Shown in pieces: positions 1 to 37,579 of a DNA stretch of 37,579 bases. The stretch lies in assembly GCA_016932915.1 (NCBI GenBank), contig JAFGBY010000178.1, positions 1 through 37,579 of the forward strand, written 5' to 3'. The stretch is from Acidobacteriota bacterium (GTDB lineage Bacteria; Acidobacteriota; DATKUA01; JAFGBY01). Positions within the stretch are counted from its first letter, which is position 1; the number at the start of each line of letters is the position of its first letter. Under the pieces are notes generated by a model. It did not search any database, had not been told where the DNA came from, and worked only from the letters and a program-made list of their open reading frames with translations. A program made the position numbers and the translations under genes.

Positions 1-143
1 CAGGTGTTCACGATGATGATTTCACTCTCATCAGCGCTGTCGGTGATCTCCCATCCGTCGGCTCTCAGATAGCCGAGCATTACCTCGGAGTCCACAAGGT
101 TCTTGGGGCATCCGAGCGATATTATACCGATTTTTCCAGACAT
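1..143 (-). CDS. rimO: RimO, ribosomal protein S12 methylthiotransferase (N-terminal fragment)
   Basis: Only the first 47 codons lie in the window; the gene runs off the left edge. RimO is a radical-SAM enzyme that methylthiolates an aspartate of ribosomal protein S12. The visible N-terminus is the start of the MTTase domain: after MSGKIGI comes [13 protein letters not shown], the hallmark first iron-sulfur cysteine motif of RimO (MiaB has a different sequence here), then VMLGYL and, at the edge, EIIIVNT, which in the family leads into the second cluster cysteine. The ATG at 143-141 lies 5 nt after the asnS stop codon, so the two genes probably share a transcript. RimO rather than MiaB is supported by the GCPKN(L)VDSE string. 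Confidence 0.9.
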
Positions 144-148
144 GATTT

Positions 149-1441
149 TTAAGGGTAAAGCCTGTAGAGCATCCTCGGGTAGGGGATAGTCTCCCGTATA
201 TGTTTTGAGCCGCTGAGCCAGGCTACGGTGCGCTCGATGCCGAGGCCGAAGCCGGCATGCGGCACGGAGCCGTACCTGCGGACGTCGAGGTACCATTCGT
301 ACGATTCGAGCGGGAGCCCCTGCGCGATTACTTTCTTTTTCAACCGTTCGAGGTCATGATCCCTCTGGCTGCCGCCGATGATCTCGCCGTAGCCTTCCGG
401 GGCGATCACATCCATGTTGGCGACCAGGTCGGGGTTTTCCGCATCCGGCTGCATGTAGAACGGCTTGATCTTCGCGGGGTATTTCTCAATGACTACCGGA
501 GTCTCGAACCACGAACCGATAACCGTCTCGTGCTCCGCGCCGAAGTCATCGCCCCATTCGATCTCGATGCCCTCTTTTTTCAGCCGTTCGACGGCGTCCG
601 TATATGTAACCCTGCCGAATGGCGCTTTTACTTTCTCTAATTTTGTTTTGTCGCGTTCGAGCGCGTCCAGTTCGCGGCCGCATTTTTCCAGCACCCAGGC
701 GACGATATATGATACAAACTCCTCAGCGAGTTTGATGTTGTCTTCATGGTCATTAAAGGCGACTTCCGGCTCCACCATCCAGAATTCCTGGAGGTGGCGG
801 CGTGTCTTGGATTTCTCCGCTCTAAAGGTCGGGCCGAAGCAGTATACCTTGCCGAATGCGGCAATAGCCGGTTCGAGGTAGAGCTGGCCGGACTGTGAAA
901 GGTACGCCTTGCCGTCGAAATAATCGGTCTCGAAGAGAGTCGATGTGCCCTCGACGGAAGCGGGTGTAAGGATGGGGCTGTCGATAAGCGTGAAGCCCCT
1001 CTCGTAATAGAATTGCCGTATCGACTGGATGATCTCATGGCGGATCCTCAGCACATGCCGCTGGCCCTCGGAACGCAGCCAGAGGTGGCGGTTATCCATC
1101 AGGAACGAGGTGCCGTGCTCCTTCAGGGAGATCGGGTATTCCTCGGCGATGTGTACGACCTCCAGGGATTTGAGCGTCATCTCGTATCCCCAGGGGGAGC
1201 GCTTGTCCTCACGGATCGTGCCGGTGACGGCGAGTGATGATTCCTGGGTGAGCTCCTCGATGAGGTCGAAGTATTTATCCTCTATCTCGCCCTTCACGGC
1301 GACTGCCTGGATAAGGCCTGTGCCGTCCCGCAGGATTATGAATTTTATCTTCCCGCTGGAGCGTTTATTATAAAGCCATCCTTTAAGGGTAACATCCTGT
1401 CCTTCGTATTTTGATATCTCGGAAATATATGCTGTTGTCAT
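149..1441 (-). CDS. asnS: Asparaginyl-tRNA synthetase
   Basis: Class IIb aminoacyl-tRNA synthetase that charges tRNA-Asn with asparagine in the cytoplasm. At 430 residues it has the normal AsnRS length. An N-terminal OB-fold anticodon-binding domain spans about residues 1-100 ([12 protein letters not shown]... FIILRDGTG). The catalytic domain shows motif 1 around 150-165 ([17 protein letters not shown]), motif 2 at 206-220 ([15 protein letters not shown]) and motif 3 at 397-411 ([15 protein letters not shown], Arg404). [11 protein letters not shown] after motif 2 is typical of AsnRS; AspRS has a different motif 2. A strong GAGGTGG ribosome site precedes the ATG. The gene is visibly more GC-rich than the genes after about position 7.6 kb. 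It leads rimO, 5 nt apart. Confidence 0.96.
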
Positions 1442-1511
1442 TTTTCCACCTCTTGTCTTCAGCGCGGTTCCGTTTCCCTCGCATCCGTAATTGATTAATA
1501 ATAAAGGATGT

Positions 1512-1539
1512 ATTATATCCTTTCAAGAACTACATGCAA
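1512..1539 (-). promoter_or_regulatory. Putative sigma-70 promoter of asnS-rimO
   Basis: On the minus strand TTGCAT (1539-1534) is followed after 16 nt by a perfect TATAAT (1517-1512). The predicted start near 1505 gives a leader of about 65 nt. The -10 box lies in a 7-bp inverted repeat (AAAGGAT 1503-1509 / ATCCTTT 1517-1523), which could be an operator or chance. Confidence 0.5.
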
Positions 1540-1694
1540 GGAGGACATCATGGTTTTATGATTATCAAAGAGTATTGTGAAAATAGGATTTCACGTAAAT
1601 AGTTTTTTAATATAAATAGTATACTTATTTATGTAGGCGTGCTAATATTATCATTATAATTATTTTCATAATTACAATCTTGGAGATGCATAAC

Positions 1695-2072
1695 ATGCAA
1701 AATGATAAAATACACAGCACGATTACAGGATTTCTCATAACCATTTATTTAGGCCCTGGATATACAAAAAGTGAAATTAGAGAACTTATACAAAGGGAGC
1801 TTAATGTTTTTAAGAATGAACCTGAAGATCTAATAAAAAGACTAAATATTGTTTTAAAAGTAATAAATGAAGAATTTAATAAAACAGAATATATTGAAAG
1901 GAAAGAAGACAGGGAAATAACATCTAGAATCACTAAAATAGTCGGACAAGAACTTTTAGATTCAGAACTAGAAGATATGTTTTATGAATTACTAATAGCG
2001 ATGGGTAACCGTATTGATGGCCAGAAGCACCTAGTTAAAGACTTAAAAGATATAAAAAATAATATTTTATAG
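1695..2072 (+). CDS. Hypothetical protein, AT-rich orphan, charged helical
   Basis: I do not recognise this 125-residue protein. The ATG at 1695 is chosen because GGAG (1682-1685) sits 9 nt upstream; ATG 1686 and TTG 1680 are in frame but too close to that site. The protein is soluble, rich in Lys, Glu, Ile and Asn, and looks mostly helical after residue 25, with SEIRELIQREL and DLIKRLNIVLKVINEE as likely amphipathic helices. Base composition is strikingly AT-rich compared with asnS upstream and the cytochrome operon downstream, so horizontal acquisition is likely. It lies in the same orientation as the next unknown gene, about 200 nt away. No function is proposed. Confidence 0.6.
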   Translation: MQNDKIHSTITGFLITIYLGPGYTKSEIRELIQRELNVFKNEPEDLIKRLNIVLKVINEEFNKTEYIERKEDREITSRITKIVGQELLDSELEDMFYELLIAMGNRIDGQKHLVKDLKDIKNNIL

Positions 2073-2271
2073 AATTTTACTTTTTAATTACGTTTACTTA
2101 ATTTAGGATTATCTATCGTGGGAATATGTGTGTCTTAGACCATGTGTTTGTATGTTTTCGAATAAGGCGAGATTGTAATGCCACTTCATTTAGTAGTAAG
2201 ACCAAACAAAAGGAGTAGGTGATCTCTGACACACATGCTCCCGTATAAAGGACTTTTAAAAAGGGGAAAAT

Positions 2272-2850
2272 ATGTCAAGTAAGAATTATAGTGATAATGA
2301 ATTTCTTTCATCAGATTTTCAATTTCCAGATGATAGAGTAGTAAAAATCGTTAAATACTTGCAAGGGAATCCTCTAGTTTTAATTTCATGTTTATGTACA
2401 AGTCTTATCGCTGCATTATTCTTTTTTAAAGACAATTCATTATATTCTTCCATTGCATATCTTATATGTATTTTAATATTTTGTGTTTTTATAACTGAAT
2501 TCATTAAATATAATCTCCTTTGTAAAGATTATCTCTCAGGATTAGCACTTATAGAACGTTTCCTTCTATATGTATGTGTAGAAAATGATGTTCGCGTAAT
2601 AGTTCTAGATAGTAAAGAGGTTGAACTTATTGGTGTATGTGAGAGGTTATCCACAAGATATTTACTAATTTCATATTTTCCTCTTGAGAATGATAATAGG
2701 TTTTTTATTATTAGTAGTTCATTTTGGTCAATATTGAAAGCAAACAAGAATATTCTTTTAGAGAAAAAAGATAGAGCTACATATAAAAACGAATTAGAGC
2801 AATTTACGAAATATATTTATAACCCGGATCCTCATAATTTTTTCAATTAG
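2272..2850 (+). CDS. Hypothetical membrane protein with two TM helices
   Basis: Unrecognised 192-residue protein. A polar N-terminus of about 30 residues precedes two predicted membrane helices, roughly residues 34-52 (NPLVLISCLCTSLIAALFFF) and 59-80 (SSIAYLICILIFCVFITEF), then a soluble tail of about 110 residues with alternating hydrophobic stretches (RVIVLDSKEVELIGVCERL, RYLLISYFPLE). The ATG is preceded by AAAAAGGGGAAAAT, a usable ribosome site. Composition is AT-rich like the preceding orphan, and different from the surrounding conserved genes. Two helices plus a cytosolic domain is a layout shared by many accessory and defence effectors, but no diagnostic motif is present, so this is only a structural description. 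Confidence 0.6.
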   Translation: MSSKNYSDNEFLSSDFQFPDDRVVKIVKYLQGNPLVLISCLCTSLIAALFFFKDNSLYSSIAYLICILIFCVFITEFIKYNLLCKDYLSGLALIERFLLYVCVENDVRVIVLDSKEVELIGVCERLSTRYLLISYFPLENDNRFFIISSSFWSILKANKNILLEKKDRATYKNELEQFTKYIYNPDPHNFFN

Positions 2851-2922
2851 TTTTAATTCTTTTTAGAGATATTATCCTCAGTTATACACAGATTGAAAAC
2901 TGTAAGTGTGACTTTTCATTTT

Positions 2923-2969
2923 GTCACCCCGGGCTTGCCTGCACTGAACTTGTTGAGGTGACCCGGGGT
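2923..2969. repeat. Dispersed palindromic repeat, CACCCCGGG class
   Basis: ACCCCGGG (2926-2933) pairs perfectly with CCCGGGGT (2962-2969). An interleaved second pair, GTCACC (2923-2928) with GGTGAC (2957-2962), allows two alternative hairpins. The loop contains CACTGAACTTGTTGAGG, similar to repeats often seen scattered through intergenic DNA of environmental bacteria. Confidence 0.55.
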
Positions 2970-3047
2970 CTTTAAGAATCGTGAACGTGCAAATTATTGA
3001 TTGGCAAAGTTCTCCTGGTTTTTATGGAGGATTGATTTTCAATATAG

Positions 3048-3068
3048 ATCCCGCATCAAGTGCGGGAT
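3048..3068. repeat. Dispersed palindromic repeat, ATCCCGCA hairpin
   Basis: ATCCCGCA (3048-3055) and TGCGGGAT (3061-3068) form a perfect 8-bp stem with a 5-nt loop. It is followed by GACAGGGGA. It resembles the 3896-3915 unit in having a (A)TxCCCGC arm, which suggests related families. Confidence 0.55.
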
Positions 3069-3244
3069 GACAGGGGAGTAGGAGCGGCAGCCCTCTCGAT
3101 TTTACTCGGGGCAGGCTTGCCGCGATAAAATAAAGCGTCATGCCCGGGGAGTTATTCGTTGGAAGCGGCCGGGCATCTTCCGTTTAGCTGTTTCTAAAAG
3201 GTTTAGGTATAGAATATAGAGATCCTACGAAGAAAGCTTAGAGA

Positions 3245-3709
3245 ATGAAAAAATATCTGATATTTATAATGTTTTTCGCTGTCTCAATTTCCATCATGGC
3301 GGAGGATTTTATTATTTGCCAGGCCAGGTGGGGAATGACGAAAGAGGAAGTAAGGGCAGCGGAAAAAATAGAATTGAAAGAAGGAGAGGACGGGAATTCT
3401 CTTACCGGGAAAACACAGGTGCTGGGAATCGATACCGTTCTCTCATATTTTTTCATCGAGAATAAACTGGTGAATGTTACCTTTGTGCCCTTAGATTCAG
3501 ATGAATCGACTTTTAATCTTTTTGAGGCAGACTTAGTGACGAAATATGGCCCTGATTACGAAGTGATCGGTCAATATCATCATAGATGGAAGCTGAAAGG
3601 CTGTGTTATTGATATCATATTTGACGAGACTATAAAAACTATCCTATTGAATTATTTTTCACCTGAATATTTTAAATCAGTCCACATTAGCGAAGAAATA
3701 TGGCGGTAG
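3245..3709 (+). CDS. Small secreted/periplasmic hypothetical protein
   Basis: 154 residues. A clear signal peptide, MKKYLIFIMFFAVSISIMA, probably cleaved near residue 19, sends it to the periplasm. The mature part starts DFIICQARWGMTKEEVRAAE; a WGM(T/S)KEEV element near the mature N-terminus is recurrent in uncharacterised secreted proteins of about this size, followed by alternating beta strands (TVLSYFFIENKLVNVTFVPL; VIDIIFDETIKTILLNYF) consistent with a small beta-rich domain. The gene stands alone between two repeat clusters. The ribosome site (AGAAAG) is weak. Its only unpaired cysteines are in the IICQA region and KGCVID. Function unknown. Confidence 0.65.
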   Translation: MKKYLIFIMFFAVSISIMAEDFIICQARWGMTKEEVRAAEKIELKEGEDGNSLTGKTQVLGIDTVLSYFFIENKLVNVTFVPLDSDESTFNLFEADLVTKYGPDYEVIGQYHHRWKLKGCVIDIIFDETIKTILLNYFSPEYFKSVHISEEIWR

Positions 3710-3747
3710 GCAGTATTTTATCGTGAGATAACATGAGCACTTAGACC

Positions 3748-3832
3748 GTCATTGCGAGCAAAGCGAAGCAATCTGTTGAATAAACACGGTTGTATCAGAT
3801 CGCCGCGGTCGCTCACACTCCCTCGCGATGAC
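3748..3832. repeat. Inverted-repeat element, GTCATTGCGAG class
   Basis: GTCATTGCGAG (3748-3758) and CTCGCGATGAC (3822-3832) are inverted copies with one mismatch, bounding an 85-bp unit. The left half continues CAAAGCGAAGCAATCT, whose ATTGC/GCAAT ends pair as a smaller hairpin. From general knowledge, GTCATTGCGAGCRAAGCGAAGCAATCT-like sequences are widespread REP-like elements in many bacterial phyla. Confidence 0.65.
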
Positions 3833-3851
3833 ATCTTTTATCGCCAGGTGG

Positions 3852-3875
3852 CCTGTCCTGAGCGTAGTCGAAAGG
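3852..3875. repeat. Dispersed repeat, CCTGTCCTGAGCGTAGTCGA class
   Basis: CCTGTCCTGAGCGTAGTCGA followed by AAGG. This is a near match to a short intergenic repeat I recognise from many environmental genomes. It sits between two other repeat classes, and the three are tightly packed. Confidence 0.5.
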
Positions 3876-3895
3876 AATTCGCTGGTAATATGAAG

Positions 3896-3915
3896 ATTCC
3901 CGCTTTCGCGGGAAT
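3896..3915. repeat. Dispersed palindromic repeat, ATTCCCGC hairpin
   Basis: ATTCCCGC (3896-3903), loop TTTC, GCGGGAAT (3908-3915): a perfect 8-bp stem followed by GACTT. It is not a terminator for the 3245 gene, as no T-run follows directly. Confidence 0.55.
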
Positions 3916-3932
3916 GACTTACATTTTTAAAT

Positions 3933-3968
3933 AAAAAAACCCGGGTGGTTGGGGGACCATCCGGGTTT
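3933..3968 (-). terminator. Rho-independent terminator of the cytochrome operon
   Basis: AAACCCGGGTGGT (3937-3949) pairs with ACCATCCGGGTTT (3956-3968) with one G-T wobble and a 6-nt loop. Read on the minus strand, the hairpin runs into a 7-T tract (3939-3933), starting 20 nt past the octaheme cytochrome stop codon. Confidence 0.8.
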
Positions 3969-3988
3969 GTCCTTATATAAAATATATG

Positions 3989-6115
3989 TTAATCGAAATT
4001 GTATTTCTGTAGTTCGGGAAGGTTTTCCAGTTCCTTCGCTCGGGCTTCGGTGTAGCCGAGGCGGCGGAAGTTCAGCAGGCCGCCAGGTTTATGGCAGTCC
4101 TTGCAGGTGTGGCCTTCCTTCTGTATCGCGTGGTTTATCATCAGGGTTCCCATCTGGCGCATCCAGCGCGGCTTGATGTTATCCCGGTTGCCCTCATCGA
4201 GCGGGTAGTCGGTTTTCCATTTGCCCACCCCGAAGTACGCCATGAACTCATCCATCATATATACCTTGAAAAGCCACTGGTACATACGTTTAACCATCGG
4301 GTGCTGCAGCGCGGTCTCCACGGAGAGCATCGGGTTGCCCTGCTCGAAGTATGTCTTGTAATCGAACGGGATGATCATCGCGCCGAACGGCCCGAGGTTC
4401 GCATAATCCTCGTACATCCTCGCGTTGAATACCTTGAAGGGGTAGATCTTCGAAGTCCCCAGGTTCATCACCGGGCGGAGCTTCGTCTCCACGACTTCAG
4501 CCCTTTCCCCGACAAGATCCGGATCCTGCTCGATAAAGGAATTTCCTTCCTTCAGTCCCGGCAGGGTGAGGCCCTTCACTTTGTCGTATTTCGCGATGTG
4601 ATCCATCAGCGGGTTGTATTCCGGGTTCTTGTTCGGGTTCGCGCCGAGCGCGTTGGCGAGGAAGGTGCCGTTATTGTTGAACCAGAGGTATTCGACCGCC
4701 TTGTCCATATCACCGGTGACGAGTATCTCCTTCGGATGGTAGTAACCCTCTTCTTCCACGAATACAGGCTGAGCCCAGTCGGTGAAGATGAGGTTCGATT
4801 TATGCAGCTTCGTGATGTGGCAGGTCTCGCAGGAGACCTTTGCGATATGCCCGTTCAGGATCGCTCTGGTCTTGGTGTTCTTGATATGCGGCGCCGCGGT
4901 GTGGCAGCGTTCGCAGGATACTTCTTCATTCGGCAGGTCGTTGGAAACAAGATCAGTGCCCTGCAGGCCCCTGGCGATCTTATGCCCGCGTGTGGTATGG
5001 CAGTCGATGCACTGCATACCAGCAGCGGCGTGTACATCCCACTCAGGATCGAAAGGCGTAGCCCTTTTTGCCGATGAATGTAAAAATCTTATATTTTTGT
5101 AGCCCCTGTTGTGAGCGGCTTCATTGCCTTCGAACTGGTCACCGCCCAGGTTGTGCTGGTGGCATCTCAGGCACATCTCCGCGCGCGGCTTCATAACGCC
5201 CATAGCCGCTTTCATGCTGCGGTCCTGGTTCCAGCGTTTGCCGACTCCATCATCGAAAACGTATTTATGGTTCATGTCATATGTAATCGAATGGCAGATG
5301 AGGCAGTCGATAGCCTGTTGCGCCTGGTGCGGAGTGCTCAGCCCCGGGAGCATCCTCTCGGATGGCGGCCCATATAGCCCGCCTACATGGCACTGCCCGC
5401 AGCCGACGCTTACCATATGTTCTTCGCCGTGCGCCGGTTTAGCCTTGATGAGGTCAGCCCAGCCGGTCCAGGTGAATGTACCGGTCATCCCGCAGGCGCG
5501 GTCGATCTTGCCGAGCGGTATCTTGTGCCAGCCCGCGTTTACCTTTTCGCCGTTGTAGCCGTATGTTGTGAAGCTGGAAGATGTGGAGAAGAGTTTAAAG
5601 TGGACGGAAGCAAGGACGTCATCCATCGTGCCGATTTCCTTGTAATCCCCATCATCCGTTTTTACCATCATAGTCTTATGGCACTGGAGGCATGTCTCCG
5701 GCCCCTCGTATTTACGGATTCCGTTCTCACGGAACTGCTCAATATGTTTGAGGTTCGCCTGTTCCAGGAAGCTGCCCGTCTTGAACCGGAGCTGTACGCG
5801 GTCTTCCTGTACGACCTCCTCATCCTTGTATTCGTTGGTATCTGCAAGCGCCTGTTTTTCTAGGAGTTCCGCCTGCACCTCGCGGGCAATCTCCTCGAAT
5901 TCAAGGTCGCTTACCTCAACGGAGTTCGGGTATTCCACAGTGGCGAGTTTATCGCCTGTGTAGTACCTGAAGAACGCCGGGTAAGCCCATGCGTATGCAA
6001 TATATAAAACGAATATCACGATGACGAAAATCGTCACCTTTCTTCCCCGTTTGGTCCTGGTATATTCCCTGACCGGGGAAAGTTTCCCAGCTATAAGCTT
6101 AAAAACATTCTTCAT
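3989..6115 (-). CDS. Membrane-anchored octaheme c-type cytochrome, OTR-like core
   Basis: 708 residues. An N-terminal cytoplasmic basic stretch (RTKRGRK) and one TM helix at about 29-50 anchor it with the rest outside the inner membrane. Eight CXXCH heme sites start at residues 142 (CLQCH), 239 (CGQCH), 271 (CLICH), 315 (CLRCH), 369 (CIDCH), 401 (CERCH), 429 (CETCH) and 671 (CKDCH). The order and context of sites 2-7 (CGQCHVGG; DCLICHSIT; CLRCHQHNLGGD; DVHAAAGMQCIDCHTTRGH; AAPHI; NGHIAKVSCETCHI) resemble the octaheme tetrathionate reductase family, so a catalytic reductase is plausible; the substrate is inferred, not shown. It differs from that family in its anchor, extra length and a 240-residue heme-free stretch (434-670) before heme 8. 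Last gene of an operon; its ATG overlaps the cytochrome b stop by 4 nt. Confidence 0.85.
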   Translation of the reverse strand: MKNVFKLIAGKLSPVREYTRTKRGRKVTIFVIVIFVLYIAYAWAYPAFFRYYTGDKLATVEYPNSVEVSDLEFEEIAREVQAELLEKQALADTNEYKDEEVVQEDRVQLRFKTGSFLEQANLKHIEQFRENGIRKYEGPETCLQCHKTMMVKTDDGDYKEIGTMDDVLASVHFKLFSTSSSFTTYGYNGEKVNAGWHKIPLGKIDRACGMTGTFTWTGWADLIKAKPAHGEEHMVSVGCGQCHVGGLYGPPSERMLPGLSTPHQAQQAIDCLICHSITYDMNHKYVFDDGVGKRWNQDRSMKAAMGVMKPRAEMCLRCHQHNLGGDQFEGNEAAHNRGYKNIRFLHSSAKRATPFDPEWDVHAAAGMQCIDCHTTRGHKIARGLQGTDLVSNDLPNEEVSCERCHTAAPHIKNTKTRAILNGHIAKVSCETCHITKLHKSNLIFTDWAQPVFVEEEGYYHPKEILVTGDMDKAVEYLWFNNNGTFLANALGANPNKNPEYNPLMDHIAKYDKVKGLTLPGLKEGNSFIEQDPDLVGERAEVVETKLRPVMNLGTSKIYPFKVFNARMYEDYANLGPFGAMIIPFDYKTYFEQGNPMLSVETALQHPMVKRMYQWLFKVYMMDEFMAYFGVGKWKTDYPLDEGNRDNIKPRWMRQMGTLMINHAIQKEGHTCKDCHKPGGLLNFRRLGYTEARAKELENLPELQKYNFD

Positions 6116-6753
6116 TTTTTCGGACTCCTTTTCTTAACCGTTTGACTCTCAACCGTATGGTAGCCGGTGATCATAGATTCAAGAAGCGATGTCAGTTTCT
6201 TGCCCGTAGTGGAGAGGTAGAGATGGACGATCAGGAACGTAACGGCAAGGAAACTGAACAATGTATGTATAACCGCGATAGATTTGAACGCGGAGAGATT
6301 CGATATCCATTCAATATCTTTCGTGATGCCGTAAAGGACTACACCGGATACAATCTGCACCGGCAGGATAAAGAGCATCAGGAAGAAATACGACACCTGC
6401 TGCAGTGGATTGAACTTCCTCTCCTTGCTCGCGGGATAGGGCGAATGGCCCTTATTGAAAATACCGAAGAGATAGTAGCGAGCCTGGTTGAACAGCTCTA
6501 CCGGCAACGCTTTCGTGAATCGGATGTAATATTTTATCCTCCCGGTCGTGACTTCATATATAAACCAGAACAGGAAATTCAAGAGGAACAGCATCGAAGT
6601 AATGTTGTGTACTTTCACAAGGGAAGCGAGCGAAAGGCTATCGAAGTTTTCGCTGTAGTGCATCAGGATGCCGGTCACCGCCAGAAGGATAAAGAACAAT
6701 GCGTTGAGCCAGTGCCATATTCTCTCGGGCAAGGTAATCAGGTATATCTTCAT
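6112..6753 (-). CDS. Four-helix di-heme cytochrome b subunit (FdnI/thiosulfate-reductase gamma type)
   Basis: 213 residues. It resembles the cytochrome b561-like membrane subunits of formate dehydrogenase, hydrogenase and thiosulfate reductase, which exchange electrons between the quinone pool and a periplasmic partner. Four main hydrophobic helices are visible, at about 15-33, 50-66, 121-142 and 160-180. Candidate heme b ligands are His14 (RIWHW), His32 or His49, His163 and His177, matching the family pattern of one or two His in helices 1-2 and two in helix 4. The C-terminus is basic (VKKRSPKK), consistent with a cytoplasmic end. Both junctions in the operon are 4-nt ATGA overlaps, with the heptaheme gene upstream and the octaheme gene downstream, so equimolar subunits of one complex are likely. 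Confidence 0.85.
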   Translation of the reverse strand: MKIYLITLPERIWHWLNALFFILLAVTGILMHYSENFDSLSLASLVKVHNITSMLFLLNFLFWFIYEVTTGRIKYYIRFTKALPVELFNQARYYLFGIFNKGHSPYPASKERKFNPLQQVSYFFLMLFILPVQIVSGVVLYGITKDIEWISNLSAFKSIAVIHTLFSFLAVTFLIVHLYLSTTGKKLTSLLESMITGYHTVESQTVKKRSPKK

Positions 6754-7622
6754 TTCTTTTTACCTTTCCCTTTCTTTTTTCCCATCATGATTCTGAGGAT
6801 TCCGTGGCCGGAAGCGCCCAGGAATGCAAACACAATAAGCAAGGTACCAAAGATTTCCACTAGGGAATTTCTCGTCCCGCCTACGAGATAAATCCTGGAG
6901 AGCATGGTCTCGGCGGTCGCTCTGTCAGATTCCGCCTCATCCTGAATAAGGAAAGTCGCCATCTTGTTTTCCCTGCTGTGGCACTCGGAACATTCCCTAA
7001 CTGATTTTTCCTTCTCCGGTATCAGGTGGCGCGCTGCATATCTATTAGGGTTCAACTGGATATGGCAGGCGATGCAGGGGATCTTCTCGAGGTGGAGCTG
7101 CGCCTGTGCATGCCAGGTGTGGTAAGCCTCGATATGAACCGGGGCGAGATACTTGTTGTCCTTCGGGTTCACCCCGAACTGATGGCATTTCAAGCACTGT
7201 TCGTTTCTCTCGGTCAGCTCCATATGCTTTGGTGACCTGTCCTGGTGTACATCGTGGCATTCATAGCACTGCAGGTCTTTATGGACGCTCTGTTGCAGTG
7301 AGTGTTCGATATCCCTGAAAAGGACATTCCTTTCCTTCTCATGGCATTCGAAACATGAAAGCACTGTCGCGTTTTTATGAGGATAGGTCGTTATCCCTTT
7401 GTGGCACTCGATGCATTCATGTTTTTTCCCAAGCGTGTAATGCCAGGATTGCTGGAATTTTTCCGGTGAGATGTAGAGAGAAACCGGGATACCGAGGCTG
7501 TTTTTCAGGGACGGTTTCATCTCTTTGTTCTGATGGCAGCCTGCGCAGTCCAGGGCTTGTTCAGAAAAGACTGCAACAGGCGCCATCAGTAAAAACAGGA
7601 TTAAAAAATTTGTCAGTTTCAT
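6750..7622 (-). CDS. Heptaheme c-type cytochrome with C-terminal membrane anchor
   Basis: 290 residues. A signal peptide (residues 1-20, ending AVFS) precedes seven CXXCH sites starting at Cys26, 70, 90, 119, 143, 183 and 211. Many extra His residues (H61, H102-107 region, H114, H163, H168, H171) can supply distal ligands for bis-His hemes. A C-terminal TM helix at about 253-279 contains His273 (ASGHGILRIM) and ends in a Lys/Gly tail (GKKKGKGKKK) on the cytoplasmic side. A periplasmic multiheme domain tethered this way looks like an electron relay between the cytochrome b and the octaheme protein. NrfB/NrfH or CbcA-like relays are alternatives; I see no NapC/NrfH N-terminal anchor. The ATG overlaps the arsR stop by 4 nt. 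Confidence 0.85.
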   Translation of the reverse strand: MKLTNFLILFLLMAPVAVFSEQALDCAGCHQNKEMKPSLKNSLGIPVSLYISPEKFQQSWHYTLGKKHECIECHKGITTYPHKNATVLSCFECHEKERNVLFRDIEHSLQQSVHKDLQCYECHDVHQDRSPKHMELTERNEQCLKCHQFGVNPKDNKYLAPVHIEAYHTWHAQAQLHLEKIPCIACHIQLNPNRYAARHLIPEKEKSVRECSECHSRENKMATFLIQDEAESDRATAETMLSRIYLVGGTRNSLVEIFGTLLIVFAFLGASGHGILRIMMGKKKGKGKKK

Positions 7623-7924
7623 TTACAGAAAATCTCCTTCATTTTCTGAAGTACATCTTTCAAGCGTCTATCCTTGAGGGAATACTTGATCAGGCTGCCG
7701 TCCCTGGTGGATTTCAATATTCCACGGTCACGCATAAGCCTCAGGTGTTGAGATATATTAGGCTGCGACTGGTCGCATGCGGCGGCGATGTCGTTTACGC
7801 TCATCTCCCCGTTAAGCAGTAATTCGATTATCAGGAGTCTTGTTGAATTAGCCAGGACTTGAAAACATTCAGCGGCTTTTTCGGTGTCTTGTATAATATT
7901 ATCCAGATTATCTAACAGTGCCAT
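7619..7924 (-). CDS. ArsR/SmtB-family transcriptional regulator, probable autoregulator of the cytochrome operon
   Basis: 101 residues, normal for the family. The winged helix-turn-helix is clear: LANSTRLLIIELLLNGEMSV, then recognition region DQSQPNISQHLRLMRDRGIL and wing STRDGSLIKYSL. The classical alpha-3 metal site (ELCVCDL) is absent; ELLLNGEM stands there instead. Three cysteines remain, Cys20, Cys50 and Cys100, the last in the C-terminal helix (EIFCK), where SqrR/BigR-type persulfide sensors also place a cysteine. It is the first gene of the operon, coupled by ATGA to the heptaheme gene, so it probably represses its own promoter until a chemical signal is present. Which signal is inference. 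GGAG lies 10 nt before the ATG. Confidence 0.88.
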   Translation of the reverse strand: MALLDNLDNIIQDTEKAAECFQVLANSTRLLIIELLLNGEMSVNDIAAACDQSQPNISQHLRLMRDRGILKSTRDGSLIKYSLKDRRLKDVLQKMKEIFCK

Positions 7925-7998
7925 ATTATATTATCTCCAAATATTTAAACAGCTTGCTAAAAACTTACAGTTAACAAAAGGCAAATAAAGACATTCGG

Positions 7999-8027
7999 AT
8001 ATTATTATATGCTTATGTGCATGTCAA
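7999..8027 (-). promoter_or_regulatory. Promoter of the arsR-cytochrome operon
   Basis: Minus strand: perfect -35 TTGACA (8027-8022), 17-nt spacer, -10 TAATAT (8004-7999). A start near 7992 gives a leader of about 68 nt to arsR. An imperfect inverted repeat, CGGATATT (7996-8003) and AATATTCG (8030-8037), brackets the whole core promoter. Confidence 0.65.
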
Positions 8028-8032
8028 ACAAT

Positions 8033-8047
8033 ATTCGTTAAATGAAT
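8033..8047. promoter_or_regulatory. Candidate ArsR operator, ATTC-N7-GAAT palindrome
   Basis: ATTCGTTAAATGAAT is a 15-bp palindrome with one mismatched pair around a central A. It lies 5 nt upstream of the TTGACA of the arsR operon promoter, between that operon and the divergent symporter gene. It resembles the ATTC-N8-GAAT operator described for persulfide sensors SqrR/BigR, with the spacing one base shorter. Confidence 0.5.
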
Positions 8048-8130
8048 GAACTATATTGAAAAATAGTTATATAAGGACAAAAATTTAATATTCAAGGAAT
8101 CCGGCAAGAATACTTCCGGTTGATTTTTCC

Positions 8131-8159
8131 TTGTTAGCTTAAGGGCTTTGTGTTATACA
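8131..8159 (+). promoter_or_regulatory. Possible promoter of the symporter-dehydratase operon
   Basis: TTGTTA (8131-8136), 17-nt spacer, TATACA (8154-8159). Both boxes match the consensus at 4 of 6. A start near 8166 would leave about 30 nt of leader containing AAGAAGGA before the ATG at 8198. Confidence 0.35.
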
Positions 8160-8197
8160 GTGCCAAATATAAAGAGTAAATTTCAGGAAGAAGGATT

Positions 8198-9649
8198 ATG
8201 ATTCTTGATAAACTTTTAGATTTCACAATAAAGTCCTCAGACTTTATGTGGGGATTACAGACTATCGCGCTCCTGCTGCTTGCGGGAGTTATTTTGACTC
8301 TATTGACACGCTTTGTGCAGATCACAAAGTTAGGAAAATCAATTAAGCTGGTTCTGCTTGGGGCAGTAGGTAAGGATAAATCCAAGGACAAAGAAGGCGA
8401 TATCACACCGTTTGCCGCATTGATGACGGCGCTTGCCGCTACGGTAGGTAACGGGAATATCGCGGGCGTCGCGACTGCGATTGCCAGTGGCGGCCCCGGA
8501 GCTCCGTTCTGGATGTGGCTTTCCGGATTTTTCGGGATGGCTACCAAGTATGCTGAGGGGTACCTGGGAGTACGCTTCCGTAAGGTTGCCGAGGACGGTA
8601 CGATGGCAGGCGGCCCGATGTATTATATCCGCTATGGCCTTGGAGATAACGCATTCTCAAGATTCCTTGGCGGGATGTTCGCGATATGCGGAGGTATGGC
8701 TGCTTTACTGGGGACAGGCAATATGGCGCAATCCAATTCAATCACGCTTGGCGCGGTAGAACAGCTGAAGAAATATGGCATCATCTCTGAGTCATCCGGG
8801 ACGACTTATTCTGTTTTAATTGGTTTTGTCCTCGTGATTCTTGTCGGCATGGTCATTATCGGTGGTATTAAAAGGATTGGTGCTGTAGCGGAAAAAATTG
8901 TGCCCTTCATGATTCTTTTTTATTTTGGCGGTGCTTTGATAATTCTGATTAAATATTTCACAGCGATTCCAGCAGCTTTCGCACTGATTTTTAAATGCGC
9001 TTTTTCGTTTAAAGCTGTAGTTGGTGGGGCAGTGGGCGTAACTATTAAAGAGGCAGTCCGTTTTGGAGTTGCCAGAGGTGTTTTATCGAATGAAGCAGGC
9101 CTTGGTTCCGCATCGATAGCTCAGAGCGCAAGTAAGACCGAGAATCCGAGCGAGATGGGGCTCGTTGCCATGACAGGTGTTCTTATCGATACAATTATAG
9201 TCAATACACTGACGACCCTGTCGATTATATTAACCGGCGCATGGGTATATACCAGGGCGGCAAATTACACAGGCCCAAATCAGCTGGATAGTATTGCCCT
9301 TACTCAATATGCCTGGGATTCTGTATTTACAGGAGGCGGAGTGTTTATTGTTTTCGCCTCGCTGATGTTTGGGTTTACAACACTGATAGGCTGGTCGTAT
9401 TACGGCGAACAATGCTTTGAATATTTATTCGGCTTGCGGGCGGTCAAGCCTTACCGTCTTGTTTACATTCTATTGATCTTCTTCGGAGCGGTACTCCAGG
9501 GCAATTATATTCGTATCGTTTGGAATATCGGAGATACGGCAAACGCATTTATGGCAATACCTAACCTTATCGGGTTGATATTGCTATCAGTACTCGTTGC
9601 GCGAGAGACACGACAGGCTTTTTCAAAAAATAAATTTGAATTAGGATAG
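8198..9649 (+). CDS. Sodium/alanine (glycine) symporter, AGCS family
   Basis: 483 residues with about 11 hydrophobic helices, an inner-membrane sodium-coupled carrier for small neutral amino acids. Family signatures include FAALMTALAATVGNGNIAGVATAI with GGPGAPFWMWLSGFFGM, then KYAEGYLGVRFR and AGGPMYYIRYGL, and later GVARGVLSNEAGLGSA and FTTLIGWSYYGEQC. The ATG has AAGAAGGA in front. The LeuC-like gene starts 7 nt after its stop codon, and the LeuD-like gene follows, so amino acid uptake and the dehydratase are likely co-expressed. The exact substrate (Ala, Gly, other) cannot be read from sequence. Confidence 0.93.
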   Translation: MILDKLLDFTIKSSDFMWGLQTIALLLLAGVILTLLTRFVQITKLGKSIKLVLLGAVGKDKSKDKEGDITPFAALMTALAATVGNGNIAGVATAIASGGPGAPFWMWLSGFFGMATKYAEGYLGVRFRKVAEDGTMAGGPMYYIRYGLGDNAFSRFLGGMFAICGGMAALLGTGNMAQSNSITLGAVEQLKKYGIISESSGTTYSVLIGFVLVILVGMVIIGGIKRIGAVAEKIVPFMILFYFGGALIILIKYFTAIPAAFALIFKCAFSFKAVVGGAVGVTIKEAVRFGVARGVLSNEAGLGSASIAQSASKTENPSEMGLVAMTGVLIDTIIVNTLTTLSIILTGAWVYTRAANYTGPNQLDSIALTQYAWDSVFTGGGVFIVFASLMFGFTTLIGWSYYGEQCFEYLFGLRAVKPYRLVYILLIFFGAVLQGNYIRIVWNIGDTANAFMAIPNLIGLILLSVLVARETRQAFSKNKFELG

Positions 9650-9656
9650 ACAAAAT

Positions 9657-10898
9657 ATGAAACAAACTGCGATTGAAAAGATAATTTCAAACCATTCAGA
9701 TCATCAGGTCAAAGCTGGCGAGATTGTCTGGATGAAACTGGATGTTCGTTCCGCAAGGGATTTCGGCGGCGCGAACGTTGTCAAAAACCTCAAGACTTAT
9801 TATCCTGGCCAGCCGCTGGATGATCTAAAAAAGACCTTCTTCACTTTTGATACAGTTGTCCCGGCTAATAATATTCCGTATGCAAACAATCAGCAGATAT
9901 GCAGGGATTACGCTGAGGAGATGGGGATAAAAGTTTATGACGTAAACGCCGGGATTGGCAGTCATGTCATGATAGAAGAGGGAAGGGCGCTTCCCGGTTA
10001 TACCCTCGTCGGCACGGACAGCCACTTGAACATCTTCGGGGCAGTCGGCGCTTTTGGACAGGGTATGGGCGATCAGGATATTGCATTTGCTTTCCGCAAC
10101 GGGTTTACGTGGTTTGAAGTACCAGAGAGCATGAGGATAATTCTGAATGGTGAAATCAAATACCCGGTTAGCGCGAAAGATGTTGTCCTGGCTGTTTTAG
10201 AGAGAATAGGCTCTAAAGGCGCGCTGGGAAGGGCGATAGAATTCACAGGCAGCGTAGTGGACAGACTTGATCTTGCGGGCAGGATCACACTTGCATCAAT
10301 GGTTACCGAGATGGGCGGAATTATTGGATTAATATCTCCGAACAAAGCAATACTTGATGAACTCAAGAAGAAATCCGGCCATTACACATTGGAACCTATT
10401 GTCGCTGATGAAGGCGCTGAGTATGTTGAGACAATCGAGATGAATCTGAATGGACTTGAACCTATGATCGCGGCGCCACCGAAACCGGATAATGTCGTGA
10501 AAGTATCCTCACTGAAAAAAGTTGCTGTTGATTCCATTTTTATCGGCTCATGTACTAACGGCAGGACAGAAGATTTTAAAGTAGCTGCGGATATTCTCCG
10601 GGGCAGAAAAGTGCATCCTAAAGTAATGATGAAAATTGTACCTGCGACGAGAAGAGTATTTACCGAAATGCTCAAATTGGGAATAGTACAGGAACTGCAT
10701 GAAGCCGGCGCGATTATCTCCAACCCGGGATGCGGCGGATGCGCCAGTGGACAAATCGGGATGACCGGTAAAGGAGAAGTTCAGGTCAGCACCAGTAACA
10801 GGAACTTCCTTGGCAAACAGGGTGATGGCGAGACTTACCTTGCTTCACCAGCTGTTGCGGCAGCCTCAGCGATAACCGGCTATATAACAGCCCCATAA
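9657..10898 (+). CDS. LeuC/homoaconitase-family dehydratase, large subunit
   Basis: 413 residues, the size of the archaeal-type or anaerobic 3-isopropylmalate dehydratase/homoaconitase large subunit. These enzymes use a [4Fe-4S] cluster to isomerise or dehydrate hydroxy-di/tricarboxylic acids. Cluster ligands are Cys299 (GSCTNGR), Cys359 and Cys362 (NPGCGGCASG). The substrate-handling signatures GTDSHLNIFGAVGAFGQGMG and STSNRNFLGKQGDGETYLAS are present. The second cluster motif reads GCGGC, where archaeal LeuC usually has GCGPC. No leuA or leuB lies nearby, and the small subunit has an unusual specificity loop, so I do not call it leuC. 2,3-Dimethylmalate dehydratase is another family possibility. 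Confidence 0.88.
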   Translation: MKQTAIEKIISNHSDHQVKAGEIVWMKLDVRSARDFGGANVVKNLKTYYPGQPLDDLKKTFFTFDTVVPANNIPYANNQQICRDYAEEMGIKVYDVNAGIGSHVMIEEGRALPGYTLVGTDSHLNIFGAVGAFGQGMGDQDIAFAFRNGFTWFEVPESMRIILNGEIKYPVSAKDVVLAVLERIGSKGALGRAIEFTGSVVDRLDLAGRITLASMVTEMGGIIGLISPNKAILDELKKKSGHYTLEPIVADEGAEYVETIEMNLNGLEPMIAAPPKPDNVVKVSSLKKVAVDSIFIGSCTNGRTEDFKVAADILRGRKVHPKVMMKIVPATRRVFTEMLKLGIVQELHEAGAIISNPGCGGCASGQIGMTGKGEVQVSTSNRNFLGKQGDGETYLASPAVAAASAITGYITAP

Positions 10899-10927
10899 GC
10901 GGATGTAGAGAATACGAGGTAAATAAA

Positions 10928-11482
10928 ATGGCAGAAAAACAGAAAATATTAAAAGGCCGTATATGGCTGATGACTGATGAAAACAACACACTGATTGATG
11001 ATATAGATACAGATATGATTTTCCATAATGCGCATCTTGCGATCACCGATATTAAGGAGATGGGTCAGCATGCGTTTGGAAATCTTAAAAACTGGAAACA
11101 TTTCCCAAAAGAAGCAAAACCGGGTGATATTGTTATGGCTGGTCGGAATTTTGGTTCCGGTTCATCAAGGCAACAGGCGGTTGATTGTTTCCCTTCACTT
11201 GGAGTGACCGCGCTGATTTGTGAGTCCTATGGAGCAATCTATAAGAGGAATGCAATAAATAGCGGTTTTCCGATTGTGATAATACCGGGACTTGTAGAGC
11301 AGTTGAAGAAAAGTAAGAAAATAAAACACCTGCAGAATATTGAAATCAATCTTGAAACAGGTATCGTAAAAGATGTTGAAAGTGGAGAGATAGTCCTTAA
11401 TGGTCTGCCACTTTCACCCGTTCAGATTGATATTTATAATGTTGGGGGGCTTTTAAACCTGAGCCTCGATAACAAAGGCTAG
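10928..11482 (+). CDS. LeuD/homoaconitase-family dehydratase, small subunit
   Basis: 184 residues, the swivel-domain partner of the preceding gene, 29 nt downstream. Family signatures are DDIDTDMIF (residues 24-32) and GRNFGSGSSRQQA, then ESYGAIYKRNAINSGFPIVII. The loop that sets substrate specificity, YLVY in isopropylmalate isomerases and YLRT in methanogen homoaconitase, reads HLAI here (36-39). The usual GCGSSREHA is GSGSSRQQA. The partnership with the large subunit is certain from adjacency; the substrate is not. GAGGTAAATAAA precedes the ATG. Confidence 0.88.
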   Translation: MAEKQKILKGRIWLMTDENNTLIDDIDTDMIFHNAHLAITDIKEMGQHAFGNLKNWKHFPKEAKPGDIVMAGRNFGSGSSRQQAVDCFPSLGVTALICESYGAIYKRNAINSGFPIVIIPGLVEQLKKSKKIKHLQNIEINLETGIVKDVESGEIVLNGLPLSPVQIDIYNVGGLLNLSLDNKG

Positions 11483-11507
11483 ATGTTCGATTAATATTAA
11501 AAATTAA

Positions 11508-11539
11508 AACCCCCGGCAATAAACCGGGGGTTGTTTTTT
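11508..11539. terminator. Bidirectional terminator between leuD-like gene and pilC
   Basis: AACCCCCGG (11508-11516), 7-nt loop, CCGGGGGTT (11524-11532), then GTTTTTT on the plus strand; the minus strand runs into TTTTAATTTTT. It serves the convergent dehydratase and pilus operons. Confidence 0.88.
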
Positions 11540-11555
11540 GATTTTTATTATTCCT

Positions 11556-12770
11556 TTAACCCTGTTCACTCATATGTTTCATCAGCGAGAACATTGGTAA
11601 GTACATCGAAACAACGATACCGCCAACGCTGACACCCAGGAATGCAATCAGGAGAGGTTCCATAAGGGCCAATAGGTTTTCAACTGCAATATCGACTTCA
11701 TCTTCGTAAAATTCAGCAACCTTGGAAATCATCGCGTCGATTTCACCGGTCTGCTCACCAACCTGTATCATCTGTGTAACAAGAGGGGGAAATAACTCCG
11801 AATCCTGCAATGGTTCCGAGAGACTGGAACCACCTTCAACTTTCGTTCGGGCATACATCAAGGCTTCCTCGACAATAATATTACCTGCCGTTTTAGCTGT
11901 AATCTCAAGAGAATCGAGAAGTGGTACACCGGAACTGATCAGGGTTGCCATCGTTCGGCAGAACCTTGCGATAACCATTTTCTGTAGCATTACTCCGAAG
12001 ACCGGAAGCTTCAATTTAATACTATCGATGAGATGATGACCATGGCTGGTTTTATAATATGCTTTATAACCCATTGATAACAGGATTACCCCGACGATAA
12101 TCAGGGGCATGTAATCCTGAAGAAATTCGCTCATGGCGACCGTTATTCGCGTTGGTAGTGGCATCTCCGCGTTCATACCTGCGAACAGGCCTGCAAAAAC
12201 TGGGATAACTTTCCATAAAATAACGGCAACAACAATAATAGCAACAATAATAACCGCTATCGGGTAAACCATGGCTGATTTGATAGCTCGCTTCAGGGCA
12301 ACACTCTTTTCAATATATTCCGCCAGCCTTCGCAGAATGATATCCAGGATACCGCCTGTTTCACCAGCGGCTACCATGTTGATATATAACTCGTTGAATA
12401 TTTTCGGATGTTTGCCTAAAGCATCAGCAAGATTTGAACCTGATTCAATATCTTCACGGACGTTATAGAGGGCTGCCTGGAATATCTGGTTCTCCTGCAT
12501 AACGCCAAGGATTTCAAGACACTGGTTAATCGGCATACCAGCATCGATCATAAAAGAAAACTGCCTGGTAAAGACTGCGATATCTTTATTGTCAACTTTA
12601 CCTCCGCCGATCTTCGGCAGGCTGATTTCTTTTCCTTTTTCCTTAACTGAGGATACGATTATCGCCTGTTTTCTTAAGGCAGCGATAACTTCGTTTTTAG
12701 ATCCGGCGACCATGATCCCATCTTTGACTTTTCCGCCTTTGGTCTTACCTTTCCATTGATAGCTAGGCAT
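11556..12770 (-). CDS. pilC: Type IV pilus inner-membrane platform protein PilC/GspF
   Basis: 404 residues, the usual PilC length. It forms the inner-membrane platform on which the PilB and PilT ATPases turn pilin polymerisation and depolymerisation. Two T2SS-F cytoplasmic helical domains are visible: DIAVFTRQFSFMIDAGMPINQCLEIL with ESGSNLADAL (about 65-125) and ARFCRTMATLISSGVPLLDSLEI with EGGSSLSEPL (about 270-330). Hydrophobic helices are at about 165-190, 215-235 and near the C-terminus (LLIAFLGVSVGGIVVSMYLPMF). The N-terminus (YQWKGKTKGGKVKDGIM) is typical. It lies 24 nt after pilT and ends the motor operon at a shared terminator. No pilins or secretin are in the window. Confidence 0.94.
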   Translation of the reverse strand: MPSYQWKGKTKGGKVKDGIMVAGSKNEVIAALRKQAIIVSSVKEKGKEISLPKIGGGKVDNKDIAVFTRQFSFMIDAGMPINQCLEILGVMQENQIFQAALYNVREDIESGSNLADALGKHPKIFNELYINMVAAGETGGILDIILRRLAEYIEKSVALKRAIKSAMVYPIAVIIVAIIVVAVILWKVIPVFAGLFAGMNAEMPLPTRITVAMSEFLQDYMPLIIVGVILLSMGYKAYYKTSHGHHLIDSIKLKLPVFGVMLQKMVIARFCRTMATLISSGVPLLDSLEITAKTAGNIIVEEALMYARTKVEGGSSLSEPLQDSELFPPLVTQMIQVGEQTGEIDAMISKVAEFYEDEVDIAVENLLALMEPLLIAFLGVSVGGIVVSMYLPMFSLMKHMSEQG

Positions 12771-12794
12771 ATAATCCTCCGTTAAAATACAAAT

Positions 12795-13892
12795 TTATGC
12801 AGAATGCAGGTCATCTTCAATGATGCCAGCACCCCTGTTTATCATTTCCTGCAATTCATCCGGCATTGAACTTCTCTGGAGAGCGACCTGCAGAGTAATC
12901 TGTTTCCTGAAATAAAGGGTTGCAAGTGACTGGTTAAAAGTCTGCATCCCGTATTTTGCCTGTCCGGTCTGCATGGTCGAATATATCTGGTGAATTTTAT
13001 CCTCACGTATGAGGTTTCTTATAGCCATATTAGGAATAAGTATCTCCATCGCAAGGCAACGGCCTTTACCGCTCGCTTTTGGGAGAAGTGACTGACAGAG
13101 AATTCCTTCCATAACGAAGGATAACTGCGCCCTGATCTGAGGCTGCTGGTGCGATGGGAAAACATCGACAATACGGTTGATAGTCTGAGCAGCGGAGTTT
13201 GTATGCAGGGTTCCAAAGGTCAAATGGCCTGTTTCTGCAATCGTCAGCGCCGCTTCGATTGTTTCAAGGTCTCTCATTTCACCAATGAGAACAACATCAG
13301 GATCCTGTCTTAGAACGGATTTCAGCGCGAATTTAAATGATTTTGTATCTGCATGAAGTTCTCTCTGGTTGACAAGACATTTCTTATGCTGATGAAGGTA
13401 TTCAATGGGGTCTTCGATAGATATTATATGATCATGCCGTTCCTGGTTGATTTTATCCAGCATTGCTGCCAGGGTGGTGGATTTTCCGGAACCTGTTGGG
13501 CCGGTGACCAGGATTAAACCACGAGGTTTCTGGCAAAGTTTGCTGATTACTTTTGGAAGTCCCAGTGTAGCGAAATCAAGGATTTTCCAGGGAATCGCAC
13601 GATAACAGGCTGCGACTGCTCCGCGTTGATTGAAAACGTTACATCTGAATCTTGCCAATCCTTTTATACCAAACGAGATATCCAGTTCCTTGTCTTCCTC
13701 AAACCTGTGTTTCTGGACATCAGTAAGAACAGAATACGCCAGTTGTTTCGTTTCGGTTGGGGTTAACGGTGGTAGATTGAGGGGCCTCAATTGCCCATCA
13801 ACTCTTATTTGAGGTGGAGAATTAGTAGTTATATGCAGGTCGGATCCACCCATTTCGAACATCGTTTTCAGCAGCTGGTGCAGAGTGACCAT
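12795..13892 (-). CDS. pilT: Type IV pilus retraction ATPase PilT
   Basis: 365-residue hexameric ATPase driving pilus retraction (twitching, DNA uptake). It has an N-terminal PAS-like domain (SDLHITTNSPPQIRVDG), Walker A GPTGSGKST starting at Gly131, an Asp box (ISIEDPIEYLH), Walker B (DVVLIGEMRDLETIEAAL) and a His box (GTLHTNSAAQTINRIVDVFP). The C-terminal AIRNLIRE motif diagnostic of PilT is intact (MAIRNLIREDKIHQI). This favours PilT over PilU or PilB, and there is no zinc tetracysteine. It lies between pilB (18 nt upstream) and pilC. Confidence 0.95.
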   Translation of the reverse strand: MVTLHQLLKTMFEMGGSDLHITTNSPPQIRVDGQLRPLNLPPLTPTETKQLAYSVLTDVQKHRFEEDKELDISFGIKGLARFRCNVFNQRGAVAACYRAIPWKILDFATLGLPKVISKLCQKPRGLILVTGPTGSGKSTTLAAMLDKINQERHDHIISIEDPIEYLHQHKKCLVNQRELHADTKSFKFALKSVLRQDPDVVLIGEMRDLETIEAALTIAETGHLTFGTLHTNSAAQTINRIVDVFPSHQQPQIRAQLSFVMEGILCQSLLPKASGKGRCLAMEILIPNMAIRNLIREDKIHQIYSTMQTGQAKYGMQTFNQSLATLYFRKQITLQVALQRSSMPDELQEMINRGAGIIEDDLHSA

Positions 13893-13910
13893 AATTAAAT
13901 CCCTTATTAA

Positions 13911-15641
13911 TTATAATACAGTCTTTGTAATGACTTCTTCAATACTTGTTACGCCATTCATAATTTTAATCAAGCCACTTCGGCGGAGAGTAATCATTCC
14001 ATCCTCAACAGCCTGCCTTCTTAATTCAACAGCGGTTGCGCCTGAAAGGATGAGCTCTCTACTGTTATCCGTGACATGCATAATCTCAAAGAGCCCGACT
14101 CTGCCTTTATAGCCTGTTTCATTACAACGCGGGCAACCGACTGGTTTATAAACAGTTATACCTTCTGTCTCTTCTCTTGTATATCCAATCCTTAAAAGCG
14201 TTTCAATCGGAACTTTTGTTTCTTCTTTACATTCACTGCATAGTTTTCGTGCAAGACGCTGAGCGCAGATCATAAGTACGGATGTTGCGACGAGGAACGG
14301 TTCTATACCCATATTCATGAGACGGTTAATTGTACTCGGTGCATCATTTGTATGAAGTGTACTTAGAACCAGATGGCCAGTAAGTGCTGCCTTGATAGCG
14401 ATTTCAGCGGTCTCAAAATCTCTGATCTCACCGACCATGATAATGTCCGGATCCTGTCTGAGGAATGACCTTAAGGCTGCAGCGAAGTTCAAACCGATTT
14501 TATCGTGCATCTGAACCTGATTGATTCCATGGATTGCGAATTCAACAGGGTCTTCAGCGGTCATGATATTAACGTCAGGTTTATTGATCGTACCGAGAGC
14601 GGAATAAAGAGTGTTTGTTTTACCTGAACCCGTAGGACCGGTAACAAGGATCATTCCATAAGGTTTGGTGATTGATTCCTGAAGAATCTCCAGGGAACTG
14701 GATTCAAGGCCGAGTTTGGTAAGGTCGAGTTTCAGGTTTTCCTTATCGAGAAGCCTCATAACGACTTTTTCGCCGTAGAGGCATGGTAAGATCGAAACCC
14801 TCAAGTCGAGTTCCTTGATCTTACCCTGTTTGTCTTTCATTTTAATCTGGATACGGCCGTCCTGGGGTAACCTTCTTTCGGCGATATCCAGTTTGGACAT
14901 AATTTTTACACGGGAAATAATAGCGTTTTTTAAGTCCATCTTAGGCCTTAGGACTTCATATAAAATACCATCAATTCTAAAACGGACTCTAAAATCTTTT
15001 TCATAGCATTCGATGTGAATATCGGATGCGCCTTTTGCTACAGAATCCGCCAGGATAACATTAACAAGGCTGATGACTGACTGATCACCAGATGCGGATT
15101 CCAGTTGACCAAGGTCAATTTCGTCGACTTCTTCTTTCAGCTCGAGGGAGTTTGCATCGATCTCGGTTTCGTTCTGTATTTGCCCCCATTGCTCCATCAG
15201 GCCGACTGTTGCTGCCGCTATACCGTAATATTTTTCAATTGCTTCAGCGATTGCCACTTCGGAAGCGACAACAGGTTGTACATTGTAACCCGTAGAAAAC
15301 TTTATATCATCAAGAGAATATATATTTGTGGGGTCAGACATTGCTACTGTAATCGTAGCGCCTGCTCTGCTAACCGGTATAACCGAGTATTTCTGGCATA
15401 TTTCGGCTGGCACCAGTTTTACAACTTCTGGGTCAATTTCAAACTGTGAGAGGTTTATTGCAGGCATTCCATATTGTCTGCTCAAAAGGTTGGTTACTTC
15501 ATCCTCGGATACAAATCCTAGCTTGATGAGGCTGTAACCTAATCTTCCGCCTTCCCGTTTCTGGTGTTCAAGAGCCTGTTTGAGTTGATCCGGTGTGATC
15601 ATATTAGCGGCAACAAGCATTTCACCTAGTTTTGAAGACAT
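13911..15641 (-). CDS. pilB: Type IV pilus extension ATPase PilB with MshEN N-domain
   Basis: 576 residues, normal for PilB. It powers pilus assembly. The N-terminal MshEN domain (about 1-145) has two copies of the c-di-GMP-binding pattern: KLGEMLVAANMITPDQL and RLGYSLIKLGFVSEDEV, each leading to a Gln. The ATPase part has Walker A GPTGSGKT starting at Gly335, an Asp box (TAEDPVEF), Walker B (DIIMVGEIRDFETAEIAI) and a His box (STLHTNDAPSTINRLMNMG). A zinc-binding tetracysteine follows (CSECKEE near 466 and CPRCNETGYKGR near 501), typical of assembly ATPases. It is the first gene of pilB-pilT-pilC, with its own promoter. A type II secretion GspE is the main alternative; the adjacent pilT argues against it. 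Confidence 0.95.
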   Translation of the reverse strand: MSSKLGEMLVAANMITPDQLKQALEHQKREGGRLGYSLIKLGFVSEDEVTNLLSRQYGMPAINLSQFEIDPEVVKLVPAEICQKYSVIPVSRAGATITVAMSDPTNIYSLDDIKFSTGYNVQPVVASEVAIAEAIEKYYGIAAATVGLMEQWGQIQNETEIDANSLELKEEVDEIDLGQLESASGDQSVISLVNVILADSVAKGASDIHIECYEKDFRVRFRIDGILYEVLRPKMDLKNAIISRVKIMSKLDIAERRLPQDGRIQIKMKDKQGKIKELDLRVSILPCLYGEKVVMRLLDKENLKLDLTKLGLESSSLEILQESITKPYGMILVTGPTGSGKTNTLYSALGTINKPDVNIMTAEDPVEFAIHGINQVQMHDKIGLNFAAALRSFLRQDPDIIMVGEIRDFETAEIAIKAALTGHLVLSTLHTNDAPSTINRLMNMGIEPFLVATSVLMICAQRLARKLCSECKEETKVPIETLLRIGYTREETEGITVYKPVGCPRCNETGYKGRVGLFEIMHVTDNSRELILSGATAVELRRQAVEDGMITLRRSGLIKIMNGVTSIEEVITKTVL

Positions 15642-15718
15642 TTATTTCCCTTTCATATTACCTGGAGTTTAGTATTCGAACTGTCTGATATCACTTTATG
15701 ATTATTCCTTATAAAACA

Positions 15719-15747
15719 AGTTTAAGCCCTTATAATGTGAATGTCAA
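15719..15747 (-). promoter_or_regulatory. Putative promoter of pilB-pilT-pilC
   Basis: Minus strand: perfect TTGACA (15747-15742), 17-nt spacer, TAAACT (15724-15719). Start near 15712, leader about 70 nt. AAAGGGA lies 5-6 nt before the pilB ATG. Confidence 0.5.
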
Positions 15748-15874
15748 TACACAATCCTATGTAGAAACATGAATCTTTGTGCCTAACTTATTGAATACTA
15801 ACAATAAACAGTGATTTGAGGCATAAGCTAAAGTACCTTAGCAACCTGAGTTTACGAACAGGACCTCTTCTTCC

Positions 15875-15903
15875 TTGTAAACTTAATTACTGCATTTTAT
15901 AAT
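15875..15903 (+). promoter_or_regulatory. polA promoter giving a nearly leaderless mRNA
   Basis: TTGTAA (15875-15880), 17-nt spacer, perfect TATAAT (15898-15903). Transcription should start at about 15909-15912, only a few nucleotides before the polA ATG at 15915. No Shine-Dalgarno sequence lies between them. Confidence 0.6.
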
Positions 15904-15914
15904 ACCATCCTATC

Positions 15915-18632
15915 ATGGTAAAGAAAGAAAAATTATTCCTCCTCGATGGGTATGCTCTCGCATACCGGGCGTATTTCGCTTTCCTGAGGACTCCACTGAC
16001 AAATGCCAGAGGCGAAAACACATCAGCGGTGTACGGATTTGCCCTGACTCTCCTCAAGATCCTTAATGAAGAAAACCCTGATTATATTGGGGTCGCTTTC
16101 GATTCTTCCGGGCCGACTTTCAGACATGAACTTTACACTGAGTATAAAGCTACACGGCAGAAGATGCCGGATGATCTCCGTTATCAGATTCCATGGTTGA
16201 AAGAACTATTGGAAGCTCTCGATATCCCGGTGTTCGAAATGCCCGGTTTTGAAGCGGATGACATCATTGGTACTTTATCTATGAAAGGAAAAGATGCGGG
16301 GCTGGATGTATTTCTTGCGACAGGTGACAAGGATTTCCTGCAACTGGTCGATGACTCAATTTATTTTTATAATATCAGGACGAAGGATAATGAACCAGGT
16401 GATAAGGTCCTGGATAAAGATGGCGTGAAGGCTAAAATGGGAGTAATTCCGGGGCAGGTAAGAGAACTTCTTGCTTTAATGGGAGATTCCTCGGATAACA
16501 TACCAGGCTTGCCGGGAGTAGGGGAGAAAACGGCGCTGAAGCTCCTGGAAGAATTTGGATCACTTGAAAAGATTCTTGATAACGCAGAGAGCATCAAGGG
16601 TAAACTGGGCGAAAAAATATCACAGAATAAACACCTTGCAGAGATTTCGCTTGATCTTGCGACTATACGGACAGATCTGGATATCTCCTTTGATAAGAAT
16701 GCTTTATTGCTTGGCAAACCTGACCAGAAAAAACTTAGCGAACTCCTATCATCATTGGAATTCCATTCTCTAATTGAAAAATTCAATGCTGATTCGAAAA
16801 GAGTTGAATTTGACCCAACAGATCAAGAGTATATTGCTGTATCTGATAATATTGCTTTAGATGATTTAATAAAAGATATGGAAAAACAGGATTTTATAGT
16901 TTTTGATACTGAAACCACATCACTTGACCCCCTGATTGCCGAGCTGGTTGGTGTGTCATTCTCATGGAAAGAAAAACAGGCATATTATATTTCAGTCGTT
17001 TCTGCAGAGGGTAAACATTTTGAGATAGAATATCTAATCGATAAACTCAAACCGATTTTTGCGAATCCGAAAATTAAAAAGGGTGGGCAGAATCTTAAAT
17101 ACGATATCTCTGTATTAAAGAAGTATGGGGTAGAGGTCAACGGCGTCAGCTTCGATACATTGATTGCCTCATATCTGCTTAATCCAGAGGGAAGGAAGCA
17201 TAACCTGGATCTTCTTGCACTTGATTATCTTAATTATAAAAAAATTCCTACCAGCGATTTGATAGGTTCGGGTAAGGAATGCTCAAGCATGGATATAGTT
17301 CCTCTAGATAAAGTAAGTATATATGGTTGTGAAGATGCAGAGATAACTTTACGTTTAAAAAACCTTTTCCAGGATAACCTTCAGAGCCTCGAACTTACTG
17401 ATCTTTTTAATAATATTGAGATGCCTCTGATCGAGATACTTGCGGATATGGAGATGACAGGTGTCGCTATCGATGTCGAATTTCTTAATAAAATGTCCGC
17501 TGAACTGGAGAAACAAATTTCTGTTCTCAGAGATTCCATTTATAAACAGGCAGATGATGAATTCAATATAGACTCACCTCAGCAGCTCGGAAAAATTCTC
17601 TTTGAAAAGATGGAAATCCACAAGGAACTTGGGATTAAAAGGGTGCGTAAAACAAGCCTTGGATATGCGACCGACGCAAGACTTCTTGATCAGATGAGCG
17701 GGCATCCGATAGTAGCCGAAATCCTTCAATACAGACACCTTCGGAAGCTCAAATCTACTTATATTGATGCATTGCCGCAACTGGTACATAAAGTCTCAGG
17801 CAGGATACATACTTCATATAATCAGACAATAACGGCGACCGGGAGATTATCAAGTTCCGATCCCAACCTGCAGAACATACCAATAAGAACAGAACTTGGA
17901 AGGGAGATAAGAAAGGCATTTATCCCTTCCAGTGAGGATAGAATAATACTCGATGCAGACTATTCACAGATTGAATTCCGGATAGCAGCAGATTTTTCAG
18001 GTGATAAAAACCTGATAGATTTCTTTAAATCTGGCGAGGATGTGCATGCGCAGATAGCCGCTATGATTTATGATCTGCCTATTAATGAAGTAACCAGGGA
18101 ACAGAGGTCAAGGTCGAAGGAAATCAGTTTTGGGATACTCTATGGTATGAACCAATATGGGCTTGCAAGTAGATTGAAGATTTCCACAGATGAAGCTGAA
18201 GAGTTCCTGCGAAGGTATTACATTACACTCCCCGGAATCTCTGAATATATTCAGAGACAGTTGAGAGATGCCCGTTTACAAGGTACTGTAACGACTCTAT
18301 ACGGCAGGAGACGTCACGTGAGCAATATCGAAAGCGATAACGGAAGGCTTCGTTCTCTGGCTGAACACATCGCTGTGAATACCCCTATCCAGGGTACTGC
18401 CGCGGATATTATTAAAATTGCCATGATCAGGGTGTTTAACGCATTTAAAAAAGAGGGTTTCAGGAGCAAGATGATTATGCAGGTGCATGATGAGCTTGTT
18501 TTCGATGTTCTTCTGGAAGAATTGGATGAAGTGAGCAAGGTTGTAAAAGCCGAGATGGAGAAGGCAGCGGAGCTCAGTGTACCGCTTACGGTGGACATAG
18601 GGACTGGTAAAAACTGGCTGGAGGCGCATTAA
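15915..18632 (+). CDS. polA: DNA polymerase I with all three domains
   Basis: 905 residues. Replicative gap-filling and repair polymerase. The 5' nuclease domain (about 1-290) starts LFLLDGYALAYRAYFAF and has GDKDFLQLV and MGDSSDNIPGLPGVGEKTA. The 3'-5' proofreading domain (about 310-500) keeps its catalytic residues: Asp331 and Glu333 in FDTETTS, NLKYDISVL, and CEDAEITLRL, so proofreading is probably active. The polymerase domain has motif A DADYSQIEFRIAA (Asp682), motif B RSRSKEISFGILYGMNQYG, and motif C QVHDELVFDV (Asp859). Many bacteria have lost the exonuclease residues; this one has not. The ATG lacks a ribosome site and lies about 5 nt from the predicted transcription start. Confidence 0.97.
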   Translation: MVKKEKLFLLDGYALAYRAYFAFLRTPLTNARGENTSAVYGFALTLLKILNEENPDYIGVAFDSSGPTFRHELYTEYKATRQKMPDDLRYQIPWLKELLEALDIPVFEMPGFEADDIIGTLSMKGKDAGLDVFLATGDKDFLQLVDDSIYFYNIRTKDNEPGDKVLDKDGVKAKMGVIPGQVRELLALMGDSSDNIPGLPGVGEKTALKLLEEFGSLEKILDNAESIKGKLGEKISQNKHLAEISLDLATIRTDLDISFDKNALLLGKPDQKKLSELLSSLEFHSLIEKFNADSKRVEFDPTDQEYIAVSDNIALDDLIKDMEKQDFIVFDTETTSLDPLIAELVGVSFSWKEKQAYYISVVSAEGKHFEIEYLIDKLKPIFANPKIKKGGQNLKYDISVLKKYGVEVNGVSFDTLIASYLLNPEGRKHNLDLLALDYLNYKKIPTSDLIGSGKECSSMDIVPLDKVSIYGCEDAEITLRLKNLFQDNLQSLELTDLFNNIEMPLIEILADMEMTGVAIDVEFLNKMSAELEKQISVLRDSIYKQADDEFNIDSPQQLGKILFEKMEIHKELGIKRVRKTSLGYATDARLLDQMSGHPIVAEILQYRHLRKLKSTYIDALPQLVHKVSGRIHTSYNQTITATGRLSSSDPNLQNIPIRTELGREIRKAFIPSSEDRIILDADYSQIEFRIAADFSGDKNLIDFFKSGEDVHAQIAAMIYDLPINEVTREQRSRSKEISFGILYGMNQYGLASRLKISTDEAEEFLRRYYITLPGISEYIQRQLRDARLQGTVTTLYGRRRHVSNIESDNGRLRSLAEHIAVNTPIQGTAADIIKIAMIRVFNAFKKEGFRSKMIMQVHDELVFDVLLEELDEVSKVVKAEMEKAAELSVPLTVDIGTGKNWLEAH

Positions 18633-18836
18633 TTTATGCAATGTTATGTTGCAGATTTGCAATTTTCGCAGCTTGAATGTTGCGTTGGTGCAACAAACGA
18701 ATCCAGAGGTTTTAGCTACATCCCAGCCGATTTCTCTAAGTGCTTGATATATATAAAGTTATCACCCAAAGTTTTCTTGGTTAAAATTGGTATGTTAGTT
18801 GCTTATACGAAACCGGGTATATTTTGGAGGTAGTGA

Positions 18837-19745
18837 TTGTTCTGGCAGAAAACGATTAGGCGGGAAGTTACAAGTACAGGAATCGGGCTACATTCGGGGA
18901 AAAAAGTTAGACTTAAATTAAAACCAGCCCTTGCAGATACTGGGGTTGTTTTTAAAAGGATAGATAAGGACGGCGTTGAGATTAAAGTCAATGATCGTTC
19001 ACTTTCTAATACTAACCGGGCGACTTCGATTGCGAAAAATGATATCTTTATAGATACTGTTGAACATCTTATGGCTGCACTGGTCGGTGCAGGTGTCGAT
19101 AATGTCATTATCGAACTCGATTCATCAGAAGTCCCGGCGATGGACGGCTCCGCTTCGCCGTTCCTTTACCTTATACATGAAGCAGGGGTTAGGCGTCTCA
19201 ATAAAAAGCGTAATTTTATGCGGATTTTAAAACCGATCGAGATTCGAGATAACGGAAAATTCATTGCGGTTTACCCGTCAGATACTTATCGTATCACCTA
19301 TGGAATTGAATTTGATCATCCAGCTATAAAGAAGCAGGAAGCCTCATTTGAAATCAATAACAGGATTTTTACTGATGAAATCGCCCCGGCTAGGACATTC
19401 GGTTTCCTGAAAGAGGTTGAACTTCTTCGGAGAAATAATCTTGCTAGAGGCGGATCCCTGGAAAATGCGATTATTCTCGATGATCACAAGGTTATTAACA
19501 ACCCGCTTCGTTATGATGACGAATTTGTCCGCCATAAAATTCTTGATGCTGTTGGCGACTTTGCCTTCCTGCCGTACAGGGTTTTAGGGCATATCGTCGC
19601 TTCAAAAGCCGGGCATGCGATGCATATGAAGCTCGTAGATGAATTGCTGACAAATCGGGAATACTGGGAATTGCTTAATGAAACCGCATACGAAAAACTA
19701 ATGCAACATTCAACACAAGAAGAAGCTGCTTTGTCGCTTGCTTAG
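18837..19745 (+). CDS. lpxC: UDP-3-O-acyl-N-acetylglucosamine deacetylase
   Basis: 302 residues, normal length. Zinc enzyme for the first committed step of lipid A synthesis, which shows the organism makes LPS. Zinc ligands His77 (TVEHLMAAL), His233 and Asp237 (RHKILDAVGD), and catalytic His260 (KAGHAMHMK) are all present, as is STGIGLHSGKK near the N-terminus and DGSASPFLYLI. Translation starts at TTG 18837, chosen because TTTGGAGG ends 6 nt upstream and no in-frame ATG is available near. Its stop codon overlaps by 4 nt with the stop codon of the convergent DUF362 gene. Other lipid A genes are not in the window. Confidence 0.95.
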   Translation: MFWQKTIRREVTSTGIGLHSGKKVRLKLKPALADTGVVFKRIDKDGVEIKVNDRSLSNTNRATSIAKNDIFIDTVEHLMAALVGAGVDNVIIELDSSEVPAMDGSASPFLYLIHEAGVRRLNKKRNFMRILKPIEIRDNGKFIAVYPSDTYRITYGIEFDHPAIKKQEASFEINNRIFTDEIAPARTFGFLKEVELLRRNNLARGGSLENAIILDDHKVINNPLRYDDEFVRHKILDAVGDFAFLPYRVLGHIVASKAGHAMHMKLVDELLTNREYWELLNETAYEKLMQHSTQEEAALSLA

Positions 19746-20890
19746 TTTCTTCGGATTCCGAATATTTTCCTTACTTTCCCCAGGTATATTGCCTTTGCCG
19801 GGCAAACTTCTGCGCAACAGTAGCATCGGATACAGGTTTTATAACTAAATTTGATCCTTTTCCCTTTTCCATATTGGACCAGCTTTACTGATTTCGGATT
19901 TGTCGGGCATATCTTTTCACAATCACCGCACTTTATACAATTTTTATGATATGGTCTGGGTTTATCGATCAATATATTCCTGAAGAATTTCGCTGCTCCA
20001 CTTGTTGTGAGCTCTCTGACAGGTTTCCTGTCGATTATAAAATTATCGCGCCTGAGTTCATTCGGGTCATCACCGACTATTTCAATATTCGACTTGTTCA
20101 TATTTCCCAAACCGAACCTCTCTCCAATCACATTGGTGGGGACATATTCAGGATTGAGATTGATAAGGTCACAGAAAATTGTATCCAGGGCAACCGGATC
20201 GGTGCTGAAGAGCAGCAGATTCATCCTTGTAGGTGTTCCGGACCTTGGTCCTTCCCGTTCCATCGCGATGATTCCGTCCATAATATATAAACGGGGCTTT
20301 ATAAGCCGCGTAAGATCGACCAGCATCGAGGCGAAATCATTCCTTGCGGCAAGCCGGAGGTGATGTTGCCCTTTCTGCAGGCCGGGCAGGCAACCATACT
20401 GATTTTTTATTGCGCCTGTTATCTTCATCAGTCCATGCGGTTTCATTTTCGAGAGGCTGATGACCGCATCAGATTCGTGTACGCCTGCTGCTATCTGGAA
20501 TCTTTTGAAGGCCTTCCCTTCATCAAATGGCACATCAACAGAGTTTGCGAAATCAGCCTGTTTTATTTTGAGTTTTTCGGCGACAGAAAACAGGCCAGCC
20601 TTTTTTGCCGCTCTCGATGTAAAACCTAATGCAGGAGAATCCCCCCAGGTGACCTTTAATCCGGCTTCGATGCACAGCTCTGCTATGGCCTGAAAAACTA
20701 CAGGATGCGTAGTGATTGCTTTTTCCGGCTCAGCGGGGACAAGAAGGTTAGGTTTTAATAAAACTTTTTCGCCCTTTTGAAAAAGTGTTTTAAATCCCCC
20801 GAGGAGTTCAATACCTCTCTGTACAGCAGATTTGACGATTTTTTCATCAAGTGAATCACATTTTATTACTGCTACTTTGGATTTATTCAT
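19742..20890 (-). CDS. DUF362 protein with C-terminal 2x[4Fe-4S] ferredoxin domain
   Basis: 382 residues from the ATG at 20890. An upstream in-frame ATG at 20974 would overlap the previous gene by 71 nt, so I reject it. The DUF362 domain (about 1-300) has KVLLKPNLLVPAEPEKAITTHP, ISLSKMKPHGLMKITGAIKNQYG and RLYIMDGIIAMEREGPRSG, the usual family landmarks. Two ferredoxin motifs follow, CIKCGDCEKICP from residue 318 and CIRCYCCAEVCP from 353. Proteins of this type occur in many anaerobes; the reaction is not established and I do not guess one. It is 13 nt downstream of the PH-like membrane gene and convergent with lpxC. Confidence 0.88.
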   Translation of the reverse strand: MNKSKVAVIKCDSLDEKIVKSAVQRGIELLGGFKTLFQKGEKVLLKPNLLVPAEPEKAITTHPVVFQAIAELCIEAGLKVTWGDSPALGFTSRAAKKAGLFSVAEKLKIKQADFANSVDVPFDEGKAFKRFQIAAGVHESDAVISLSKMKPHGLMKITGAIKNQYGCLPGLQKGQHHLRLAARNDFASMLVDLTRLIKPRLYIMDGIIAMEREGPRSGTPTRMNLLLFSTDPVALDTIFCDLINLNPEYVPTNVIGERFGLGNMNKSNIEIVGDDPNELRRDNFIIDRKPVRELTTSGAAKFFRNILIDKPRPYHKNCIKCGDCEKICPTNPKSVKLVQYGKGKRIKFSYKTCIRCYCCAEVCPAKAIYLGKVRKIFGIRRN

Positions 20891-20903
20891 TATGTTAGTT
20901 TGA

Positions 20904-21482
20904 TTATTTTGGTTCAAGAGGTAAACCTCTCTGTATGTAAATATTATTAAACCTTGCTGCTTCGAGAATTGCATTTAGTAACGATTCCGGCTTATTACTA
21001 CTTACAGAAAGTGTAAGCCCGTCTTTAAGTCTGATGATCAGGTAGTCTTTTGTTCCTGGAATATTATATGATCGTTCTCTTATTCCGACTTTATAAGCGA
21101 AGCCTCCTGGATTTATCCGGTGATGGTTATCGGAGATATCCACCGATTCGATCCGGTCATATTTTATTATTCTCTCAGCCATAATTGAAAGGTTGAGGAT
21201 CAGCTTGTCTCGTCTGACTTCCAGAACCATCTTCATTGTGAAGATTATATAATCGATAAGTAATATCAATCCGGTGAAAAATAATGCCAGTATTACCAGG
21301 AGTGTGTCATCAAGTGGGCGGGTTCCGAATTCCTGCCCCAGGAAAAGCTGCCTGTACACAGCATAGGCAAAAAAGCCGATTATAAAAATTGAGATTATCA
21401 ACATGAGTGCCGATATTGCGGGTTTGTTGAATTTATGGCTTTCATATTCGAAAATATCCGGATTACCGATTTCCTGATTCAT
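20904..21482 (-). CDS. Two-TM membrane protein with PH-like cytoplasmic domain
   Basis: 192 residues. Two hydrophobic helices, about 23-45 (ALMLIISIFIIGFFAYAVYR) and 62-85 (TLLVILALFFTGLILLIDYIIF), are followed by an about 100-residue beta-rich domain: MVLEVRRDKLILNLSIM, RIIKYDRIESVDIS, DYLIIRLKDGLTLSVSSNKPESLLNAI. This succession is that of bacterial PH-like (bPH) domains, which typically end with a helix like this one. AACAGGAG precedes the ATG. It leads the two-gene operon with the DUF362 protein and is divergent from the TPR gene. Function unknown. Confidence 0.7.
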   Translation of the reverse strand: MNQEIGNPDIFEYESHKFNKPAISALMLIISIFIIGFFAYAVYRQLFLGQEFGTRPLDDTLLVILALFFTGLILLIDYIIFTMKMVLEVRRDKLILNLSIMAERIIKYDRIESVDISDNHHRINPGGFAYKVGIRERSYNIPGTKDYLIIRLKDGLTLSVSSNKPESLLNAILEAARFNNIYIQRGLPLEPK

Positions 21483-21549
21483 TTCAAATCTCCTGTTAAT
21501 ATTATTGTATTACTGTGAATTGTTAAATTAAAGTGGTTTATTAAATCTT

Positions 21550-21577
21550 TTGGCTTGGCTGGTAAAATTGGTATAAT
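21550..21577 (+). promoter_or_regulatory. Putative sigma-70 promoter of the TPR-HAD operon
   Basis: TTGGCT (21550-21555), 16-nt spacer, perfect TATAAT (21572-21577). Start near 21584. Ribosome site GAGGAG at 21594-21599 precedes the ATG at 21606. Confidence 0.6.
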
Positions 21578-21605
21578 GACTATATAAAAAATTGAGGAGT
21601 TTTAC

Positions 21606-22403
21606 ATGAAATATATGGCCAGGCTATTATTCTTGGGATTTTTATTATGTTTGTTTTATGGTTCGATGATACTCGGGGATACTAAGTCAAAAAAACTAAA
21701 TGTAAAAACCGATACTGATTACATAATGGAAGGCGATCAAGCGTATGCAAAACGTTCAGATGCAAAACAGGTAGTAAAAGCAGTAGATGCATATAGGGAT
21801 GCCTGGAAAGCTAATAATAATTCATACGAGGCGATGTGGAAACTTGCGAAAGCGTATTGGTACTGGGGAAATATTACACCAGAGGATGATGATGAGAAAC
21901 GTATGGACTTACATCAAAAAGGTAAGATTTGGGCTCAATCAGCCATGAAAGCCAATCCAAAAGGCGCGGAAGGATTTTTCTGGTATGGTGTTAACCTCGG
22001 CGCCTGGGGTGAAGCAAACGGTGTTACGAAATCTCTTTCAATCCGTGGTGATTTGGAAGAGTTTATGAAAAAGACAGTCGCTATTGATCCGGTCTTAGAG
22101 GGAGGAGGAGCCTATAGAGTTTTAGGTAGGCTAAAATTCCGGCTTCCCGGTCTTTTCGGTGGAGATAATGATGAATCCATTGCTTATCTGAAAAAAGCAA
22201 TCGAAGTTGGACCGACAAATTCTATGAATTATATTTTCCTGGCTGAAACTCTAATGGATGAAGATGATTATAAAGGGGCAAAAGACGCCCTTGAAAAAGT
22301 AATCAATATGCAGCCTGATCCGAGATGGATACCGGAGACCGAACAGGATAAAAAAAGAGCAAAAGAACTATTAAAGGAAGTGATGGAGGAACTCGAGGAC
22401 TAG
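21606..22403 (+). CDS. Exported TPR protein, TatT/RMD1-like
   Basis: 265 residues with a signal peptide (hydrophobic LLFLGFLLCLFYGSMIL, residues 7-23). The rest is helical with TPR-like units: an N-terminal pair (YEAMWKLAKAYWYWG; KGKIWAQSAMKANPKGAEGFFWYGVNLG) and a later pair (DESIAYLKKAIEVGPTNSMNYIFLAETLMDEDDYKGAKDALEKVI). The signature GAYRVLGRLKFRLPGLFGGDNDESIAYLKKA, here residues about 175-205, is the one seen in TatT, the TPR partner of TRAP transporters, and in other TPR proteins of unknown role. No TRAP permease lies in the window, so transport is not implied. Start chosen from GAGGAG 6 nt upstream. It precedes the HAD gene by 9 nt. Confidence 0.75.
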   Translation: MKYMARLLFLGFLLCLFYGSMILGDTKSKKLNVKTDTDYIMEGDQAYAKRSDAKQVVKAVDAYRDAWKANNNSYEAMWKLAKAYWYWGNITPEDDDEKRMDLHQKGKIWAQSAMKANPKGAEGFFWYGVNLGAWGEANGVTKSLSIRGDLEEFMKKTVAIDPVLEGGGAYRVLGRLKFRLPGLFGGDNDESIAYLKKAIEVGPTNSMNYIFLAETLMDEDDYKGAKDALEKVINMQPDPRWIPETEQDKKRAKELLKEVMEELED

Positions 22404-22412
22404 TTCTTCCAG

Positions 22413-23078
22413 ATGAAAGATATCCGCGCAGTTATATTCGATTTTGACGGTACGATCGCGGATGGTTCTACTGCGATTCATGAATGTTTTACAAGAGCTT
22501 TTACGGAGTCAGGTTTAAAGCCCCCTTCTTTTGAAGAGACTACTGCTCTTATCGGTCATACTCTCCATGACATGATCCAGAGTATGGCTGGGGATATTTC
22601 AGAGGAAACTAGGAATAAAGTGTTGGCATTATACCGTGCACATGCCCATGTTATATTGCCTGAGAAAACAGAGTTGAAAGCTGGAGTAAGAAATTTGCTG
22701 GAGTTCCTACGAGCAAATGATATCAAGATAGCAATCGCCACTACAAAGAAAACAGGTTCTACTGAGAAGACCCTTGAGAAAATGGGAATATTGAATCTGT
22801 TTTCTTATGTAGCAGGTGTCGACCAGGTAAATAATCCCAAGCCACATCCTGAACAATTGAATCTGGTTATGAGTAAATTGGATAGCGATTCCGAAAACAC
22901 TCTAATGGTGGGGGATACTGAATTGGATATAATAGCGGCTAAAAAAGCGGGAACCAAATCAGTTGCAGTACTTGATGGATTTGGTAATAGGGAAATCCTT
23001 CTCGCTTCCGGCTCCGACTATGTAATAGATAAAGTCGGTGATTTAATCGATCTTTTTCGATCGGAATTCGATTTTTAA
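22413..23078 (+). CDS. HAD-superfamily phosphatase (phosphoglycolate phosphatase/PpaX type)
   Basis: 221 residues. Nucleophile Asp10 and acid Asp12 are in motif I (IFDFDGTIAD), Thr in motif II (IATTKKTGS), Lys in motif III (NPKPHPEQ) and the acid pair in motif IV (MVGDTELDI). The helical cap between residues 15 and 85 places it in the subfamily with Gph and PpaX. Phosphoglycolate or pyrophosphate are common substrates, but sequence does not separate them. It lies 9 nt after the TPR gene and its TAA stop overlaps the TAA of the convergent small gene (TTAA shared by both). Confidence 0.88.
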   Translation: MKDIRAVIFDFDGTIADGSTAIHECFTRAFTESGLKPPSFEETTALIGHTLHDMIQSMAGDISEETRNKVLALYRAHAHVILPEKTELKAGVRNLLEFLRANDIKIAIATTKKTGSTEKTLEKMGILNLFSYVAGVDQVNNPKPHPEQLNLVMSKLDSDSENTLMVGDTELDIIAAKKAGTKSVAVLDGFGNREILLASGSDYVIDKVGDLIDLFRSEFDF

Positions 23079-23386
23079 TCCTCGTCGGATTTTTTCTTCG
23101 GCAGGCGCACCCGGCCTACGTCGATGTACTCGACATCTTCAATATCTTTCATATTATCAATAGCTTGCGGCCGTTCTTGATTCCACTTCATTTTAATACC
23201 GTTGGTTATTTCGTTCAGAGGTATTTTGGTTAGTTCTTCAATATCATCGAGATTGATAAAAAGATATGACGAGCCTTCAATTTTAAGTCCCTCGATGTCC
23301 ATTCGAATCCATCCATTCCTGCTGTCTGCTCCGAAATGAGGCAGGAATTCCATACGTTCCTTATCGATATCGATACCTTTTTTCAT
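23075..23386 (-). CDS. Small hypothetical protein, 103 residues
   Basis: Not recognised. Soluble, acidic, without signal peptide. It starts MKKGIDIDKERMEFLPHFGA, continues with a possible beta region (GWIRMDIEGLKIEGSSYLFINLDDIEEL) and ends with a charged tail KKKSDED. GAGGTAATT before the ATG is a good ribosome site and codon use is like its neighbours, so I accept it as a gene. It shares its stop region with the HAD gene on the other strand. Confidence 0.65.
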   Translation of the reverse strand: MKKGIDIDKERMEFLPHFGADSRNGWIRMDIEGLKIEGSSYLFINLDDIEELTKIPLNEITNGIKMKWNQERPQAIDNMKDIEDVEYIDVGRVRLPKKKSDED

Positions 23387-23601
23387 AATTACCTCAACTA
23401 TTATCTTTTATTATGAATATAACTCTAAAAAAATCAAGCAGATATGGTCTTATCTTGAATAGAACGTTTCCCAGAAGTTTTTATCATGAATAACACTAAT
23501 TACAATATTTTTCATTCTATCCTTGATAAGTCTTATATAAATTAATAATCATTTGCCTCGATTGGTCATCTGAACATATGAAACCGATCTAATTTGAACT
23601 A

Positions 23602-24453
23602 TTATGGCTTTTCCAGTTGATCGAAACGTTTCCAGAACCAGATTGCAGCAATTGTATAAACGACAGCTATGCTAAGGCCAAATTCCCCGGTAAAAAAATC
23701 GCTGTTTCCATTTTTTTGTGTAAATGCGTTAAATATTCCCTGTATTGCCATGTTGTGAGATGCGTGGAATACAGCTGCAGTCCATAAACTGCCAGATTTT
23801 ACTCTTATCCAGAACATAATTACTGAAGCGCTGATTATCATTATGCCGAAAAAAACAGTCGATTTTAGTCTCGAACCACTATAATAATCCAGAAAAATGA
23901 GGCCGGGAAGGTGAAATGAAAACCACACAATTCCACTTATAATCGCAGCTTTTTTCATCGAGAAAATTTTAATAAGCTGAGGGATTAAAAAACCACGCCA
24001 TCCAATTTCTTCTCCCAGGGCAAATATCATACGTAAGATTAAACCCCAGGTTAACATAACCGGAAGAGCAATGGCGAAAGGAGGATTCTTAATTCCTATT
24101 GTTCCGCATGTTGAGGTCCCAAATTGGTATTGCTCGACCATTTGAAATTTAGCCAGACCTGTTATCCAGATTATAGAGTAGGCAATCAAGGTGGCAAACA
24201 GAGGGAAAAAATAGCTGAGGGCTATATATTTGATTTTACCTAGCTTCCAACCAAGACCTCTTAGGTTCCGTTGAAATATAAGGCATGTGACAATAGCTGC
24301 TATCCCAGGTGACCACATTATTAATAGAGCCATCCCCATGTTACTGCTTGCTTCGCCGGTTTTTACTAAATAAATAGTAACTGCAATTAAAATTGAAAAG
24401 GTAATAATCAAAAAGACAGCAATTCTTGTTGTAGGTGAATTTTCCTTATTCAT
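23602..24453 (-). CDS. CPBP-family intramembrane metalloprotease
   Basis: 283 residues from the ATG at 24453, which has GGAG 7 nt upstream; the in-frame ATG at 24480 has none. About eight hydrophobic helices. The CPBP (CAAX-like/Abi) motifs are complete: Glu148-Glu149 and Arg153 in GEEIGWRGFL, His181 in WFSFHLPG, and His230/His233/Asn234 in FHASHNM. Members cleave membrane-embedded substrates, in some bacteria as bacteriocin self-immunity; no bacteriocin gene is adjacent. It stands alone, with about 215 nt of featureless AT-rich DNA after it. Confidence 0.85.
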   Translation of the reverse strand: MNKENSPTTRIAVFLIITFSILIAVTIYLVKTGEASSNMGMALLIMWSPGIAAIVTCLIFQRNLRGLGWKLGKIKYIALSYFFPLFATLIAYSIIWITGLAKFQMVEQYQFGTSTCGTIGIKNPPFAIALPVMLTWGLILRMIFALGEEIGWRGFLIPQLIKIFSMKKAAIISGIVWFSFHLPGLIFLDYYSGSRLKSTVFFGIMIISASVIMFWIRVKSGSLWTAAVFHASHNMAIQGIFNAFTQKNGNSDFFTGEFGLSIAVVYTIAAIWFWKRFDQLEKP

Positions 24454-24662
24454 AATAGTGCTCCAATCATTAATGATCATAAAACTTCGATTAGTTTCAA
24501 GAATAAACGATTTTAGATTTATTAAGTTTCTTATCTAATAATTTTAGACCGACTATTCAAAATTTTGGTATGTTGGAATATGAGAAAATCTAAATAAATT
24601 TAAAGCTTCTTGTAAGTGGAAACCATTACAGGTGGTTTCTTATACGGTTCCTTAGAAAATCA

Positions 24663-24692
24663 TTTTCAATTGATTTTCATTTCAATTATAAT
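24663..24692 (+). promoter_or_regulatory. Putative promoter of the serine operon
   Basis: TTTTCA (24663-24668), 18-nt spacer, perfect TATAAT (24687-24692). A perfect 7-bp hairpin (GAAACCA 24619-24625 / TGGTTTC 24633-24639) lies just upstream. Confidence 0.45.
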
Positions 24693-24727
24693 CATTCTGT
24701 ATAAAAGTGAATCAGGAGGGTACTCTA

Positions 24728-25792
24728 ATGAACCATAAACGTTTATTTATCCCAGGGCCGGTGGAAACGCGCCCAGAGAATTTGTTAGCATTAGCTACCC
24801 CACAGGTGGGACATAGATCTAAAGAATTCCAGGAACTATATGCAGATGTTAACAAGAAGCTTATGAAATTCTTACATACCGAGCAGTATGTCTTTTTATC
24901 AACTTCTTCTTCCAGTGGTGTAATGGAAGGCGGAATGAGAAACCTTGTCAATAAAAAGGTTTTAGCGACTACATGCGGTGCGTTCTCGGAACGCTGGTAC
25001 AAAATGGGGCTTGAGAACGGCAAGGAAGCTGATCAGCTGGCAGTCGAGTGGGGGAAAGCTGTTAAACCGGAAATGATCGACGAGAAACTTAAAACCGGTG
25101 AATATGATTCCGTCGCCGTTGTTTTCAACGAGACTTCAACTGGTGTTATGAACCCGGTTAAAGAGATTGCCGAAGTCGTTAAGAAATACCCTGATGTACT
25201 TCTTATGGTTGATGCTGTCAGCGCTATGGCAGGTGTCGATATAGATTTTGACGGTTGGGGACTTGATCTCTGCCTCGCAGGTTTGCAGAAATGTTTTGGC
25301 CTACCGGCTGGCCTGGCTGTTTTCGCAGTCAGCGAAAAAGCTCTCAAGAGAGCCGAGCAGGTCGAAAACCGCGGTTTTTATTTTGATTTCCTTTCATTCA
25401 AGAAATATCATGATAAAAACATGACCGCCTCAACCCCCGCAATTCCTCATATTTTTGCACTTAATGCCCAAATGACAGATATCCTGGCTGAAGGCAGTGC
25501 AAGATTTGACAGGCACGCAAGGATGGCGAAACTGGTTCAAGATTGGGCGAATAAACATTTTGAAGTATTTGCTGAAGAAGGTTACGCATCCAATACCGTT
25601 ACATGCATCAAGAACACCAGAAACATCAGTGTTGCGGACCTGAATGGCGAGCTAGCAAAACATCAGTGCACGATTTCTAACGGTTACGGCGACCTGAAAG
25701 AAAAAACCTTCAGGATTGCCCACATGGCGGACACACAGGAATGGGAAATCCGTGGCTTGTTGAGCTTAATAGATTCAATCCTCGGTCATTAA
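24728..25792 (+). CDS. Class V aminotransferase (serine/alanine-glyoxylate type), likely serving serine synthesis
   Basis: 354 residues from the ATG at 24728, chosen because AGGAGGG ends 7 nt upstream; GTG 24707 is in frame but precedes that site. PLP-dependent transaminase. The N-terminus RLFIPGPVETRPENLLALATPQVGHRSKEF is the SPT/AGT signature; the cofactor Lys is Lys188 (LAGLQKCFGLPAG), and STSSSSGVMEGGMRNLV is the phosphate-binding region. The next gene is serA, 27 nt away, so it may act as a phosphoserine aminotransferase in place of SerC. This is inference; the same fold also makes glycine from glyoxylate. Confidence 0.88.
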   Translation: MNHKRLFIPGPVETRPENLLALATPQVGHRSKEFQELYADVNKKLMKFLHTEQYVFLSTSSSSGVMEGGMRNLVNKKVLATTCGAFSERWYKMGLENGKEADQLAVEWGKAVKPEMIDEKLKTGEYDSVAVVFNETSTGVMNPVKEIAEVVKKYPDVLLMVDAVSAMAGVDIDFDGWGLDLCLAGLQKCFGLPAGLAVFAVSEKALKRAEQVENRGFYFDFLSFKKYHDKNMTASTPAIPHIFALNAQMTDILAEGSARFDRHARMAKLVQDWANKHFEVFAEEGYASNTVTCIKNTRNISVADLNGELAKHQCTISNGYGDLKEKTFRIAHMADTQEWEIRGLLSLIDSILGH

Positions 25793-25819
25793 TCCGGGAC
25801 AGTTGGTTGGAGGTTTATA

Positions 25820-26725
25820 ATGAAAGTAATGGTATGTGACCCCCTGGCCAATGACGCCATTGACATATTAAAAGGCGCCGGTCTTGAGGTTGAAATAATG
25901 CAGGGTCAGACCCCCGAAGGTCTGGCTGAGACCATCAAAGGTTTCCATGCGGTAATAGTCCGTAGCGCGACTAAGGTACGCAAGGTTGCCATCGATGCAG
26001 CTGATGTACTTAAAGTTATTGCACGTGGTGGGATAGGGCTAGATAACATCGATGTCGATTACGCCAAGGAAAAAGGTATTCAGGTTCTCAATACACCGGC
26101 AGCGTCGACCCGTTCAGTAGCCGAGTTGGCTATTGCTCATATGTTCGCGATGGCTAGATTTATCGCGCAGGCTGATATCAGTATGAAAGACGAACAGTGG
26201 GAAAAGAAAGCATTCAAGGGTATTGAACTCCAGGGCAAAACTCTCGGTTTGATTGGTTATGGAAGGATAGGGCAGGAGACAGGACGTATTGCCGATGCCC
26301 TTGGTATGACCGTAATCGGCTGGGATAAATACATCAAAGAAAGCCCGGCACCCTATATTAAGAAAGTAGATTTTGACGAACTTCTAAAGAAGTCCGATTT
26401 TATATCTCTGCATATTCCGTTTATCAAAGCGGATGGCCCGACTTTAGGTAAGGCTGAATTTGATAAGATGAAAGATGGCGTTTACCTTGTAAACTGTGCC
26501 CGCGGCGGAACAGTGGATGAGAAAGCCCTGCTCGATGCCCTCAATAGCGGTAAGGTTGCAAAAGCTGCTGTTGATGTGTTTGAAGCCGAGCCAACAGCAA
26601 ATTGGGATCTCGTGAAGCATCCGAAGGTAAATTGCACTCCTCATGTGGGAGCATCTACGGTTGAAGGACAGCAGAGAGTCGGTATTGAAATAGCGGAAAA
26701 GGTAATCGAAGCGTTGAAAAGCTGA
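25820..26725 (+). CDS. serA: Short-form D-3-phosphoglycerate dehydrogenase
   Basis: 301 residues. Oxidises 3-phosphoglycerate to 3-phosphohydroxypyruvate, first step of serine synthesis. The D-2-hydroxyacid dehydrogenase core is complete: nucleotide-binding GLIGYGRIGQETGRIA, catalytic Arg228 (NCARGGTVDE), Glu257 (FEAEPT) and His275 (TPHVGAST). It stops after the core and has no ACT or ASB domain, so no serine feedback inhibition of the usual kind is expected. Position after a class V aminotransferase and before DUF1015 supports serA over other dehydrogenases of the family. TTGGAGG precedes the ATG. Confidence 0.9.
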   Translation: MKVMVCDPLANDAIDILKGAGLEVEIMQGQTPEGLAETIKGFHAVIVRSATKVRKVAIDAADVLKVIARGGIGLDNIDVDYAKEKGIQVLNTPAASTRSVAELAIAHMFAMARFIAQADISMKDEQWEKKAFKGIELQGKTLGLIGYGRIGQETGRIADALGMTVIGWDKYIKESPAPYIKKVDFDELLKKSDFISLHIPFIKADGPTLGKAEFDKMKDGVYLVNCARGGTVDEKALLDALNSGKVAKAAVDVFEAEPTANWDLVKHPKVNCTPHVGASTVEGQQRVGIEIAEKVIEALKS

Positions 26726-26757
26726 GGCACCTGTAAAATCACCAAAGGAGTTGAATT

Positions 26758-28104
26758 ATGGCAAAAGTATTTCCGTTTCGCGCGTACAGATACAACAAGA
26801 AAAAAGTTAAACTGGAAAATGTAATCACTCAACCTTATGACAAGATCAACACTGATCTGCAGGGGGAGTATTATAAAAAGGATTCTCATAATGTAGTTCG
26901 TATGCTTCTGGGCAAAGAACTCAAAGGTGATAACGATCTGTGCAATAAATATACGAGAGCGCATTGTTATTTCTGGCACTGGGTTGAGAATGATGTAATG
27001 GTAAGGGATGGAAAACCTGCTTTTTACGCATATCACCAGGAATACAAAGTAGAAGGTAAAAAAGTTGTCCGTAAAGGTTTCATCGGCCTCGCTGAAGTTG
27101 AACCTTTCGGTGGTACGGTTAAGGCCCATGAGAAGACACTGGATGCTCCGAAAGCCGACAGGTTGAATCTCATGAAAGCCACGCATACAACACAGGGACA
27201 GATTTTTATGCTTTATTCCGACCCAAAACTGACCGTGAATAAAGTTCTTGAAGAGCAGATTGCAGGCAAAAAACCGGACATGCAGCTGAAAGATGATTAT
27301 GATGAAACTCATAAACTCTGGATTGTGGATGATCCGGCAGCAATCAAAAAAATCCAGAAAGCTATGAATGACCAGAAACTCTTCATCGCAGATGGCCATC
27401 ACAGGTATGAGACTGGAGTGAATTATTACAATTTCATGAAAGAAAATGGCGTAGAAAAAATCGGTAACGAGAATATTCAAAATCTCATGATGACTTTTGT
27501 CAATATCGATGAGCCCGGGCTTACAGTCCTGGCTACACACCGCCTGGTTCATTCATTGAAGGATTTCAATAAAGATTCATTTCTGAAGAAGATGGAGAAG
27601 TACTTCCGCATTGAAGAGATTTCATTCAAGGGCGGCGAGGATAAAGCGAGAAAAGAACTGTTTGAGAAAATGGATAACAAGGCTGAGACTGAACACGTCT
27701 TCGGCGTGTATTTCAAGGGTGATAAACAGTTCTACCTCCTGGAACTTGTTGATGACAACGTTATGCTGAAAGTTATCAAAGGCAAACAGTCCGATGTCTT
27801 CAAGAAGCTGGATGTCAGCATCCTGCATAACCTGATTCTTGAGAATCATCTCGGAATCGGTGATAAGCAGCTCAAGGAGCAGACGAATGTTAAATACGTC
27901 CGTTACCGTGATGATGCTATTGACAGGGTGAAAAAGGAAAACTTCCAGATTGCGTTCCTGTTGAATCCGACTTTGGTTAAAGAAGTTAAAGATGTTGCGG
28001 AGAACAATGAGAGAATGCCGCAGAAGTCTACCGATTTCTATCCAAAACTTCTTTCCGGGCTTACGATCAACCGTTACAACCTGGATAAAGACAGGGATTT
28101 ATAG
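26758..28104 (+). CDS. DUF1015 protein of the serine operon
   Basis: 448 residues, cytoplasmic, no signal peptide. The family landmarks are FPFRAYRYN at the N-terminus, NVITQPYDKI, HEKTLDAPKADRLNLMKAT (about 125-143) and the invariant FIADGHHRYETG (DGHHR at 212-216). A DGHHR string also marks the ParB/Srx-fold serine kinase SerK, so a nucleotide- or phosphate-handling role is conceivable but unproven. DUF1015 genes repeatedly neighbour serA in anaerobes, as I recall, and here the gene follows serA by 32 nt with AAAGGAG before the ATG. No serB phosphatase is in the window. A terminator closes the operon. Confidence 0.9.
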   Translation: MAKVFPFRAYRYNKKKVKLENVITQPYDKINTDLQGEYYKKDSHNVVRMLLGKELKGDNDLCNKYTRAHCYFWHWVENDVMVRDGKPAFYAYHQEYKVEGKKVVRKGFIGLAEVEPFGGTVKAHEKTLDAPKADRLNLMKATHTTQGQIFMLYSDPKLTVNKVLEEQIAGKKPDMQLKDDYDETHKLWIVDDPAAIKKIQKAMNDQKLFIADGHHRYETGVNYYNFMKENGVEKIGNENIQNLMMTFVNIDEPGLTVLATHRLVHSLKDFNKDSFLKKMEKYFRIEEISFKGGEDKARKELFEKMDNKAETEHVFGVYFKGDKQFYLLELVDDNVMLKVIKGKQSDVFKKLDVSILHNLILENHLGIGDKQLKEQTNVKYVRYRDDAIDRVKKENFQIAFLLNPTLVKEVKDVAENNERMPQKSTDFYPKLLSGLTINRYNLDKDRDL

Positions 28105-28128
28105 AATCCTGTTTTTATAGATTTCTTT

Positions 28129-28157
28129 CCTCGTGGGTTTTTCCCACGAGGATTTTT
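28129..28157 (+). terminator. Rho-independent terminator of the serine operon
   Basis: CCTCGTGGG (28129-28137), loop TTTTT, CCCACGAGG (28143-28151), then ATTTTTT. A 9-bp perfect stem with a T-tract, 25 nt past the DUF1015 stop. Confidence 0.93.
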
Positions 28158-28258
28158 TATATTATCTTATGTATACTTCCTAAGATTAATACCTCTGGTT
28201 TTAGAAATTGATATATGCTATTCTACGTTCAACTTATTATTCCAAAGGAGTGATACTA

Positions 28259-29068
28259 TTGAGGAAAAGTATAATTATTATGCTCGTTCTCTTATTATCT
28301 GTTTTCCTGCTGACCGGTTTTGCTGACGAAAAACCTGCTGAAGAAAAGAAAGCAGATGAGAAGAAGGCGGAAGTCAAGAAAGATGGAAATGCTGAGAAGA
28401 TTAAATTCGAGATCTCATTCGGCATCGATCTTTCCGGGGGCAATACCGAAGCGCTGGGTGTAAATGCGGATGTTTATTTCAACTGGAAGACAGAAGAGAA
28501 TACGAATGTAGTTCTTTCTTCCAAGATGAGATACCTGGAATCTAATGGTGAACAGATCGCAGATAAAATCGATTTACAATTACTGTTTGATTACATGCTT
28601 GGAAGTAAAGTTACGATGTTTGTTTATGGTAAACCTTCTCGTGACCTGAACCAGCAGATCGACTTGCGAGTAGAAACCGCCGGTGGTTTAAAGTATGACA
28701 TTGTCGACAATTACCGCTCGGATCCGGCAATACTGAATACTGATCTTTCAATAAGTGCTGCCATGGTTTATGAAATAACCAACAGGGAAGAAGCAGAAGA
28801 AGCTGAAAAACTGATGCGGCTCTCGCTTCGCCCTAAATTCAAAAAAGAACTCGGAGAAAACCTTGAATTGGAACTCGAGTTTTTCTGGCAGCCGAGTATA
28901 TCGGATTTTGATGATTACAGGATGCTGCTCAATACAAAACTGGCATTCAAGGTATCGAAATCAATTTCGTTTCTCCTGAGTTTTGAATCAGAGTATAACA
29001 GCATAGTACCCGCAGGAGTTGAAAAGCAGGATTACAGGCTGTTAAATCAGATTAAGATTAATTTCTGA
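28259..29068 (+). CDS. DUF481-like outer-membrane beta-barrel protein
   Basis: 269 residues from TTG 28259. The TTG is chosen because AAAGGAG ends 8 nt upstream and it gives a clean signal peptide (RKSIIIMLVLLLSVFLLTGFA); an ATG 51 nt earlier lacks a site and adds a non-signal extension. After cleavage comes a Lys/Glu/Ala tract (residues about 25-48), then alternating strands: FEISFGIDLSGGNTEALGVNADVYFNW, TNVVLSSKMRYL, LDLRLLFDYML-type repeats, and a final strand ending in Phe (LLNQIKINF), as outer-membrane barrels do. GGNTEALGVNA matches the DUF481 pattern. Possible role in envelope transport; it lies tail to tail with the RND operon. Confidence 0.75.
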   Translation: MRKSIIIMLVLLLSVFLLTGFADEKPAEEKKADEKKAEVKKDGNAEKIKFEISFGIDLSGGNTEALGVNADVYFNWKTEENTNVVLSSKMRYLESNGEQIADKIDLQLLFDYMLGSKVTMFVYGKPSRDLNQQIDLRVETAGGLKYDIVDNYRSDPAILNTDLSISAAMVYEITNREEAEEAEKLMRLSLRPKFKKELGENLELELEFFWQPSISDFDDYRMLLNTKLAFKVSKSISFLLSFESEYNSIVPAGVEKQDYRLLNQIKINF

Positions 29069-29085
29069 TTAAAATAGTATAAAAT

Positions 29086-29123
29086 AAAAACCGGTTTGCT
29101 ATATTCAAGCAAACCGGTTTTTT
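29086..29123. terminator. Bidirectional terminator between barrel gene and RND operon
   Basis: AAAAACCGGTTTGC (29086-29099), 9-nt loop, GCAAACCGGTTTTT (29109-29122), a 14-bp perfect stem with T-runs on both strands. Confidence 0.92.
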
Positions 29124-29140
29124 CTATCTATTAATTTTTA

Positions 29141-32100
29141 CTAAGCAGTTGGAATGTTCTGGCTTTTAGAATGGCTGAATATCGAACGCATGATTCCAAG
29201 TCCAACTTTATTCCGCAAATCATCGAGGTAAGTATAAAATAGAGGTACTACAAACAGGGTACTGATTGTCGATGCAAGCAATCCTCCGGTGAAAGCTCTT
29301 CCAAGTGGTGTATATGAGATGCCCGCAGTTGAGCCGATACCAATTGTCATAGGAAGCAGGCCAAATACTGTTGTAAGCGCAGTCATAAGGATAGGCCTGA
29401 ATCTCAATCTTCCTGCTTCGATAATAGCCTCCATTCTTTCCATACCTTCTTTTCTCAACCGGTTTATCAGGTCAATAAGTACAATTGCGTTATTCACGAC
29501 AACACCGATGAGTATTATCAAGCCGATATAAGCCATTGGATCCATAGTGGTATTGGTTAAAAATAGTAGCCAGAAAGCGCCCCAGAAGGCGAATGGAATT
29601 GCCGCCAGGACAGAAAGCGGTAGGATGAAACTTTCAAAGAGGACACCCATAAGGAAGAAAACAAAGGTGATAACCAACGGGACAACCTGCGTCATTCCGG
29701 ATTCTGTATCCTGCATCCTTCTGAACCGGTCACCGAAACTCCAGCTGTACCCCCGCTTTAAATCCATTTTACCCATCTCTTCCGAGATTGCTCCATACAG
29801 GTTGTTCATATCATCTCTGGTTGTGTTTACTTTAACCGACAGCATTGTCCGGCGGTTTTCCCTTATCAGTTCAGTCGGGCCTCTTTCAACAATCGGTTGC
29901 ACAACAGCGCTTAACGGGATTCGTTGGCCGGAATCATTTACTACGCTCAGATTTTTAAGCTGCTCCAGGGTTTCACGGTCTTCCTTCTGAAGTTGCAGGT
30001 AAACCTCGATTTCCCTGTCCATCAGCTGGAACCTGGTGAGCATATTTCCACGAAGAGAGTATGCCACTGTACTGGCGATACGTCGCGCATTTATCCCCAT
30101 GCTCTGCGCCTTGCGCCGGTCTATCCTGAGCTGGATTTCATCTACGCCTTCTTCTTCATAATCAGTTTCCGCGCTGAGAACACCATCGATACCTGATACG
30201 CGGCGTTTTATTTCGTCAACATATTGCTCAATCTGATCCAGGTCTTTACCGAATACGCTTACTGTAATTGATGTATCGTTACCGGAGTTGTCATTCCATC
30301 CCCACTGGACATCAACACCAGGGAAAGTCGGAATTTTCTTTTTCAGATCTTCAATGACCTCATCTCGGGTCATAGGTTCATTAAGGTCTACAAAGATACC
30401 TCTTATTTTATCCCAGAGTTTACCCATCAAGAATTTTTTTGGTGGGTCATTCAGGAACACACGCAGTTGCCCTCTATGTGAACCAAATCTCGAGTATTGA
30501 ACTTTAACACCGTATTTATCATGGTTATCATCCACTATCTTTTCCAGCCTTGTAAAAATCCTGTCGGTATCCCTTAAAGTGAAATTTTCCGGTGCATTGA
30601 TGATTATCCTGAAATCATTGATATTACCTTCCAGGTTATCAGTTTGTGATATTTTGGGGACGATTATCCCCAATGTTGAGAAGAGGAAAACTAGGAATAC
30701 TACAAATGCTACGCGGTTATTGAGCACTACTCTTAAATGCTTAGTGTAGATTATATTAAGTTTCTCTATCGTCACATGATAAAGGGCGTTAAACCATTTT
30801 GCCAGACGTAGTTTTTCCGTTTTTTCCGGTTCATGGAAACGCGCTGTTCCAAGTGGAATAAAATAAAGTGCAATAAAGAGTGATGCAAGGATTGCGAACA
30901 CAATCGGCAATCCGAGGCGGCTCATGAAGAATGAAAAGACCTGGTCACCGCTCATCAGGAAGATCGGCAGGAAAACAACAATTGTTGTAAGAGTGGACAT
31001 TGTAATAGCGAGCCCAACTTCACCAGTCCCTTTGAGTGCTGATTCTCTGCGGTCCAACCCACTTTGCCTGAGCCTGAATATGTTCTCTGCTACAACAATT
31101 GAGTTGTCTACTACCATGCCAACACTGAGGATCAATCCCATCATTGTCAGCATATTCAAAGACCATCCCATGAAATAAATCACTATCAACATCATCAATA
31201 GTGACATGGGTAGAGCCAGGCTGATAATCAGTGTCATTTTAAGTTTACGAAGGAAGAAAAATAAAACCAGGAAAGCGAAAATTCCACCATATAGAGCAGT
31301 CATTTTAAATTCCTGGATTGTGTCTTTCATGACATCGCCCTGGGTGAAGATTAAGTAATATTCGAAACCCTGCATTTCCGGGTTATCTTCAAAGGCCTGG
31401 CGCATTGCCTCTTTTAATTTATCATTAAGTTCAATCGGGTTAGCCTGGTCTTCATGGAAAATCCCTATAGCAATACCAGGCATCAGGTTAACCCTGTTAA
31501 TACGCCTCTCTTCTTCGAATTCAAACCGGACATCGGCGACATCTTTAACACGGACATTGGTCCCTTCAATAACGAGGTTTTCTATTTCTTCGAGGCTCTG
31601 AAATTTAGCAATCGAACTGACGATCAAACGTTTATTTCCCTCAATGAGATCACCACCGGAGAGTATAAAATTTGTCCCCTCCAGGGTCTGCCAGAGCTGG
31701 TACAGGTTCACATTATAAGACTGGATTCGGTCATCTCTCAGGTTTATATAAATTGATTTTTCCCTTGCTCCCCAGAGTTCAACTTTAGCAACTCCGTCTA
31801 TTGTTTCAAATTTGCGCTGTACGTTTTTCTCAAGAAGCTCGAACGGATCATCAATGTCATATCCTTCTTTCATTCCAACAGCGATCATCATTACCGGTTC
31901 CTGGCTGGGTGACCATCTGTGGATGTACCTGAATTGCTGGTCTGAAGGTAATTCAGGACGAACCCTGTCGAGACGGTCTACTACTTCTCCGTATGCAAGC
32001 GCCATATCTGTGCCTGATTCAAATTCGATGAAGATACCCGAACCTCTTTGCATTGATCTCGCGCGCATTCTTTTTATGTTTCTTACCGTTCCCAGGATTT

Positions 32101-32323
32101 CCTCCACAGGTTTAGTAATTTGCTCTTCTACTTCTCTTGGACTCGCATTGCGGTAGGGATGGAAAACATAAAGATAAGGAAGGTTGAATCCATCCGGCAT
32201 CATCTTTGCCGGAATCCTCGTATAAGCAATGTAGCCTATTGTTAAAATAGCCAATAGAATCATTACAGCACTTATTGGCCTTTTCAGTGCCAGGCTTGCC
32301 AGAAAGTGGCTTTCTTTCTTCAT
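29141..32323 (-). CDS. RND-family efflux transporter (HAE-1-like), second pump gene
   Basis: 1060 residues, the normal AcrB/MdtB-type size. Twelve-helix inner-membrane proton antiporter exporting drugs, lipids or similar compounds through a periplasmic adaptor. N-terminal TM1 is at about 12-32; periplasmic loops follow with YRNASPREVEEQITKPVEEIL; the TM4 charge motif is VGMVVDNSIVVAENI and TM10 is IGVVVNNAIVLIDLIN. In AcrB these positions are D407/D408 and K940; here one Asp is kept, the second is Asn and the Lys is Asn, a variant frequent in this branch, so proton coupling may differ. It lies 18 nt after the larger RND and ends the operon. Confidence 0.92.
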   Translation of the reverse strand: MKKESHFLASLALKRPISAVMILLAILTIGYIAYTRIPAKMMPDGFNLPYLYVFHPYRNASPREVEEQITKPVEEILGTVRNIKRMRARSMQRGSGIFIEFESGTDMALAYGEVVDRLDRVRPELPSDQQFRYIHRWSPSQEPVMMIAVGMKEGYDIDDPFELLEKNVQRKFETIDGVAKVELWGAREKSIYINLRDDRIQSYNVNLYQLWQTLEGTNFILSGGDLIEGNKRLIVSSIAKFQSLEEIENLVIEGTNVRVKDVADVRFEFEEERRINRVNLMPGIAIGIFHEDQANPIELNDKLKEAMRQAFEDNPEMQGFEYYLIFTQGDVMKDTIQEFKMTALYGGIFAFLVLFFFLRKLKMTLIISLALPMSLLMMLIVIYFMGWSLNMLTMMGLILSVGMVVDNSIVVAENIFRLRQSGLDRRESALKGTGEVGLAITMSTLTTIVVFLPIFLMSGDQVFSFFMSRLGLPIVFAILASLFIALYFIPLGTARFHEPEKTEKLRLAKWFNALYHVTIEKLNIIYTKHLRVVLNNRVAFVVFLVFLFSTLGIIVPKISQTDNLEGNINDFRIIINAPENFTLRDTDRIFTRLEKIVDDNHDKYGVKVQYSRFGSHRGQLRVFLNDPPKKFLMGKLWDKIRGIFVDLNEPMTRDEVIEDLKKKIPTFPGVDVQWGWNDNSGNDTSITVSVFGKDLDQIEQYVDEIKRRVSGIDGVLSAETDYEEEGVDEIQLRIDRRKAQSMGINARRIASTVAYSLRGNMLTRFQLMDREIEVYLQLQKEDRETLEQLKNLSVVNDSGQRIPLSAVVQPIVERGPTELIRENRRTMLSVKVNTTRDDMNNLYGAISEEMGKMDLKRGYSWSFGDRFRRMQDTESGMTQVVPLVITFVFFLMGVLFESFILPLSVLAAIPFAFWGAFWLLFLTNTTMDPMAYIGLIILIGVVVNNAIVLIDLINRLRKEGMERMEAIIEAGRLRFRPILMTALTTVFGLLPMTIGIGSTAGISYTPLGRAFTGGLLASTISTLFVVPLFYTYLDDLRNKVGLGIMRSIFSHSKSQNIPTA

Positions 32324-32341
32324 ATTTGAAACCGTACCTTA

Positions 32342-35300
32342 TTATTTGTTAGCTTTTCTTTTTTCAAGATAACCCTCAACGCTGATATATACTGTAGGTA
32401 TTATAACAAGCGTCAGTAGTGTAGCTGACAGTAATCCCGCAATAATTGTCCACGCCATTGGAGTCCTGATTTCAGCGCCCTCACCGAGGCCCATTGCCAT
32501 AGGCAACAAACCAAGTACTGTGGTAGCTGTTGTCATAAGGATTGGTCTTAGCCTTACAGAACCTGCTTCCACAACAGCATCTATAATCGGTATGCCGCGT
32601 TTTCTGAGCGTGTTAGTGTAATCCACAAGAACGATAGCGTTATTGACAACGATACCAATTAGTACAATTGCGCCTATACCGACTACAACACTCAATGGAA
32701 TACCACCTATCCACAGGACTAAAACTACACCAATAAGAGCGAGAGGAATCGTCAGGATGATTATAAATGGCTGAATGATCGATTCAAAAAGCATCGCCAT
32801 TACAGTGTAAACCAGGAATATCGCGAGAAGCATTGCCATCATGAGAGAGCGCATAGAGATTTCCATTTCCTTGTTCTGGCCGCTGATATCTACCGAGAAA
32901 TCACTTGGAATTTGGATGTTCCTGACATGTTTCATAATTTGTTCCGCTGCAGTTCCCAGGTCCAGGCCACTTACATTGGCCGTAATAACTGCTGAACGTT
33001 GTTGTTCTATTCGCCTGATTTCCGCAGGCCCTTCTTCCAGGTTCAAATCAGCAACAGCGCTAAGAGGAATCGGTACCTGGCTGGAAGGGGCGATGTTGAG
33101 CTTCGCTAACTCATCAAGAGTGTTTCTGTCAGCCTCTTCAACCTTTACACGGATTTCAATTTTGCGGTCTTCCTTGTTGAATTTTGTCGGTACATATCCA
33201 AGAACCTTGTTCCGAACCGTCTGCGCAACAACCGATATATCAAGGCCGTGTTTAGCAAGTCTTTCGCGGTCATAGGTAATCTGAATCTCCGGGTTTCCGG
33301 GTTGAATATTAGAGCGGACGTCATACAATCCTTCAATTTTCTCCATCTCCGTAACAACAGCTTTTGAAAGATTTTTTAATTTATCAAGATTGAACCCGGA
33401 TATCTCAACTTCGATTGGTGTTTTAAAACTGAATATCGCTGGCCTGGAGATATTTGTCTCGAGCTGAGGTATAGTTTTTGACCGGTCTCTTATCATCTCA
33501 ACAAGAGCTTCCTCTTTTTCAGCGAGGTTACCGTGAGTGGCTAGGCGTACCGTAATTTTTGCGGTATGTTCACCTTCTTCCGAATCTGTGGATGCAGTTT
33601 TTTCGGCTCCTACTACTGTCGCACGAATATCTATGCCGTCGAGCCCATTGATAAATTCATCCATCGGTTTAATATGCTCATCGGTGGATTCAAGAGGTGT
33701 ACCGACCGGCATTCTCATTTCAACATTAAATTCACCCTGATGGACTTCCGGAATGAGTTCGCTTCCCAATCCTGGTAGAATCACAAAAATAGTGAAGGCG
33801 AACAATACAACGACAGATGCCAGTACCGCTTTTTTATTTCTAATACTGGCGCGAAGGAAGCCCGGGTATGATCTTCTGATTGCTTCAAATCCTTTATCGA
33901 ATCCAAACAGTAGAATCGCTAGAATTCCACGAATGAAATAGATAAACAGGTTTACGAAATTCTTTCCGAAAAGGATCAATGTAAGTAATAATAGTAAGGA
34001 GAATTTTAAAAACACCTGCATGAAGTAATTAAGCACCAAAGTCAGTGAAATAAATGAGTAAACTACTGGATATAGTGGAAGAGTTATTATCCAGAAAAGT
34101 TTTGTAAATCTATTATTATCAGGATCAAGTTTTTTCCCCAGTGTTTTCCCATAATTTCGAGCGCTAATCGCTGCTGTTTCCCAGGCTGTGAAGCTGAGTA
34201 AATCCTGCCAGACATGGCGGATAAATGGCGCTGAAAAAATATTTCCAATGAATACAGCAATGAAACTCTGTTTAAATTCATCATCATCGTTATGCAGCCA
34301 ATGGTCAGGAAGAATTCCCTGAGAATTTGCTATGTCAGTCATAGTTTTCCAGAGAGAAAATTTATGACGCGTTACCCACATAACTATTTTGTAGATTATC
34401 AGTAAAATGAATACTGCAGGTAACAACATGAATTTAAATATCAAGTAAGCAAAACTTAAGAAAATTAGACATATTTTTAAAAATACTTCTACAAATGTCA
34501 GAATAATACCTATGACGCCTAAAACCGTATTTTTTAAGGCATTCACAAATGATATATTGTCATCGGTATTTTCTTCTCGCCATCCAGGAACTAATTCAAG
34601 TATAAAGTTATGTGTTTTGCTTATCAGTAATGGGCTTGTTAGTTTTCCTGTGCCGCTCATTTTCTTGAAATCTCTGGAAGCAAGCATCGGTATAAAGAAC
34701 AATGCCGCAATCAAGGACATGATAAGAGAAAATACGACTGTCAGTGAAAGGTCTCCAAATAACTGGCCGGCAACCCCCTCGACAAATACGATCGGTAGAA
34801 ATACAGAGATTGTTGTAAGAGTGGAAGCCGTAACTGCCCCTCCAACCTCTGATGCGCCACGTATAGCGCTTGCAACAACTTCATCTCCCTCCTCCCGGCA
34901 TCGGTATATTGACTCAAGGACAACGATTGAATTATCTACAAGCATACCTATGCCTAAGGCAAGACCTCCCAGTGACATCATGTTAAGCGTTACACTGAAT
35001 ATATTCATCGGTGCAAACGTCGCGACTACAGAAATCGGGATGGATAGGGCAATAATAAAGGTGCTGTAACCGTTTCGCAGGAAGAAGAAAAGCACGGCTA
35101 TCGCGAATATACCACCAAAAAGAGCGGTGCTTTTTACTTCATCTATTGACTGTTTGATAAAGGTTGATTGATCCGATAGAAGAGCGATATCTATATTCTC
35201 CGGTAGTTGTGCCTGTATATAATCCGGTTTGCCAGTATGCTGTTTGTTACCTCGGCCCTGATTCTGCCCGCTGTCGGCTTTTTCCTCTTTCTTCTCGGTT

Positions 35301-36343
35301 TTTGGTTTCTTGGCATCTTCTGCTTTCTTTTTCAGTTGTGCGTAATATTCTTTTAATTGGGCTTGCTGCAAAGGAGTACCGAATACTCGTTCTCTTACAG
35401 TCTGTGCAAGCTGCACAATGTTTGCATCCGCTTCCTTATATATTTCCAGTTCAACAGATTCTTTACCGTTTACATGAGTAATTACTTCACGTTCTTTATG
35501 GCCCATATAAACGCGGCCGATATCTTTTAATCGAATTTCCGCTCCGTTTCTGGTTGATACAATGAGGTTTGCTATTTCATCAAGATTAGTGAAGAGGTTC
35601 AATGTGCGAACCATATATTCAGTGTCGCCTTCTTCCAGGTTTCCGCCGGCGAGGTTTATATTTTCTGCAGCAAGGCGCTGGTTTATCTGGTTGATATCGA
35701 GGCCGATGTTAGTAAGTTCCTTTTCGTTGAGGTCAATGATTATTTCTTCTTCAAGACCGCCCTTGACCTTTACTGCCGCAACTCCAGGAATTGCTTCAAG
35801 GTCACGCTTTAGGTCTTCTTCTGAAATTTCCCTTATAAGATAGAGATCTGTGGATTTTACTTCCGAGCTTTTCGGATAAAGGCCGAATCTCATGATTGGA
35901 TCAAGTGTGGGGTCGTACCTGAGAACAAGCGGTCTTTCTGCTCCATCCGGTTCGATGAACTGTTCCAGCAATTCACGGACATCCTGTGTAGCGGTGTTCA
36001 TATCCGTATCCCAGGTAAATTCAAGAATAATATCTGAAAGGCCGGCCTTGCTGATTGAACTGATTTCGGTTTTATTCCGGACTACTGCCAGGATTTGCTC
36101 AAGAGGACGTGAAATAAGACTTTCCACTTCCTCAGGCGCGGATCCCTCGAATTCAGTACGGATTGTCAGGGTAGGGTAGGATATATCGGGCATCAAGTTC
36201 AATGACAGTTTATTGTAAGAGAACCAGCCGAATACAATAATAGCTAGCGCTATCATTATTACTGCGACCGGACGTTCGGTTACCAACCGGTATTGGCCTT
36301 TTATTTCATGAAGAGCGCTTTTGTTCTTCTCTTTTTGACTCAT
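32342..36343 (-). CDS. Oversized RND transporter with about 270-residue membrane insertion
   Basis: 1333 residues against the usual 1020-1060. The RND frame is intact: TM1 (about 25-45), YPTLTIRTEFEGSAPEEVE, TM4 MLVDNSIVVLESI, TM10 GIVVNNAIVLVDYTN and a complete second half after 832. Two insertions explain the extra size. One is a Lys/Glu/Gln/Gly tract at about 335-373 in the first periplasmic loop just before TM2. The other occupies about 560-830, between TM6 and TM7, and contains hydrophobic stretches at 602-660 and 747-818 worth about five or six helices, with a soluble span of about 85 residues between them. It is 61 nt after the adaptor gene and is read with the smaller RND. No frameshift is evident. 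Confidence 0.9.
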   Translation of the reverse strand: MSQKEKNKSALHEIKGQYRLVTERPVAVIMIALAIIVFGWFSYNKLSLNLMPDISYPTLTIRTEFEGSAPEEVESLISRPLEQILAVVRNKTEISSISKAGLSDIILEFTWDTDMNTATQDVRELLEQFIEPDGAERPLVLRYDPTLDPIMRFGLYPKSSEVKSTDLYLIREISEEDLKRDLEAIPGVAAVKVKGGLEEEIIIDLNEKELTNIGLDINQINQRLAAENINLAGGNLEEGDTEYMVRTLNLFTNLDEIANLIVSTRNGAEIRLKDIGRVYMGHKEREVITHVNGKESVELEIYKEADANIVQLAQTVRERVFGTPLQQAQLKEYYAQLKKKAEDAKKPKTEKKEEKADSGQNQGRGNKQHTGKPDYIQAQLPENIDIALLSDQSTFIKQSIDEVKSTALFGGIFAIAVLFFFLRNGYSTFIIALSIPISVVATFAPMNIFSVTLNMMSLGGLALGIGMLVDNSIVVLESIYRCREEGDEVVASAIRGASEVGGAVTASTLTTISVFLPIVFVEGVAGQLFGDLSLTVVFSLIMSLIAALFFIPMLASRDFKKMSGTGKLTSPLLISKTHNFILELVPGWREENTDDNISFVNALKNTVLGVIGIILTFVEVFLKICLIFLSFAYLIFKFMLLPAVFILLIIYKIVMWVTRHKFSLWKTMTDIANSQGILPDHWLHNDDDEFKQSFIAVFIGNIFSAPFIRHVWQDLLSFTAWETAAISARNYGKTLGKKLDPDNNRFTKLFWIITLPLYPVVYSFISLTLVLNYFMQVFLKFSLLLLLTLILFGKNFVNLFIYFIRGILAILLFGFDKGFEAIRRSYPGFLRASIRNKKAVLASVVVLFAFTIFVILPGLGSELIPEVHQGEFNVEMRMPVGTPLESTDEHIKPMDEFINGLDGIDIRATVVGAEKTASTDSEEGEHTAKITVRLATHGNLAEKEEALVEMIRDRSKTIPQLETNISRPAIFSFKTPIEVEISGFNLDKLKNLSKAVVTEMEKIEGLYDVRSNIQPGNPEIQITYDRERLAKHGLDISVVAQTVRNKVLGYVPTKFNKEDRKIEIRVKVEEADRNTLDELAKLNIAPSSQVPIPLSAVADLNLEEGPAEIRRIEQQRSAVITANVSGLDLGTAAEQIMKHVRNIQIPSDFSVDISGQNKEMEISMRSLMMAMLLAIFLVYTVMAMLFESIIQPFIIILTIPLALIGVVLVLWIGGIPLSVVVGIGAIVLIGIVVNNAIVLVDYTNTLRKRGIPIIDAVVEAGSVRLRPILMTTATTVLGLLPMAMGLGEGAEIRTPMAWTIIAGLLSATLLTLVIIPTVYISVEGYLEKRKANK

Positions 36344-36404
36344 ACTACTTCTCTATCTTTTAATAGTTGTATTTACAGCTTTGAAACGATTAATGAAATC
36401 GTAC

Positions 36405-37508
36405 CTAGGATTTTTTACCGGGGATAATTTTAACCGGTGTTTTATCCTTCAATCCATACTGGCCGACGGTTATTATTTTATCGCCCGCCTTCAAGTTTTT
36501 ATTCAGGGCTTCTATATTTTCAGAATCCTGGAAACCTGTATCCAGAGTGATCTGGTTAGCGATTCCATCGCGGACAACAAATATTATAGACTGAATACCA
36601 TTATAAATAACCGCTTTTTTAGTGATGAGCAATGTATCTTTATGTGTATCAGTAATAATGTGGCATTTTACAAACATTCCAGGTCTGAGGTTTTTATCAT
36701 AATCCTGAAGGCCGACTGTTACCTTGACTGTGCCGCTGTCGGGATCGATGACGGGGCTGATTCGTTTGATGTATCCATAGTATGTTCTTTCTTTAAGAGC
36801 ATCGGAAGTTACTGTTGATTTCTGATTAAGCTTTATACCTGAGATATCTTTTTCAGGGATGTACACCTTGGTAATCAGGGTTTCCATATCGACTATTGAG
36901 AACAGTTTTGTGTTTACCGGTAAATAGTCTCCGTTTTTAATGTATCTAGAAGAGATAATCCCAGATATTGGAGCTTTGATATTAGTATAATTCAGCTGGA
37001 CTTTTGCTTTTTCCCAGTCAATTTTTGATTGCTCGTAGTTGTATTTTACCTGTTCGTATTCTTTTTCGCTGAGAAGTTTATCGCTGTACATCTTTGCCGA
37101 GCGGTCATACTCTCTCTGTGCTTTTTCATACGAAGATTTTGCTGAGGCTTCGCTCAACTTATAGTCCAGGTCTTCAATATTCGCCAGCACAGTACCGGCT
37201 TTTACGTACATACCTTCTTCAACATTAAGCTTAAGTATAATTCCGCTTACTTTGTTGTATACGTCTACGCTCTCTTCAGCTTCTATTGTGCTGTTATATA
37301 ACTGATAGGAAGAAATTTGTCCTTTAGTGATTGTGGTAATCTCTACCGGGATCTCATCCTTTTTTTCTTCTTCTTTTCCTGTTTCTTTGTTATCTGCTTT
37401 TTTTGCATCTTTATCGGCCTGAATTTTCTTCCCTTCCGTTTGTGAGCATCCAACGAAGAGGAGCGATATCAGAGCTAGTATCATAAATAAAGCCAATGTT
37501 CTTTTCAT
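36405..37508 (-). CDS. RND periplasmic adaptor (membrane fusion) lipoprotein
   Basis: 367 residues. Lipoprotein signal with FVGC, Cys21 as the lipid-attached residue, anchoring it to the inner membrane. A Lys/Glu/Asp linker (about 24-54) precedes lipoyl halves (VYNKVSGIILKLNVEEGMYVKAG and NIKAPISGIISSRYIKNGDYL), a short alpha-hairpin between them (SSYEKAQREYDRSAKMYSDKLL and EKEYEQVKYNYEQSKIDWEK), a beta-barrel (TLITKVYIPEKDIS...) and a membrane-proximal domain. It connects the RND pumps to an outer-membrane channel, which is not in this window. It begins the operon, with AAAGGAG 8 nt before its ATG. Confidence 0.92.
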   Translation of the reverse strand: MKRTLALFMILALISLLFVGCSQTEGKKIQADKDAKKADNKETGKEEEKKDEIPVEITTITKGQISSYQLYNSTIEAEESVDVYNKVSGIILKLNVEEGMYVKAGTVLANIEDLDYKLSEASAKSSYEKAQREYDRSAKMYSDKLLSEKEYEQVKYNYEQSKIDWEKAKVQLNYTNIKAPISGIISSRYIKNGDYLPVNTKLFSIVDMETLITKVYIPEKDISGIKLNQKSTVTSDALKERTYYGYIKRISPVIDPDSGTVKVTVGLQDYDKNLRPGMFVKCHIITDTHKDTLLITKKAVIYNGIQSIIFVVRDGIANQITLDTGFQDSENIEALNKNLKAGDKIITVGQYGLKDKTPVKIIPGKKS

Positions 37509-37534
37509 TGTTTAAGGTCTCCTTTACCTTCTAT

Positions 37535-37543
37535 ATTATATCA
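37535..37543 (-). promoter_or_regulatory. Possible extended -10 promoter of the RND operon
   Basis: Minus strand TGATATAAT (37543-37535): a TGn extended -10 with perfect TATAAT. No convincing -35 at the right distance. Start near 37528 gives a short leader with AAAGGAG before the adaptor ATG. Confidence 0.4.
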
Positions 37544-37579
37544 CCCTTTATTAACGAAGTATTTCAAAAAATGTTTCAA

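Follow-up and report, generated by a model that had tools for sequence, protein, structure and literature searches.

The window, as the whole stretch of DNA analysed here is termed, comprises 37,579 nt of contig JAFGBY010000178.1 from an Acidobacteriota bacterium (GCA_016932915.1). The locus under study contains two intact open reading frames for the subunits of a LeuCD-family dehydratase, preceded by a transporter gene and followed by a hairpin, as listed below.

8198..9649, + strand: AgcS-type Na+:amino-acid symporter (TIGR00835, PF01235), ending 7 nt before the LeuC start
9657..10898, + strand: large subunit, LeuC/HacA-like, domains 1-3; ORF of 413 aa; PF00330, with TIGR01343, NF001614 and TIGR02086 over cut-off
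10928..11482, + strand: small subunit, LeuD-like, domain 4; ORF of 184 aa; PF00694, with TIGR02087 over cut-off
11508..11532, + strand: bidirectional, intrinsic-terminator-like hairpin closing the unit (pattern match)

Divergent from this unit, positions 3989-7924 of the window encode multihaem cytochrome proteins, a membrane protein and an ArsR-like regulator. The symporter gene lies where the preliminary description placed it, 7 nt upstream of the LeuC start; its proposed role as pathway partner did not hold up, as no homologue was found at any other fetched relative locus, and it is therefore probably a local operon partner only. Among NCBIfam models the pair passes only broad LeuC/HacA subfamily models, and no equivalog reaches its cut-off. 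The large subunit scored 342 and 200.2 bits with the LEU2/leuC equivalogs (cut-offs 610.65 and 560.25), the small subunit 91.1 and 33.5 bits with leud/leuD (245.85 and 116.25), and the pair 347.9 and 95.9 bits with the homoaconitase (HacAB) equivalogs (550 and 230), while the AcnA, AcnB, mAcn and PRK07229 equivalog models were far under their cut-offs. Annotation by the broad isopropylmalate-dehydratase/homoaconitase subfamily models would thus attribute leucine or lysine steps wrongly to genomes with such a pair.

With the window protein as query, a scan of 84,980 genomes retained 80 loci at 57-65% identity from ~25 named lineages, including Chloroflexota, Cloacimonadota, Thermoplasmatota, Heimdall- and Hodarchaeota, Acidobacteriota, Riflebacteria, Zixibacteria and KSB1. 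In a maximum-likelihood tree, 30 sampled members formed one clade (SH-aLRT 100, stem 0.77) separate from LeuC, HacA and the operon paralogue LeuC1. The LeuC-type paralogues of pair-carrying genomes are ~36-43% identical to the window type. By setting the pair apart from LeuC and HacA, the tree bears out the initial view of an unassigned LeuCD-family dehydratase; a description of the clade was not found in the literature searched. The large subunit matched 4nqy, 4kp1 and 4kp2 in the PDB. In three related genomes both subunits are fused in one polypeptide of ~600-650 aa (L035:2301-4112, L036:2078-3964 and L034), and an AlphaFold model of the L035 fusion (603 aa, mean pLDDT 91) matches 4kp1/4kp2 and full-length aconitase.

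Comparison of 88 large subunits of the window clade with 37 other LeuC/HacA-type proteins revealed five clade-specific changes at sites aligned with aconitase active-site residues. The aconitase numbering was assigned in part from PDB alignments.

9756..9758, + strand: Arg34 codon, aconitase Q72 position; Arg in 87/87 of the clade, His in 35/37 LeuC/HacA-type others
9852..9854, + strand: Thr66 codon, position of the aconitase catalytic H101; Cys, Thr or Leu in the clade, His in 37/37 others
9960..9965, + strand: Ser102-His103, H147 position; Ser or Thr in 88/88 of the clade, His in 37/37 others
10296..10298, + strand: Ser214 codon, aconitase N258 position; Ser in the clade, Asn in 37/37 others
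10728..10742, + strand: GCGGC, residues 358-362, with cluster Cys359 and Cys362 kept and Gly at the Pro361 position
10815..10817, + strand: Lys387 codon, position of the carboxylate-binding R452; Lys in 87/87 of the clade, Arg in 37/37 others

The equivalents of H101, H147, N258 and R452 are thus all replaced throughout the clade and kept in 37/37 of the others, and His103, one residue after the lost H147 equivalent, is a new invariant histidine. Retained are the equivalents of D100, D165, S166, H167, E262, N446 and R447, together with the [4Fe-4S] ligands C299, C359 and C362 (= C358, C421 and C424), invariant in 88/88 members. The GCGGC reported in place of GCGPC is present, but it leaves the cysteine ligands unchanged and alters just the intervening proline to glycine. 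According to PMC8184944, all aconitases other than AcnX have more than 15 of the 20 active-site residues in common, and protonation in aconitase falls to H101.

The small subunit was compared across 78 clade members and eight reference small subunits, with two segments of interest.

11024..11044, + strand: HN (residues 33-34), Ala35 and the HLAI loop (36-39; HLAI alone at 11033-11044)
11153..11179, + strand: GSGSSRQQA, residues 76-84; Ser79 (catalytic, Ser642 equivalent), Ser80 and Arg81 kept, Glu replaced by Gln82

These motifs read as first described. SSR, holding the Ser642 and R644 equivalents, is present in all 78 clade members, and the altered GSGSSRQQA goes beyond chance, with GSSRQ invariant in 78/78 of the clade versus GSSRE, which is highly conserved (PMC7308503), in 8/8 references. 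HLAI is not supported as a specificity marker, since positions 1, 3 and 4 of the loop vary inside the clade ([HY]L[AHT][IVE]); what stays constant is instead the HN immediately preceding the loop (78/78; P[AG] in others). The arginine of FARI corresponds to Ala103. With its three cluster cysteines and serine base kept, the enzyme should still remove and add water next to a carboxylate of a small hydroxy acid. The loss of H101 and H147, the changes of R452 to Lys and of Q72/His to Arg34, and the new His103 and His33 indicate that both the proton-donor site and the carboxylate pocket are rebuilt.

The source assembly (G000; 2.33 Mb, 178 contigs, 75.6% complete) does contain the second LeuCD copy about which the preliminary description had asked. 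It lies on a 3.8-kb contig (C137) and is 38% identical to the window type; no PF00330 protein other than those of these two pairs was found in the 75.6% complete assembly. This second pair (L024:1324-3146) has a YLTE loop and an adjoining XRE-type regulator gene. At the same completeness there was no HMGL-like (LeuA family) match, and the sole beta-decarboxylating dehydrogenase that the query recovered, and so the only candidate for leuB, is the clade-associated one on contig C42. The situation named as refuting the initial view, a sole LeuCD pair in a genome with leuA and leuB, is therefore not what this assembly shows, and a leucine role is unsupported, with the caveat of an incomplete assembly. 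That the pair is an ordinary isopropylmalate or citramalate isomerase, or a homoaconitase, with drifted motifs would suit its closest solved structures, the M. jannaschii IPMI and HACN large subunits, but is highly improbable in view of its separate clade, the separate LeuC of pair-carrying genomes, the invariant and coordinated active-site changes, and leuA and leuB not being found in the 75.6% complete assembly. The tree, together with the lack of an HMGL-like match in that assembly, led us to reject an ordinary leucine enzyme; rather than an odd-looped version of such an enzyme, the pair is a member of its own clade.

The genomic surroundings of clade members suggest a link to citrate cleavage. 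Anaerolineae operons (L081, L086 and L092) run mutase, SucC, SucD, citryl-CoA lyase (CCL), HD-domain protein, window-type pair, LeuC1 and isocitrate/homoisocitrate-type (IDH-like) dehydrogenase, and akin clusters occur in G006, G021, G034, Zixibacteria L184 and L098. The last of these holds a PRK07229-type aconitase at the place of LeuC1, with the window-type pair retained in the same operon. A Thermoplasmatota locus (L046) reads window-type pair, HD, CitDE and CitF, a Euryarchaeota locus (L127) CCL, HD and CitF, and in some archaea the pair stands without module neighbours. Beside the same pair and HD protein, different citrate-cleaving systems thus take each other's place. In the source genome the module genes HD (C58), CCL (C17), CitF (C123) and IDH-like (C42) are scattered over contigs with no single operon, and LeuC1 was not found in the 75.6% complete assembly.

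The MCM-type mutase alpha subunits near the pair (L040:5700-7340, L081:2873-4636 and other cluster-5 loci) form an unusual variant. They carry TRG[VI]QPTMY at what we take to be the site of Tyr89 of methylmalonyl-CoA mutase, where L070 has Tyr; most keep ARGTYIFPP, presumably the Arg207 region, which reads AQKSYIFPP in L093. In a Heimdallarchaeota locus (L165:7813-14080), genes for an ICDH-like protein, a 697-aa aconitase, CitD-like, CitE and CitF are consecutive, an apparent route from 2-oxoglutarate to citrate cleavage.

Co-occurrence was assessed by comparing 36 pair-carrying genomes with 29 that lack the pair, the latter all from the window's phylum. The HD-domain protein was present in 33/36 versus 1/29, CitF or CCL in 35/36 versus 0/29 (leaving uncounted a weak, partial hit to CitF in G029, E 5e-7), the IDH-like dehydrogenase at ≥56% identity in 34/36 versus 6/29, and LeuC1 in 32/36 versus 8/29. 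Within the window's phylum alone, all 11 genomes with the pair had HD, CitF/CCL and IDH-like genes, versus 1, 0 and 6 of the 29 without. Co-occurrence could partly reflect a common anaerobic life style; operon linkage is evidence independent of that confounder. The HD protein (L025:2214-2741 and orthologues; L122:656-1207 in the source genome) has a near-complete H...HD...H...H...D signature and invariant K102, E105 and R123. It had no sequence relative in the PDB, with weak fold matches only (YhaM and a Pyrococcus protein), and having no close solved relative it gives no substrate hint. The IDH-like dehydrogenase (L025:4535-5659 and orthologues; L159:6321-7442 in the source genome) has AksF2 as its nearest NCBIfam model. 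Several orthologues read SPIVRLRQ, with an extra Arg in the substrate loop. The dehydrogenase neighbourhoods in genomes without the pair yielded no pathway name.

From the clade, its residues, co-occurrence, operons and predicted fold, we infer the catalysis, substrate class and direction of the window pair as follows. The pair would be a heterodimeric [4Fe-4S] hydro-lyase forming its own subfamily of the aconitase superfamily, with a substrate or half-reaction probably unlike those of isopropylmalate isomerase, homoaconitase and aconitase. It would belong to a module of anaerobes consisting of the pair, the HD protein, the IDH-like dehydrogenase, often a second LeuCD pair, and a citrate-cleaving system (SucCD-like plus CCL, CitF plus CCL, or CitDEF), on a putative route 2-oxo acid + CO2 <-> iso-acid <-> citrate-type acid <-> acyl-CoA + oxo acid. 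We give a probability of roughly 0.55 to a new Fe-S hydro-lyase subfamily in an anaerobic citrate-cleavage module that acts on a citrate-series acid or a close homologue. Replaced catalytic residues combined with citrate-cleaving and HD partners probably indicate an undescribed step of anaerobic organic-acid metabolism. At slightly under even odds, we propose more specifically a further aconitase subfamily of Bacteria and Archaea, having lost two of three catalytic histidines, that performs an undescribed step with the HD partner in an anaerobic pathway cleaving citrate (or a citrate homologue) by interchangeable systems. The pair may be limited to a single half-reaction, as is AcnD with 2-methylcitrate; a split of half-reactions with LeuC1 is weakened by L098, where the pair is kept beside a PRK07229-type aconitase instead.

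The weightiest rival, though an unlikely one, is a hydratase of C5/C6 dicarboxylates (citramalate/mesaconate/citraconate, 2,3-dimethylmalate or maleate, DmdAB-like), with CitDEF or SucCD plus CCL serving as citramalate (citramalyl-CoA) lyase. Citramalate lyase closely resembles citrate lyase (PMC4682846), the missing Arg452 agrees with a substrate that has one fewer carboxylate, and the small-subunit family in NCBIfam is named LeuD/DmdB; yet Arg34 is gained, so that the change is more than a loss of charge. Glutamate mutase is moreover strongly present in just 1/36 genomes with the pair, and clostridial mesaconase has been assigned to class I fumarase, two points on which a methylaspartate-pathway mesaconase was rejected. 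Fewer carboxylate contacts, and a genome (G019) without a fumarase match, could also suit a fumarase or malate dehydratase on the aconitase fold. This reading is very doubtful, as the source genome has matches to both class I and class II fumarase families, which speaks against a fumarase replacement, and class I matches occur in almost every pair-carrying genome of the same phylum.

A stand-in aconitase, converting citrate to isocitrate where AcnA/AcnB are missing, would agree with the citrate-module neighbours and with the source genome, in whose 75.6% complete assembly an AcnA/AcnB-type aconitase was not found. We regard it as improbable, less so than the fumarase, because the catalytic residues of known aconitases are replaced in the clade and many genomes with the pair also carry PRK07229-type aconitase and/or LeuC1, with L098 holding both pair and aconitase in one operon. 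Such co-occurring aconitase-type genes led us to reject a simple aconitase replacement.

For the proposed citrate-cleavage hydro-lyase, the conserved partners (HD, CitF or CCL, and the isocitrate-type dehydrogenase) open the substrate to direct testing. Eight subfamilies have been listed for the aconitase superfamily (PMC8184944). It is a classic example of substrates diverging while the catalytic site stays almost unchanged. A clade in which the cluster is kept, but the protonating histidine, another catalytic histidine and a carboxylate-binding arginine are replaced, and which is fixed in uncultured anaerobes as far apart as Cloacimonadota, Anaerolineae and Heimdall-type archaea, points to a missing enzyme and probably to a missing pathway step too.

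The fold and cluster are old, and the active-site set and module match no described subfamily among those compared. DmdAB, the 2,3-dimethylmalate dehydratase of nicotinate fermentation, is a two-subunit LeuCD-type hydro-lyase and shares this general type with the pair. In the route shared by AcnD and AcnA/AcnB, two aconitase-family enzymes act and one is dehydrating only (PMC8184944); AcnD is a single chain, unlike the window pair, and no prp genes were recognised adjoining window-type pairs. Aconitase X (cis-3-hydroxyproline or phosphomevalonate dehydratase) is likewise an aconitase-fold dehydratase with replaced catalytic residues. It shares <10% identity with the remaining aconitases and differs from them in its cluster ligands (PMC8184944), in contrast to the canonical cluster site of the window pair and its ~35-40% identity to LeuC/HacA. 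LeuCD (e.g. MJ0499, 4kp1 and 4nqy; small subunit 3vba) shares the heterodimer, fold, [4Fe-4S] cysteines and Ser-Ser-Arg, and the second LeuC of the source genome is ~38% identical to the window large subunit; the window pair differs in its Arg34, Ser214, Lys387, SSRQ and HN loop, in lacking H101 and H147, and in its separate clade with no adjoining leu genes. Methanogen HacAB/AksDE (MJ1003, 4kp2; MJ1271, 2pkp) has the YLRT Arg in the loop and equivalents of H101, H147, N258 and R452, all absent from the window pair, but the architecture is the same and the IDH-like partner of the clade resembles AksF2.
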